From Tepidiforma flava (GTDB taxonomy: Bacteria; Chloroflexota; Dehalococcoidia; Tepidiformales; Tepidiformaceae), in assembly GCF_027594505.1 (NCBI RefSeq), contig NZ_CP115149.1, forward strand, positions 2,000,460 through 2,064,459: DNA of 64,000 nucleotides, in the 5' to 3' direction. The translations under genes and the position numbers were made by a program. Each line of letters opens with the position of its first letter. Positions within the stretch are counted from its first letter, which is position 1. A model generated the notes under the pieces. That model was not told where the DNA came from, did no database searches, and saw nothing but the letters and a program-made list of their open reading frames with translations. Below are positions 1-64,000 of this stretch, one piece after another.

Positions 1-60
1 GGCGCAACATGTCCAATCTAGCCGAGCCCGGCGCAGGGTCAAGCCGCCCTGCGCGCAAGA

Positions 61-92
61 AAACGGGAGCCGCCCGCAAAGCGGCTCCCGTT
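61..92 (-). terminator. Rho-independent terminator of the ferredoxin gene
   Basis: An 11-bp stem (63-73 with 81-91) with a 7-nt loop. Read on the minus strand it is followed by a T-rich run (TTTTCTT). It lies about 24 bp past the ferredoxin stop, so it most likely ends that transcript. Confidence 0.8.
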
Positions 93-114
93 CACGACCG
101 TCGAATCGCCAGCG

Positions 115-402
115 TCAGGCCGGCTTGATCTCCGCCACCTTCGCCCGCGCGGCGGCCTTGTCGCTGTACCAGAGGGCGTTGATCTCCTTGAAAACCGCCC
201 GGTCCGACGGGACGTCGTCCTCGGCGAAGATCGCCGTCACAGGGCAGGCCGGCTCGCAGGCACCGCAGTCGATGCACTCATCGGGATTGATGTACAGCAT
301 CCGGTCCTCGCCTTCGTCGAAGTGGATGCAGTCGACCGGGCAAACCTCGACGCACGCCTGGTCCTGGACGTCGATGCAGGGTTCCGTGATTACGTAGGCC
401 AT
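115..402 (-). CDS. 7Fe ferredoxin ([3Fe-4S][4Fe-4S])
   Basis: A small cytoplasmic electron carrier of 95 aa. Cysteines are at 9, 17, 21 and 25 (C-x7-C-x3-C-P), then 43, 46, 49 and 53 (CxxCxxCxxxCP). This is the pattern of seven-iron ferredoxins, with C9/C17/C53 expected to bind the 3Fe cluster and C21/C43/C46/C49 the 4Fe cluster. An acidic, helical C-terminal extension of about 35 residues follows, as in this family. A purine-rich ribosome binding site precedes the ATG. It is a single-gene unit with its own terminator. Its redox partner cannot be deduced from the neighbours. Confidence 0.95.
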
Positions 403-533
403 TCGGGGCTCCTCTCCCGTCGGGGGTGCTGCGTTCCTGCCGCGTGGGCGTCTCGCATACTACTATTCGGCCCCTCCCTCTGTGAAGAAGAGCCGCCAAC
501 CCGGCATCGGCCTCATGACGCCCCGTCCGGGGC

Positions 534-1220
534 TTACTCCCGCATCCGCTCCCGCCGCGCCTCGCGCACCGCCACCGGCTTCCCCGACCGCAAATCGACC
601 GCGTAAAACCGGCCCGCCCGGATCTCCTCGATCAGCTCCCGCTCGTCGCGAATCTCCCGTTCGAAGTACGTCGCGCACTTCCCGATGTCGGAGATGGCGT
701 GCGAGTCCGTCCCGCCCGTCCCCGGCAGGTGCATCATCTCGCACAGCCGCTGCGAGAACTCGTTCTCCTTGTCGGAGCCCCGCCCGTTGATCTCCTCCAG
801 CCCCTGCACGTACTGGTAGGCCGGGTTCCGCGCCGCTTTCTCCAGCGCCGCCCGGTACTCGTCGTCATTCCGCGAAAACCACGGCATCTGCCGCCGGTAC
901 GGGTGGGCTGCCACGAGCGCTCCGCCCACCTTCTCCACGTATGCCGCCAGCTCCCGCGACCGGTGCATCCCGAAGACGTACTTGTCGATGCCGAACGCGA
1001 GGATGTGGCCGTCGTCCGTCGAAATTTCCACCCCCGCCAGCACGAGGAAGTTGTGCTTCGCGCGCAGCTCCTCGATCGCCTTGTAATCCCACACCGTGTC
1101 GTGCTCCGTGAACACGATCGCGTCGAGGCCCGCCGCCTTCGCGCGGACGATCAGGTCATCGGGGTTCAGGACGCTGTCGTGCGAACGGGGCCACGTGTGG
1201 CTGTGGATGTCGATGAGCAT
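534..1220 (-). CDS. PHP-domain metal-dependent phosphoesterase
   Basis: A 228-aa PHP-family protein, starting at the ATG that opens MLIDIHSHTW. The four family metal-binding motifs are visible: DIHSH at the N-terminus, TEHD, AAHPYR and GGTDSHA near the C-terminus. These sites normally hold two or three metal ions for phosphoester hydrolysis; the substrate is unknown. An upstream in-frame ATG at 1376 would add 52 Arg/Gly-rich residues and overlap the divergent gene, so it was rejected. A TATAGT -10-like box lies at 1234-1239 on the minus strand, only 13 nt before the chosen ATG, which supports this start and a very short leader. Confidence 0.85.
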   Translation of the reverse strand: MLIDIHSHTWPRSHDSVLNPDDLIVRAKAAGLDAIVFTEHDTVWDYKAIEELRAKHNFLVLAGVEISTDDGHILAFGIDKYVFGMHRSRELAAYVEKVGGALVAAHPYRRQMPWFSRNDDEYRAALEKAARNPAYQYVQGLEEINGRGSDKENEFSQRLCEMMHLPGTGGTDSHAISDIGKCATYFEREIRDERELIEEIRAGRFYAVDLRSGKPVAVREARRERMRE

Positions 1221-1350
1221 GGGGCTGCCCGGTACTATAGGGCCGCCTCTATCACCCGGGCAATCCGCCCCGCCGGCCCCCTCCCCCGGCGCCGGCCGCG
1301 CACCCGCGCCGCGAAACCGTCCGTTCACACGGTCCCGGCATGATCGGGGC

Positions 1351-1518
1351 ATGGAACGCACGAACAGCCCCTGCAAGCACGAGTGGCGCTACCTCGTCGA
1401 GGTCCGCACCCGCGCCATCCGCATCCGCGAGTGCGCGCGCTGCGGCCGCCGCTCCGTCATCCCGGTCGAGCTCGCCCCGCTGCCGGGCCAGGCGTCGCGC
1501 CTTCGCGAATCCGCCTGA
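1351..1518 (+). CDS. Small zinc-ribbon-like protein
   Basis: A 55-aa basic protein starting at ATG 1351. It has C-x-H near residue 8 and C-x-x-C near residues 28-31 (ECARCGRRS), spaced as in small zinc ribbons. It is divergent from the PHP gene. No named family is recognised. Its codon use (C-ending third positions) matches the neighbouring plus-strand genes, which favours a real gene. Function unknown. Confidence 0.55.
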   Translation: MERTNSPCKHEWRYLVEVRTRAIRIRECARCGRRSVIPVELAPLPGQASRLRESA

Positions 1519-1530
1519 CCGCCCCGGCCG

Positions 1531-2100
1531 CTAGGCCTGCCCGGCCTGCCGTCGCGCGACCATCTCCAGCCGCATTTTCCGCTGGTTCGGCTCGCGCCCT
1601 TTGAAGTTCGGCTGATACTCGCTCTGCCGGCCGAGAATCTGCGCCGTGTGCTGCCGGTCATGGCGGTAAAACGAGCGCAGCCACTGCAGCACCGTCAGCG
1701 TCCCGAACATCGGGCTCGTCGCCACCCGGTCGAAGTCCTCGAGCCGCATCCCGTCGATCAGCCCGAGCGTGTACCTGCGCTCCAGCTCGAGCTGCCGCAG
1801 CAGGTCCGCAACTGCGTACCGGTTCGCCTCTTCGATCGGGATCGGCACCGTCTGCCACGGGATGCGGCCGAGGTCCGGGTTCTCCTCGCGCAGCGCCGCC
1901 CGCACCCACGCGTCGTACGTCCGCTCCATCTCGCACAGGTGCGCGAGCTGCTCCAGCGCCGTCCACTGCTCCTCGCCCTCTGCATCGACGGGCACCCGCA
2001 GCGCATCCTCCGGGCTCAGCCCCTCCGCCACCCGGATGAGGTTCGCCCGCTCCTCCGCCATCTTCGCCAGCAGTTCATCCACCTGGTCGCGCGTCGCCAT
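1531..2100 (-). CDS. DinB-family four-helix protein
   Basis: A 189-aa protein of the DinB/YfiT fold. Conserved metal-ligand histidines are visible in LAHLCEME (about residue 53) and RHDRQH (about residue 147). These form the His triad of the family's single metal site. Members act as thiol-dependent metalloenzymes or as stress proteins of unknown substrate; no specific activity can be assigned. Its first 26 nt overlap the end of an upstream small membrane-protein gene, so the two form one minus-strand unit. Confidence 0.8.
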   Translation of the reverse strand: MATRDQVDELLAKMAEERANLIRVAEGLSPEDALRVPVDAEGEEQWTALEQLAHLCEMERTYDAWVRAALREENPDLGRIPWQTVPIPIEEANRYAVADLLRQLELERRYTLGLIDGMRLEDFDRVATSPMFGTLTVLQWLRSFYRHDRQHTAQILGRQSEYQPNFKGREPNQRKMRLEMVARRQAGQA

Positions 2101-2245
2101 CCTGCCTGCCTCCGAATCGGCGGCCGAGCCGGCGCACGCCCTGCCAGGCCGCGTAGGGGATCGCCGCCAGCAGCGCGATGACCGTCACGAGCGCCCCGTA
2201 CAGGCCCCCGAAGACGAAATCCACCGCGAACTCCGCCAGCGGCAC
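2075..2245 (-). CDS. Small one- or two-TM membrane protein
   Basis: About 56 aa, mostly hydrophobic (FVFGGLYGALVTVIALLAAIPY), followed by a basic Arg/Gly tail. GTG at 2245 is chosen because a TAGAAT -10 box (minus strand, 2253-2258) ends 7 nt before it, the spacing seen at many other starts in this window. The gene overlaps the DinB start by 26 nt, suggesting coupling. No homologous family is recognised. Confidence 0.5.
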   Translation of the reverse strand: MPLAEFAVDFVFGGLYGALVTVIALLAAIPYAAWQGVRRLGRRFGGRQDGDARPGG

Positions 2246-2313
2246 GCCCACGATTCTACCGGCATCCGCCCCGGCCGGTTGGGCGCACGCCCCGCCCGTG
2301 CCACACTCCCCCC

Positions 2314-2946
2314 ATGCCCTTCCGCCGCAAGCCTGCACCCGCCGGCCCCCGCTTCGCCGCCGACTGGCTCGTCGTCGGCCTCGGCAACCCCGGCGAAGCG
2401 TACGCGCGCACGCGTCATAACGTCGGTTTTTGGGTCGTCAACGCCCTCGCGAAGCGCGCCGGCGCGCAGCCGAAAGCCGTCGGCAGCCTCATGCACATCG
2501 GCGTCGGCTCGCTCCAGGGCCAGCGCGTCGCCCTCGTCAAACCGAAAACCTTCATGAACGTCAGCGGCAAAGCCGTCGCCCAGGCCCTCCAGTGGACCGG
2601 CTGCGGCCTCGCCCGCACCATCATCGCCTACGACGACCTCGACCTGCCCCCCGGCCAGCTCCGCATCCGCGCTGGCGGCGGCCACGGCGGCCACAACGGC
2701 CTCAAGAGCATCGCCCAGCACGCCGGGCTCGACTTCATCCGCGTCCGCATCGGCATCGGCCGCCCCACCGTCGGCGGCGAACCCTCCTGGGACCCCGACG
2801 TCGTCGCCGACTGGGTGCTCAGCCCCCCCGCGCCGGCCGACCGCGAACTGCTCGAGGCCGCCGTCCAGCGCGCCGCCGACGCCGTCGAAACCATCATCTC
2901 CTCGGGGGTCGAAGCCGCCGCTGCCGCCTTCAACCGCAAGGCGTAA
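2314..2946 (+). CDS. pth: Peptidyl-tRNA hydrolase
   Basis: Cleaves the ester between a nascent peptide and tRNA to recycle peptidyl-tRNAs that drop off ribosomes. The 210-aa protein has the family signature VVGLGNPGEAYARTRHNVGF, with the catalytic His in RHN and the substrate-binding Asn of GNPG. FMNVSG and the GGHGGHNGLKS loop, with a second conserved Asn, are also present. A CACACT hexamer at 2302-2307 ends 6 nt before the ATG, so the mRNA may be leaderless. It diverges from the small membrane-protein gene. Confidence 0.96.
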   Translation: MPFRRKPAPAGPRFAADWLVVGLGNPGEAYARTRHNVGFWVVNALAKRAGAQPKAVGSLMHIGVGSLQGQRVALVKPKTFMNVSGKAVAQALQWTGCGLARTIIAYDDLDLPPGQLRIRAGGGHGGHNGLKSIAQHAGLDFIRVRIGIGRPTVGGEPSWDPDVVADWVLSPPAPADRELLEAAVQRAADAVETIISSGVEAAAAAFNRKA

Positions 2947-3087
2947 AAATCCCGTGAGAGCGGCGCCAACGCCGTCGAACGCGTCACGAATTGGCGCCAA
3001 ACGGTCGCATCCTCCCCGCGCAACGCCGCGCTCGAACCGCGTAAAATTCCGAGAAAGGTTCGGCGGCATTCCGCCGGGGCAGGCCGC

Positions 3088-4399
3088 GTGTACAGCGACG
3101 AAGACTACCGCGCGATCGACGCGTACGTCGGATTCCTCAAAGGCTGCGCCATCCGGCCGCCCCTGCGCATGGACACGACCTGCACGCCCGGCGGCACCGG
3201 CCGCGTCTCCCCGTTCGGCTGCGACGTCGTGTACGGCGACCTCCTCCCGTCGCCGTCGTCTGAGGACCCGGAGGCGGTCGCGCTCCGCAGCGGCCTCCGC
3301 GCCGCCGTCGCGAAGGCGCTCGCCACCCTTAAGCCGCGCGAGCGCCGCGTCCTCTGCCTCCGCTTCGGCTTCGACGGCGAACCGCAGACGCTCGAGCAAA
3401 TCGGCGCCGTCTTCGGCGTCACGCGCGAACGCATCCGCCAGGTCGAAGCGAAAGCCCTGAAGAAACTGCAGGCCCCGCACGTCATTCGCGTCCTCGAACC
3501 GTGGGCTGCCGGCCGTCCCGCTCACGGCCGCCCCAGCGCCGCGGCAGTGGTGCCGCAATCGAGCCCGGCGTCCTCCTGCGTCGAAGCCGGCAGCGCGCCC
3601 CGCCCCGCGCAGGCGCCCCCCGCCGCGAGCAGCGGCACCCCGGCGTCCCCCGGGCCAGCCCCCGGCCCCCGGCTCCCGTCGAGCGCCGAAGAGGCCCTGT
3701 TCGACGCAATCTGGAAGGTGTTCTTCGGCGACGAATCGGGCGCGGACCCCGACTCCGGGAGCGATGCCGAGGAACCGCCCGCCGACGCCGCCGCCGTCGA
3801 CCCGCGCGAACGTCTCCTCGCCATGCTCGAACCGAACGAGCGCGCTGCGCTCGAACACCTCTACGGCATCCGCGCCGCCATGTCCCTCGCCGCCATCGAG
3901 CGGCAGGTCGGCATCCCCCGGGCGCGCGTCACCGAACTCGACCGCTGGTTCACGCGTGAACTCCGCCGCCTCCGCGCCGCGCCCGGCACGTACGACCCCG
4001 CGCCTCCGCCGCCGCCCGCTCCGGCCGTGCCCGGGGAGCCCCCCGGGGACGGCGGCACCGGCGGCCGCGTTCTCCCCTTCCCGGCCGCTTCAGCGCAGGA
4101 CCCGCTCACCGCCGCCTTCGACCGCTTCCGTGCCCGCGGCTATGAGGTCGTCGACAACCGTGCGCGCTGGCGGCGCGCTCTGGGTCCACGACCTCCACAT
4201 GCACCTCGCGCGGGAGATGGAAGACCTTTCACGCCGCGGCATCCGGTTCCGGTTCACGGAGCACAAGAGCGCCGGCACGTGGGGCTGGTATCTCGAACGG
4301 ACCGCGCCCCGGGAAACCCGGCGCCCGCCCGGCCGATTAGCCCTGCCTTCTCCCCGCCTGAAGCCGCGCAAGGCGCGCGAATACCGCGTCCAGCCCTAG
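3088..4399 (+). pseudogene. Sigma-region-4-like protein with two HTH domains (frameshifted near 4160)
   Basis: Starts at GTG 3088. Residues about 70-130 form a canonical sigma-70 region 4, with LKPRERRVLCLRFG followed by TLEQIGAVFGVTRERIRQVE. After a Pro/Ala-rich linker, residues about 240-300 hold a second, degenerate region-4-like unit (LEPNERAALEHLYGI...IPRARVTELDRWF). There is no region 2, so it is not a complete sigma factor. Around 4150-4175 the coding frame changes by one base. The plausible continuation (HDLHMHLAREMEDLSRRGIR) ends at TAG 4399, whereas the undisturbed frame becomes Arg/Pro-rich and reads straight into the next gene. The frameshift is either a sequencing error or a real lesion. 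It may be a transcription regulator. Confidence 0.65.
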
Positions 4400-4410
4400 A
4401 CTCGCTTCAG

Positions 4411-5541
4411 ATGAGCCCGACTGCAGCCGACATCGAGCGCTACCGCCGCAACCTCCGCGACGAGGTCGACGGCGCCGCCCTCTACCGCTACCTCGCCGCC
4501 GCCGAGAAAGACCCGAACCTGCGCGAAGTGTTCCTGCGCCTCGCCGAGAGCGAAGACCGCCACCGCGCCCTTTGGGAAGAGAAGCTCCGCGAAGCCGGCG
4601 CCGAGGTCCCCGATTACCGCCCCGGCTTCCGCGTCCGCTTCCTCGGCTGGCTCGCCCGCCGCTTCGGCACCGCCTCCGTCAGTCCCATCGTCACCCGCAT
4701 GGAGATGACGGCCTACACGATGTATGACGACCAGCCGGAGGCCATCGCCGCCGACCTCCCCCGCGACGAGCGCTCCCACGCCCGCCTCTTCCGCGAACTC
4801 GCCCGCTCGACCCGCGGCCGCGCCGTCGACATCGACATCGCCCGGCTCGAAGGCCGCCACCGCGCCGGCACCGGCAATGCCCTCCGCGCCGCCGTCCTCG
4901 GCGCCAACGACGGCCTCGTCTCGAACCTCTCCCTCGTCATGGGCGTCGCCGGCGCGAACCCCGGCCAAAACGTCGTCATCCTCGCCGGCATCGCCGGCCT
5001 GCTCGCCGGCTCCCTCTCCATGGCCCTCGGCGAATGGATCAGCGTCCGCAGCTCAGCCGAGGCGTTCGCCCGCCAGCTCGAAATCGAACGCGACGAACTC
5101 AACCTCATGCCCGATGAAGAGCTGGAGGAGCTCGTCCTTATCTACCGTGCGAAGGGGCTGGGCGAAGAAGAGGCCCGCGCCACCGCGCAGCGCATCATCG
5201 CCAACCGCGAAACCGCCCTCGATACGCTCGCCCGCGAAGAGCTCGGCATGTCCGAAGAGGAGGCGGGCAACCCGTGGGTCGCCGCCATCACCTCCTTCCT
5301 CACCTTCAGCTTCGGCGCCATCATCCCGGTCATCCCCTGGCTCTTCCTCGCCGGCATCGCCGGGGTGGCTGCCAGCGCCGCCGCCAGCGCCCTCGGCCTC
5401 TTCGCCGTCGGCGCCGCCATCACCCTCTACACCGGCCGCGGCGTCCTCTTCTCCGGGGCCCGCATGCTCACCTTCGGCCTCGCCGCCTCGGCCATCACCT
5501 TCGGCATCGGCCGCCTCATCGGCGTCAGCACCGGCATCTGA
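4411..5541 (+). CDS. VIT1/CCC1-family transporter with N-terminal ferritin-like domain
   Basis: A 376-aa protein. Residues about 5-150 are a ferritin/rubrerythrin-like helical domain with carboxylate/His motifs (DEVDGAALYRYLAAAE, ESEDRHRALWEE, DERSHARLF). From about residue 155 it is a VIT1 domain (GANDGLVSNLSLVMGVAGA, MALGEWISVRS) with five membrane segments. The family moves Fe2+/Mn2+ across membranes, and the ferritin-like part probably binds or delivers iron. ATG 4411 is chosen because the family N-terminus begins there and a TAGACT box (4397-4402) ends 8 nt upstream. The apparent in-frame fusion with the upstream sigma-like frame is judged an artefact. Confidence 0.88.
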   Translation: MSPTAADIERYRRNLRDEVDGAALYRYLAAAEKDPNLREVFLRLAESEDRHRALWEEKLREAGAEVPDYRPGFRVRFLGWLARRFGTASVSPIVTRMEMTAYTMYDDQPEAIAADLPRDERSHARLFRELARSTRGRAVDIDIARLEGRHRAGTGNALRAAVLGANDGLVSNLSLVMGVAGANPGQNVVILAGIAGLLAGSLSMALGEWISVRSSAEAFARQLEIERDELNLMPDEELEELVLIYRAKGLGEEEARATAQRIIANRETALDTLAREELGMSEEEAGNPWVAAITSFLTFSFGAIIPVIPWLFLAGIAGVAASAAASALGLFAVGAAITLYTGRGVLFSGARMLTFGLAASAITFGIGRLIGVSTGI

Positions 5542-5551
5542 CGCCCGCCGC

Positions 5552-6052
5552 TCACTCGAGCGCCAGGTCCAGCGCCAGCCGCCGGTCCGTCGTCCGGATC
5601 GCCACCAGCCGGTACGGCAGCTCCCCTGCCGCCTCGTCCAGCCGCTGCTGCAGCGGCGGCTCGATGAGCGCCGCCACCGCCTCCGGCGCCGTCAGCCCGC
5701 CCAGCGTCGCCCGCGCCACCCGCAGCACGAGCCGCCCGTCTGCCACCTCGGGGTCCAGGAAGACCGAAGCGCGCGTTCCCACCCCCCATGCGCCGACGCT
5801 GAAGGTCACCCCCACCAGCCCTTCCCGCAGCACCTCGACGTCCACCGCCGGGCGTTCCCCCACTCCGGGGATAGCCGGCAGCTCCCGCGCGATGATCGCC
5901 GCCAGCGCCCGCTCGTCGAACGTCACCGTGATATTGCCCCCGCCCGCCACCGCTTCCGTCCGCGCCTCGAAATCGGGGTCGACCGTGAACCACAGCACAA
6001 CCGCGACCGCCCCGGCGAGCAGCCCGAGCCCGAACGCGAACAGCACCCGCAT
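5552..6052 (-). CDS. Membrane-anchored conserved hypothetical protein
   Basis: A 166-aa protein beginning MRVLFAFGLGLLAGAVAVVL: one N-terminal membrane anchor, then an exported domain of about 140 residues rich in beta-strand-like sequence (NITVTFDERALAAII, EPPLQQRLDEAAGELPYRLVAI). It resembles lipid-binding-like membrane-anchored proteins of unknown function. The longer frame up to 6253 was rejected because it would run through the 5S rRNA. It is convergent with the VIT1 gene. Confidence 0.6.
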   Translation of the reverse strand: MRVLFAFGLGLLAGAVAVVLWFTVDPDFEARTEAVAGGGNITVTFDERALAAIIARELPAIPGVGERPAVDVEVLREGLVGVTFSVGAWGVGTRASVFLDPEVADGRLVLRVARATLGGLTAPEAVAALIEPPLQQRLDEAAGELPYRLVAIRTTDRRLALDLALE

Positions 6053-6094
6053 GCCGCGAGCGTGCCGCCCCCGGCCGCTTTCCGCAACCGCCGC

Positions 6095-6123
6095 TTGCGC
6101 CAACGCGCAGCCGCGCCCATAAT
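6095..6123 (+). promoter_or_regulatory. Sigma-70-type promoter of 5S rRNA
   Basis: TTGCGC (6095-6100), a 17-bp spacer, then CATAAT (6118-6123). The predicted transcription start falls about at 6130, the mapped 5' end of the 5S rRNA. Confidence 0.7.
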
Positions 6124-6130
6124 CAGAGCA

Positions 6131-6246
6131 TCTGGTGGCTAGAGCGAGGTGGACCCACCCGTTCCCATCCCGAACACGGAAGTGAAACGCCTCAGCGCTG
6201 ACGATACTGCCCGGGCAACCGGGTGGGAAAATAGGCCGCCGCCGGG
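6131..6246 (+). rRNA. rrf: 5S ribosomal RNA
   Basis: About 116 nt matching the bacterial 5S pattern: 5' TCTGGTGGC pairs with 3' GCCGCCGGG to form helix I, and the core CCCGTTCCCATCCCGAACAC and the 3' GGGAAAATAGG segment are present. No 16S or 23S lies within the window, so the 5S is unlinked or at least distant. A U-tract hairpin follows directly. Confidence 0.93.
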
Positions 6247-6254
6247 TACTCACG

Positions 6255-6280
6255 AGAACCGCCGCGAGGCGGTTTCTTTA
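6255..6280 (+). terminator. Terminator of 5S rRNA
   Basis: AGAACCGCC (6255-6263) pairs with GGCGGTTTCT around a GCGA loop and is followed by TTTA. It starts 9 nt after the 5S 3' end. Confidence 0.8.
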
Positions 6281-6497
6281 TTTCCGGGAAGGCGCAGCAG
6301 CACCGCGGCGGACCCCGCTGCTGCTCCCCGCGGTAACCGCGCGGCCCCCGCGGACGTTTCTCCTCATGCCCCGCGCGGTCCCGCGTCCGGTTTCCTCGAA
6401 CGATCGGCCGCTGGTACAATTCAGTTCGAGAATCCCTCAACTCACCCCGGCGCGTACACCCTGCAGAAGGGACACGTGCCCCCAGACGGAGCCACAC

Positions 6498-8102
6498 TTG
6501 TCAGCAGATACCGCCCAGCCCACCACTCCCCCGGAAGCCGAAATGGATATGGGGGCCCTCCTCGACCTCGAAGCCGCCCAGTCGGGCGGCCAGCTTCGCC
6601 GCGGCGAAATCATCGAGGGCATGGTGATGGGCGCCTCCCCCGACGGCCTCATCGTCGATGTCGGCACCAAGATGGAAGCCGTCATCCCCCAGAACGAGAT
6701 GCTCTCCCTCGGCATCGACGGCGCCAGCAAGCTCAAGGCCGGCGATACCGTCCGCGTCATGGTCCTCCAGCCCTCAACTGCCGAAGGCCACGCCATCGTC
6801 TCGCTCGACCGCGCCCGCGGCGAAGAAGGCTGGGAAACCCTCCAGAAGCGCTTCGAATCCGGCGAAATCTTCGACGCCCAGGTCACCGGCCACAACCGCG
6901 GCGGCCTCCTCGTCAACGTCGATGGCGTCAACGCCTTCGTCCCCCTCTCCCAGGTCGAGTCCGTCCGCCGCGACGACCCCGACGCCGCCAACCAGCTCGC
7001 CGGGCTCGTCGGCCAGGTCATCAAGCTCAAGGTCATCGAACTCAACCGGAAGCGGAACCGCGTCATCCTCTCCGAGCGCGCCGCCATGGCCGAAATTCGC
7101 AAGGAGCAGAAGGATCGCGTCCTCGATGAGCTCCAGGAGGGCCAGATCCGCACCGGCCGCATCTCCTCCATCACCGACTTCGGCGTCTTCGTCGACCTCG
7201 GCGGCGCCGACGGCCTCGCCCACATGACCGAGCTCACCTGGGAGCGCGGCAAGAAGGCGAAGGACCTCTTCCAGGTCGGCGACGAAGTCCAGGCCTACAT
7301 CCTCAAGATCGACCGCGAGAACAAGAAAATCTCGCTCTCGCTCAAGCGCGCCCAGCCCGAGCGCTGGGACACCACCGTCGACCGCTTCGTCATCGGCCAG
7401 ATCCTCATCGGCCGCGTGACGAAGCTCATGCCGTTCGGCGCCTTCGTCCGCCTCGATGGGCCCGTGGAAGGCCTCATCCACATCTCCGAGCTTTCGAACC
7501 GCCGCATCCAGCACCCGAAAGACGTGGTGAAGGAGGGCGACGTCGTGCCCGTGAAGCTCGTCCGCATCGAGAAGGACCGCCACCGGCTCGGGCTCAGCCT
7601 CCGCCAGGCCCGCAGCGACGCGGAAGCGATGGGCTTCGTCTTCGATGCCAACGGCTCCGTCATCGACTACCCGGACGACGTCCGCGAACAGTTCGGCCTG
7701 CCTCCGCGCGACACCGCCGCCCAGCCTGCCCGCCGCGAGCCGCGCACCGCGCAGGAGGCGATCGAGCAGGCCGTGGCGCGCGACCCGGAGCCGATGTCCG
7801 CCTTCGCCGCTGCCTTCGCGCAGGCCCTCGAAAACGCCGAAGCCGGCAACGGCCTCGCCGAGACGGTCGCCCAGGCTGCCGGCCTTGCTCCGAAGGACGA
7901 GGCCCCGGCTCCCGCAGCCGAGGCGCCGGCCGCCGAAGCAGCAGCCGAGGCCCCCGCTTCCGGGGAGGCCGAAGCGGAAACTCGGGTTTCTACCGGGGCG
8001 ACGGCCCCCGAAGAAATGCCGCACAATATCAGTGAAGGGACCGACGAGGCCCCGCACGAAGCACCAGCCGCAACAGAGGAGGAAACTGCTGACGGCTCCT
8101 AG
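6498..8102 (+). CDS. rpsA: 30S ribosomal protein S1 (four S1 domains)
   Basis: Binds mRNA on the 30S subunit. Four consecutive S1/OB domains are visible, starting GEIIEGMVMG, GEIFDAQVTG, GQIRTGRISS and GQILIGRVTK. An Ala/Glu/Pro-rich tail of about 120 residues follows. TTG 6498 is chosen because a CGGAG site lies 6 nt upstream and the preceding codons look coding; the alternative ATG at 6543 also has a GGAAG site. A TACAAT -10 box at 6415-6420 implies a leader of about 70 nt. Four rather than six domains is usual outside Proteobacteria. Confidence 0.9.
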   Translation: MSADTAQPTTPPEAEMDMGALLDLEAAQSGGQLRRGEIIEGMVMGASPDGLIVDVGTKMEAVIPQNEMLSLGIDGASKLKAGDTVRVMVLQPSTAEGHAIVSLDRARGEEGWETLQKRFESGEIFDAQVTGHNRGGLLVNVDGVNAFVPLSQVESVRRDDPDAANQLAGLVGQVIKLKVIELNRKRNRVILSERAAMAEIRKEQKDRVLDELQEGQIRTGRISSITDFGVFVDLGGADGLAHMTELTWERGKKAKDLFQVGDEVQAYILKIDRENKKISLSLKRAQPERWDTTVDRFVIGQILIGRVTKLMPFGAFVRLDGPVEGLIHISELSNRRIQHPKDVVKEGDVVPVKLVRIEKDRHRLGLSLRQARSDAEAMGFVFDANGSVIDYPDDVREQFGLPPRDTAAQPARREPRTAQEAIEQAVARDPEPMSAFAAAFAQALENAEAGNGLAETVAQAAGLAPKDEAPAPAAEAPAAEAAAEAPASGEAEAETRVSTGATAPEEMPHNISEGTDEAPHEAPAATEEETADGS

Positions 8103-8140
8103 ACGTTCTTTGGGCGCACCCAGGGGAAGGGAGTACCACC

Positions 8141-10612
8141 ATGGCCGATCGGTTTGACAAATTCACAGAACGGGCGCGGCGGGTCCTCACGCTCGCCCAG
8201 GAAGAAGCCCACCGCTTCAACCACAACTACATCGGCACCGAGCACATCCTCCTGGGCCTCGTCCGCGAAGGCGACGGCGTCGCAGCGAAAGTCCTCGCCA
8301 ACCTCGGCGTCGAACTCAACAAGGTCCGCTCGGCCGTCGAGTTCATCATCGGCCGCGGCGACCGCACCGTCCTCGGCGAAATCGGCCTCACCCCGCGCGC
8401 CAAGAAGGTCATCGAACTCGCCGTCGATGAGGCGCGCCGCCTCAATCACTCCTACATCGGCACCGAGCACCTGCTCCTCGGCCTCGTCCGCGAAGGCGAA
8501 GGCATCGCTGCCGGCGTCCTCGAAAGCCTCGGCGTCAACCTCGAGCGCGTCCGCGCCGAGACCACCCGCATCCTCAGCCAGAGCGCCCCGCAGGCTGCCG
8601 CCTCCGGCTCTGGCGCCCGCCAGGCCAGCCGCACCCCCACCGTCGACCAGCTCGGCATCGACCTGACCGCTGCCGCACGCAACGGCCAGCTCGACCCCGT
8701 CATCGGCCGCTCCAACGAGCTCGAGCGCGTCGTCCAGATCCTTTCCCGCCGCACGAAAAACAACCCGGTGCTCATCGGCGAACCGGGCGTCGGCAAGACG
8801 GCCATCGCCGAGCTCCTCGCCCAGCGCATCGTCTCCGGCGACGTCCCCGAGACGCTCCAGAACAAGCGTCTCCTCACCCTCGACATCGGCTCCCTCGTCG
8901 CCGGCACGAAGTACCGCGGCGAATTCGAAGAGCGGCTCAAGAAGGTCATCGAAGAGATCAAGGCCGCCGGCAACTGCATCCTCTTCATCGATGAGCTCCA
9001 CATGCTCGTCGGCGCCGGCGCCGCCGAAGGCGCCGTCGATGCCGCCAACATCCTCAAGCCCTCGCTCGCCCGCGGCGAACTCCAGTGCATCGGCGCCACC
9101 ACCCTCGACGAGTACCGCAAGCACATCGAGCGCGACGCCGCCCTCGAGCGCCGCTTCCAGCCCGTCATGGTCGAAGAGCCGACCGTCGAGGAAGCCATCG
9201 AAATCCTCAAGGGCATCCGCCCGCGCTACGAAGAGCACCACAAGCTGAAGATCAGCGACGCCGCTCTCGTCGCTGCCGCCGAGCTCTCGGCCCGCTACGT
9301 CAGCGACCGCTACCTCCCCGACAAGGCCATCGACCTCATCGATGAGGCCGCCAGCCGCGTCCGCATCCGGCGCGCCGCGACCCCGCCCTCCCTCAAGGAG
9401 GCAATGAAAGGCCTCGAAAGCCTCCGCCGCGAAAAAGAGCAGGCCATCGCCGCCCAGCAGTACGAGTACGCCGCCGAGCTCCGCGACCGCGAAGTCAAGC
9501 TCCAGGACAAGATCCGCGAGATGGGCGAATGGGAAGAGGGCGAAGCCGGCATCGCTACCCCCGTCGTCACCGACGAGGACGTTGCCGAAGTCGTCTCGAT
9601 GTGGACTGGCATCCCCGTCGCCCGCATCGCCAGCGAAGAAAGCGCCCGCCTCCTCCGCATGGAGGAAGCGCTCCGCAGCCGCATCATCGGCCAGGACGAA
9701 GCGATCGAAACCATCGCCCGCGCCGTCCGCCGCGCCCGCGCCGGCCTCAAAGACCCGCGCCGCCCAATCGGCGTCTTCCTCTTCTGCGGCCCCACCGGCG
9801 TCGGCAAGACGGAGCTCGCCCGCGCCCTCGCCGAGTTCATGTTCGGCTCGCAGGACAACATGATTAAGCTCGATATGAGCGAGTTCAGCGAGAAGCACAC
9901 CGTCTCGCGGCTCGTCGGCGCGCCCCCCGGCTACGTCGGCTACGACGACGGCGGCCAGCTCACCGATACCGTCCGCCGCAAGAGCTACTGCCTCATCCTC
10001 CTCGACGAAATCGAGAAGGCGCACCCCGAGGTCTTCAACCTCCTGCTCCAGATCTTCGACGAGGGCCGCCTCGCCGATGCCAAGGGGCGGAAGGTCGACT
10101 TCCGCAACACCATCATCATCATGACCTCGAACGTCGGGTCCGACCTCATCAAGAAGGACAGCGCGCTCGGCTTCGCCACCACGACCGACGAGGTCAAGAC
10201 CCACGAAGAGCGCTACCAGCGCATGAAAGACAAGGTGCTCGCCGAGCTGAAGAACGTCTTCAAGCCCGAGTTCCTCAACCGCATCGACAGCACCGTCGTC
10301 TTCCGCTCGCTCACCAAGGAAGACATCCGGAAGATCGTCGACAACGAACTCAAGAAGGTCGAACGGACCCTCAACCAGAAGGGCGTCCGCATGGAAGTCA
10401 CCGACGCCGGCAAGGACTGGCTCGGCGAAAAGGGCTACGACCCGGTCTTCGGCGCCCGGCCGCTCCGCCGCGTCATCCAGGACAACATCGAAGACCGCCT
10501 CAGCGAGATGCTCCTCTCCGGGCAGTTCGCCGCTGGCGATACCATCCGCATCGACGCCGAAGACGGCCAGCTCAAGATCGAGCCGATCCGCGAGCCGCAG
10601 CCCGTCGGCTGA
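8141..10612 (+). CDS. clpC: ClpC-type AAA+ protease/unfoldase ATPase
   Basis: An 823-aa class I Clp/Hsp100 ATPase that unfolds proteins for ClpP. Order: two N-terminal Clp_N repeats (about 1-150, each with YIGTEHxLLGLV), AAA-1 with Walker A GEPGVGKT (about 210), a UVR-type middle region ([18 protein letters not shown], about 445) characteristic of ClpC rather than ClpB, AAA-2 with Walker [10 protein letters not shown] (about 550), and the D2-small domain. Start ATG 8141 follows an AGGGAG site. It lies 38 nt after rpsA and is probably co-transcribed. A strong terminator follows. Confidence 0.96.
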
Positions 10613-10631
10613 CCCCGCTCCCGCGCAGCGC

Positions 10632-10669
10632 ACGGCGGCCCCTCACCTGAGGGGCCGCCGCTGTTTTTC
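10632..10669 (+). terminator. Rho-independent terminator after clpC
   Basis: A 10-bp GC stem (10634-10643 with 10650-10659) and 6-nt loop, followed shortly by TGTTTTT. It separates rpsA-clpC from rpoBC. Confidence 0.88.
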
Positions 10670-10680
10670 CCCCGCGCCTC

Positions 10681-10709
10681 TTGACCGGCTGGCGCCGCGA
10701 CCCAATACT
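10681..10709 (+). promoter_or_regulatory. rpoBC promoter 1
   Basis: TTGACC (10681-10686), 17-bp spacer, AATACT (10704-10709). It begins right after the clpC terminator and is the upstream of two good promoters for rpoBC, giving a leader of about 210 nt. Confidence 0.65.
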
Positions 10710-10790
10710 CCCCCACGACAACCGCTGCGATCGCCCCCGCAGAACACTCCCGCCTGTGGGTAGGGGTCCTGTTTGCTCCAGCTCCCGCCG

Positions 10791-10820
10791 TTGACGCCAT
10801 CTCCCCGAGCGCACTACGAT
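10791..10820 (+). promoter_or_regulatory. rpoBC promoter 2
   Basis: TTGACG (10791-10796), 18-bp spacer, TACGAT (10815-10820). It is about 110 bp downstream of promoter 1. Tandem promoters suit a highly expressed operon. Confidence 0.65.
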
Positions 10821-10925
10821 GGTAGACGGCTCGCTATGCCCATTGCGTTCCCCTCTTCCCCCGTCCCGCGGCTCCCTGCCGCTCTGTGCCATTCGCCCCA
10901 TCAGTCCTGAAGGAGTTGCCACAGG

Positions 10926-19245
<8,320 letters not shown>

Positions 19246-19281
19246 CCGCGCGCCCATCGCCGCACGCCGCCAGCGAAACAC

Positions 19282-19312
19282 GGGAGGGGCCGCAAGGCCC
19301 CTCCCTCTCGTC
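19282..19312 (+). terminator. Hairpin terminator between rpoC and the convergent radical SAM gene
   Basis: A 10-bp stem (19282-19291 with 19296-19305) around a GCAA loop. The downstream tract TCTCGTCTT is only moderately T-rich. It sits between convergent genes and may act in both directions. Confidence 0.6.
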
Positions 19313-19362
19313 TTGCCCGCTGCGGCTGCGTCGCTCGCGGCCCCCCGGCAGCCCCCTGCCCC

Positions 19363-21273
19363 CTACACCAGCTCCAGCAGCTCGCCCTCGTACTTCCGCG
19401 CGCCCCGGCGCAGCTCCGCCAGCTTGCCCACCTTCACCACGCAATCCGCCACACCCTTCTCCCCGCGCAGCGCGTCGAAGTTCTGCATTCCGCACACGTT
19501 GCAGGCCCCGTGGTGACAGTCCCCCACCGTCTTCGTCGAATGCACCGCCTGCCACTGGCCGCGCAGGTACGCCTTCGTCACCCCGCAGTCGATGTGGTCC
19601 CACGGCAGCGGCTCCCGCGTGTCCCATTCCCGGTGCGCGAACCACGCCGGGTCCACCCCGGCCGCCGCGAACGCCTCCTGCCACGTCTCGAAGCTGAAGT
19701 GCTCGCTCCAGGCATCGAACTTCGCGCCCCGGCGCCACGCCTCGTACACCGCCTCCGAAACGCGCCGGTCGCCGCGCGAGAGCACCGCCTCGATGAAGCT
19801 GTCCCGCGGGTCGTTCCAGCTGAACTCCACGCCTGCCGCCCGGCAGCCGTCCTTCAGCAGGAAGTGCTTCGGCTCCAGCTCCTCCGCCGTGTCCTGCCGC
19901 GCCCACTGGAAGGGCGTATGCGGCTTCGGCACCAGGTTGCTCGTGCTCACGCGGACCCGTGCCCGGCCGCCGACGTACTTCTTCCCGATCGCCTTCACCT
20001 GCTTGCCCAGCTCCACGATCCCCGCCACGTCCTCCATCGTCTCCGTCGGCAGGCCGACCATGAAGTACATCTTGATGCCCGTCCACCCACGCTGGAACGC
20101 GTTCTCCGCCGCCCCGAGCAGGTCGGCGTCGCTCACGAGCTTGTTGATCGCGTTCCGCAGCCGCTGCGATCCCGCCTCCGGCGCCAGCGTCAGCGTGTGC
20201 TTCTTCCCCTTCGCAATCGCGTTCGCCACATCCACCGAGAACGTGTCCACCCGCGTGCTCGGCAGGCTCACCTTCAGGTTCGGGAACCGCTCCGTCAGCG
20301 CCTGCACCATCGGCACGATTTCGCTGTGGTCCGTCGTGCTCAGCGAAAGCAGCGAGAGCTCGTCGTACCCGGTGTTCGCCATCAAGTCCGCCGCCGCCTG
20401 CACCACCTCCGCCGGCGAACGCTCCCGCGTCGGCCGGTAGATCATCCCCGCCTGGCAGAAGCGGCAGCCCTGCGTGCAGCCGCGCTGGATCTCCACCGCC
20501 GCCCGGTCATGGACCGTCTGCAGGAACGGCACGATCGGCTTCACCAGCGGCGGCGGCAGCTGCTCCACGATTCGCCGCCGGATGACCGCCGGCGCCTCCG
20601 GGACGAGCGGCTCCAGCGCGGCGAAGTGGCCCGCATCGTCGTACCGCGCCTCGTAGAACCGCGGCACGTAGACGCCCGGCATCCGCAGCAGGTCGCGCAG
20701 CCGCTGCTCCCGCGGCGTTCCCTCGCGCTTCCATGCCCGCACGAGGTCCGCGAGCTCCACCACGGCATCCTCCCCTTCGCCGAGCACGAACGCGTCGATG
20801 AACAGCGCCATCGGCTCCGGGTTGAACGCCCCGCTCCCGCCGGCGATCACGATCGGGTCGTCTTCCCCGCGCTCGCGCGCCAGGACCGGGATGCCGGCGA
20901 GGTCAAGCATGTTCAGCACGTTCGTGTACGTCATCTCGTACTGGAACGTGAAGCCGACGATGTCGAACTCGCGCAGCGGGTGCCGCGTCTCGAGGCTCCA
21001 GAGCGGCACGCCCTCCCGCCGCATCTCCGCCTCCATGTCGTCCCACGGCGCGAACACGCGCTCGCAGGCGACGTCCTCATACCGGTTCAGGATGTCGTAC
21101 AGGATGCCGAGCCCCATGTTCGACATCCCGATGTCGTATGCATCCGGGTACGCCAGCGCGATGCGGACCGCCGCAGCCGCCCAGTCCTTCGTCACGCTGT
21201 TCCATTCGCCCCCGGTGTACCGCGAGGGCTTCGAAACGCGCCGGAGCAGGTCGTCGATGGTCACCGTCGGCAT
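19363..21273 (-). CDS. B12-binding-type radical SAM protein (TIGR03960-like)
   Basis: A 636-aa protein. The N-terminal part (about 1-220) resembles a cobalamin-binding Rossmann domain (AYPDAYDIGMSNMGLGILYDIL). The radical SAM core follows with the [4Fe-4S] motif RGCTQGCRFCQAG (about residue 275). Near the C-terminus two further cysteine pairs appear (CHHGACNVCG). The architecture matches the TIGR03960 family, often paired with a DUF2344 partner that is absent here; the reaction is unknown. Start ATG 21273 follows GGAGG. A TACGAT -10 box (minus strand, 21321-21326) lies about 48 bp upstream. Confidence 0.85.
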   Translation of the reverse strand: MPTVTIDDLLRRVSKPSRYTGGEWNSVTKDWAAAAVRIALAYPDAYDIGMSNMGLGILYDILNRYEDVACERVFAPWDDMEAEMRREGVPLWSLETRHPLREFDIVGFTFQYEMTYTNVLNMLDLAGIPVLARERGEDDPIVIAGGSGAFNPEPMALFIDAFVLGEGEDAVVELADLVRAWKREGTPREQRLRDLLRMPGVYVPRFYEARYDDAGHFAALEPLVPEAPAVIRRRIVEQLPPPLVKPIVPFLQTVHDRAAVEIQRGCTQGCRFCQAGMIYRPTRERSPAEVVQAAADLMANTGYDELSLLSLSTTDHSEIVPMVQALTERFPNLKVSLPSTRVDTFSVDVANAIAKGKKHTLTLAPEAGSQRLRNAINKLVSDADLLGAAENAFQRGWTGIKMYFMVGLPTETMEDVAGIVELGKQVKAIGKKYVGGRARVRVSTSNLVPKPHTPFQWARQDTAEELEPKHFLLKDGCRAAGVEFSWNDPRDSFIEAVLSRGDRRVSEAVYEAWRRGAKFDAWSEHFSFETWQEAFAAAGVDPAWFAHREWDTREPLPWDHIDCGVTKAYLRGQWQAVHSTKTVGDCHHGACNVCGMQNFDALRGEKGVADCVVKVGKLAELRRGARKYEGELLELV

Positions 21274-21356
21274 GCCGCCACCTCCACGCAGCGGGTGAGA
21301 AACACTGCAGGCAAGCATCCATCGTAGCAGCCGCGCCCCATCCCACCCAAGCCGGG

Positions 21357-21385
21357 CTGACCGTGCCGCCCGCCTGCGCGATACT
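21357..21385 (+). promoter_or_regulatory. ispD promoter (leaderless spacing)
   Basis: CTGACC (21357-21362), 17-bp spacer, GATACT (21380-21385). It ends 6 nt before the GTG start of ispD, so transcription should begin at or next to the start codon. Confidence 0.6.
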
Positions 21386-21391
21386 GCCCGC

Positions 21392-22066
21392 GTGCCCACC
21401 GATGCCGTCATCGTCGCCGCCGGCGCCTCCACCCGCTTCGGCGCCGCGGACAAGCTGACCGCCGACTGCGCCGGCCGACCCCTCATCGCCTGGTCGCTCG
21501 CCGCTTTCGAAGCCGTCAGCGGGCTCGGCTGCCTCGTCATCGTCGCTGCCCCCGGCCGCGAAGCCGAGTTCGAGGCCCTCGCCGCGCAGTGGTGTCCCCG
21601 CGCCTGCTTCCGGGTCGTCCCCGGGGGCGCCCGCCGCCGCGACAGCGTCGAAGCCGGCCTCCGCGCCTGCGCCTCCCGCTACGTCGCAATCCATGATGGC
21701 GCGCGCCCCCTCGTGACGCCCGCCCTCGTCGAGCGGGTCATCGCTGCCGCCGCGGGCCGCCCCGGCGCCATCGCCGCCGTGCCCGTCACCGACACCATCA
21801 AAGAGGTGCGCGGCGGCGTCATCATCGGCCACCCTGACCGCGCTCTCCTCTGGGCCGCGCAGACGCCCCAGGTCGTCCTCCGCCAGGCCTGGCTCGATGC
21901 CGCCGCCATGTCCGACAACGACGAGACCGACGACGCCGCCATGCTCAGCCGGCTCGGCCTCGAATGCGCCGTCGTCGAGGGCAGCCACGACAACCTCAAG
22001 GTCACCCGCCCGCTCGACCTCGAAATCGCCGCGCGCCTCCTCGCCGCCCGGGGGGATGCCCCGTGA
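21392..22066 (+). CDS. ispD: 2-C-methyl-D-erythritol 4-phosphate cytidylyltransferase
   Basis: Third step of the MEP isoprenoid pathway: MEP + CTP to CDP-ME. The 224-aa protein has the nucleotide-binding N-terminus VIVAAGASTRFGAADK, the conserved VHDGARP-like IHDGARPLV, and VTDTIKEV with TQTPQ-like AQTPQVV. GTG 21392 is supported by the adjacent promoter. The stop overlaps the ispF start (GTGA). Confidence 0.95.
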   Translation: MPTDAVIVAAGASTRFGAADKLTADCAGRPLIAWSLAAFEAVSGLGCLVIVAAPGREAEFEALAAQWCPRACFRVVPGGARRRDSVEAGLRACASRYVAIHDGARPLVTPALVERVIAAAAGRPGAIAAVPVTDTIKEVRGGVIIGHPDRALLWAAQTPQVVLRQAWLDAAAMSDNDETDDAAMLSRLGLECAVVEGSHDNLKVTRPLDLEIAARLLAARGDAP

Positions 22067-22545
22067 GCGCACTCTTCCGCGTCGGCATCGGCGAAGACCT
22101 CCACCCCGTCGACGACTCCCGCCACCTCATCCTCGGCGGCGTCATCATCGAAGAAGGCCCCGGCCTGCGCGGCCACAGCGACGCCGACGTCCTCCTCCAC
22201 GCCATCACCGACGCCGTCCTTGGCGCAGCCGCCCTCGGCGATATCGGCCAGCACTTCCCGCCCGGCGACCCGCGCTACGCCCACGCCGACTCCGCCGATT
22301 TCCTCCGCACCGCGCTCCGCCTCGCGCGCGACGCCGGCTGGCACCCCGGCAACATCGATGCCGTCATCCGCGCGGAGCGGCCTCGCCTCGAGCCCTACAT
22401 CCCCCACATCCGCGAGCGCATCGCCGCCATCGCCGGGCTCGACCCTGCCGCCGTCAGCGTCAAAGCCAAGACCGGCGAGGGCCTCGACGCCGTCGGCCGC
22501 GGCGAAGCGATGGCCGCCGTCGCCGTCGTCCTGCTCTACCGCTGA
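22063..22545 (+). CDS. ispF: 2-C-methyl-D-erythritol 2,4-cyclodiphosphate synthase
   Basis: Fifth MEP-pathway step: converts CDP-ME 2-phosphate to the cyclodiphosphate with release of CMP. The 160-aa protein carries the metal-ligand motif RVGIGEDLHPV, GHSDADVLLHAITDA and the C-terminal KAKTGEGLDAVGRGEAM. It starts at a GTG overlapping the ispD stop by 4 nt, so translation is coupled. Confidence 0.95.
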   Translation: MSALFRVGIGEDLHPVDDSRHLILGGVIIEEGPGLRGHSDADVLLHAITDAVLGAAALGDIGQHFPPGDPRYAHADSADFLRTALRLARDAGWHPGNIDAVIRAERPRLEPYIPHIRERIAAIAGLDPAAVSVKAKTGEGLDAVGRGEAMAAVAVVLLYR

Positions 22546-22602
22546 ACCTTCCCTTCCCCGCCGGGTCGTGCCCGTAGCCGTCCCCGGGGCTAGGCTGGAA
22601 GC

Positions 22603-23196
22603 GTGGGCAAACGCCTTTTCGACGTCACCCTCGTCCTGCTCACAGCCCCGCTCTGGGTTCCCGTCACGCTCATCGCCGCCCTGCTCCTCGCCATCGACCT
22701 CGGCGGCAACCCGTTCTTCCTCCAGCAGCGCGTCGGCCTGCACGGCCGCCCGTTCACGATGATCAAGCTCCGCACCATGCGCCACGCCCGCCCCGGCAAA
22801 GAAGACCGCTACGTCATCGACGACTTCACGACCTTCGTCTTCTCGCCGCCCGGCAAGCCGAACCCCCGCATCACCCGCCTCGGCGCCTTCATGCGGAAGA
22901 CCTCCATCGACGAGCTCCCGAACCTCATCAACGTCCTCAAGGGCGACATGAGCCTCGTCGGCCCCCGGCCCGAAATTCCCGAAATCGTCGCCCAGTACCC
23001 GCCGCACTACCACCGCCGCCACGAAGTGCTCCCCGGCATCGCCGGCCTCGCCCAGCTCAACGGCCGTTCGGATTTGACCTATGACGAAACGATTACCTAC
23101 GATCTCGCGTACGTGGACGACCACTCCCTCCGCGGCGATATCGCCATCCTCCTGAAAACTCTCCTCGCAGTCATCAAAGGGAGCGGCGCCCGGTGA
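22603..23196 (+). CDS. Undecaprenyl-phosphate sugar-1-phosphate transferase (bacterial sugar transferase)
   Basis: A 197-aa monotopic phosphoglycosyl transferase of the PglC/WcaJ core type, which loads the first sugar phosphate onto the lipid carrier. The re-entrant N-terminal membrane helix (KRLFDVTLVLLTAPLWVPVTL) is followed by the family motifs KLRTM, RKTSIDELPNLINVLKGDMSLVGPRP and PGIAGLAQ. GTG 22603 is preceded by TAGGCT (22591-22596), 6 nt away, so the operon promoter is probably here. It is the first gene of the polysaccharide operon and overlaps the next by 4 nt. Confidence 0.92.
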   Translation: MGKRLFDVTLVLLTAPLWVPVTLIAALLLAIDLGGNPFFLQQRVGLHGRPFTMIKLRTMRHARPGKEDRYVIDDFTTFVFSPPGKPNPRITRLGAFMRKTSIDELPNLINVLKGDMSLVGPRPEIPEIVAQYPPHYHRRHEVLPGIAGLAQLNGRSDLTYDETITYDLAYVDDHSLRGDIAILLKTLLAVIKGSGAR

Positions 23197-25106
23197 ACCG
23201 CAGCTCGAGCCCCCTCGCCGCCCTCCGCCGCCTCGCCCCCGGCGACCCGCTCGGGACGCTCGTCGCCATTGCGCTCGACGTCGCCGTCGTCGCCGTCGCG
23301 CTCGCCTGCGCCATGCTCCTCCGGTTCGATGCCGACGTCCCCCGCCGCAACGCCGAGTTCGTCGTCCGCGTTTTCCCCCTCATCGCCGCCGCCTACGTCA
23401 TCGGCAACTTCCTCTTCGGCGTCTACCGCACCGTCTGGGCCTACGGCTCGCTCGGCGACATCATCGGCCTCTTCCGCCCCGTCTTCCTCGTCACCATCCT
23501 TCTCTTCGGCATCAACTTCTGGCTCGAAGAGCGTCTCCTCCCTCTCTCCGTCATTCTCATCACCGGCGCGCTCGTCTTCCCCGGCATGGCCGTCGTCAAG
23601 ATGCGCACCCGCCTCCTCATCCGCCTCCCGTGGATGAACAACGGCGAACGCCGCCTCCTCATCGTCGGCGCCGGCCACACCGGCCAGCTCCTCGCCCGCG
23701 AACTGCAGGCGAACCCCGACCTCCCCTACCAGCCCGTCGGCTTCGTCGACGACGACCCGAAAAAGCTCCACCACCGCATCCACGGCCTCAAAGTCCACGG
23801 CACCGTCGCCGACCTCGAGCAGGTCCTCGACCGGATGGACGCCGAGATCGTCGCCATCGCCCTCGACCGCCCGGCCGGCCACCTCGTCCGCGACATCGTC
23901 GGCACCTGCCAGCGCCGCAACATCCCCGTCCGCATGGTCCCCGGCGTGGATAACTGGGTGCTCGGCCACGGCCACGATACCCTCCGCGAAATCACCCTCG
24001 ACGACCTCCTCGGCCGCGAACCCGTCCAGGTCGATTTCGCCGCCTGCAGCCAGTCCGTCCGCGATAAAGTCGTGCTCGTCACCGGCGCCGCCGGCTCCAT
24101 AGGCTCCGAACTCTGCCGGCAGGTGCTCACCTTCCGCCCGCGCGAACTCCACCTCCTCGACAACAACGAAACCGGCCTGCACGACCTTTCGCTCGAACTC
24201 GCCGGCGTCTCCCCCGAGACCGCCATCCGCCTCTGGGTCGGCAGCGTCGCCGATGAACCGCGCGTCCGCGAAATCTTCAGCCGCGCCCGGCCGGACCTCG
24301 TCTACCACGCGGCAGCCTTGAAGCACGTCCCCCTCATGGAGGAGCACCCCGCCGAGGCCTTCCGCGTCAACGTCCTCGGCACCCTCTACTGCGCCACCGC
24401 CGCCCGCGAGGCGGAGACCGGCACCTTCGTCCTCATCTCCACCGATAAGGCCGTCCGCCCCAGCAGCGTGATGGGCGCCACCAAGCGCATCGCCGAGCTG
24501 CTCGTCATCGCCCTCGCCCGCGAATCAGCCCGCACCCGCTTCGCCGCCGTCCGCTTCGGCAACGTCATGGGCTCCCGCGGCTCCGTCGTCCCCACCTTCA
24601 TGAAGCAGATCGAGCGCGGCGGCCCCGTCACCGTCATGCACCCCGAAATGCAGCGCTACTTCATCTCCATCCCTGAAGCCGTCTCGCTCGTCATCCAGGC
24701 CGGCACGTTCGGCGGCCGCGGCGATATCTACATGCTCGACATGGGCGAAGAGATCAACATCCTCGAACTCGCCGAGCGCATGATCCGCCTCCGCGGCCTC
24801 CGCCCCGGCGAAGACATCGAGGTCGTCTTCACCGGGCCGCGCCCCGGCGAAAAGCTCCGCGAAGAACTCGTCGCCGATTTCGAACACCTCCAGCCCACCG
24901 CCCACCCCAAGGTCATGCGCCTCACCGCCTCCGTCGATGTTTCCGAGCGCGAAATCCTCCGCCTCATCGACGAAATCCGCACCGTCATGTGGGGCGACCC
25001 CGAAGAAGTCCGCCGCCGCATCCACCTCGTCGCCCGCCGCTTCTCCCTCGGCGAAGCCGCCGAGTCCGCCGCCGATACCCCCGAAAGCGAGGCGCTCCCC
25101 TCGTGA
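23193..25106 (+). CDS. FlaA1/CapD-type nucleotide-sugar 4,6-dehydratase (membrane)
   Basis: A 637-aa protein. About 110 residues of membrane helices come first, then a Rossmann domain ([15 protein letters not shown]), then the extended-SDR catalytic domain ([18 protein letters not shown], about residue 290). The active site [17 protein letters not shown] has Met in place of the usual SDR Tyr, as in the membrane PglF/WbpM group. Such enzymes make UDP-4-keto-6-deoxy-GlcNAc for surface glycans. GTG start; 4-nt overlaps on both sides. Confidence 0.9.
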
Positions 25107-25711
25107 CCGGGCCCCGCATCCATCCCACCGCCGACGTCTCGCCCGCCGCCAGCATCGGCCCCGGCGCCTCCATCTGGCACCACGCGCAGGTTCGTGAGCG
25201 CGCCAGCATCGGCCCCGGCTGCATCATCGGCAAAGGCGTCTACGTCGGCGCCGATGTCAGCATCGGCGCGAACTGCAAGGTCCAGAACTACTCCTGCGTC
25301 TACGAAGGCAACACCCTTGAGGACGGCGTCTTCATCGGCCCCGAAGTCGTCCTCACCAACGACCGCTACCCCCGCGCCATCAACCCCGACGGCACCCTGA
25401 AAGCCGCCTCCGACTGGGACCTCTCCGGCTCTCTCGTGCGCTACGGGGCTGCCATCGGCGCCCGCTCGGTCATCCTCCCCGGCCTCACGATCGGCCGCTG
25501 GGCCCTCGTCGCCGCCGGGTCCGTCGTCACCCGCGACGTCCCCGATTACGCGCTCGTCGCCGGCAACCCGGCCCGCCAGCTCGGCTGGGCCTGCGCCTGC
25601 GCCCGTCCGCTCGATGCCGCCCTCGCCTGCCCCGCGTGCGGCCGCCGCTACCGCCTCGCCGGCGAAAGTCCCGCCCGCCTCGAACCACTCCCTTCCCCGG
25701 AGCCCGCATGA
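25103..25711 (+). CDS. Left-handed beta-helix N-acetyltransferase (WbpD/WlbB-like) with zinc-ribbon tail
   Basis: A 202-aa hexapeptide-repeat acyltransferase. Repeats such as [14 protein letters not shown] and IGANCKV precede the conserved NDRYPRA and the terminal GNPARQLGW. The sequence pattern resembles WbpD/WlbB, which N-acetylate UDP-GlcNAc3N-uronate. The last 40 residues carry CAC and CPACG pairs suggesting a small zinc site, unusual for this family. Four-nt overlaps with both neighbours. Confidence 0.85.
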
Positions 25712-26802
25712 CTGCCGTCCCCCGCCCGTACATCCCCGTCGCCCGCCCGCACGTCGGCGAGGCCGAAAAGCGCGCCGTCATGGACGTCCTCGACTCGGGC
25801 CAGCTGGCCGCCGGCCCCCGCGTCGAAGCCTTCGAGCGCGCCTTCGCCGCCTATGTCGGCGCAAAGCACGCCATCGCCGTCAACTCCGGCACCGCCGCCC
25901 TCATCGTCGCCCTCCAGGCCCACGGCGTCGGCCCCGGCCACGAAGTCATCACCACCCCGTTCAGCTTCATCGCCACCGCGACCAGCATCATCGCCTGCGG
26001 CGCCACCCCCGTCTTCGTCGATATCGACCCGTTCGACCTGAACCTCGACCCCGAAAAGGTCGAAGACGCCATCACCGAGCGCACCCGCGCCATCCTGCCC
26101 GTCCACCTCTACGGCCACCCGGCCCGCATCGCCGAACTCGCCGAACTCGCCGAGGATTTCTCCCTCGCCCTCATCGAGGATGCCGCCCAGGCCCACGGCG
26201 CCGAGCACGCCGGACAGCGCGTCGGCACCTTCGGCACCGGCTGCTTCAGCTTCTACCCCACCAAGAACATGACCACCGGCGAAGGCGGCATGATCACCAC
26301 GAACGACGACGAAATCGCCCGCCGCGCCCGCATCATCCGCAACCACGGCCAGGAGGTCCGCTACCGCCACGACCTCTTCGGCCTCAACTGGCGCATGCAG
26401 GACCTCAACGCCGCCATCGGCCTCGCCCAGCTTGAGCAGCTCGAAGCCTGGACCGGGGCCCGCATCGCCAACGCCGCCCGCCTCAGCAGCCTCATCCGCG
26501 GCTTCGAAACCCCGCGCGTCCGCGAGGGCGACCGCCACGTCTTCCACCAGTACACCATCCGCGTGCCCTCCGGCCGCGACCGCCTTCAGCAGCAGCTCCA
26601 CGAGGCCGGCATCGGCAGCGCCATCCACTACCCCGTCCCCATCCACCGCCAGCCGATCATCCAGCAGCTCGGGCTCGGCGATGGCAGCTTCCCCGTCGCC
26701 GAGGCCGCCGCCGAGCACGTCCTCTCGCTGCCGGTCCACCCCGGCCTCGAACCCGAGGACATCGAGTACATCGCCGCCACGCTGAACCGCCTCCGCAGCT
26801 GA
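25708..26802 (+). CDS. DegT/DnrJ/EryC1 sugar aminotransferase (WbpE-like)
   Basis: A 364-aa PLP enzyme. It has [13 protein letters not shown] (cofactor phosphate cup, about residue 60), EDAAQAHGA, and the internal aldimine Lys in [13 protein letters not shown] (about residue 190). In the Wbp pathway the homologue transaminates the 3-keto-uronic intermediate. ATGA overlap with the acetyltransferase upstream. Confidence 0.92.
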
Positions 26803-26843
26803 CCGCCGTGCGCAACGAACCCGTCCGCGCTACCCTCGAACCC

Positions 26844-27857
26844 GTGAACCGCACGCTCCGCGCCGCCGTCATCGGTCTCGGCTCCATGGGCGCCAACCAC
26901 GCCCGCGTCCTCGCCGATACCCCCGGCGTCGAACTCGTCGCTGTCGCCGACCCCGATGCCGAGCGCGTCCGCAAGGCCGTCCAGGGCCGTCCGATCCCCG
27001 GCTTCGCCTCCCCGGCGGCCCTCCTCGCCGAGACGCGCCCCGATTTCGTCAGCGTCGTCGTCCCCACCGGCCTCCACGAGGAAGTCGCCCTCGCCTGCAT
27101 CGAGGCCGGCGCGCACGTCCTCGTCGAAAAGCCGATCGCCGCCACGCTCGAGGCCGCCCGCCGAATCGCCGCCGCCGCCGACCGCGCCGGCCTCCTCCTC
27201 ACCGTCGGCCACATCGAACGGTTCAACCCCGCCGTCCGCGAGCTGAAGCGCCGCCTCGCCGAGGGCCAGGGCGGCCGCGTCCTCCAGGTCCGCGCCCGCC
27301 GCGTCGGCCCCTTCCCCCACCGCATCCGCGACGTCGGCGTCATCCACGACCTCGGCCCTCACGATATCGACATCATGCGCTACCTCCTCGATGACGACGT
27401 CGAGCGCGTCTACGCCGAGTCCCGCTCCCACATCGCCACCGGCAACGAAGACCTCTTCGCCGGCATGCTCCGCTTCCGCGGCGGCGCCATGGGTCTCCTC
27501 GACATCAACTGGCTCACCCCCACCAAGGAGCGCACCCTTACCGTCCTCTGCGAACGCGGCATGTTCACCGTCGACTACGCCGCGCAGGTCCTCTGCTTCT
27601 ACGAGAACTACGCGGCCGCCGCGAAAGAAGGCGTCTACGCCTCCGTCACCGAAGGGCCGATGACCCGCTACCCCATCCAGAACCGCGAACCCCTCCGCGT
27701 CGAACTCGAAGCCTTCCGCGATGCCATCCTCGCCGGCGGCCCGCCACCGGTTCCCGCCGCCGACGGCATCGCCGCCCTCGCCATCGCCGAAGCCCTCGTC
27801 CGCTCCGGCGAAACCGGCCTCCCCGTCAGCCTCGACGAGGTCGCCACCCTCCCATGA
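26844..27857 (+). CDS. Gfo/Idh/MocA-family oxidoreductase (WbpB-like)
   Basis: A 337-aa NAD(P)-dependent sugar dehydrogenase. Rossmann N-terminus AAVIGLGSMGANHARVL; active-site EKPIA (about residue 95); C-terminal catalytic region HDLGPHDIDIMRYL. GTG 26844 is chosen over GTG 26808 because TACCCT (26831-26836) ends 7 nt upstream and the family N-terminus fits. In context it would oxidise C3 of a UDP-GlcNAc-uronate. It overlaps the next gene by 4 nt. Confidence 0.88.
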   Translation: MNRTLRAAVIGLGSMGANHARVLADTPGVELVAVADPDAERVRKAVQGRPIPGFASPAALLAETRPDFVSVVVPTGLHEEVALACIEAGAHVLVEKPIAATLEAARRIAAAADRAGLLLTVGHIERFNPAVRELKRRLAEGQGGRVLQVRARRVGPFPHRIRDVGVIHDLGPHDIDIMRYLLDDDVERVYAESRSHIATGNEDLFAGMLRFRGGAMGLLDINWLTPTKERTLTVLCERGMFTVDYAAQVLCFYENYAAAAKEGVYASVTEGPMTRYPIQNREPLRVELEAFRDAILAGGPPPVPAADGIAALAIAEALVRSGETGLPVSLDEVATLP

Positions 27858-29128
27858 ACGTCGCCGTCATCGGCATCGGCCGCATCGGCCTCCCCCTTGC
27901 CGTCACCATCGCCTCCCGCGGCCACCGGGTGACCGGCTGCGATATCGACGCCGACCGCGTCGCGCGCATCAACCGCGCCGAAAACCCCCTCCCCGATGAA
28001 GCCGGCCTCGGCGACCTCCTCGCCCGCACCATCGCCGACGGCTCCTTCCGCGCCACCACCGATACCGCAGCCGGCGTCCGCGATGCCGCGGTCATCCTCT
28101 TCGCGGTCCGCGTCGACGTCGACGCCGACGGCCGCGCCGACCTCAGCCACCTGCTCGCTGCCGTCGACACCGTCGCGCCCGCGCTCACCCCCGGCGCCCT
28201 CTGCATCTTCGATACCACGCTGCCCGTGGGAACCACCCGGCGCGTCCTCGCGCCCCGCCTCGAACGCGGCGGCCGCCGCCTCGGCGAGGACCTCCACGTC
28301 GCCTTCTCCCCCGAACGCCTCCTCATGGGCCGCGTCATCGAAGACCTGACGAAGTACCCGAAGGTCGTCGGCGGCGTCGACCCCGAGGGCGGCCGGCTCG
28401 CCGCCGACTTCTACCGCCAGACGTTCGGCGGCGAGGTTCTCCTCCTCTCCTCCGCCGAGGCCGCCGAGCTTTCCAAGCTCGCCGAAGGCGCCTACCGCGA
28501 CCTCAACATCGCGCTCGCCAACGAACTCGCCATGGTCGCCGACGTCCACGGCCTCGACATCGCCGAGGTCATCCGCGCCGCCAACTCCCAGCCCTACTCC
28601 CACATCCACGTCCCCGGCACCGGCGTCGGCGGCCACTGCATCCCCGTCTACCCCCGCTTCCTCATGCAGGGCGAAGGCCCCTCCGCACTCTCCGCCCTCG
28701 GCCGCGCCGTCAACGATGCGATGCCGGGGTACGTCGTCCGCCGCCTCGCCGCCCTCCTCGGCGGGCTCGAAGGCCGCCGCGTTCTCGTCCTCGGCCTCAC
28801 CTTCCGCCCGGATGTCGCCGTCACCTTCCACACCAACGCCGTCGACCTCCGCCGCGAACTCGAAGCGCTGGGCGCCCGCGTCGAAGGCCACGACCCGCTC
28901 CTGACTCCCGAGGGCATCGCCTCGCTCGGCTTCGCGCGCGCCGCCGAACCCCTCGCCGGCTACGACGCCGCGATCGTCCACAGCTACCACCGCGCCTACG
29001 CCGGCCTCGACTGGGCGCGCATCGCTCCCGTCGTCGTCGATGCCCGGAACGCCCTCGACCGCGCCGCCGTCGAGGCCGCCGGCGTGCGCTACCTCGGCGT
29101 CGGCCGCCCGCCGACCCCCGCCAGCTAG
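27854..29128 (+). CDS. UDP-sugar 6-dehydrogenase (WbpA/WecC-like)
   Basis: A 424-aa nucleotide-sugar dehydrogenase that oxidises C6 to a carboxylate in two NAD steps. N-terminal VIGIGRIGLPLAVTIA, conserved SPERLLMGR, central KLAEGAYRDLNIALANEL, and the catalytic Cys in GVGGHCIPVYP (about residue 260). Last gene of the 22603-29128 operon. Its TAG stop shares a CTAG tetranucleotide with the stop of the convergent aminotransferase. Confidence 0.92.
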   Translation: MNVAVIGIGRIGLPLAVTIASRGHRVTGCDIDADRVARINRAENPLPDEAGLGDLLARTIADGSFRATTDTAAGVRDAAVILFAVRVDVDADGRADLSHLLAAVDTVAPALTPGALCIFDTTLPVGTTRRVLAPRLERGGRRLGEDLHVAFSPERLLMGRVIEDLTKYPKVVGGVDPEGGRLAADFYRQTFGGEVLLLSSAEAAELSKLAEGAYRDLNIALANELAMVADVHGLDIAEVIRAANSQPYSHIHVPGTGVGGHCIPVYPRFLMQGEGPSALSALGRAVNDAMPGYVVRRLAALLGGLEGRRVLVLGLTFRPDVAVTFHTNAVDLRRELEALGARVEGHDPLLTPEGIASLGFARAAEPLAGYDAAIVHSYHRAYAGLDWARIAPVVVDARNALDRAAVEAAGVRYLGVGRPPTPAS

Positions 29129-30306
29129 TCCGGCTCCGAACTCAGCCGCGCCTCCGCGGCGTCCAGCCCGGCCCTCAGGTCGGCCGGGAAGCCCTGCTCC
29201 CGCAGCAGCTTGCCCAGCGCGTTGAGGAAGTACAGCACGTTGCCCGGCGTCGAACTCTCGCCCATCAGGCCGACGCGCCACACCTTCCCCTTCAGCTCGC
29301 CGAGCCCGCCGCCGACCTCGATGCCGAACCGCCGCAGCAGCGCGCCCCGCACCGCCGCGTCCTCCACCCCGTCCGGGATGCGCACCGTCGTCAGCACCGG
29401 CAGCCGGTAGCCCGCCTTCGCGTGCAGCGTCAGCCCCAGCGCCTCCAGCCCCGCCTGCAGCGCCCGCCCGTTCCGTTCGTGCCGCGCCCAGCGCGCCTCC
29501 AGCCCCTCCTCCAGCACCAGCCGCAGCGCCTCGTGCAGCGCGTAGATCATCGAAATCGGCGCCGTGTGGTGGTACACCCGCCGCTCGTCCCAGTACGCCT
29601 CGAGCAGCTGGAGGTCGAGATACCACGTGTTGCACGGCGTCTCGCGCCGCCGCACCGCATCCCACGCCCGCGGCGAGAGCGTAATCGGCGCGGCGCCCGG
29701 CGGTGCACTCAGGCACTTCTGCGTGCCCGAGTAGACCGCATCCGCACCCCACGCATCCGCCCGCACCGGCACCCCGCCGAGCGACGTCACGCAGTCGACC
29801 AGCAGCAGCGCCCCGGCCTCCCGCGCGATGCGCGCGAACGGCTCTACCGGCGTCTCCGCCCCCGTCGACGTCTCCGCATGGACGATCGCCACCAGCTTCA
29901 CATTGCCCGCCGCCCGGACCGCCGCCTCCACCACCGCCGCGTCCGCCGGCTCGCCCCATGGCGACTGCACCCGCGTGACCTCCCCGCCGGCCCGCTCCGC
30001 CATCTGCGCAATCCGCTCGCCGAAGTACCCGCAAATCCCCACGACCACCCGGTCGCCCGGCTCCACGAGGTTCATCACCGCCGCTTCCATCCCGCTCGTC
30101 CCGGTGCCCGGCGTTGCCAGCGTCACCTCGTTCTCGGTCTGCAGCACCTCCCGCAGCATCCCGCGGCACTCGTCCATCGCCCGGAGGAAGTCCGGGTCGA
30201 GGTGGCCGAGCAGCGGCTTCGTCATCGCCGCGAGCACGCGCGGGTGCGCCCCGCTCGGCCCGGGGCCCATCAGGATGCGGTTCGGAGGAGTAAACGTCGT
30301 CGGCAT
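29125..30306 (-). CDS. Class V aminotransferase (alanine/serine-glyoxylate type)
   Basis: A 393-aa PLP enzyme. The N-terminus RILMGPGPSGAHPRVL is typical of the alanine-glyoxylate/serine-glyoxylate group. The schiff-base Lys is in SGTQKCLSAPPG (about residue 195), and HAETSTGAETPV and DCVTSLGG are present. It probably transfers amino groups between alanine or serine and glyoxylate; the exact donor cannot be read from sequence. Single-gene unit; stop overlaps the convergent operon by 4 nt. Confidence 0.9.
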   Translation of the reverse strand: MPTTFTPPNRILMGPGPSGAHPRVLAAMTKPLLGHLDPDFLRAMDECRGMLREVLQTENEVTLATPGTGTSGMEAAVMNLVEPGDRVVVGICGYFGERIAQMAERAGGEVTRVQSPWGEPADAAVVEAAVRAAGNVKLVAIVHAETSTGAETPVEPFARIAREAGALLLVDCVTSLGGVPVRADAWGADAVYSGTQKCLSAPPGAAPITLSPRAWDAVRRRETPCNTWYLDLQLLEAYWDERRVYHHTAPISMIYALHEALRLVLEEGLEARWARHERNGRALQAGLEALGLTLHAKAGYRLPVLTTVRIPDGVEDAAVRGALLRRFGIEVGGGLGELKGKVWRVGLMGESSTPGNVLYFLNALGKLLREQGFPADLRAGLDAAEARLSSEPD

Positions 30307-30408
30307 GCCGCCGATCCTACCCCCTGCGCACCGCAGCCGCCTCCCGGCTCGCAGCCCCTTTTTCGACGCGCGTGTACAATCGAGCCACTACCACACGTGA
30401 GGTATTCC

Positions 30409-31593
30409 ATGGACTTCCGCGACACCCCGGAGGAGGCCGCGTTCCGCGCCGAAGTTCGCAAGTTCATCGAAGAGGAGGGCCACAAGGCCCGCCAGCGCGA
30501 TGACGACGGCGAGCGCGCCTTCTACGGCGGCAGCAAAGAATGGACGAAGGCCCTCGCCGCCCGCGGCTGGGTCGCCCCCGCCTGGCCGAAGGAGTACGGC
30601 GGCGCCGGCCTCTCCGTCATGCAGCAGTTCATCTTCAACTGGGAGCTCGCCGAGGCCCGCCTCCCCCGCCCCGGCGGCATCGCCGTCGGCTTCGCCGGCC
30701 CCACCCTCATCGTCCACGGCACCGAAGAGCAGAAAAAGAAGTACCTCCCCGGCATCCTCTCCGGCGAGGACATCTGGTGCCAGGGCTACTCCGAACCCGG
30801 CGCCGGCTCCGACCTCGCCGCCCTCCAGACCCGCGCCGTCCGCGACGGCGATGACTACATCATCAACGGCCAGAAGATCTGGACCTCCGGCGGCCACCTC
30901 GCCAAGTACATGATCCTCCTCGCGCGCACCGACCCCGATGCGCCGAAGCACCGCGGCATCACCTACTTCATCGTCGATATGAAGAGCCCCGGCATCACCG
31001 TCCGGCCGCTCGTCAACGCCGCCTACACCCACGAGTTCAACGAAGTCTTCTTCGAAGACGTCCGCGTTCCCCGCGCCAACATCATCGGCGAGGAGAACCG
31101 CGGCTGGTATCTCGCCCAGACGACGCTCTCCTTCGAGCGCTCCAACATCGGCGGCTCCGTCGGCGCCCGCCAGGCCGTCGAAGACCTCATCAAGTTCGCC
31201 CGCGAAAACACCGCCAACGGCCAGAGCACCCTCGCCCACAACCCGGCCGTCCGCCACGAACTCGTCGAGCGCTACGTCGAGGCCGGCGTCGCCCAGATGA
31301 TGAGCTTCAAGATCGTCTCCATCCAGGCGAAGGAAGGCGTCGCGCCCGGCCACGAAGCCGCCGTCGCCAAGCTCTACGGCACCGAGCTCAACCAGCGCAT
31401 CTACCGCACCGGCATGAAAGTCCTCGGCCTCTACGGCCAGCTCGATGCGAAGACCGACGGCCCGAAGCCCCCGATGCGCGGCCGCATCAAGTACATGTAC
31501 CTCCGCTCCATCGCCAACACCATCGAAGGCGGCACGAGCGAAATCCAGCGCAACATCATCGCCACCCGCGGCCTCGGCCTGCCCCGCGGCTGA
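30409..31593 (+). CDS. Acyl-CoA dehydrogenase
   Basis: A 394-aa FAD enzyme introducing the alpha,beta double bond of acyl-CoA. Visible features: an N-terminal helical domain, the flavin/substrate motif CQGYSEPGAGSDLA, KIWTSGGHLAKYM, and the C-terminal IEGGTSEIQRNIIATRGLGLPRG. A TACAAT box (30375-30380) precedes a short leader with GTGAGG before the ATG, so this gene is leadered, unlike many neighbours. A hairpin follows. Confidence 0.93.
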   Translation: MDFRDTPEEAAFRAEVRKFIEEEGHKARQRDDDGERAFYGGSKEWTKALAARGWVAPAWPKEYGGAGLSVMQQFIFNWELAEARLPRPGGIAVGFAGPTLIVHGTEEQKKKYLPGILSGEDIWCQGYSEPGAGSDLAALQTRAVRDGDDYIINGQKIWTSGGHLAKYMILLARTDPDAPKHRGITYFIVDMKSPGITVRPLVNAAYTHEFNEVFFEDVRVPRANIIGEENRGWYLAQTTLSFERSNIGGSVGARQAVEDLIKFARENTANGQSTLAHNPAVRHELVERYVEAGVAQMMSFKIVSIQAKEGVAPGHEAAVAKLYGTELNQRIYRTGMKVLGLYGQLDAKTDGPKPPMRGRIKYMYLRSIANTIEGGTSEIQRNIIATRGLGLPRG

Positions 31594-31614
31594 CGCCCGT
31601 CCCGCGGAACCAGC

Positions 31615-31644
31615 AGCGGCCGCCCCATCCCTGGGGCGGCCGCT
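31615..31644 (+). terminator. Hairpin terminator after the acyl-CoA dehydrogenase gene
   Basis: A perfect 12-bp GC-rich stem (31615-31626 with 31633-31644) and 6-nt loop. The downstream tract is not T-rich, so its efficiency is uncertain. Confidence 0.65.
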
Positions 31645-31708
31645 TCGCGTCCCGGGCTTGCCTGAAGTGGACCTTTCAGGCGGCGCGCTCTTGCCTTGTA
31701 CTGTAGCG

Positions 31709-32245
31709 ATGGACTCTGACGGCGCGGTCGAACCCTCACCCCAATGCTGGAGGGCGGTTGACCGTTCCATCGCCGCCTTCGAACGGCTCCCTGCCCGCTT
31801 CCTCGAAGCGCCAGCCGCGAACGGCTGGCCGCGCAAAGTTCACATCGCCCACCTCGCGGACTGGAACCTCGCCTGCGCTGCATTGCTCGAAGGTCGGAAC
31901 CCGGCCGAGGTGATGGGGATTCCGGCCCGCCGCTGGCGCACCGCCGCAGAAGCTGACATCAATGCGTGGCTCGCTGCCCTCGCCATCGACCTTTCGCCCG
32001 CGGAATGCATTCGGCGCTACCGCGAGAGTTGCGCACGGCTTCGCGCCGTCCTGCAGCGCGGCGTGCGGTCTCCCGCGATCCCGTTTCGCCCCGGCGACCC
32101 CGCACTGCTCTCGCCTGCCGGCCGCGAAGCACAGTTCAGCCAAAGCCACCTCCTCGACCACCTCGAGGAGCTGCTCCCCGACCCGCGCGATCGCCGACGC
32201 GAAATACCCCGCGCCGCCCGCCGAGGCCCGCCGGCGATCGCCTGA
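31709..32245 (+). CDS. DinB-like four-helix protein
   Basis: A 178-aa protein. Its sequence has DinB/mycothiol-maleylpyruvate-isomerase-like features: KVHIAHLADWNLA (metal His, about residue 50) and QSHLLDHLEELL near the C-terminus. ATG 31709 follows TGTACT (31697-31702) by 6 nt, a leaderless arrangement. Substrate unknown; a second, divergent member of the fold in this window. Confidence 0.65.
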   Translation: MDSDGAVEPSPQCWRAVDRSIAAFERLPARFLEAPAANGWPRKVHIAHLADWNLACAALLEGRNPAEVMGIPARRWRTAAEADINAWLAALAIDLSPAECIRRYRESCARLRAVLQRGVRSPAIPFRPGDPALLSPAGREAQFSQSHLLDHLEELLPDPRDRRREIPRAARRGPPAIA

Positions 32246-32260
32246 CTCCCGGGCGCGACG

Positions 32261-33628
32261 TCAGGAGCCCGGGCCGGCGCTGCCTCCGCCGCCGCCCCGC
32301 TGCCGGTTGTTCGCCAGCATCATCGCCAGCAGCCAGCTGAAGACCGCCGCCAGCGCCAGCAGCAACGCCACCCCGAAGATCACCAGCATCCCCCGGTCCA
32401 GCCCGCCCGAACCGCTCCCGTCCCCGCCCGACTGCGCCGGCGCCCGCGTCGGGATCGCCGTCGGCCCCGCCTGCTGCGGCCGCTGCGCCGGGGCAGCGGT
32501 CGGCGCGGCAGTCGGCTGCGACCGCGGCGCCAGCCCGTGCTCCTGCCGGAACGCATCCTCGAACTGCGCCATCGTCAGCCCGTACACCCGCTCGATCGCC
32601 TGGTCGTACCGCGTCCCGGCCTTGATCGTCCGCATCAGCTCCGCGAACTTCCCCGGTCCCTCACGGTCGATGAGGAACTTCACCATGAAGTACGCCTGCC
32701 CGTAGAACACGCCCACCAGCTGCGGATTGCTCGTCGGCACCACCATCTGGTTGAACGGGATGAGCCGGTCGGCCCGGACAGCCACCCGGAACGCCCCCTC
32801 GTAGTCGCCCGGCGACGACTGGGCGAGCACCGCCGCGCCCTCATCCATCCACGCCGGCAGCTTCGCCAGCGCGCCCTGGCCCGCCACGTCGTTCAGGATG
32901 TGCCCCAGCTCGTGCCGCAGCGTGTCCGTCCGGTCCGGGGAGCCGCACGCGAGCGGAATCATCAGGAGGATGTCGTTCGTCACCTTCGTGCCGCAGGTCG
33001 TCACCGCCGCATCGAACCGCCCGCCCTGGCCCGGCCGGGCCGGGTTCATCTCCGCCTCATTCGCGAACAGGATGACCTTCACCGGCAGCGTCGTCAGCTC
33101 GATGCCGTACAGCTGCCGCCCGATCCGCTCGTACGTGTCCGCCCCGGCGTTCAGGTAGGCCCGCGCCAGCGTCTCCCGGTCGCCGTGGTAGTACACCACC
33201 ATGAAGTCGTTCGCCACCGATTGCCACTGCCGGTCCGGCGGCAGGTAGAGGAACTGCTGCTCCTCGCTCCGCGCGACCTGCCCGTCCGCCGTCGTCACCT
33301 CCCAGTAGTAGGTGAACTCCGACCCGACCGGGATGTAGTTCTGCCCGGTATTGACGAGCAGCTCGACTTCCGCCGTCAGCGCGCGCGCCGGCGCGAGGTC
33401 TTTCGGCTTATCCAGCGCCCGCGTCCCGCGCCCTTTGATCGCGTAGTGCAGCGTCGCGTCGGTGATCTCCGTATCGGCCCGCGCCGTCACCCGGAAGGTC
33501 AGGGCGCGCGGATAGCCGTTCTCCACGCTGACCGACTCGATGACCGCCGCCGCCCGCGCCGGCGCGCCGCCCGGCCCGAGCAGCCCCAGCGCCACCAGCG
33601 TCATCGCGGCCGCCGCCGCCAGCCTCAT
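32261..33628 (-). CDS. Secreted, membrane-anchored gluzincin-type metallopeptidase
   Basis: A 455-aa protein. Signal peptide at residues 1-27 (MTLVALGLLG...ARA), an N-terminal beta domain, then a peptidase-MA-like domain with the zinc motif RHELGHIL (about residue 240) and a downstream Glu in WMDEGAAV. A Pro/Ala/Thr linker of about 60 residues leads to one C-terminal membrane helix (MLVIFGVALLLALAAVFSWLLA) and a Gly-rich tail. The active site should face outside the cell. It starts within the prfB stop (ATGA). Confidence 0.85.
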   Translation of the reverse strand: MRLAAAAAMTLVALGLLGPGGAPARAAAVIESVSVENGYPRALTFRVTARADTEITDATLHYAIKGRGTRALDKPKDLAPARALTAEVELLVNTGQNYIPVGSEFTYYWEVTTADGQVARSEEQQFLYLPPDRQWQSVANDFMVVYYHGDRETLARAYLNAGADTYERIGRQLYGIELTTLPVKVILFANEAEMNPARPGQGGRFDAAVTTCGTKVTNDILLMIPLACGSPDRTDTLRHELGHILNDVAGQGALAKLPAWMDEGAAVLAQSSPGDYEGAFRVAVRADRLIPFNQMVVPTSNPQLVGVFYGQAYFMVKFLIDREGPGKFAELMRTIKAGTRYDQAIERVYGLTMAQFEDAFRQEHGLAPRSQPTAAPTAAPAQRPQQAGPTAIPTRAPAQSGGDGSGSGGLDRGMLVIFGVALLLALAAVFSWLLAMMLANNRQRGGGGGSAGPGS

Positions 33629-34732
33629 GCCTCCTCCTGCCCGACCTGCGCCCGCAGATACGCCTCGATGAACGGGTCGATCTCCCCATCCAGCACGGCC
33701 GTCGTGTCCGACGTCTCGTACCCGGTGCGCAGGTCCTTCACCAGCTTATACGGGTGCAGCACATAATTGCGGACCTGGCTCCCGAACGAAACATCCACGT
33801 GCTCGCCCTTCAGCCGCGCCTTTTCCTCTTCTTGACGGTTCAGCTCGAGCTCCAGCAGCCGCGCCTCGAGCACCTTCATCGCGCTCTCTTTGTTCTGCGC
33901 CTGCGACCGCTCGTTCTGGCAGGTCACCACGATGCCGGTCGGGATGTGCGTGATGCGCACCGCCGTCGAGTTCTTCTGCACGTTCTGGCCGCCCGCCCCG
34001 CTCGAACGAAACACGTCGATCCGGAGGTCGTCCGGGTTGATTTCGATCTCCCCGACCTCGTCGACCTCCGGCATTACCTCCACCTTCGCGAAGCTCGTCT
34101 GCCGCGTGGCCGCCGAGTTGAACGGCGAAAGCCGCACCAGCCGGTGCACCCCGCGCTCGCTCTTCAGGTAGCCGTAGGCGTACGGCCCCCGCACTTCGAT
34201 GGTCGCGCTCTTGATGCCCGCCTCTTCGCCCTCGGTCATGTCGAGGATTTCGGCCTCGAAGCCCTTCCGCTCCGCCCAGCGGAGGTACATCCGGAGCAGC
34301 ATCTCCGCCCAGTCCTGCGAATCGGTCCCGCCGGCGCCGGCGTGCACCGCGAGGATGGCGTTCCGCATGTCGTACGGTCCGGAGAGCTGCAGCTGGAATT
34401 CGAGCCGCCCGAGCTCCTCCTCGATAGCATCGAGCTCCCGCGCCGCATCCGCAGCCGTCGCCTCGTCGCCTTCCGCCAGGGCGAGGTCGATGAGCTCCGC
34501 CGCATCGCGGGAGCGGCGCTCCAGCCCGCGCCACGTTTCGACGCGCTCCCGCCGCGCGGCGAGCTCCTGCATCACCCTCCGCGCTGCGGCCGCATCGTCC
34601 CAGAAGCCGGGTTCGAGGGTTTGTCGTTCGAGTTCTGCTACGCGAGCTTCATCCCTGGCGAGGTCAAAGACGCACCAGGAGGTCAGAGATCCGGTCCGAA
34701 AGCTCGCGCGCGCGCACCTGCAGTTCGTTCAT
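33625..34732 (-). CDS. prfB: Peptide chain release factor 2 with programmed +1 frameshift
   Basis: Terminates translation at UGA/UAA. Codons 1-22 run from ATG 34732 to CTT (34669-34667). Codon 23 is an in-frame TGA (34666-34664) in the context CTT TGA C. Skipping T34666 joins GAC and gives a 368-aa protein. This is the classic autoregulatory frameshift: scarce RF2 lets ribosomes slip and make more. The stop-recognition tripeptide SPF (LSPFNSAATRQ) and catalytic GGQ (SSGAGGQNVQ) are both present. The upstream Shine-Dalgarno-like stimulator is weak (GGTG). It overlaps the peptidase gene. Confidence 0.95.
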
Positions 34733-34772
34733 ACCCGCATCCTCGCACGCCCCGGCCCCACGATCGAGCCGC

Positions 34773-35367
34773 TCAGCGCGCGCCTTCGGCCCTCAGCGCC
34801 CGCGTCAGCATCCACGCGCGCTGCAGCGCCGTCAGGTTCGAAAGCGCGGCGAGGATGACCATCGCCGCCGTCAGCCAGCCCAGCAGCAGCCCGATCCCCA
34901 GCACCGCCACCCGCTCCTGCCGCCGGAACAGCCCTTCCCGCATCGGCACCCCTTCCACCTCCGCCCGCGCGCTGCAGGTAGCTCACCGCCACGCTCCCGA
35001 GCAGCGCAGCGTAGGCCGCCGCCACCTGCCAGTGCTCCCCCCGCGCCGCGAAGTGCCACGCGCACGCGGCCAGCACGATCGCCTCGCTCGCCCGGTCCAG
35101 CACCGCGTCGAACACCGCGCCGAACGGGCTCGCCTTCCCTGTCGCCCGCGCCACCGCGCCATCAACGAGGTCGAGCGCCGAGAACACGAGGTAGACGATG
35201 CCGGCCGCCAGCAGGCTCCCCCGCGCCACCAGCACCGCCGCCGCCGCGTTACCGGCCGCGCCGGCCATCGAGATCATGTTCGGCGTAATCCCCAGCCCGC
35301 CGACGCTCCGCCCGATGGCGTCCTGCACGCCCTTCGGCAGGCGGGTCGGCAGCAGCGTCACGCCCAT
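34773..35367 (-). pseudogene. pgsA: CDP-alcohol phosphatidyltransferase, frameshifted at about 34973
   Basis: The N-terminal 135 residues carry the family signature DLVDGAVAR, eight residues, then GAVFDAVLD (D-x2-D-G-x2-A-R-x8-G-x3-D-x3-D). After VSYL the frame breaks. Removing the A at 34973 (minus strand) restores SYLRARAEVEGVPMREGLF and two more membrane helices to the stop at 34773, giving about 197 aa. The restored SYxRARAE is conserved in the PgsA/phosphatidylinositol-phosphate synthase family. The next gene is a PimA-like glycosyltransferase, so the acceptor may be inositol phosphate. Sequencing error is the simplest explanation. TGATG junction with the glycosyltransferase. Confidence 0.8.
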
Positions 35368-36524
35368 CAGCGGCCCTGCCCCGCGAGCTGCGCCGCCCGC
35401 CGCGCCCGCGTCTCCGCCACCTGCTCTCGCTCGTACAGCAGCCGCTCGTAGTACGACATCACCCGGTGGGCCACGTTGTCCCAGCTGTAGTGCCGCGCCA
35501 GCTCCCGCCCCCGGGCGCTCAGCGCTTCCCGCAGCGCCGGGTTCCGCAGCAGGCGCAGGATGGCGTCCGCTATCGCGTCCGGGTCCTTCGGCCGGACGAG
35601 CAGCCCCTCCATCTCGTGGGTCATCACGCCGGCGAAACCTTCGATGTTGCTCGCCACCACCGCATCGCCGGCCGCCAGCGCCTCCAGCAGGACATACCCC
35701 TGGCTTTCATTCCCGGTGTTCGGCGCGCAGAAGACGGTGCAGCTCCGGTGGTAGCGCGGCAGGTCGGCGTACGGCACGTTCGGCCGGAACACCACGTCCG
35801 GGAACGGCGCCATCACCCGCTCGAACCGCGTGAAGTCCCCCGCGCCGACCACGATCAGCCGCGTCTCCGGCTCCGCCTGCCGGATGCGCAGGTACGCCCG
35901 CAGCAGGTAGGTCAGCCCCTTCCGCTTCTCCGGCCGGCCCACGAACAGGATGTTCTTCTTCCCGTCCATGAACTCCGGGAACGGTTCCGCCGGGCCCGCG
36001 AAATGCTCGTAGTCGATGCCGTTCGGGATGATGTTGAAATAGCCCGGGAAGTACCGGCTCACCAGCTTCACCGCCGCCGGCGACACCGCAATCTTCCCTT
36101 CGATCTTCCGGAACCACCGCCGCGTCAGCGGCGTCGTGTAGCCGTAGAACCGGTTGCCGCCCTCCTTCGCCGCGTGGAACGTCCCGACGTTCACCGCCTT
36201 CGAATACCGCAGGAAGTGGTACGGCAGGAGCGGCATCAGCGGCTCGTGCAGGTGCACCACGTCGAACCGGTGCTCCTGCAGCACGCGCTTCACCTCCGGC
36301 GACTTCCACGCGAAGGTGATGCGCGCCACCGACCCGCTCACCCGCATCGAAAACGGCCGCCCCATCACGTGCACCTCATCCCGCACGCGGCCGGGCTCCG
36401 AGGCCGGCGCGAAGATGACGACCTCGTGCCCCCACGCCCGGAACGAGGCCGCGAGATGCCGGATGTGCGTCTTCACGCCGCCCTCGACGCACCAGTCGTA
36501 CGGGCTCACGAGCGCAATCTTCAC
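35367..36524 (-). CDS. GT4-family glycosyltransferase (PimA-like)
   Basis: A 385-aa GT-B enzyme. N-terminal VSPYDWCVEGGVKTHIRHL has the family GGV nucleotide-binding loop. The C-terminal half holds ILFVGRPEKRKG and the E-x7-E region NESQGYVLLEALAAG. The YDW..GGV N-terminus, and position beside a phosphatidyltransferase and acyltransferases, fit phosphatidylinositol mannosyltransferase. The donor sugar is inferred, not shown. GTG start overlaps the PHP gene stop (GTGA). Confidence 0.88.
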   Translation of the reverse strand: MKIALVSPYDWCVEGGVKTHIRHLAASFRAWGHEVVIFAPASEPGRVRDEVHVMGRPFSMRVSGSVARITFAWKSPEVKRVLQEHRFDVVHLHEPLMPLLPYHFLRYSKAVNVGTFHAAKEGGNRFYGYTTPLTRRWFRKIEGKIAVSPAAVKLVSRYFPGYFNIIPNGIDYEHFAGPAEPFPEFMDGKKNILFVGRPEKRKGLTYLLRAYLRIRQAEPETRLIVVGAGDFTRFERVMAPFPDVVFRPNVPYADLPRYHRSCTVFCAPNTGNESQGYVLLEALAAGDAVVASNIEGFAGVMTHEMEGLLVRPKDPDAIADAILRLLRNPALREALSARGRELARHYSWDNVAHRVMSYYERLLYEREQVAETRARRAAQLAGQGR

Positions 36525-37243
36525 CGGCGCCCCCCCAGCATCCGCACCACCTTCCGCGGCGTCGCCGAATATCCCCACGCCAGCCCCAGCGCCAGCTTCG
36601 CGGGCGGCACCGGCGCCGCCGGCGTCATCGCCGCCTTCGTCGTCCCCGCGGCGATCGCCCGCCGCAGCTCCTCTGCCGTCGTCCCCGGGAACTCCGTCCA
36701 GCCGCTGCCCACGTGCTCGAGATGGTGCGCGTCCGAGCTCCCCGTCGCCGGCAGCCCCCACCGCTCCGCGTTCAGCCGGGCCGCCTTCGGCCCGGTCCGC
36801 CGGCCCGCCGGGCTCGGGTTCGCCAGCTCGATCGCGTCGAACGCCACCCCCGCCTCGCCCCGCTGCCAGAGCGCATCCAGCGTCCGCTGCCCCACCGACC
36901 GCGTCAGCCAGCTGAGCGGGTGGGGAGCCACCGCCAGCCCGCCGGCATCGTGAATCATCGCGAGCGTCGATTCTACCCCCCGGAAGCTCGGCACGTCCCG
37001 CTCGATGAACAGCGCCAGCACGTGCCCCTGCAGCATCGTCACCTCCGCCCCGGGGATGACCTCGAACCGGTAGCCGCGCTTCGCCGCCAGCTCCCGCGCC
37101 GCCAGCCCGCCCCGCACGTCCTCGTGGTCCGTCACCGCGATGACGTCGAGGTCGGTGCAGTGCTCCACCCATGCCAGCAGCTGCTCCACCGAAGCGAAGC
37201 CGTCGCTCACGCGCGTGTGCAGGTGGAGGTCAGCCTTCCCCAC
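36521..37243 (-). CDS. PHP-domain phosphoesterase in the phospholipid-glycan operon
   Basis: A 240-aa PHP protein: KADLHLHTRVSDG, AVTDHEDVRGG, VAPHPLS, SSDAHHLEHVG. These are the expected metal ligands. Its position between a mannosyltransferase-like gene and an acyltransferase, with overlaps on both sides, suggests a phosphatase role in the same lipid pathway. That is inference. GTG start at 37243 overlaps the acyltransferase 3' end by 14 nt. Confidence 0.82.
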   Translation of the reverse strand: MGKADLHLHTRVSDGFASVEQLLAWVEHCTDLDVIAVTDHEDVRGGLAARELAAKRGYRFEVIPGAEVTMLQGHVLALFIERDVPSFRGVESTLAMIHDAGGLAVAPHPLSWLTRSVGQRTLDALWQRGEAGVAFDAIELANPSPAGRRTGPKAARLNAERWGLPATGSSDAHHLEHVGSGWTEFPGTTAEELRRAIAAGTTKAAMTPAAPVPPAKLALGLAWGYSATPRKVVRMLGGRR

Positions 37244-38105
37244 AGCCGTGCACCTTCCAAAAATCTTCCAGCACCGCCCACTGGCCCGGGTCCCGCCGCA
37301 GGTGCCGCTCGAGCAGCCCCGCGAACCGCTCCACCGCGCGGCGGATGTCCGCCTCCGCGTCCTCCGTCGCCGCCACCCGGAACGGCTCCTCCACGTCGAC
37401 CCGGAACTGGTCGCCCCGTTTCCGGCTCGAAAAGATCGGGATGACCAGCGCGTCCGTCCGCCGCGCCAGCTCCCACGGCCCGCGCGGCAGCCGGACGGCC
37501 CGCCCGAACAGCCGCGCGCACACCCCGGTGTGCTGGATGTCCCGGTCCCCCATCACGCCGACGACGCCCCCGCGCCGCAGCGCCTCGATGCACGCCCGCA
37601 CCCCCGCGAAGTTCGCCTCGAGGAACGTCCCGCCCGCCGATGACCGCAGCTTCAGCATGTACTCCGCCCAGTCGCGCGGCTCCAGCCGCTCCACGAGGGC
37701 GACGAACGACCGCCCCCGGAACGTCAGCGCCTGGATCGCCATCTCCGCGTTCCCCGTGTGGGCGCTGACCAGCAGCACCGCCCCATTCGACCGCAGCAGG
37801 TCGAGCCGCTCGTCGTGGTAAATCTCCAGGTGCTCCGCCTCGAACCGCGACATCTCCCTCCGGGGCAGCGTCGCGAGGTCGAGGTAGTACTCCAGCACGT
37901 GCTGGAGCGCCCGCCGCCCCTCCCGCCGCGCCCGCTCCCGGTCGCCGTCGCACAGCGGCAGCAGATTCCGCGTCACCCGCCGGCGAAGCGCCGGGTTCAG
38001 CGCCCACGTCACCCGCGCGACGCCCGGCGCGATGGCATAGAACGGCCCCGGCCAGCGGCCTGCGAGGTGGTAGGCGGCCTTCATCGCGAGTGCCCGGCCG
38101 CTCAT
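37230..38105 (-). CDS. LpxL/HtrB-family lysophospholipid or glycolipid acyltransferase (copy 2)
   Basis: A 291-aa protein with the acyltransferase H-x4-D/E catalytic motif in SAHTGNAEM (about residue 112), VGVMGDRDIQHTG and a basic surface. The family transfers acyl chains to lipid A or, as PatA, to phosphatidylinositol mannosides. No LPS genes are seen, so the latter fits better. ATG 38105 overlaps the previous gene's stop (ATGA). Longer upstream frames would run through that gene. Confidence 0.82.
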   Translation of the reverse strand: MSGRALAMKAAYHLAGRWPGPFYAIAPGVARVTWALNPALRRRVTRNLLPLCDGDRERARREGRRALQHVLEYYLDLATLPRREMSRFEAEHLEIYHDERLDLLRSNGAVLLVSAHTGNAEMAIQALTFRGRSFVALVERLEPRDWAEYMLKLRSSAGGTFLEANFAGVRACIEALRRGGVVGVMGDRDIQHTGVCARLFGRAVRLPRGPWELARRTDALVIPIFSSRKRGDQFRVDVEEPFRVAATEDAEADIRRAVERFAGLLERHLRRDPGQWAVLEDFWKVHGCGEG

Positions 38106-39055
38106 GGCGCCGCGCCCGCCCGCGCGCCGTTCCCCCGCCAAAGCTCCCGGAACATGTACCACTGCTCCGGCCGCTCCCGGATGAACTGCTCGTGCGCGGT
38201 CATCACCCGCTGCGTCAGCGTCCGCACGCACTCCGGCTTCGCCTCGTCGCACGGCACGATGGAGAAGTCGCCCACCACCTCCATCCGGCGGCCCAGCGGG
38301 TCCGAGCGCCGGAACGCCACCGGCACCAGCGCCGCCCCGGTTGCCAGCGCGAGCCGCGCCGGCCCGGCCGGCACCTCGACCGGCTCGCCGAAAAAGCTCA
38401 CCTCCACCCCCTCCCCCGGCACCGGCCGGTCGATGAGCAGCGCCAGCAGCCCGTTCCGCCGCAGGGCCCGGACCATCGAGGGCCCGGCGCGCTCCAGGCG
38501 GATCACCTGCATGCCCAGCTGCTCCCGCGCCCCGAGCACCAGCTCGTCCAGCCGCGGGTCGCCGAACCCCTCCGCCACCACCGCCAGCGGATACCCCTTC
38601 GCCGCCGCGAACGCCGCCCCGGCATCCCAGTTGCCGTAGTGCATGCAGACGATGACCGCGCCGCGGCCCCGCTCCAGCAGCCGGTCCAGCGCGGCGAACG
38701 CCGCCTCGCCTTCAACCTGCGGCAGCCGGAACCGCCCCCCGTCGAGCCGCATGAAGTCGACCAGGTAGCGGAAATACCCCGCCAGCGAGGCCCGACCGAC
38801 CCGGTCGACCAGCCCCCGCTCCGCCGTCCCCAGCACCCGAGCGAAGTTCGCCCGCATCGCCCGGCGGCCGCGGGGCCAGCACCAGTAGGCCGCGTGCCCG
38901 AGCCCCCCGGCGATCCGGTAGGCCGCCGGCGCCGGCGTCCGGCCGATCGTCGCCCGGGCCGCCCGCCACGCCCAGTACTGCACCGCGCCGAAGCTCGGCA
39001 GGCTCGCCGCCCTCGGCAGGCTCCGCGCGCGCTCAGCCCCGTTCGAATCCCCCAT
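38102..39055 (-). CDS. LpxL/HtrB-family acyltransferase (PatA-like, copy 1)
   Basis: A 317-aa protein and first gene of the minus-strand operon down to pgsA or prfB. Catalytic H-x4-D in CMHYGNWDAG (about residue 160), LIDRPVPGEGV and the C-terminal RERPEQWYMFRELW typical of the family. ATG 39055 is preceded by TACACT (minus strand, 39064-39069), 8 nt away. Two adjacent paralogues suggest transfer of two acyl chains. Confidence 0.85.
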   Translation of the reverse strand: MGDSNGAERARSLPRAASLPSFGAVQYWAWRAARATIGRTPAPAAYRIAGGLGHAAYWCWPRGRRAMRANFARVLGTAERGLVDRVGRASLAGYFRYLVDFMRLDGGRFRLPQVEGEAAFAALDRLLERGRGAVIVCMHYGNWDAGAAFAAAKGYPLAVVAEGFGDPRLDELVLGAREQLGMQVIRLERAGPSMVRALRRNGLLALLIDRPVPGEGVEVSFFGEPVEVPAGPARLALATGAALVPVAFRRSDPLGRRMEVVGDFSIVPCDEAKPECVRTLTQRVMTAHEQFIRERPEQWYMFRELWRGNGARAGAAP

Positions 39056-39063
39056 CGCTGTCA

Positions 39064-39100
39064 AGTGTACCCGGCCGTCATCTACCCGCCCGTTTACAAT
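39064..39100. promoter_or_regulatory. Divergent promoter pair, acyltransferase / enoyl-CoA hydratase
   Basis: TACACT on the minus strand (39064-39069) ends 8 nt before the acyltransferase ATG. TACAAT on the plus strand (39095-39100) ends 7 nt before the hydratase ATG. Only 52 bp separate the two start codons, so both mRNAs should be essentially leaderless. Confidence 0.6.
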
Positions 39101-39107
39101 CCTTTCC

Positions 39108-39965
39108 ATGTCTATGGAGCTCAAAGTCACGCGCTACACGGCCGGCGACGGCGTCGCCGTCATCACGCTCCACCGCCCCGAGCGGCTTAACGCCTGGACT
39201 GGCCGCATGCACACCGAATACCGCTGGTGCCTCCAGCAGGCCGAAGCCGACCCGGCCGTCCGCGTCATCGTCGTCACCGGTGCCGGGCGCGGATTTTGCG
39301 CCGGCGCCGATGCCCGCGCCCTCGAAGGCCACATCGAAAAAGGCGGCTACGACCCCGGCACTCCCGCCGAGCTCCCCACCCCCGGCTTCGGCGTCCGGCC
39401 CGAGTTCGACCACGACTTCGCCTACCACTTCGGCCTCGCGAAGCCGACCATCGCCGCCATCAACGGCCCGGCTGCCGGCGTCGGCCTGGTCCTCGCCTGC
39501 TTCTGCGACATTCGCTTCGCCGCCGCCGGCGCGAAGCTCACCACGGCCCACGGCCGGCTCGGCCTGCCCGCCGAGTATGGCCTTTCCTGGCTCCTCCCGC
39601 GTCTCATCGGCCTCTCCGCGGCGATGGAGCTCCTGCTCTCCAGCCGCGTCTTCCTCGCCGAGGAGGCGGAACAGCTCGGCCTCGTCCACCGTGTCCTCCC
39701 CGCCGGAGAGCTGATGCCCGCCGTGCTCGACTACGCCCGCCGGCTCGCCCGCACCGTCGCCCCTTCATCCCTGCGCGTGACGCGCCGCCAGGTCTACGCC
39801 GACCTCCACCGCGACGTCGGAAGTTCCGTCGAGGATGCCGGCCGCCTGCTCGACGAGCTCACCCGCGGCCCCGACTTCCGCGAAGGCGTGGCCGCCCTCC
39901 TCGAAAAGCGCGAGCCCGACTTCCTCGCCGTCACCCCGCCGCGCACTGCGCCGCCAGCGAACTGA
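39108..39965 (+). CDS. Enoyl-CoA hydratase/isomerase family protein
   Basis: A 285-aa crotonase-fold protein. The oxyanion-hole segments are GRGFCAGADARAL (about residue 65) and NGPAAGVGLVLACFCDIRFAA (about 115), followed by GLPAEYGLSWLLPRLIG with the usual catalytic Glu position. It probably hydrates enoyl-CoA, but crotonase members vary and specificity is open. The 3' end overlaps the convergent serine hydrolase gene by 35 nt. Confidence 0.88.
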   Translation: MSMELKVTRYTAGDGVAVITLHRPERLNAWTGRMHTEYRWCLQQAEADPAVRVIVVTGAGRGFCAGADARALEGHIEKGGYDPGTPAELPTPGFGVRPEFDHDFAYHFGLAKPTIAAINGPAAGVGLVLACFCDIRFAAAGAKLTTAHGRLGLPAEYGLSWLLPRLIGLSAAMELLLSSRVFLAEEAEQLGLVHRVLPAGELMPAVLDYARRLARTVAPSSLRVTRRQVYADLHRDVGSSVEDAGRLLDELTRGPDFREGVAALLEKREPDFLAVTPPRTAPPAN

Positions 39966-41106
39966 TCGCCGTTATCCGGCGCCCCTGCTGGATTTCGTCG
40001 AGGAACCCGTCCGTGCAGTAGCCGAGGGAGATGCCCGTCGCCGGGTCGCACCAGCCGATCTGCCCGCCGGCGCCGCCGTGCCCGAACGCCCGCGGCGAGC
40101 AGGTCCGCCCGAAGCCCCGCAGGTGCATGTTCCCGTCGTCGCCCGCCACCACCACGGTTAGCGCGCGGTTCACCGGGTAATCGAGAATCGGCACGCGGTG
40201 GTAGTCCTTCGTCCGCACCTCCGTCGCCCACGCGATCGTCTCCGGCTGCAGGATGCGCTTGCCGCTCGGCCCTTCGCCGCCGTTGACCAGCGCCTGGTAG
40301 AAGAGCGCGAGCTGCGCCGCCCCGCCGATCCCCCCGCCGCCCGGCACCCCGACCGCCCGCACCTCCGGCCGGTTGAACTGCAAAATCGCCTCCGGCGTCA
40401 CTTCGCCCCAGCCGCCCGGCGGCGGCACCGGCGGGATGAGATGCCGCACGTCTGCCACCCGCCCGTTCAGCTCCGCCGGCAGCCCGAGGTACAGCCCTTC
40501 CACTCCCGCCGGCGCGAGAATCCGCTCCCGCACATACGCCCGGAAGTCCTTCCCCGTCCGCCGCTCGATGATTTCCGCCAGCACCCAGTGCGCGCTGGTC
40601 GCGTGGTATTCGAACCGCGTCCCCGGCGCCCAGTTCAGCCGCCAGCTCGCGAACCGCTGCAGCCGCCGCTCGCTGTCATCCCAGTCCAGCGGCGAAAACG
40701 GCGCGTACGGGAACCCGGCGATGTGCAGCATCACCTGCTCGACCGTGATGCCGTCCTTCCCGTTCGTCCCGAACTCCGGGATGATCTCCGCGACCCGTTC
40801 GTCGATGCGCAGCAGCCCCTCCTCGCACAGCGCCCACGTGGCCGCCCCGACGATCGCCTTCGTGCAGCTGAAGATCGTGTAAAGCGTGTCGTTCGTCGCC
40901 GGCACCTCCTCCGCCCGGCCCTCGTGGCGCACCGTCCCGAACGTCCGGACGCCCGCCAGCCGCCCGTGCCGCGCCACCGCTACCTGCGCGCTCTTCAGCG
41001 TGCCGTCGTCCACATCCCGCTTCGCCCGCGCGAAGACCGCCTCCAGCTTCTCGCTGTCGATGCCGATGTCTTCCGGCTTCGCCGCCATGTACCGTTCGAA
41101 TCCCAT
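39931..41106 (-). CDS. Serine hydrolase of the beta-lactamase/EstB family
   Basis: A 391-aa penicillin-binding-fold hydrolase. Nucleophile motif S-x-x-K is in FSCTKAIVG (about residue 80), the Tyr motif is FEYHATSAHW (about 165), and HGGAGG replaces the third K-T-G box near residue 345. The set fits class C-like esterases/beta-lactamase-related proteins rather than true resistance enzymes. No signal peptide is visible. Convergent with the hydratase gene. Confidence 0.85.
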   Translation of the reverse strand: MGFERYMAAKPEDIGIDSEKLEAVFARAKRDVDDGTLKSAQVAVARHGRLAGVRTFGTVRHEGRAEEVPATNDTLYTIFSCTKAIVGAATWALCEEGLLRIDERVAEIIPEFGTNGKDGITVEQVMLHIAGFPYAPFSPLDWDDSERRLQRFASWRLNWAPGTRFEYHATSAHWVLAEIIERRTGKDFRAYVRERILAPAGVEGLYLGLPAELNGRVADVRHLIPPVPPPGGWGEVTPEAILQFNRPEVRAVGVPGGGGIGGAAQLALFYQALVNGGEGPSGKRILQPETIAWATEVRTKDYHRVPILDYPVNRALTVVVAGDDGNMHLRGFGRTCSPRAFGHGGAGGQIGWCDPATGISLGYCTDGFLDEIQQGRRITAISSLAAQCAAG

Positions 41107-41187
41107 CGCCCGAACCTCATTCGTGGTGGCCCGGAAGCTTACGCCCCTCCGGCCCCGCCCGCGAGCCGCCCGAATCCCCGCGCGGGC

Positions 41188-41193
41188 TACAAT
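41188..41193 (+). promoter_or_regulatory. -10 box of tRNA-Arg
   Basis: TACAAT, 11 nt upstream of the mature tRNA 5' end. Confidence 0.55.
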
Positions 41194-41204
41194 GCCTCCT
41201 GCAG

Positions 41205-41280
41205 GCCCCCGTAGCTCAGTGGACAGAGCAGGCGCCTTCTAAGCGCTTGGCCGCAGGTTCGAATCCTGCCGGGGGCGCCA
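41205..41280 (+). tRNA. tRNA-Arg(UCU), CCA encoded
   Basis: A 76-nt cloverleaf. Acceptor GCCCCCG pairs with CGGGGGC; D-arm has GCTCAGTGGACAGAGC; anticodon stem GGCGC/GCGCT with loop CTTCTAA gives anticodon TCT; T-arm is GCAGG TTCGAAT CCTGC. The 3' CCA is in the DNA. Confidence 0.95.
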
Positions 41281-41324
41281 GCCCTGCCGTAGACTGCTCC
41301 CCACCTCCCGCCCGGGTTCCGCTC

Positions 41325-42329
41325 ATGCGCATCTCGCCCTCCGTCCGCGCCGCCCTCGTCCCCGACGACAATCCGATGCATCCCGAATTCACCTGCATCT
41401 ACCTCGTCGGCGCAGAGGGCCGCCAGTCGCTCACCATCGACTCCGGCGAAGCTATCGACCGCTACCGCTGGTTCCTGAAAGGCTACCTCGCCGCCGTCGA
41501 GCGCGAAGAAGTCGCTATCGCCGCCATCACCCACCACCACAGCGACCACTCCGGCAACCTCAAATGGGCCAAAGAGGCCCTCGGCGCAGAGGTCGCCATC
41601 CCCGCCAACGGCAGGCCCCTCCTCAAGGGCCGCATCCCCGCGAAGGTCACGCCCCTCCGCGACGGCGACGTCATCGACCTCGACGGCGGCGTGCGCGTCC
41701 GCGTCCTCGCGACCCCCGGCCATTCGGTCGATTCGCTCTGCTACTACATCGAAGAAGAAGGCGTGCTCTTCACCGGCGATACCCTCCTCGGCTCGTCGAC
41801 GACCACCGTCTGGGACCTCGCCAGCTACCGCCGCACCCTCCAGCGCCTGCTCGAACTCCCGAACCTCCGCGTCATCTGCCCCGGCCACGGCCGCATCGTC
41901 CGCGACCCGCGCGAGCGCCTGCAGATGTACATCGACCACCGGAACATGCGCGAACGCCAGATCCTGCAGGTGCTCGAAGGCGGCGGCGCCCTCTCCAGCT
42001 GGGACATCATGCTCCAGCTCTACCCCGATATCGACCCCCGCCTCCGCCGCGCCGCCGACAACAACGTCCGCGCCCATCTCAAGCAGCTCGCCGAGGAAGG
42101 CCGCATCCGCGAGTACCCCGGCATCCCCCGCCGGCCGCCCTCCCCCCGCGCCATCGCCCGCGCCGAAGAGCACGCCCGCCAGCGCGACCTCCTCATCCAG
42201 AAGGCGCGCAAGCTCGAGACGCAGAAGCGCCGCGAAGAGCTCCGCCGGCAGGAGAACCCGCCCGCCGCCGAGTGGAAGGAGCCGCCCCGCTACGAACTGA
42301 TCGGCACCGCCGCCGATGCCGCCCGCTAG
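41325..42329 (+). CDS. Metallo-beta-lactamase-fold hydrolase (LACTB2-like)
   Basis: A 334-aa protein. Zinc ligands are visible in THHHSDHSGN (about residue 75), TPGHSVDSLCYY, TGDTLLGSST and CPGHGRIV. A C-terminal winged-helix-like region (about 225-285, RQILQVLEGGGALSSWDIM) and basic tail match LACTB2-type hydrolases/RNases. Starts 44 nt after the tRNA; a TAGACT box at 41290-41295 may be its own promoter. Its stop shares CTAG with the convergent DUF389 gene. Confidence 0.85.
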   Translation: MRISPSVRAALVPDDNPMHPEFTCIYLVGAEGRQSLTIDSGEAIDRYRWFLKGYLAAVEREEVAIAAITHHHSDHSGNLKWAKEALGAEVAIPANGRPLLKGRIPAKVTPLRDGDVIDLDGGVRVRVLATPGHSVDSLCYYIEEEGVLFTGDTLLGSSTTTVWDLASYRRTLQRLLELPNLRVICPGHGRIVRDPRERLQMYIDHRNMRERQILQVLEGGGALSSWDIMLQLYPDIDPRLRRAADNNVRAHLKQLAEEGRIREYPGIPRRPPSPRAIARAEEHARQRDLLIQKARKLETQKRREELRRQENPPAAEWKEPPRYELIGTAADAAR

Positions 42330-43474
42330 TTCCCTGCGGCGGTAGCCGCCGGCGAGGCCGTCGCCGCCGGGCTCGCGCCCCCGGCTGGCGGGGTCGGCGT
42401 CCGCGTCGGCGTGGGCGTGGGCGTCGGCGTCCTCGTTGGCGTCGGCGTCGGCGTCGGTGTCGGCGTCAACAGCCGGATTTCCGGCGCAGGCGGGTTCAGC
42501 GGGTCGAGCACCAGCACCGGCGTCGTCACCAGCACGAGCTGAATGCGCTTCCCCGTCCGCTGGGCCACGAACGCCTGGATCGTCTCCGCATCCCGGATGG
42601 TCGCCTCCCGGTCCACCTGCGCTTCGACCCGGACCTTCGTGCTGCCGTCCTCCCCGGAAGACCGGGTCACCCGCTCCACCGCGCCGTTCGGGAACAGGTT
42701 GGTGACCGCCTCCCGGGCAGCTGCCGCGATCTGGTCCTCCTCCCGCGCCTCCTGCACGGCCCGCATCGTCAGACCGGCCAGCGCGACCGCGAGCACGACG
42801 ACCGGCACCGCACCCAGCACCAGCCGCGGCCCCGGGTGCGTCGGCGAATGATGCCGCATCCCGCTCAGCAGGAACACCACCGCCGCCGCGCTCATGATCG
42901 CGCTCAGGTTCGTCACGAACAGCAGCAGCGCCCCGCCCCAGACGCCGCGGTCCCCCAGCGAAAGCCCGATCCCGACCGTGCAGAGCGGCGGCATCAGCGC
43001 CGTCGCGATCGCCACCCCGGGCAGCGCATCGGCCGCCCGCTGCCGCACCAGCCCGTAGGCGCCGATCGCACCGCCGGCGAGCGCGATGCCCAGGTCCAGC
43101 GGGTTCGGCCGCGTCCGCGCCTGCACCTCACCGGGGATCGTCTCGAGGACCGCGAACGGCGAGGCCCGCAGCAGCTCCGCCAGCACGAATGCGAGCGCGA
43201 CCGACGTCACCACCCCCTCCGCCAGCGCCCACATCGGCGCCAGCGGCTCCCGGCGCGCTCCGCCCAGCAGCGCCAGCGCCAGCGCCATGATCGGCCCCAG
43301 CAGCGGCGCGACCAGCATCGCCCCGATGACGACCGGCGTTGAATCGCCGATGAGCCCGAGCGTCGCGATGGCGCACGAAAACCAGACCAGCAGCCGGAAG
43401 CGGAGATCCGGCCGCGCCGCCCGGAAAATCGCCGCGCGCAGGCGGCCCCTCGGAAGGATCGGATGTCCCGGCAC
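42326..43474 (-). CDS. DUF389 membrane protein with PT-repeat tail
   Basis: A 382-aa protein with at least five membrane segments. The DUF389 core includes LIGDSTPVVIGAMLVAPLLGPIMALALAL and GVAIATALMPPLCTVGIGLSLG. An extracytoplasmic domain follows (about 250-330), then a low-complexity Pro-Thr tract of about 30 residues and an Ala-rich end. GTG 43474 is chosen because GACACT (minus strand, 43482-43487) lies 7 nt upstream and because the longer frame would overlap the GNAT gene. Function of DUF389 is unknown. Confidence 0.8.
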   Translation of the reverse strand: MPGHPILPRGRLRAAIFRAARPDLRFRLLVWFSCAIATLGLIGDSTPVVIGAMLVAPLLGPIMALALALLGGARREPLAPMWALAEGVVTSVALAFVLAELLRASPFAVLETIPGEVQARTRPNPLDLGIALAGGAIGAYGLVRQRAADALPGVAIATALMPPLCTVGIGLSLGDRGVWGGALLLFVTNLSAIMSAAAVVFLLSGMRHHSPTHPGPRLVLGAVPVVVLAVALAGLTMRAVQEAREEDQIAAAAREAVTNLFPNGAVERVTRSSGEDGSTKVRVEAQVDREATIRDAETIQAFVAQRTGKRIQLVLVTTPVLVLDPLNPPAPEIRLLTPTPTPTPTPTRTPTPTPTPTRTPTPPAGGASPAATASPAATAAGN

Positions 43475-43592
43475 CCCCGCAAGTGTCGCCGATTTCCCCG
43501 CTCCGGTCGCTCCTGCCTGCCCTGCTCGCCGGCCCCCGCCCTGCCGATACCTCCCGGTGGACCCCAAATCCCCTGCCCGCGCGGAGACCGCC

Positions 43593-44177
43593 ATGCTCAA
43601 GGGCGAACGCACCATCCTCCGGCCGATGCGCCGCGAGTACCTCGAGCGCCTCCTCGAATACCACAACGACGTCGAACTCCAGCTCCTCGGCGGCGAAGAT
43701 GTCCCCGTTCCCCTCACCCCCGAGCATCTCGCCGAGCGCTTCGAGACCCTCTACGCCGGCCAATCGCCCCGCCCCTCGTGGTTCGCCATCGAAGTCCAGG
43801 GCGGCAAGATCATCGGCCACTGCATGCTCCGCAACATCGACGAAGCCGCCCGCACCGCCGAACTCCGCATCACCATCGGCGACCGCGACTACATCAACCG
43901 GAAATACGGCCGCGACGTCGTCCGCCTCCTCGTCAAATACGCCTTCCGCCTCCGCAACCTGCGCAAGGTCTGGCTCGCTGTGCCCGCCTCGAACGAACGC
44001 GCCCGGCGCTGCTTCGAGGCTGCCGGGTTCGTCATCGAAGGCCGCCAGCGCGCGCACACCTGGGTCGATGGACGCTACGATGACCGCATCCTGATGGCCG
44101 CCTTCCGCGAGCCGCCCGCGGAGCCCGCGCCGCCCCCCGCAGAGGAGCCTGACGCCCATGCCCCGGATGACGCCTGA
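43593..44177 (+). CDS. GNAT-family N-acetyltransferase (RimJ/RimL type)
   Basis: A 194-aa protein. N-terminus LKGERTILRPMRREYLERLLEYHND, acetyl-CoA-binding core ELRITIGDRDYINRKYGRDVVRLLVKYAF, and NERARRCFEAAGFVIEG near the C-terminus, all typical of the RimJ/RimL-like group. The acceptor is unknown. An in-frame GTG at 43557 is an alternative start. Overlaps the next gene by 20 nt. Confidence 0.85.
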   Translation: MLKGERTILRPMRREYLERLLEYHNDVELQLLGGEDVPVPLTPEHLAERFETLYAGQSPRPSWFAIEVQGGKIIGHCMLRNIDEAARTAELRITIGDRDYINRKYGRDVVRLLVKYAFRLRNLRKVWLAVPASNERARRCFEAAGFVIEGRQRAHTWVDGRYDDRILMAAFREPPAEPAPPPAEEPDAHAPDDA

Positions 44178-44658
44178 GACGCTCGCCGAATTCCTCCAGC
44201 TGCCCACCGTCGGCGTCATCGCCACCCTCCGCCGCGACGGCGCCCCTTACACGGTCCCCGTCTGGTGGCTCCACCGCGACGACGGCATCTGGATCACCGG
44301 CACCTACAACCGCGTCTGGTGCAAGCACCTCCTCCGCGACCCCCGCGCCTCCCTCTGCATCGAATCCGGCCCGCCGCTCACCGGCCACGTCGAGTTCGAC
44401 GGCACCGTCACCCCCTTCGAACTCCCCGGATTCGATATCTGGCCCATCTCCCGTCTCCTCGCCGAGAAGTACGTCGGCCGCGGCGACCCGGCCAACGCCG
44501 CCGCCGTCGATGCCTTCTTCGCCAACATGCAGACCGAGCCCCGCCTGCTTTTCCGCCTCGAACCCCGCGTGACCCGCGCCATCGACATGCGCGTCTACCG
44601 CGGCAAGCGCGCCGACCGCGAATTCCAGCAGCGCCGCGCTGCCGACCTTTCGACATAA
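44158..44658 (+). CDS. Pyridoxamine 5'-phosphate oxidase-fold flavoprotein
   Basis: A 166-aa split-barrel protein: VGVIATLRRDGAPYTVPVWWLHRDDGIWI, then NRVWCKHLLRDPRASLCIE, the usual flavin or F420-binding region of PPOX/FDOR-type proteins. A second ATG lies three codons downstream. GAGGAG precedes the start. Whether it uses FMN or F420 cannot be told from sequence. Confidence 0.8.
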   Translation: MPRMTPETLAEFLQLPTVGVIATLRRDGAPYTVPVWWLHRDDGIWITGTYNRVWCKHLLRDPRASLCIESGPPLTGHVEFDGTVTPFELPGFDIWPISRLLAEKYVGRGDPANAAAVDAFFANMQTEPRLLFRLEPRVTRAIDMRVYRGKRADREFQQRRAADLST

Positions 44659-44746
44659 CACCGGCGCGTGCCATTCACTTCCCTGCCCCGCTCCGGTACG
44701 ATCGGGAGCACCCTGGAAATCGCCGCAGCGCCGGCACCGGAGAAGC

Positions 44747-46195
44747 ATGGCCAACGACGTCGCCCGCCGCCTTGCCATCAGCGTCCAGCCCGTCCCGAAG
44801 CAGGACCCCGAAGAGCGCAAGCGCAACTTCGAAGAAACCTACCTCGGGTTCGATCTCAACGCGGCCCGCATCGAAGCTTCCCGCTGCATCCAGTGCCCCT
44901 CGGCGCCCTGCCAGGAAGCCTGCCCCGTCCACAACGACATCCCCGGCGCTCTCGCGCTCCTCGAAGCCGGCGACATCCTCGGCGCCGCCGACAAATTCCG
45001 CGAAACCTCGAACCTCCCCGAGATGTGCGGCCGCCTCTGCCCGCAGGAGAAGCTCTGCGAAGGCGCCTGCGTCGTCGGCTTCGCCATCCGCCCCGGCGGC
45101 AAATCCGAGCCCCCCGTCACCATCGGCAAGCTCGAAGCCTTCTGCACCGACTACCAGCGCCAGCAGCTCGGCGGCTACCCCATGCCCCGGTACATGCCCG
45201 AGCCCACCGGCTTCAAAGTCGCCGTCATCGGCTCCGGGCCCGCCGGCCTCGCCGTCGCCGAACAGCTCGCCGATAAGGGCCACAGCGTCACCGTCTACGA
45301 ATACTGGCCCGAGCCCGGCGGCGTCCTCGTCTACGGCATCCCCAACTTCAAGATGCGGAAGAACATCGTCGACGAATACATCGCCCACCTCGAGGCCATG
45401 GGCGTCCAGTTCATCTGCAACACCTACGTCGGCCGCGACATCACCATCGATGAACTCTTCCGGCAGGGCTTCCACGCCGTCTTCATCGGCACCGGCGCCG
45501 GCGTCGGCAACGAAATGGGCATCGAAGGCGAAGACCTCGAGGGCGTCTACACCGCCACCGAATTCCTCGTCCGCGGCAACCTCGCCCCTGAATTCCTCCC
45601 CGAGCGCTACCGCGACCCCCTCCCGAAGATGAACGACGTCGTCGTCATCGGGGGCGGCGATACCTCCATGGACTGCGTCCGCACCGCCGTCCGCCTCGGC
45701 GCTCAGAACGTCACCTGCGTCTACCGCCGCACCGAAGCCGAAATGCTCGGCCGCGCCGAAGAGCGCAAGAACGCGCGCGAAGAAGGCGTCCGCTTCGAAA
45801 TGCTCACCCTGCCGACCCGCATCCTCGGCGACGAGCAGGGCCGCGTCCGCGCCGTCGAATGCCAGCGCATGGAGCTCGGCGAGCCCGACGAATCCGGCCG
45901 CCGCCGCCCCATCCCCGTCAAAGGCAGCGAATTCATCATCCCCGCCGATGCCGTCGTCATCGCCATCGGCTACGGCGCCGACCCCGTCGTCCCCCAGACC
46001 ACCAGCGGCATCCGCACCGACCGGAAAGCCCTCATTCAGGTCGATGAAAAAGGCCGCACCACCCGGCCCGGCGTGTTCGCCGGCGGCGATAACGTCAACG
46101 GCGCCGATCTCGTCGTCACCGCCCTCGCCGACGGCCGCCGCGCCGCCGAAGCCATCCACGAGTACCTGATGACGCTCCCCGCGCCGCGCCGCTGA
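44747..46195 (+). CDS. gltD: NADPH-dependent glutamate synthase small-subunit-like oxidoreductase
   Basis: A 482-aa flavoprotein. N-terminal Fe-S cysteines are in CIQCPSAPCQEACPVHNDIP (about 45-65) and CGRLCPQEKLCEGACV (about 90). The FAD site VIGSGPAGLAVAEQL is near residue 160 and the NADPH site VIGGGDTSMDCVRTA near residue 300. No large subunit gltB is nearby, so it may serve another partner, as many stand-alone GltD proteins do. A TACGAT box lies about 50 bp upstream, giving a leader with CCGGAGAAG. Confidence 0.88.
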   Translation: MANDVARRLAISVQPVPKQDPEERKRNFEETYLGFDLNAARIEASRCIQCPSAPCQEACPVHNDIPGALALLEAGDILGAADKFRETSNLPEMCGRLCPQEKLCEGACVVGFAIRPGGKSEPPVTIGKLEAFCTDYQRQQLGGYPMPRYMPEPTGFKVAVIGSGPAGLAVAEQLADKGHSVTVYEYWPEPGGVLVYGIPNFKMRKNIVDEYIAHLEAMGVQFICNTYVGRDITIDELFRQGFHAVFIGTGAGVGNEMGIEGEDLEGVYTATEFLVRGNLAPEFLPERYRDPLPKMNDVVVIGGGDTSMDCVRTAVRLGAQNVTCVYRRTEAEMLGRAEERKNAREEGVRFEMLTLPTRILGDEQGRVRAVECQRMELGEPDESGRRRPIPVKGSEFIIPADAVVIAIGYGADPVVPQTTSGIRTDRKALIQVDEKGRTTRPGVFAGGDNVNGADLVVTALADGRRAAEAIHEYLMTLPAPRR

Positions 46196-46214
46196 GCCGG
46201 CCACGAATTACACA

Positions 46215-46228
46215 CCGTTTACAAACGG
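46215..46228. promoter_or_regulatory. 14-bp palindrome upstream of the GGDEF-like gene
   Basis: CCGTTT-AC-AAACGG, a perfect inverted repeat in the 92-bp gap. It may be an operator or part of a promoter (TTTACAAA). No regulator is identified. Confidence 0.35.
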
Positions 46229-46287
46229 ACCCTGCGCAACGGTTCGGCCCCGTTCGATCTTTCCGGTGAGATCGCACGGGGTCGACC

Positions 46288-48130
<1,843 letters not shown>

Positions 48131-48154
48131 CGGCCTCCGGCAGGCACCCCGCAC

Positions 48155-48181
48155 GAAAAACGCCGCCCGGGCGGGCGGCGT
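48155..48181 (-). terminator. Terminator of the tRNA-Gly-like gene
   Basis: A 9-bp stem (48160-48168 with 48173-48181). On the minus strand it is followed by five T (48159-48155). It may also stop ldh transcription from the other side. Confidence 0.75.
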
Positions 48182-48198
48182 CATGCTATTCGAACGGT

Positions 48199-48267
48199 TG
48201 GAGCGGATGGCGGGAATCGAACCCGCGTCTCAACCTTGGGAAGGTTGCGTTACTGCTCAGCAGCCGC
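48199..48267 (-). tRNA. tRNA-Gly(CCC)-like gene with undersized D-arm
   Basis: T-arm GCGGG TTCGATT CCCGC, anticodon arm CAACC TTCCCAA GGTTG (anticodon CCC) and 3' CATCCGC-T-CCA are all good. The 5' strand GCGGCTG pairs with one mismatch (C5-U68). Only 13 nt lie between acceptor and anticodon stems instead of about 19, so no normal D-arm can form. Total 69 nt. Either the sequence has lost about 6 nt or this is a degenerate or attachment-site tRNA remnant. Confidence 0.65.
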
Positions 48268-48551
48268 CGTGCCACATATCTTCGAGCAATGCCTACCGAA
48301 TCTTGCCACGGCGAAAAAGAGGCAACGTCAGCATGCCGTTGCGCCGGGCGTTTTGAGCCTCCACGGCGCCTGTGGCGACGCGTTGGTAGCCAGGACGCCG
48401 CCAGTTGATTGAAGGTCCATGTTGCGCTGCGTCATGGCGGGAGCTGGAGCTCGGCACCGGCCTGGTTTCGGTTTCCCCGCGGGGCCGCATGAAATTCGGT
48501 CACCCTTCGAGGAGTAGCGCCCTGGTCGGGCCTGGGGTATAAACGTCGTTG
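48268..48551. other. Intergenic gap between tRNA-Gly and the riboswitch
   Basis: No coding frame is convincing. A TATAAA-like -10 box (48538-48543) lies just before the riboswitch and could be its promoter. The + strand skew changes from C-rich to G-rich across this stretch. Confidence 0.4.
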
Positions 48552-48654
48552 CGTATCGAGAGAGGCGCGAGGGCACCGGCCCGATGACCGCCCGGCAACC
48601 CGGTGGACGCCGCCAGGGTGCCAAAGCCGGTCCTGCTTCGGCAGGGACGATACG
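48552..48654 (+). ncRNA. SAM-I (S-box) riboswitch
   Basis: P1 forms from CGTATCG (48552-48558) and CGATACG (48648-48654). The conserved core is present in order: AGAGAGG, GAGGGCACCGGCCC, GATGA, CCCGGCAACC and GGTGCCAAA, then the P4 hairpin CCTGC-TTCG-GCAGG. These are the S-adenosylmethionine-binding elements of the S-box family. No methionine or SAM gene follows; the next long gene is a MoxR ATPase about 210 nt downstream. Confidence 0.88.
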
Positions 48655-48862
48655 GCTCACGTCGAGCAACGAACGGCGTGGGCCCCTCCGGCGGCCGCAG
48701 CGATGCGGCCAGCAGCGAAGGATGGAGGAGGCCGCGATGCAGGCTCGCTCTCCCTGACCCGGTTTCTGTGCGGCATGTGCCGCAGGCAGCGGCGTGTCCG
48801 AAGCGCGGCCGGGGTGACCCGGCGCCTCTCCCGATGCAGCTGCGCGAAGGAGACGTGCCGAG
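48655..48862 (+). other. Putative expression platform and leader between riboswitch and moxR
   Basis: Contains a 7-bp hairpin with GCGA tetraloop (48693-48710), a GGAGGAGG purine run and an 11-codon open frame ending before 48760. A second perfect hairpin (TGCGGCA-TG-TGCCGCA, 48769-48784) follows. No U-tract terminator is seen, so control could be at translation level. No gene of over 30 codons is supported. Confidence 0.4.
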
Positions 48863-49969
48863 ATGTCGAAACTCCCTGTACCTCCCGTCGTCAACGTCCT
48901 GTCCGTCGCCGTCCAGGCTGGCGTGCCGGTCCTGCTGTGGGGCGCGCCCGGGACGGGGAAATCGTCGCTCATCCGGCAGCTGGGCGTCGCGCTCGGGCTG
49001 CCGGTGGAGGTCGTCATCGCCGCCATCCGGGAGCCGAGCGATTTCGCCGGGCTGCCGATCGTGGTGGACGGCGAGGTGCGCTTCGCCCCGCCGGCCTGGG
49101 CGCGCCGGCTGGCCGCGGCCGGCCGCGGCCTTTTGTTCCTGGACGAGATTTCGACGGCGCCGCCGGCGGTGCAGGCCGCGCTGCTGCGGGTGGTGCTGGA
49201 GCGGGTGGTGGGCGACCTGGAACTCCCGGCCGGGGTGGCGGTGGTAGCCTCCGCGAACCCGGTGGAGCAGGCAGCGGGCGGCTGGGAGCTGAGCGCGCCG
49301 CTGGCGAACCGCTTCCTGCACCTGGAGTGGCGGCCCTCCCCGAAAAACTGGGTGGCCGGGCTGCAATCGGGCTGGGAGCTGTGGGAGCCGCCCGCCGTGC
49401 CGGCGGACTGGGAGAACGAGCTGCCGGCAGCGCGGGAGGCGGTCGCCCGGTTCATCACGGCGCGGCCGAAAGCCCTCATCGAGTGCCCGGCTGACGCACA
49501 GCAGAGGAGCGGACCGTGGCCCTCGCCGCGGACGTGGGAGATGGCGGCGCGGCTGCTGGCGGCCGCGAGGGCGGCGCGGCTGCGCTCGGCAGACATCGAG
49601 GTCATCATCAAAGGGCTCGTTGGCCGCGGCCGGGCCATGGAGTTCTTCGAAGTCCAGCGGACGGGGGAGCTCTGGGATGCCGCTGCCGCACTGCAGAGCC
49701 CGGAGGGCTACGAATACCCCGAGGAGCCCGACCTGCTGGAGGGACTGCTGGATGACGTGTGCAGCCGGGCGCTCCAGAAGGACGACTGGAGCCGGGCCTG
49801 GAGGGTCCTCGCAGTGGTCGGCCAGAAGTTCGGGCGCGACCGGGTCGCCCACCATGCACTGCAGCTGCTGGAGCAGGGCGCAGGGGAACACGGCATCCCG
49901 CGCGAGGCGGCGCGCATCCTGGGGCCTGCGGCGGCGGACGCTGCGGCGGCTGCGGGAGGCGGGGCATGA
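48863..49969 (+). CDS. MoxR-family AAA+ ATPase
   Basis: A 368-aa ATPase. Walker A WGAPGTGKSS (about residue 28), Walker B LLFLDEIST (about 92), sensor-1 VVASANPVEQAAGG and an arginine-finger-like LANRF, then an alpha-helical lid. MoxR ATPases act as chaperones for VWA partner proteins, and the next gene is one, overlapping by ATGA. Codons end mostly in G, unlike the C-ending plus-strand genes to the left. Start follows GAAGGAG. Confidence 0.85.
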   Translation: MSKLPVPPVVNVLSVAVQAGVPVLLWGAPGTGKSSLIRQLGVALGLPVEVVIAAIREPSDFAGLPIVVDGEVRFAPPAWARRLAAAGRGLLFLDEISTAPPAVQAALLRVVLERVVGDLELPAGVAVVASANPVEQAAGGWELSAPLANRFLHLEWRPSPKNWVAGLQSGWELWEPPAVPADWENELPAAREAVARFITARPKALIECPADAQQRSGPWPSPRTWEMAARLLAAARAARLRSADIEVIIKGLVGRGRAMEFFEVQRTGELWDAAAALQSPEGYEYPEEPDLLEGLLDDVCSRALQKDDWSRAWRVLAVVGQKFGRDRVAHHALQLLEQGAGEHGIPREAARILGPAAADAAAAAGGGA

Positions 49970-51648
49970 ACGGCAGCGGGCGCTGGCGGTTCATACGCAT
50001 CGGCATGCGTTGGCGCGACCTCGACGGCGCGGAACGGGAGAGCCGGCGCGCCGGCGACCCGTCGGAGCCGGACCCGGCGCCCGGCGTGAGTCTGCAGCGG
50101 GGTGCCCTCAAGGCGATCTTCTGGCAGCGGCGCCGGAACGGGGTTTCGTCGATGACCAATGACTGGCTGCTCGTCATCGGCCGGACCGTCGTGCATATCG
50201 ACATCAAAGGAGGCTGTTCGCTCACTGCGCCGTTCGCCGCCTACCGGCGGCTGGCGACTGGGGCGAGCCTGCACGAAGCGGAGCTGCGCGAGCGGCTGCG
50301 GCTGCTGGAAGAGGCGCTCCCGCCGGGCTCTCCAGAGGTGGCGCAGGCAGAGGAATGGCTGGCGGGCCTGGGAGAGCCGATGCCGCCCGCGCGGGCCGAA
50401 GAGGCGGCTGCCCTGCTGGCGCTGGCGGAGCGGTTCGGGGAGCGGCAGGAATCCTCCGCCGACCCGATGACGCGGGCCCAGCGCGCGCTTCGGCGCCGGC
50501 TGCCGTTCTTCAGCGCCCTGCTCCTGCGGGTCCAGGCCGTCCCGGTGACCGGCGCCGGGACCGCGACGATCGACCGCTGGGGACGGCTCTTCTACGACCC
50601 CGGCTGGCTCGGAGAGCTGACTGTGAACGCCGCCATGGCAGTCGTCTACCACGAATTGTCCCACCTCCTGCGGCTGCACCATCTGCGCGGAGAACGGCTG
50701 GGAGAGACCGGGGAGCTCTGGAACATCGCCTGCGACCTGGAGGTGAACGATGACCTGCCGCTCGATTTCCCGCTGCCTCCCGGCGCGCTGACGCCGGCCC
50801 GCCTGGGGTTGGAGAGCGGCGGCCTGGCGGAGGAGTACTTCGCCCTGTTGAAAGAGCGTCCCGAACTGGTGCCGCCGCAAGCGGGGGTCACAGTCGGCGG
50901 CGGGAGCTGCGGCTCCGGGGCCGGCGAACCGGCGCCCTGGGAGACGGCCGACCCGGCACAGGAGGCCGGGCCCGGGGGAGATCGCTGGTGGCTTTCCACC
51001 ATCGAGCTCGAGTCGATTGCGGCGGCGGCCGCCGACGAGTTGAGGAATCGTTGGAGCGGCCACTTCGGCAGCTGGAGCCGCTGGGCGGGCTGGCCGGCCC
51101 AGCCGAGCCGCGACTGGCGGCGGGAGCTGGCGCTGGCCATCCGGGCCGTTTTCGCCCACGCGAGCGGCGCATCGGACTACAGCTACGGCCGTCCTTCGCG
51201 GCGGGCGAGCGTCGCCGGCCCGGTCGTCCTGCCGTCGGTGGTGGCGCACCGGTCGGAGGTGGCCATCGTGGTCGACACCTCGGCCAGCATGTCGGAGGAC
51301 CAGCTGGCGCGGGCGCTCGGCGAAATAGACGCCATCCTCCGGGCCAACGGGCGGCAGCCCGCGACCGTGTACGCCGTCGACACGAAGGTGAAGGCCGTCT
51401 CCCGGGCGGCGAGCGCCCGGCAGGTGCGCCTGGCCGGCCGCGGCGGCACGAACATGGTCGAGGGCATCCGGGCAGCCCTCCGGAGCCGCCCGAGGCCGGG
51501 ATTGATCATCCTGCTCACCGACGGCGACACGCCATGGCCGATTGACGCGCCGCCAGTCCCGGTAATCGTTGGACTCATCCGCCGCGATGGACGCCCTTAT
51601 GGCGGCATACCCGCCTGGGCGCGCACCGTCCTGGTGCCGGCCGGCTGA
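49966..51648 (+). CDS. VWA protein with N-terminal HExxH metallopeptidase-like domain (DUF2201-like)
   Basis: A 560-aa protein. The N-terminal 60 residues are charged. Around residue 228 is VVYHELSHLL, a zinc-peptidase HExxH motif in the manner of DUF2201-type VWA partners, with ACDLEVNDD downstream. A Gly/Pro-rich linker precedes a C-terminal VWA domain with MIDAS-like DTSASMSED (about residue 435), the Thr of GGTNMVEG and LLTDGD. Start ATG 49966 overlaps the moxR stop. The pair probably forms a chaperone-adaptor unit; its target is unknown. Confidence 0.82.
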   Translation: MNGSGRWRFIRIGMRWRDLDGAERESRRAGDPSEPDPAPGVSLQRGALKAIFWQRRRNGVSSMTNDWLLVIGRTVVHIDIKGGCSLTAPFAAYRRLATGASLHEAELRERLRLLEEALPPGSPEVAQAEEWLAGLGEPMPPARAEEAAALLALAERFGERQESSADPMTRAQRALRRRLPFFSALLLRVQAVPVTGAGTATIDRWGRLFYDPGWLGELTVNAAMAVVYHELSHLLRLHHLRGERLGETGELWNIACDLEVNDDLPLDFPLPPGALTPARLGLESGGLAEEYFALLKERPELVPPQAGVTVGGGSCGSGAGEPAPWETADPAQEAGPGGDRWWLSTIELESIAAAAADELRNRWSGHFGSWSRWAGWPAQPSRDWRRELALAIRAVFAHASGASDYSYGRPSRRASVAGPVVLPSVVAHRSEVAIVVDTSASMSEDQLARALGEIDAILRANGRQPATVYAVDTKVKAVSRAASARQVRLAGRGGTNMVEGIRAALRSRPRPGLIILLTDGDTPWPIDAPPVPVIVGLIRRDGRPYGGIPAWARTVLVPAG

Positions 51649-52163
51649 GGGACCCCTGTGCCGGGCAGCGCCCGGCGCGGCCCCCGGGCGCAACCGGGGA
51701 GCCGCGCTGAACCGGCCCGCTCCGGCGCCCGGGCCACACGCAGCCTCCCGCGAGGCGGCCCCGCCCGGTCCGACGGACTGCCGCTCCGCGCTGGGGCGAG
51801 GAAGGCCCCCTGCCGCGCCACCGGGCCCCTGGCCCCTTCGCTCCGCTCCAGTCGCCGGCTCGTTCACCAGCAGGAGCGCGCCGGGACGCGCACCCTGGCT
51901 CAGCGCCTCGGCGTTCCCCGGCCGTCCCGTCTCCGCCCCGGGCCCCATGGAGCACACCGCTTGCGAAGATGAGGTCCGCAGAACGAACCGCATCTCGTAA
52001 CCAGGGCGAAGGCGGCTTCGCGGGGTCTGCGGCTATCCGGCGCGGCGGCTTTCAAGCCTCGACGGCTCGATGCCCGGCGTTGAGAACGCCGGGGCCGGCT
52101 CGTTCGCCGGGCTGCGCGAGGCGCCGCTCGCCCCAGCGCACGATGGCGGCTGCGCGCTGAGTG
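51649..52163. other. Non-coding 515-bp stretch before the CRISPR array
   Basis: Open frames here are Arg/Pro/Ala-rich shadows in all frames and no family is recognisable. A perfect 9-bp hairpin (52073-52081 with 52085-52093, loop GAG) lies 70 bp before the first repeat. As repeats are oriented left to right, the proximal part should contain the array leader, but it is not AT-rich. Confidence 0.4.
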
Positions 52164-54511
52164 GTTTCAGTCCCCTCGCGGGGATTCGAGCGGTGAAACT
52201 CGTCGAAAAGGCGGTCACCGCCATCGTTCTGCAGTAGAGGTTTCAGTCCCCTCGCGGGGATTCGAGCGGTGAAACAGCGCGACGCCGACATCAGCCTCCC
52301 GCGCGAGGTTGCCGCCAGTTTCAGTCCCCTCGCGGGGATTCGAGCGGTGAAACTGGCGAACACGAATACGTGTTCATCAGCTTCGCGTGTAAAAGGTTTC
52401 AGTCCCCTCGCGGGGATTCGAGCGGTGAAACTGTCCAGTGTCAGCGTCAAGCGGTATAGCGGCAGTTTCGATAGGGTTTCAGTCCCCTCGCGGGGATTCG
52501 AGCGGTGAAACCAAACAGGAAGGGGCTGGCATCCCGCGCATCATGCCGATGGTTTCAGTCCCCTCGCGGGGATTCGAGCGGTGAAACGACAGACGCGCCG
52601 TCGGGCGTGACGTTCTCGGCGCCGGTGTCGTTTCAGTCCCCTCGCGGGGATTCGAGCGGTGAAACGTGCGAAGGTGCCGTCGGCGGCGGCGGCGCGTTCG
52701 CGTTTCGGGTTTCAGTCCCCTCGCGGGGATTCGAGCGGTGAAACTTCGACAAGGTCGAAATCGCGGAAGCCTAGCACCGAAACGAGTTTCAGTCCCCTCG
52801 CGGGGATTCGAGCGGTGAAACAGCGCGACGCCGACATCAGCCTCCCGCGCGAGGTTGCCGCCAGTTTCAGTCCCCTCGCGGGGATTCGAGCGGTGAAACT
52901 GGCGAACACGAATACGTGTTCATCAGCTTCGCGTGTAAAAGTCGAGTTTCAGTCCCCTCGCGGGGATTCGAGCGGTGAAACAGTGATGAGGGTGTCGCCG
53001 GCGCCGGCGCCGGTCGGGAGCATGTTTCAGTCCCCTCGCGGGGATTCGAGCGGTGAAACCTGCGAAGGTGCCGTCGGCGGCGGCGGCGCGTTCGCGTTTC
53101 GGCAAGTTTCAGTCCCCTCGCGGGGATTCGAGCGGTGAAACATGAGTGAGGGTGTCGCCGGCGCCGGCGCCGAGAGTCGGGAGCATGTTTCAGTCCCCTC
53201 GCGGGGATTCGAGCGGTGAAACCAAGGCTCGCGAGGAGACGGTGTCGACGGTGCTGACGCTCATGTGGTTTCAGCCCCCTCGCGGGGATTCGAGCGGTGA
53301 AACCCGAAGATCACCGCGAAGACATTCGAGCAGCAGGATCTCCTCGAGTTTCAGTCCCCTCGCGGGGATTCGAGCGGTGAAACTGCCTGCGCTTCCCTCC
53401 TGTTCGCTGCTGGTCCTCATTCGTCCGGGTTTCAGTCCCCTCGCGGGGATTCGAGCGGTGAAACGGCGTCTCGTTGTCGAACTCCCGAACGGGGTGGATG
53501 TCCTCGGGCGTTTCAGCCCCCTCGCGGGGATTCGAGCGGTGAAACCCGAAGATCACCGCGAAGACATTCGAGCAGCAGGATCTCCTCGAGTTTCAGTCCC
53601 CTCGCGGGGATTCGAGCGGTGAAACTGTGGTTATGCTCGCTCTGGACATCCCGGCGGATGTCCAGTGTCAGTTTCAGTCCCCTCGCGGGGATTCGAGCGG
53701 TGAAACCTTTATCATGGCAGATTCGATATTCATTCACTCGATCAGATGCCAAGTTTCAGTCCCCTCGCGGGGATTCGAGCGGTGAAACCTGAGTGATTCC
53801 GACATCATGGCCGCAATCGAGAGCGGCGATCTTGTTTCAGTCCCCTCGCGGGGATTCGAGCGGTGAAACTCAGCCGGCTGCCCGATGAGGAGGCCCGGCT
53901 CGTGCTCCTCGGGAGTTTCAGTCCCCTCGCGGGGATTCGAGCGGTGAAACCTTTATCATGGCAGATTCGATATTCATTCACTCGATCAGATGCCAAGTTT
54001 CAGTCCCCTCGCGGGGATTCGAGCGGTGAAACTCGTCCGGTCCCGGCACGGGTTCTGCCTCGGCACGCCGGAGTGTTTCAGTCCCCTCGCGGGGATTCGA
54101 GCGGTGAAACGGGATCGGCGGCGCGAGCAGCGCCGGCAGTGGGCCGAGTAGTTTCAGTCCCCTCGCGGGGATTCGAGCGGTGAAACTAGGCGAAAATCCC
54201 AAGGCGGCAAACGGGATCCTCATAATCCGCGGTTTCAGTCCCCTCGCGGGGATTCGAGCGGTGAAACTCAGCCGGCTGCCCGATGAGGAGGCCCGGCTCG
54301 TGCTCACTCGGGAGTTTCAGTCCCCTCGCGGGGATTCGAGCGGTGATCGAACGCGTATCGTAGAGTTCCCAGATCGGGAGGCCCCTGCCGGGGAGTTTCA
54401 GTCCCCTCGCGGGGATTCGAGCGGTGAAACTTAAGACGCTGTTCAACGCACCAGAGCTTGGCAACCCAAATGTCAGTTTCAGTCCCCTCGCGGGGATTCG
54501 AGCGGTGAAAC
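52164..54511 (+). CRISPR. CRISPR array: 30 repeats of 36 nt, 29 spacers
   Basis: Repeat begins GTTTCAGTCCCC and ends GAGCGGTGAAAC, with an internal TCCCC-TCGC-GGGGA hairpin; the end GGTGAAAC fits a type III 5' handle. Spacers are 40-46 nt. Variants: T-to-C at repeat position 8 in the repeats at 53268 and 53510, and a damaged 3' end in the repeat at 54314 (third from last), suggesting the right side is the old end. Duplicated spacers: 52276=52822, 53304=53546, 53707=53951 exactly; 52354~52900, 52666~53060, 52982~53142, 53870~54268 with small indels. Confidence 0.97.
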
Positions 54512-54611
54512 TCTATTGACAACCCCGGCCCGCTGTGATAAAGGGTCCGCCGCGCGTCGCTTCCATACCGGAAACTATGCCTGAATCACTCCCGGCAGCG
54601 CAAGACCCGCC
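54512..54611. other. Gap between array and cas2
   Basis: About 100 bp. Contains TTGACA, 17 bp, TAAAGG on the plus strand directly after the last repeat, pointing away from the array toward the minus-strand cas2. No gene. Confidence 0.35.
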
Positions 54612-54900
54612 TCACCCGACGATGTGGAATCTCGAGGCGGGCCGCGCCGGCTCCCCCGCCACGACCTCGATGAGCCGGAAGCCCCGCTCGCCGAGGTGGT
54701 AGATGCGGACACTGTCGACCTCACGGTCGATGCGCTCCGAGATGCCACGCACCATGCGCTGGAATTCGCCCGGCCGCAGTTCGAGTTCGAAGACGCTCTT
54801 TTGGACACGCTGGCCCCACCCTTCCAGCCATGTGTGCGAGGCGCTCGCGCCGCCGGTCGTCCGGGATATCGTAAACCACGGCGTACCAGCGCTCGTTCAT
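54612..54900 (-). pseudogene. cas2: cas2 (one frameshift)
   Basis: CRISPR adaptation endonuclease-fold protein, about 95 aa. N-terminus NERWYAVVYDIPDDRRRERLAH carries the conserved Asp of YDIPDD. One extra base after LAH breaks the frame; the other frame continues WLEGWGQRVQKSVFELELR and HLGERGFRLIEVVAGEP to TGA 54612. Length is 289 nt, one over a multiple of three, consistent with a single insertion. It directly follows cas1. Confidence 0.85.
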
Positions 54901-54903
54901 CGT

Positions 54904-55884
54904 TCACCACGCCGGCCGGAACGGCGCACCCGACTGGATGGCGCGGCGCGAGGGCGCGGGCCTGGAGTTCGAAGAACCGGCCGACCTGCTCCCGGGTCCG
55001 CGTGGGCCGGTATCGCGTGCGCCGCAGCAGGCGGGATTCGAAGGCGCGCGATGAGCAGCTTCCGGGTTTCCGCGCTGAGCCGGACCGCGCCGCCGGGAGC
55101 TGACTCCCACCACCCGGGAGTTCCGCGGAGCCGGCGGTAGAGATCGAACGCCAGGAGGTCGGCGATGGGCGCCCGGAACTCCTCGATGAGGTCGAGGATG
55201 AGCGCGGGCTGGCTCCGGGCAGGCTCGTGGAGAAACCCCTGGTACGGGTCGAGCCCGACGACCGCGGCGGCCTGCCAGGCCGGGCGGGCAAGGAGCGCAT
55301 AGGCGTAGCTCAAGAGCGCGTTCAGGCTCGGGTCCGGTGCAGGGCGTCTTCGGCGCTGCCAGGCGGAAAGCCGCGAGCACATCCCTCCAGGCCGCGAAGT
55401 AGCGCCGGCGAGACCCATCCTTCGAGCCCCCGCACCTCGTCGAGGCTCGCAGCTTCGAGGATGCGGCGCCGAAGCGCATCGAGGCGACCGGCGGCGGGAC
55501 TCCCGATGGCCTCGAGGACGCGCACCTGGGCGTGGAGTTTGTTCCGCGCCACGAGCCTGGCGATGCGCAGCCGCCCGGCCGGGTCGGCGGCGCGGGCCGC
55601 CTGCGGCGCGCCGCAGCCGGGCGGCGGGGTGACCGATGGGCTCGAGGCACCCCTTCAGGCGGCCATCGCTGGTGAGAAAGACGCACGAGACCCCGGACCC
55701 GAGCAATCGGTTGACCGCTGCCGGGCGTCAGTTGCGCGGCGCCGTGGATGGCGAGCGCCTCGAGCATGTTTGCTGAGGCGGCTGCAGACGCGGGCCCCTT
55801 CTTGTGCCAGACTTCGAACCGCTCGCCGGCAAGCCGGAGGCTCGCGCCCTGGAGGGCGATGTGCAGCGTCCGCATGGGAATCAT
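54904..55884 (-). pseudogene. cas1: cas1 (several frameshifts)
   Basis: CRISPR integrase. N-terminus MRTLHIALQGASLRLAGERFEVW. In other frames: LLGSGVSCVFLTSDGRLKG, EVRGLEGWV (catalytic Glu), RRYFAAWRDVLAAF, then DPSLNALLSYAYALL, GLDPYQGFLHE (His) and ALILDLIEEFRAPI (Asp). The last part reads FESRLLRRTRYRPTRTREQVGRFF and ends GAPFRPAW. At least five one-base shifts are needed to join these, yet all three catalytic residues survive. ATG at 55884 or 55875. Confidence 0.85.
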
Positions 55885-55923
55885 CCCATTGCGAGATTCG
55901 ACGCAGGCCGCCTCGAATGAAGG

Positions 55924-57184
55924 TCAGAGGGCGGCCTCGAGCAGCCGTGCGAGGCGGGCGAGGGAAGGGGGAGCCGTCGGCAGCCGGGAGGGGATGGGCG
56001 CCTTCGTCACCTCCGCGAGGCGGTCGATGGTACGGCTGAATCTCTGCGACGAGTCCGGCGTCCGGGGCCTTGCCCTGGTGAACGGCGACGTTCCGGGCCC
56101 GCGCAATCGCTTCGCGCTGGCGCTCGAGTCCCTCGGCGAGGGCCGCCTGGTAGCCCGGGTCCCGGGCAGCGAGCAGCTTAGCTGCGTCTTTGGGCTCCCT
56201 CGAGCCGATACTTGCGCTGGTCGTCGCTCGCCTTCAGGTCCTGCCGGAGCTCCTCCGGGACGGCTCCGGGGTCCTTGATATCTTCAGGGTCGAGGCCGCT
56301 CCGCTCGAGCGCTGCAGTGACCAGCACCTCGGCCGCGACCGCAGCGGCGATGATGGCGCGCGTGGTTTCCTCCCGCGCGGCGAGGCGGAGCGCCTGCGCC
56401 TTTGCCAGTTCCTGCGCCCCACGCCTCGAGTTTCGCCTGGCACTGTTTGAACCAGTCCTCGATGGCGGTGAGGTCAGCAGCGGCCTCTCCGAGGCCTTTC
56501 ACCTGGGGCAGGCGGAAGTGAAGCAGGCGCTGCCGCTGGTAGGCGGCGACCCATTCGAGGGCCCGGGAGACGGCGAGGGCGGACTCCAGCGCCTTCTTGT
56601 TCCAGGGAGGCGGATGGACAGCGCGGAGCGGTTCCCCGGCTGCGAGCGCGGCCGCGCCGTCGCCCCGGGCAAGCGCCTCGAACACCCGGCTGCGCGCATC
56701 GAGCCGAACCAGCGCATCGGGGTCGAACGTCCGGAGGAGTTCGGACCCCGGCTGGGCGTTGCCCGGGTCGAGGGCCTGGTAGTGCTGCGCTCCCGGGATG
56801 AGGGAGCGGGCGACGAGGGTCATGGCGACGCTCATCTGCGGCGTGCCCGAAGAAAAGCAGACGGCGACGCGCGAAGCGGGCTCGCGGAGCTCCGGGTGAC
56901 GGTGGACGACAGCCCGCCCGACGTACAGCAGCTCCTGGATATCGACGACGAGGTTGGGCACGCCCGGCCGGAGCTGCTCGGCGAACTCGAGATGGACCTC
57001 GCACGCGGGGAGCGCGCCCTGGATGGCATCCCGTGTGGCATCGGCCTGGCTGCGGACGTCCTGCCCCGCCAGGAGGACGGCGATATCCGGCCGAACATTT
57101 GAGCGCTGCGCGGAGCGGGCCGGTCGGTTCCCCATCGCGGACGGGGTCGCGCTTCCCGATCGTCGCGAGGAGCACGGTGACCAC
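55924..57184 (-). pseudogene. csm6: Csm6/Csx1-like CARF-HEPN ribonuclease (several frameshifts)
   Basis: About 419 aa. N-terminus VVTVLLATIGKRDPVRDG; the CARF motif FSSGTPQMSVAM (codons at about 56834-56854) binds cyclic oligoadenylate in this family. The helical C-terminal half carries the HEPN RNase motif R-x4-H as RNVAVH (56078-56095). At least four frame changes are needed between GTG 57184 and TGA 55924. A TTGACA-18-CAAAAT promoter ends 6 nt before the GTG. In type III systems this enzyme degrades RNA when Cas10 makes the second messenger. Confidence 0.82.
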
Positions 57185-57190
57185 GGCGCG

Positions 57191-57220
57191 ATTTTGCCAG
57201 CGCCTTCGCGGCCCTGTCAA
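57191..57220 (-). promoter_or_regulatory. Promoter of csm6-cas1-cas2
   Basis: TTGACA (minus strand, 57220-57215), 18-bp spacer, CAAAAT (57196-57191), then 6 nt to GTG 57184: a near-consensus promoter with leaderless geometry. The divergent cas10 promoter (TAGGAT, 57274-57279) lies 54 bp away. Confidence 0.65.
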
Positions 57221-57291
57221 CAATGTCGCTCAATTGTCGCGTTTCTCCTCTTCCAGCAATCGGGGCAGGCTGCTAGGATTTGCGCCCACCA

Positions 57292-59722
57292 ATGACGCAG
57301 GCGAGTGGCGTGCGAATTTCGGAAGAGGTATTCCGCGCCTACTGCGGCGGCCTGGTGCACGACCTCGGGAAGGTCTGGGCGCAGGTGCCGGGGCGCGGCG
57401 TCGAGCCCTCGAAGTACGGGTGCGAAACGCCCGAGCGGCACCAGGTCCGGTTCGTCCGACTGCCCGAGCTGTCGAGAACGCTATCGTTATGCCCACGGGC
57501 CGATTGGCGCCAACTTGCTCCAGGCGACCATCCCGGGGCATTCCTTCCTGGCCGAGGCCTCGCGGCCCATCACCACAGCCGCGACGCCGCGGAGATTTCG
57601 GACCTCTTGCGGTGGGTGGTGCTTGGCGACCACCTCTCAGCCGGCGAACGCGACGACGCAGTACGACGCCGGCAACACTCCCCCGCGTGCCGGCTTTACT
57701 CAACCCGGCTGGCCGGCGGCGAGGTGTACACGCGGCCCGCTCCGCTGGGGGCCGGGCTCTTCTTCGTGACAGCTGAGCTCCCCCGACCCCGCAAGCGAAG
57801 CGCGGGACTGCATTTGGCGCGGTGGTTGATGAGCTCCGCCAGGCCCTGGCGGAAGCGGGCAGCCGCGCTGGGGGGAGCCTGGCGGCGCTCGCCGAGCACC
57901 TGACCGGCGCCGTGTACCGCGGAGGGATCGGCGTGCCTTCAGCCTTTGCGAAGGCGGTTGCCGACATCCCGCTCGCCACGCATCTCCATCTCGCCGGCGC
58001 GTTCGCGGCGGCGCTCGCAGCCGACCGCTCGGACGCCACGCGACGCGTCGTCGGCCGCGGTCGGGATCGTCGCCGGCGACGTTTCGGGCATTCAGGAGTT
58101 CATCCACGACACGGGGAGACGCAGGGCGGCGCGGGCGCTCCGGGCACGGTCGTTCTATGTTCAGCTGCTCTCGCTCGTCGCGGCCCGGTGGGTGGCGCTG
58201 CAGTGCGGGGTGCCGGCCGGGTGCGCCTTTTCCGTGGTCGGCGGCCGATTCCTGGTGGCCGTGCCGGCGTCGAGCGTCGGCGCGGTCGAGTCCCTGCAGG
58301 CGGAGCTGGACCGCATCCTCTGGAAGGCGCACGGCCCGACGCTCTCCATCGGCCTGGCGGCGGTCACGGCAAGCGGTGACGCGCTCAGCAACTTCCGCGC
58401 GGTGTATGAGGAGCTGCAGCAGCGCCTGGGGGTCCGCAAGGGGCAGCGCTACCGCAGCCTCGCGAGGTCGGGCGACCTCTTCGCGCCGCAGGCCGTAGTC
58501 GCGGCAGGCCGGGCCTGCCGAACCTGCGGGCGGGAGGCCGGCGATGGACGGGAGGAGGATGATGACGGCGTCGCGCGGCGCGTTTGCGCGATGTGCGCGT
58601 CACTGGAAGAGCTCGGGAGGGAGCTGCTCGACAGCTCCTACCTCGTCCTCCGCGAAGCAGGTGCGGCCGAGCGGGGCGGCGAGGCTGGCTCGGCGTGATG
58701 CGCGCCCTCGGTCACGACGTCGAGCTGGTCCAGGCGCTTGGCGCGGGCCCGGTCGAGGGCAGGCCATCGTTGCGCTGGACGACGCCGCGCTGGGGGCAGT
58801 GCCTTGCGCCCGCTACGTCCCCACGGCCCGGCACGCTCCCCGGAGTTCGAGCGGCCTGCTCGATTTCGAGGCCATCGCGCGGGCGGGCCGAGGGCGCCCG
58901 GCGATCGCGACCCTGAAGGCCGACGTCGACGACCTCGGCCGGTTCCTCGGTGACTACTTCTCGGTGCGCCCCTCCTCTCCCTCGCGGTTCCTGGCTATCA
59001 GCACCGCCCTCTCACTGTTCTTCGAGGCCTATTTGCCGCAGCTGGCAGCGCGCGAGTTCCCGAACCTTTACCTCGTCTTCAGCGGGACGGCGATGCGACG
59101 CCGCGGTCGCCGGGCCGGCCTCACCGACGTGCTGCCGTTCATCGTCGAGACTCCGCGACGACTTTCGCCGCTGGACTGCCGGGAACGGGCGGCTCCACTT
59201 CTCGGCAGGGGTATCGGCCAGCCATCCTCACCGGCCGGTCCAGTCGGGCATGGAGGAAGCGGAGCGGTTCCTTGCGCTTGCGAAGGGGCACCGCCAAGCC
59301 CCGGAGGGGAGACGAAGAACGCCGTCACCCTGCTCTCTGTGACGCTCGGATGGGACGAACTGAAGAGAGTGCTCAGCACATGGCCACGCAGACGAGCTCG
59401 CCAGCCTCGCGGGAGCCGAAAGCGACACGCAAGGCGGACGCCGACTGGCGCGGGGAGCGCTCCAGTGCATCTGCAGCAGCTCGAAGGCGCGAGGCCGGGA
59501 CAGTACGGCCCCCTGCACTGGAAGTCGTTCTACCAGTTCAGCCGCGTCGCAAAGGACTATCCGCAGGCAGGGCAGCTGCTTTCGGACCTGCGGCGCCAGG
59601 CCCTGGAGCCCGGCGGGGCAGGCGGCCGGGCGGTCGCCCTTGCCGCCCGGCTGGCGAGAACTCCAGACGGCACCGTCGGCCACGGGGGTCGGGAAGTCAT
59701 CATCATGAGGGAGGTCATATGA
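57292..59722 (+). pseudogene. cas10: cas10/csm1, type III-A signature subunit (many frameshifts)
   Basis: Large effector subunit. HD nuclease motif GGLVHDLGKVW at the N-terminus (about 57345-57375). First Palm GDVSGIQEFIHDTG with ARALRARSFYVQLL (about 58075-58170). Zinc-ribbon CRTCG...CAMC (about 58510-58600). Second Palm LKADVDDLGRFL (about 58912). The GGDD cyclase motif expected near 59085-59110 is not readable in one frame (SGTAMRRRG and SGRRCDAAVAG are the options). KNAVTLLSVTLGWDELK and LHWKSFYQFSRVAKDY mark the C-terminal domain. ATG 57292; stop overlaps csm2 (ATGA). Confidence 0.85.
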
Positions 59723-60174
59723 GCCAGCGGCCGCATTACACCGGGAACCGGGCGCCGCAGCCGCCGACGGGACGGGCTGGGGCGCTTCGACCGGAAAAGT
59801 ACGAACAGCAGGCCAAGCGCACTCATCGACGAAGCGGCGATGCGCAAACGCTCGTCGAATTCAGTGCCGAGCAAATCGGTTCCTCCGGCAACCGGCAACC
59901 CGGACGTCGCGTGCGGCGCCTCTACGGTGAGGCCCGCCGGCATCGACTTCCTCCTGGACCAGGACGAGGCAACGGCCCTCCGGCGGGCGCGGCTGCTCGA
60001 GCCGCTAGGCTGGTCTACCAGGTCAAGCGCGACACGAATCTGACCGAGGTGGCGGAGGCGCTGCTGGCGCTCCTCCGCCGAGCCTCAGCGCCGTCCGACC
60101 CCCAGGGCCCGGCAAAGTACCGGCGGTTCGCAGAGTTCTTCGAGGCCGTGGTGGCCTACATGCCGGAAAAGTAG
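59719..60174 (+). pseudogene. csm2: csm2, small subunit (frameshifted)
   Basis: Helical subunit lining the Csm filament, about 151 codons. N-terminus MSQRPHYTGNRAPQP; the C-terminus RLVYQVKRDTNLTEVAEALLALLRR...YRRFAEFFEAVVAYMPEK is typical of Csm2. The middle (about 59800-60010) changes frame at least twice. ATG overlaps the cas10 stop. Confidence 0.75.
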
Positions 60175-60197
60175 CACCTGGAAGGAGAAAAGCGCAC

Positions 60198-61001
60198 ATG
60201 GCCACGCAGACCAGGACCGCCACTATCGACCGCATCCTGCACGCTCAGCTGCACCATCCGCGCCCGGACCGGCCTCCGCATCGGTGCACAGGAAGCATCC
60301 CTGACGATCGGCGGCGTCGATAACCCCGTGGTGCGCGACCCGCTGACGAGGCAGCCGTACGTCCCGGGCTCTTCTATCAAAGGAAAGATGCGCTCCCTTC
60401 TCGAGCGCGTCCACGGAGCTCGAGCAGAACTGGGCTATCCAGCGGGACCGCGTCCTCGTGCACGTGTGCAAGGACGAGGACGACTACCTCGCCTGCACGC
60501 TGTGCCAGCTCTTCGGCGTCCCGGCGCAGCGGAGCGGGAGCGGTGGCTTTGCCAGACGCGCCTCCGCTTCTCCGACGTGTTCATGACCCCGGAATCCGCT
60601 GAGCGGCTCGTCAGGGCGAACACCGACTTGCCGTACACCGAACTCAAATCCGAAGCCGCGATCGACCGGGTCACCGTCGGCGGCAGTGCCGCGCACGATG
60701 GAGCGCGTGCCAGCCGGCACCGAATTCGGCCCGTGCGAAATCGCGCTGTTCATCTATGAAGGCGACGACCCGGCCCGGGGCCTCGACTGGCTCGTCGCCG
60801 GGCTGGAGCTCCTCGAAGCGGATGCGCTCGGCTCATCGACGGCGCGAGGTTCCGGCCGCGATCGCCTTCCGGGACATCGCGTTCCAGCGCCTCCGGGTGC
60901 GGGGCGGCCGACTCGAGCGCGCCGCCTATGGGACAATTGCCCCTTCCGTGGGTGACCTCCGCAGCGGCCTCGACCAGCTGGTCGCCTGGGCGGCGGGCTG
61001 A
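60198..61001 (+). pseudogene. csm3: csm3, backbone RNase subunit (frameshifted)
   Basis: RAMP backbone that cleaves target RNA. GIGAQEASLTIGGVDNPVVRDPL contains the conserved Asp of the cleavage loop (codon 60319-60321), followed by YVPGSSIKGKMRSLLERVHG. Later pieces: CTLCQLFGVPAQ, RLRFSDVFMTPESAERL, MERVPAGTEFGPCEIALFIYEGDD and FRDIAFQRLRVRGG, in three frames. ATG 60198 follows GAAGGAG. About 267 codons. Confidence 0.85.
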
Positions 61002-61003
61002 CG

Positions 61004-62058
61004 ATGGCCGGCGACCGGGCCCCTGGCTGATCAGGCTCGAGCCGCTGGCTCGCCATTCCACCTCGGCGCGCACGCGGAGGACCTCGACCGTGCGCGGCCC
61101 CTGGCATCGTCCGACACGCTCTTCGGGGCCCTCTGCTGGGCCTACCGCGCGGTGTGGGGCACCGCCGAACTCGAGGCCTGGCTGGAGCGCTTCCGCGAAG
61201 GCGACCCCCCGCTTCGCATCAGCAGCTGATGCTCCCGGTCCTGGAGCACGGCCCGGCGCCGCAGGTGCTCCTGCCGCTTCCCTACCGGCGCCCGGTTCGG
61301 CAGCTCGAAGGCGACCGGAAGCTGCTTAAGCACACCCGATTCATCGACCGGGAAGCGTGGCGGGGGCTCTTCGCGGACGATGGAGTCGAACTCGAGGCCG
61401 TTGGCGCAGGTTCTCGCCGGCGCCGCAGTGGCCGCGGCCCTGCGGGAGCCGGGCGGGGCCGCGTCTCCAGCCCTGGGCGCTGAGTTCGCGGCCCCGGGTC
61501 ACCGTCGACCGCGTCTCAGGAGCTTCGGCGCTCTTCGAAGCCGCGGCGGCGCACTTCCCAGCTCGCCCGGACCGGCGCCATCCGCCTCATGCCCGATGCA
61601 TCAGTCGCCCTCGCGTCCGACCAGGCGGCGCTCGACCGCATCCTCACCTGCTTCGAAGTCCTCGGCGAGGCCGGGATCGGCGCGGGAGCGCTCGACCGGC
61701 CTCGGCCGGTTTCGGCCGCTGGACCCGGTGGCATCGCCCGTTCCGGTTTCCGGCTCCCCGGGCGCGGTGGCCGCTGCTCTCGCTGGCCTGGCTCGACGCC
61801 AGCCGACCTCGCAAGCGGCGCGCTCGAGCTGCCCGCCGACCGGGGCTACCGCGTCGTCGAGCGGGGCGGCTGGATCGCATCGCCCGAATGGCAGGGACGC
61901 ACGCTCCCGGCGGGTCGCGATGGTGGCCGAAGGCTCCTATCTCCGTGGCGGGAACGGCCCCGGCGGCGGCGCTGGCTGACGTCACCCCCGAGGCCGGCGG
62001 GCCCCACCCGGTGTACCGGTACGGCTTCGGCCTGTTCCTCGAGGAGGCCGCCCTGTGA
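61004..62058 (+). pseudogene. csm4: csm4, crRNA 5'-handle cap subunit (frameshifted)
   Basis: RAMP subunit binding the crRNA 5' tag. FHLGAHAEDLDRARPLASSDTLFGALCWAYRAVWG matches the Csm4 N-terminus (split between frames near 61060). RRPVRQLEGDRKLLKHTRFIDREAW, ALDRILTCFEVLGEAGIG, then ERSTGLGRFRPLDPVASP follow. The C-terminus PHPVYRYGFGLFLEEAAL ends at TGA 62058. ATG lies 3 nt after the csm3 stop. About 350 codons with at least five frame changes. Confidence 0.82.
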
Positions 62059-63180
62059 GCACGCCCTTCCTGCGTTTCCGGCTCACCTTCAAGGTTTGCA
62101 CACCGCTCCACATCGGCGCCGGCCAAACATACCTTCGCGACTACGACTTCCGCGTCGAGCCCGGGCCGCAGGAGCGCGTCCGGCTCATCGACGTCGACCG
62201 GGCGCTCGAGCTGCTCGATGAACGGGAGTTCGAGCAGGTGCGCGATGGGCAGGTCGCCGCGAAGCTCCCGGCCCGCCACGCTGCCGCCGCGACTCGCGAG
62301 GTCTGGCTCCCCTGCTGGTGGTTCCCGCCGCGTTGGGCAGGATATCCACGCGTTCATCCGCGATGGGCTCGGCAACGTGTACGTGCCGGGCAGCACGCTC
62401 AAGGGGGCTTTCCGCTCCGCTCTCCTCGATGCATGGGTCGCCTGGCAGCCCGCTTGCCGCCGTGCAGGCCGTTCGCAGGCCGATGCGCGACCGCGCATCC
62501 GGGGAGCCCGCCGCCCGGCAGCTGGAACAGGCAGCCTTCGATGTCAAGGTGCCAAACACGCGGCCCGGCAGCGACTTCCCCGAACCGGGACGCCACACCG
62601 CTGGCTGCGGATGAGCGACGCTCCGTTCGACGGCGGTCCCGGTGGCTCGCCGCCGCGGAAGTGCAGGTGCGCTCCAGCGGCAGCCGGGGAGACCAGGCGA
62701 TCCCGCTGTGGGTCGAGGCCGTCACTCCCGGCAGCACGTTCCGCTCGGAGCTCACCCTGGCGCCTGGCAGCTTCTCCCCGTGGCGGGAGCTCGACCGCGG
62801 TCGCCGCTCGCTCTGGGGAGACGACCTCCTGGGCGTTCTCAAACGCTGGGGTGAAGCCCTCCGGTCGATCGAGGTGGACCACTGGCGGCGGCGGGACGCC
62901 GCGGTGGCCTCCGCCTTCGAGGGGGCGCTCTCCGGCAGCCCGTACGACATGCCTACGTCCGCGCTGCGGATTCGGCACCGGCTGGACGGCAAAGACGGTC
63001 GGGCGCCATCTGATGCGGGACCGCCAGCTGATGGCCGACCTGCTCCAGGTCTACAAGATTTCCCGCTCGAAGGCCCCCGACCCTGCGGCCTTCCCGGCCG
63101 GCCGCCGGGTGGTGAACACCAACGGCGGCTGGGTCCCCGGGCTCGGCTGGGTCGCGCTCACCCGGGTGGACCAGCTGTGA
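62055..63180 (+). pseudogene. csm5: csm5, crRNA 3'-end subunit (frameshifted)
   Basis: N-terminus FKVCTPLHIGAGQTYLRDYDFRV is the Csm5 signature (residues about 13-35). Further pieces: LGNVYVPGSTLKGAFRSALLDAWV in one frame, SGSRGDQAIPLWVEAVTPGSTF in another, and the C-terminus DRQLMADLLQVYKISRSKAPD to TGA 63180. GTG 62055 overlaps the csm4 stop. About 375 codons. Confidence 0.8.
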
Positions 63181-63955
63181 GCCGTGAACTGGTCCGCATC
63201 GAAATCCCTGGCCGCTGGGCGGGCGGCGCCATCCCGGAGGACTTCCCGGCGCCGGGCCCTCCAGGCCTGGCTGTATGGGCAGCGTTGCGGCGCTCGACGA
63301 GCGGCTCGCGGACGGACATCCACGACGCGAACGGGGAGAAACCGTTCCACATCGCGCTGCCGAGAGACGGCGAAGACGCCACACTCGTGGTGGCAGGCTA
63401 CGGTCCGCTTGCGGAACCAGTCCTCCGCATCGCTGAGCGCATGGGGGGCAGGGTGCTGCTGAACGCGCACTGGTGGGAGGCCACCGCCCCCGCCCGGGCC
63501 TCCGCTGCGCGCGGTGGGCAGAAGTCGCCGAGGGACTGCTCGCCATCCCCCCGGCGCGCGTGGTGCGGATGCGCTTCCTCGACGCCTGCCACCTTCCGGT
63601 CGGCGGGGAACTATCTGCCGCTCCCGGTTCCCCACTGGACCCTGTTCGGGAGCCTCCTCGAGCGGTGGCGGGCATGGTCGCCCGTCGACCTCGGGCCGGC
63701 GAGCCGATGAGGCCGTCCCGCGGGTCGCGCTGAGGCGGCACCGGCTGCAGAGCGTCGCTGTCCAGCTGCGTGGCCTCGTCCCGGCCTTCGTGGGCGCTGC
63801 CGAGTTCGAGATGCGCGAACGGAGCGGCCCCTACGCCGGGCTGCCCAGCGCGCTGGCTGCCTTCGCGGCGTTCGCCGGGGTCGGGGCGAAGGTCGCGGCC
63901 GGGTTCGGCTGCGTGGCTGCTCGAGGCTCCGCGTGGGCCGGGCCCCAGCCGTTGA
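63177..63955 (+). pseudogene. cas6: cas6, pre-crRNA endoribonuclease (frameshifted)
   Basis: Processes the array transcript. VVRMRFLxxATFRSAGNYLPLPVPHWTLFGSLLERWRAW matches the Cas6 central motif, read across two frames (about 63560-63690). PAFVGAAEFEM...ALAAFAAFAGVGAKVAAGFG (about 63780-63915) is the Gly-rich C-terminal loop. GTG 63177 overlaps the csm5 stop; the probable stop is at 63955. Co-transcription with the effector genes fits a dedicated processing enzyme. Confidence 0.8.
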
Positions 63956-63982
63956 CAGCCGGCAGCGGGGGGCGGGCAGAAT
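63952..63982 (+). promoter_or_regulatory. Possible promoter at the window end
   Basis: TTGACA (63952-63957), 19-bp spacer, CAGAAT (63977-63982). A gene would start near or beyond the window edge. Confidence 0.35.
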
Positions 63983-64000
63983 CGAGGCGAGGGGGAACCG

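Follow-up and report, generated by a model that had tools for sequence, protein, structure and literature searches.

SAM-I riboswitches repress expression when SAM is high, and an intrinsic terminator is a common, but not obligatory, SAM-I expression platform. Pairs of a MoxR ATPase and a VWA protein, among them NorQD (PMC13036017), RavA/ViaA, the rubisco activases and others, act on their clients by remodelling them or by loading metals. MoxR-vWA pairs have also been described as core parts of conflict systems, and the main text on those systems does not use the word riboswitch (PMC7159879). Within the SAM clan, the SAM-I/IV variants are described as missing the P2 internal loop of SAM-I (PMC2864571). 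Searches of the open-licence literature, outside which most subscription papers lie, turned up nothing that connects MoxR genes with SAM riboswitches and no description of the MoxR2-X-VWA2(-MetK2) operon that is presented below.

The locus described here lies in a window of 64,000 nucleotides, the whole stretch of DNA that was analysed, from Tepidiforma flava (C1:2000460-2064459 of the 2.77 Mb genome G000). It differs from NorQ/NorD, RavA/ViaA and other MoxR-VWA pairs in having an extra HExxH domain and a SAM riboswitch.

SAM-I aptamer and its 3' extension

A first-pass annotation, made from the letters of the window, had placed a SAM-I riboswitch before a MoxR/VWA pair on the same strand. This is borne out by the Rfam covariance model RF00162, which matches at full length at 48550-48656 on the plus strand (55.4 bits, where the gathering cut-off is 44.4; E 4.5e-10), and by Pfam matches above cut-off for both genes. 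The aptamer (G000:C1:2049009-2049115), made up of P1, P2 with its internal loop, P3 and P4, is one of three SAM-I aptamers in the genome. It resembles other members of RF00162 in its full-length, above-cut-off match, conserved core, P2 internal loop and P4, but it precedes a MoxR/VWA pair instead of methionine/SAM genes, and it carries a SAM-I/IV-like P5 and a predicted pseudoknot.

These last two features belong to a 3' extension (48655-48679, plus strand) that was recognised from the sequence and from comparison with G010, a genome of another genus. The extension comprises a P5 hairpin (48655-48658/48664-48667), whose stem GCTC/GAGC is present by complementarity in both G000 and G010, and the strand CGGCGT (48674-48679), which is complementary to the P3 loop ACGCCG (48607-48612). 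A matching 6-bp complement is seen at the same place in G010. The pseudoknot is predicted from complementarity, with no covariation test, and the best complements of some other elements lie elsewhere or are shorter (e.g. the SAM-I/IV elements of L147 and L148). This strand reads CAACGAACGGCG in G000 and CAACCAACGGCG in G010; the SAM-I/IV element in L005 also reads CAACCAACGGCG, from which G000 differs by one letter. A P5 hairpin and a 3' strand complementary to the P3 loop are shared with SAM-I/IV (RF01725), whereas the window RNA retains the P2 internal loop and is assigned by Rfam to SAM-I. Because the hairpin and the complementary strand sit 3' of P1 beside SAM-I features, the window RNA has the look of a SAM-I core to which a SAM-I/IV tail is joined.

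MoxR and VWA genes of the window

The first gene of the pair (48863-49969, plus strand) encodes a moxR-type AAA+ ATPase of 368 aa that matches the Pfam families AAA_5, AAA_3 and bpMoxR, each above cut-off (bpMoxR 33.6 against 27); its closest named relatives are from Tepidiforma MAGs. The second (49966-51648, plus strand) has a start that overlaps the moxR stop (49966 vs 49969) and encodes a DUF2201 protein of 560 aa, with a putative metallopeptidase domain (DUF2201_N, PF13203, 84.5 bits) and a VWA-like domain (DUF2201, PF09967, 70.5 bits), both above cut-off.

The VWA protein had initially been called a metalloprotease. The motif behind that name is present, as HExxH aligns at residues 229-233, where it reads HELSH, but the domain can be called a putative metallopeptidase only. 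HExxH is found in 4/4 aligned Tepidiforma-group members of this type (VWA1), the window protein included, and its glutamate is missing in all 12 aligned VWA1 sequences from outside the group (11 actinobacterial, one from Dormiibacterota). Peptidase activity is therefore likely not the shared core of the DUF2201/VWA family. In VWA2, the corresponding protein of the distant operon described below, HExxH is kept in 15/15 aligned sequences, and VWA1 and VWA2 are homologous across the HExxH region (hhalign probability 83%, E 8.8e-6). In an AlphaFold model of the window protein (mean pLDDT 65), clear fold matches were limited to the VWA domain, with CobT, CoxE and ViaA absent among the listed structure matches, and a DUF2201 profile had no match to solved structures at E 0.1. 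A likeness of another part of the protein to selecase (4qhi) was weak (E 0.083) and was not taken as evidence.

Conservation of the linkage in a second genus

SAM-I and MoxR places adjoin at at least four sites in 38 family genomes (G000, G010, G023 and G036). The first-pass annotation had named conservation of the linkage in relatives as a point on which its claim could fail; in G010, a SAM-I aptamer of 57.3 bits is followed by an orthologous MoxR (54% identical) and VWA gene. Between G000 and G010, the aptamer plus extension is identical at 128/139 bases (92%), compared with 644/1061 (61%) for moxR, 874/1643 (53%) for the VWA gene, and 46-50% for the flanks (102/222 upstream and 79/157 in the remaining leader). 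By part, 79/81 positions are identical in the core and 44/45 in the 3' extension (48646-48690), compared with 6/15 in the P4 hairpin, where most of the aptamer differences fall and where the stem has been rebuilt with other letters. Identity distributed in this way is what selection on an RNA leaves behind.

Close copies of the pair at three places (G023 C5, G024 C5 and a paralogue in G000 at 1583166) have no riboswitch. Relatives of the window-type MoxR were surveyed at 80 loci (the best 80 of 126 confirmed). No match was found at these with model R1, a weak lineage-specific model with an RNAalifold structure of 18 pairs, which failed to detect the SAM-I/IV of the viral contig L159 as well. 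A core-motif scan of the same loci gave one unconvincing match, the motif likewise missing the L159 element, and Rfam at the gathering cut-off found no SAM riboswitch in the 12 of the 80 loci that were scanned. The gene pair itself is widespread: a VWA homologue is present in the same stretch as the window-type MoxR in 76/84 loci (two loci being counted twice), and the pair is common in Actinobacteria. Since the riboswitch is absent from the three close copies and no convincing one is seen at the 80 relatives' loci, SAM control is, as far as these comparisons reach, not a general property of the window-type MoxR/VWA pair, and the riboswitch of the window is best regarded as a derived acquisition.

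Besides that of G010, the nearest aptamers to the window's are four of type 2 (70-72% identical), two of them before MoxR2 and two before a lone 83-aa gene; identity to 16 of the family's high-scoring aptamers is 58-66%. If the riboswitch was captured, a type-2 locus is thus, by a modest margin, a more likely source than an ordinary methionine gene.

Leader between aptamer and moxR

The leader from aptamer to moxR ATG measures 206 nt, in agreement with the approximately 210 nt first estimated. A predicted anti-Shine-Dalgarno strand, GGGCCCCTCC (48680-48689, plus strand), follows the extension directly and is also conserved in G010; in the leader folds of both G000 and G010 it pairs with the Shine-Dalgarno (SD) sequence of a short ORF. 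In the window this feature (48724-48757, plus strand) consists of a strong SD, GGAGGAGG (48724-48731), and six codons, MQARSP (48737-48757), and its counterpart in G010 has nine codons and the SD GGAGGG. The SD of moxR itself, AAGGAG, is at 48847-48852 on the plus strand. A consensus scan of 48100-49000 found neither an intrinsic terminator nor a sigma-70 promoter. Compared with shuffled sequences, the leader folds only modestly better (z -2.2), and it is therefore the covariance-model match and the conservation across genera that bear the case for the riboswitch.

Among other SAM-I leaders in the family, a short ORF follows the aptamer in 28/30, and the start of the main gene is visible in 28/30, of one kind and about 150-200 nt past the aptamer. 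Aptamer, short ORF and main gene is thus the ordinary SAM-I leader layout in this family, and the window, with 206 nt, fits it. In four type-2 leaders of Tepidiformaceae (L147, L148, L005 and L149), P1 includes in its 3' strand the GGAG(G) SD belonging to the gene that comes next, the first small one. Because of this arrangement, and because the anti-SD strand is conserved in the window, we infer an expression platform of SD sequestration, and so translational control, for the window leader. Coupling of the aptamer to moxR is unproved because of the 206-nt gap and the intervening six-codon ORF.

A distant MoxR2-X-VWA2(-MetK2) operon

In G023 and G036, the genes after a SAM-I aptamer encode, in order, a small protein, MoxR2 (58.8% identical between the two genomes), a small protein X, VWA2 with HExxH, and MetK2, a SAM synthetase homologue. 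Eight loci have readable DNA upstream of MoxR2: G023, G036, G416, G475, G479, G503, G519 and L159, an IMG/VR contig. A SAM-I or SAM-I/IV riboswitch scores above the Rfam cut-off in five of them. G023 and G036 each have SAM-I plus SAM-I/IV; L159 has a SAM-I/IV of 74.3 bits, with two ORFs between aptamer and MoxR2 and a VWA2 that is incomplete on the contig; G519 has a SAM-I of 51.9 bits; and G503 has two SAM-I/IV elements (65.2 and 58.6 bits). Two more loci, G416 and G479, which belong to one genus, have sub-threshold SAM-I/IV candidates at the correct place and strand (36.1 bits, E 0.026, and 33.1 bits, E 0.12, respectively; cut-off 41.1). The linkage proposed in the first-pass annotation therefore recurs at 7/8 readable MoxR2/VWA2 loci, counting the two below cut-off. 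MetK2 comes after VWA2 in 6/8 loci (in G479 on a second contig). In G475, MoxR2-X-VWA2 is present, with neither riboswitch nor MetK2 in the surrounding 16 kb. The sole locus lacking a riboswitch is thus also the only one where MetK2 was searched for and not found. The window locus has the upstream SAM-clan riboswitch in common with this operon, but lacks MetK2 and has a CRISPR array after its VWA gene.

A query with VWA2 gave 1378 matches among 7992 scored candidates, and one with MetK2 gave 1974, ordinary MetK perhaps among them, out of 7998. For 28 of 120 listed VWA2 relatives, the size of the longest contig is shared with one of 120 listed MetK2 relatives, compared with a mean of 0.97 and a maximum of 4 when sizes were shifted by 1 to 60 bases; in this comparison, made on hand-transcribed lists, two VWA2 entries share the size 4826, and one of the matching contigs is that of G023. 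Given this excess over the shifted sizes, VWA2 and MetK2 travel together. VWA2 is found in 5/301 genomes of the phylum and in 3/41 of the class of G416, none of them additional. None was found in 245 genomes of the window's class, a sample that lacks both carriers, G023 and G036, and so sets no bound on frequency. Pfam gave no match above cut-off for X or the small leader proteins. The riboswitch of G025 scores below threshold (29 bits), and its 83-aa gene is split into two frames; the two seem to be decaying together.

Compared with solved structures, the G023 MetK2 finds SAM synthetases (best E 6e-34). Eleven MetK2 sequences were aligned with three canonical ones, L175 being left out; their identity to the canonical MetK of G000 is 29-33%. 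Of the motifs, GHPDK and GGGA are retained, GRKI has become GKKL in 11/11, and the G503 sequence is without the final lysine of the GGGAFSGKDPTK motif. Several databases label this divergent clade as plain SAM synthetase. When five genomes were searched with PF02773, G000, G010 and G024 had high-scoring MetK alone, G036 had both kinds, and G023 (72% complete) had MetK2 only. The single match in G000 is high-scoring and lies at C1:1955521; there is no metK2 in the window.

The MoxR2 operon of G036 is downstream of phage genes, with MetK2 near Pfam-identified terminase and portal genes. MetK homologues are present in 20/50,697 phage records (27-48% identity, some partial). MetK2 of G036 is thus associated with phage genes, as are these phage-encoded SAM synthetases, but MetK2 sits in an operon with MoxR2-X-VWA2. 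No VWA2 was found in phage records at E 1e-5, nor any in plasmid records. In viral contigs, the exact aptamer-signature pattern had no match, no MetK2 was confirmed out of 11 and 135 pattern matches, and a search with the L159 MoxR2 recovered only L159 itself.

Genomic island and defence neighbours

Upstream of the riboswitch lie a gene for a malate/lactate-type dehydrogenase (47195-48130) and the left border of a genomic island. This border is marked by one copy (47834-48256) of a 424-bp direct repeat, whose other copy, on the right, is at L006:14154-14576 (95.8% identical). The repeat terminates on the right in an intact tRNA-Gly(CCC) (L006:14520-14593) and on the left in just the 3' 55 nt of this tRNA (96%). 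The riboswitch and the moxR/VWA pair are the first genes within this border, and the island also carries a phage-type integrase, a type I methyltransferase and restriction subunit, and Cas10 and Csm5 homologues. At the same insertion site in G023, the pair is found in the opposite direction, with no riboswitch.

A CRISPR array of 30 repeats of 36 bp (52164-54511, plus strand; 30 matches at three or fewer mismatches, 0 expected) begins 515 bp after the VWA stop at 51648. ORFs in this gap are at most 143 aa and none was chosen by coding score. Downstream of the pair in G010 are a repeat array, read from ORF translations alone, Cas1 and Csx1/Csm6, and HmaA and HmaB come after the orthologous pair in G024. 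PADLOC gave weak matches for the window MoxR through generic AAA models and no match for the VWA protein. Compared with the MoxR-vWA ternary conflict systems (bpMoxR, VMAP, iSTAND), whose third component is of the VMAP, iSTAND, FtsH or beta-propeller kind, the window MoxR matches bpMoxR above cut-off, but there is no accepted gene between the VWA stop and the CRISPR array.

Discussion

The reading that we favour, with a fair share of doubt, is that the SAM-I riboswitch likely represses the MoxR/VWA pair when SAM is plentiful and permits its production when SAM is low. The leader RNA would bind SAM and repress translation, with the conserved anti-SD strand covering the SD of the short ORF; at low SAM, the pair would be made. 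In L147, L148, L005 and L149, where the next gene's SD is part of the P1 3' strand, a SAM-stabilised P1 would hide it. By analogy with NorQ/NorD and RavA/ViaA, MoxR and the VWA protein may form an ATP-driven machine for remodelling or metal handling. Its client would be an enzyme of SAM supply or use, most plausibly SAM synthetase, for which MetK2 is the obvious candidate in the type-2 operons. As no metK lies beside the window pair, the client there would be encoded elsewhere.

Two other readings were weighed. In one, recombination on the island stranded a SAM leader before moxR, possibly along with the opening codons of its old gene, and this leader now controls just the tiny ORF or nothing. 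The pair does sit just inside the border of a mobile island, three close copies of it have no riboswitch, an ORF of six or nine codons intervenes between aptamer and moxR, and the remainder of the leader is unconserved (79/157). However, a stranded element should decay, whereas aptamer and anti-SD strand are 92% identical across two genera, against 46-61% around them. Short ORFs in this position are usual for the family (28/30), and separate SAM-clan riboswitches stand before MoxR2/VWA2 in 7/8 readable loci (two of them sub-threshold). This explanation is accordingly considered unlikely, while still deserving serious attention.

Improbable, by comparison, is a role in defence, in which the riboswitch would act as an alarm for SAM depletion: a phage able to degrade SAM or deplete it would derepress MoxR/VWA, beside type III CRISPR and type I restriction. 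Such a role is in keeping with the CRISPR array and cas genes downstream in both genera (G000 and G010), with the type I methyltransferase and restriction subunit on the island, with HmaA and HmaB after the orthologous pair in G024, and with the place of MoxR-vWA pairs at the core of described conflict systems (PMC7159879). Against it, just two riboswitch-bearing loci of the window type are found, PADLOC matches are weak and generic for MoxR and nil for the VWA protein, and the type-2 operons carry MetK2, an enzyme homologue of SAM synthesis.

Regulation of the pair by SAM thus remains the preferred reading. The first-pass annotation had left a choice between a novel SAM-linked function for the pair and the loss of a methionine gene whose riboswitch was then captured. 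The former is the better supported because the linkage recurs in G010 and at MoxR2-X-VWA2 loci, usually with MetK2; the latter is weakened, although the riboswitch does appear to have been acquired. A broader and rather doubtful proposal, built on analogy with the rubisco activase CbbQO, is that these loci form one module in which SAM riboswitches drive a MoxR/VWA machine for remodelling SAM synthetase or restoring its activity (a "SAM synthetase activase"). Phages and islands would have carried the module into several phyla, and its dedicated MetK2 would be of the GKKL type. The window copy would then have been uncoupled from MetK2, and may serve as an alarm for SAM depletion beside type III CRISPR.

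A place behind a riboswitch is a strong hint at what a gene does. The work brings out MetK2 as a divergent clade of SAM synthetases, and a SAM riboswitch before a MoxR/VWA pair, together with the SAM-synthetase operon, ties a widespread and little-understood chaperone family to SAM metabolism.

The tRNA-Gly island

An island of ~30 kb lies in tRNA-Gly(CCC), running from position 48256 of the window to position 14576 of L006, a stretch fetched from the same genome. The island carries an integrase together with genes for type I restriction-modification and for type III CRISPR-Cas. At its border, a tRNA is called by Rfam on the minus strand (48202-48267, 35.3 bits), where ARAGORN makes no tRNA call; this is the remnant 3' part of the tRNA-Gly. 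Cas10 and its adjoining genes (57946-61400) seem to be split over several frames, and such breaks would reflect either decay or assembly error.

MoxR-VWA pairs and riboswitches elsewhere

The orthologous MoxR-VWA pair of another family genome, G024 (L153:3686-13574), is without a riboswitch, and is followed by homologues of HmaA and HmaB (PADLOC, 1502 and 1355 bits, respectively). In the window's own genome, the corresponding site has a paralogous pair (L154), and the gene list of that locus shows no HmaA/HmaB-type genes. Near a MoxR locus of a Tepidiforma MAG, there is a c-di-AMP riboswitch (L007:793-948, 54.2 bits).

The window's genome also has, at L005:6597-7206 (equivalent to G000:C1:112599-113205), a tandem SAM-I/IV + SAM-I arrangement before a gene for an 83-aa protein, which stands alone, without MoxR2, VWA2 or MetK2. 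The 83-aa protein is found in five of the 38 family genomes, in every case with an adjoining SAM-I element, that of genome G025 being sub-threshold.

A short ORF in SAM-I leaders

Leaders were surveyed at 30 SAM-I loci of the family Tepidiformaceae (L001 and L087-L115). Between the high-scoring SAM-I aptamer and the main gene lies a conserved short ORF, which contains GR in 28 of the 30 leaders and mostly ends in GRMxM plus a few residues. A main-gene start resembling MSFAKNLRCREC is present at 28/30 loci, and this gene may be threonine-synthase-like. The conserved short ORF possibly encodes a regulatory leader peptide.
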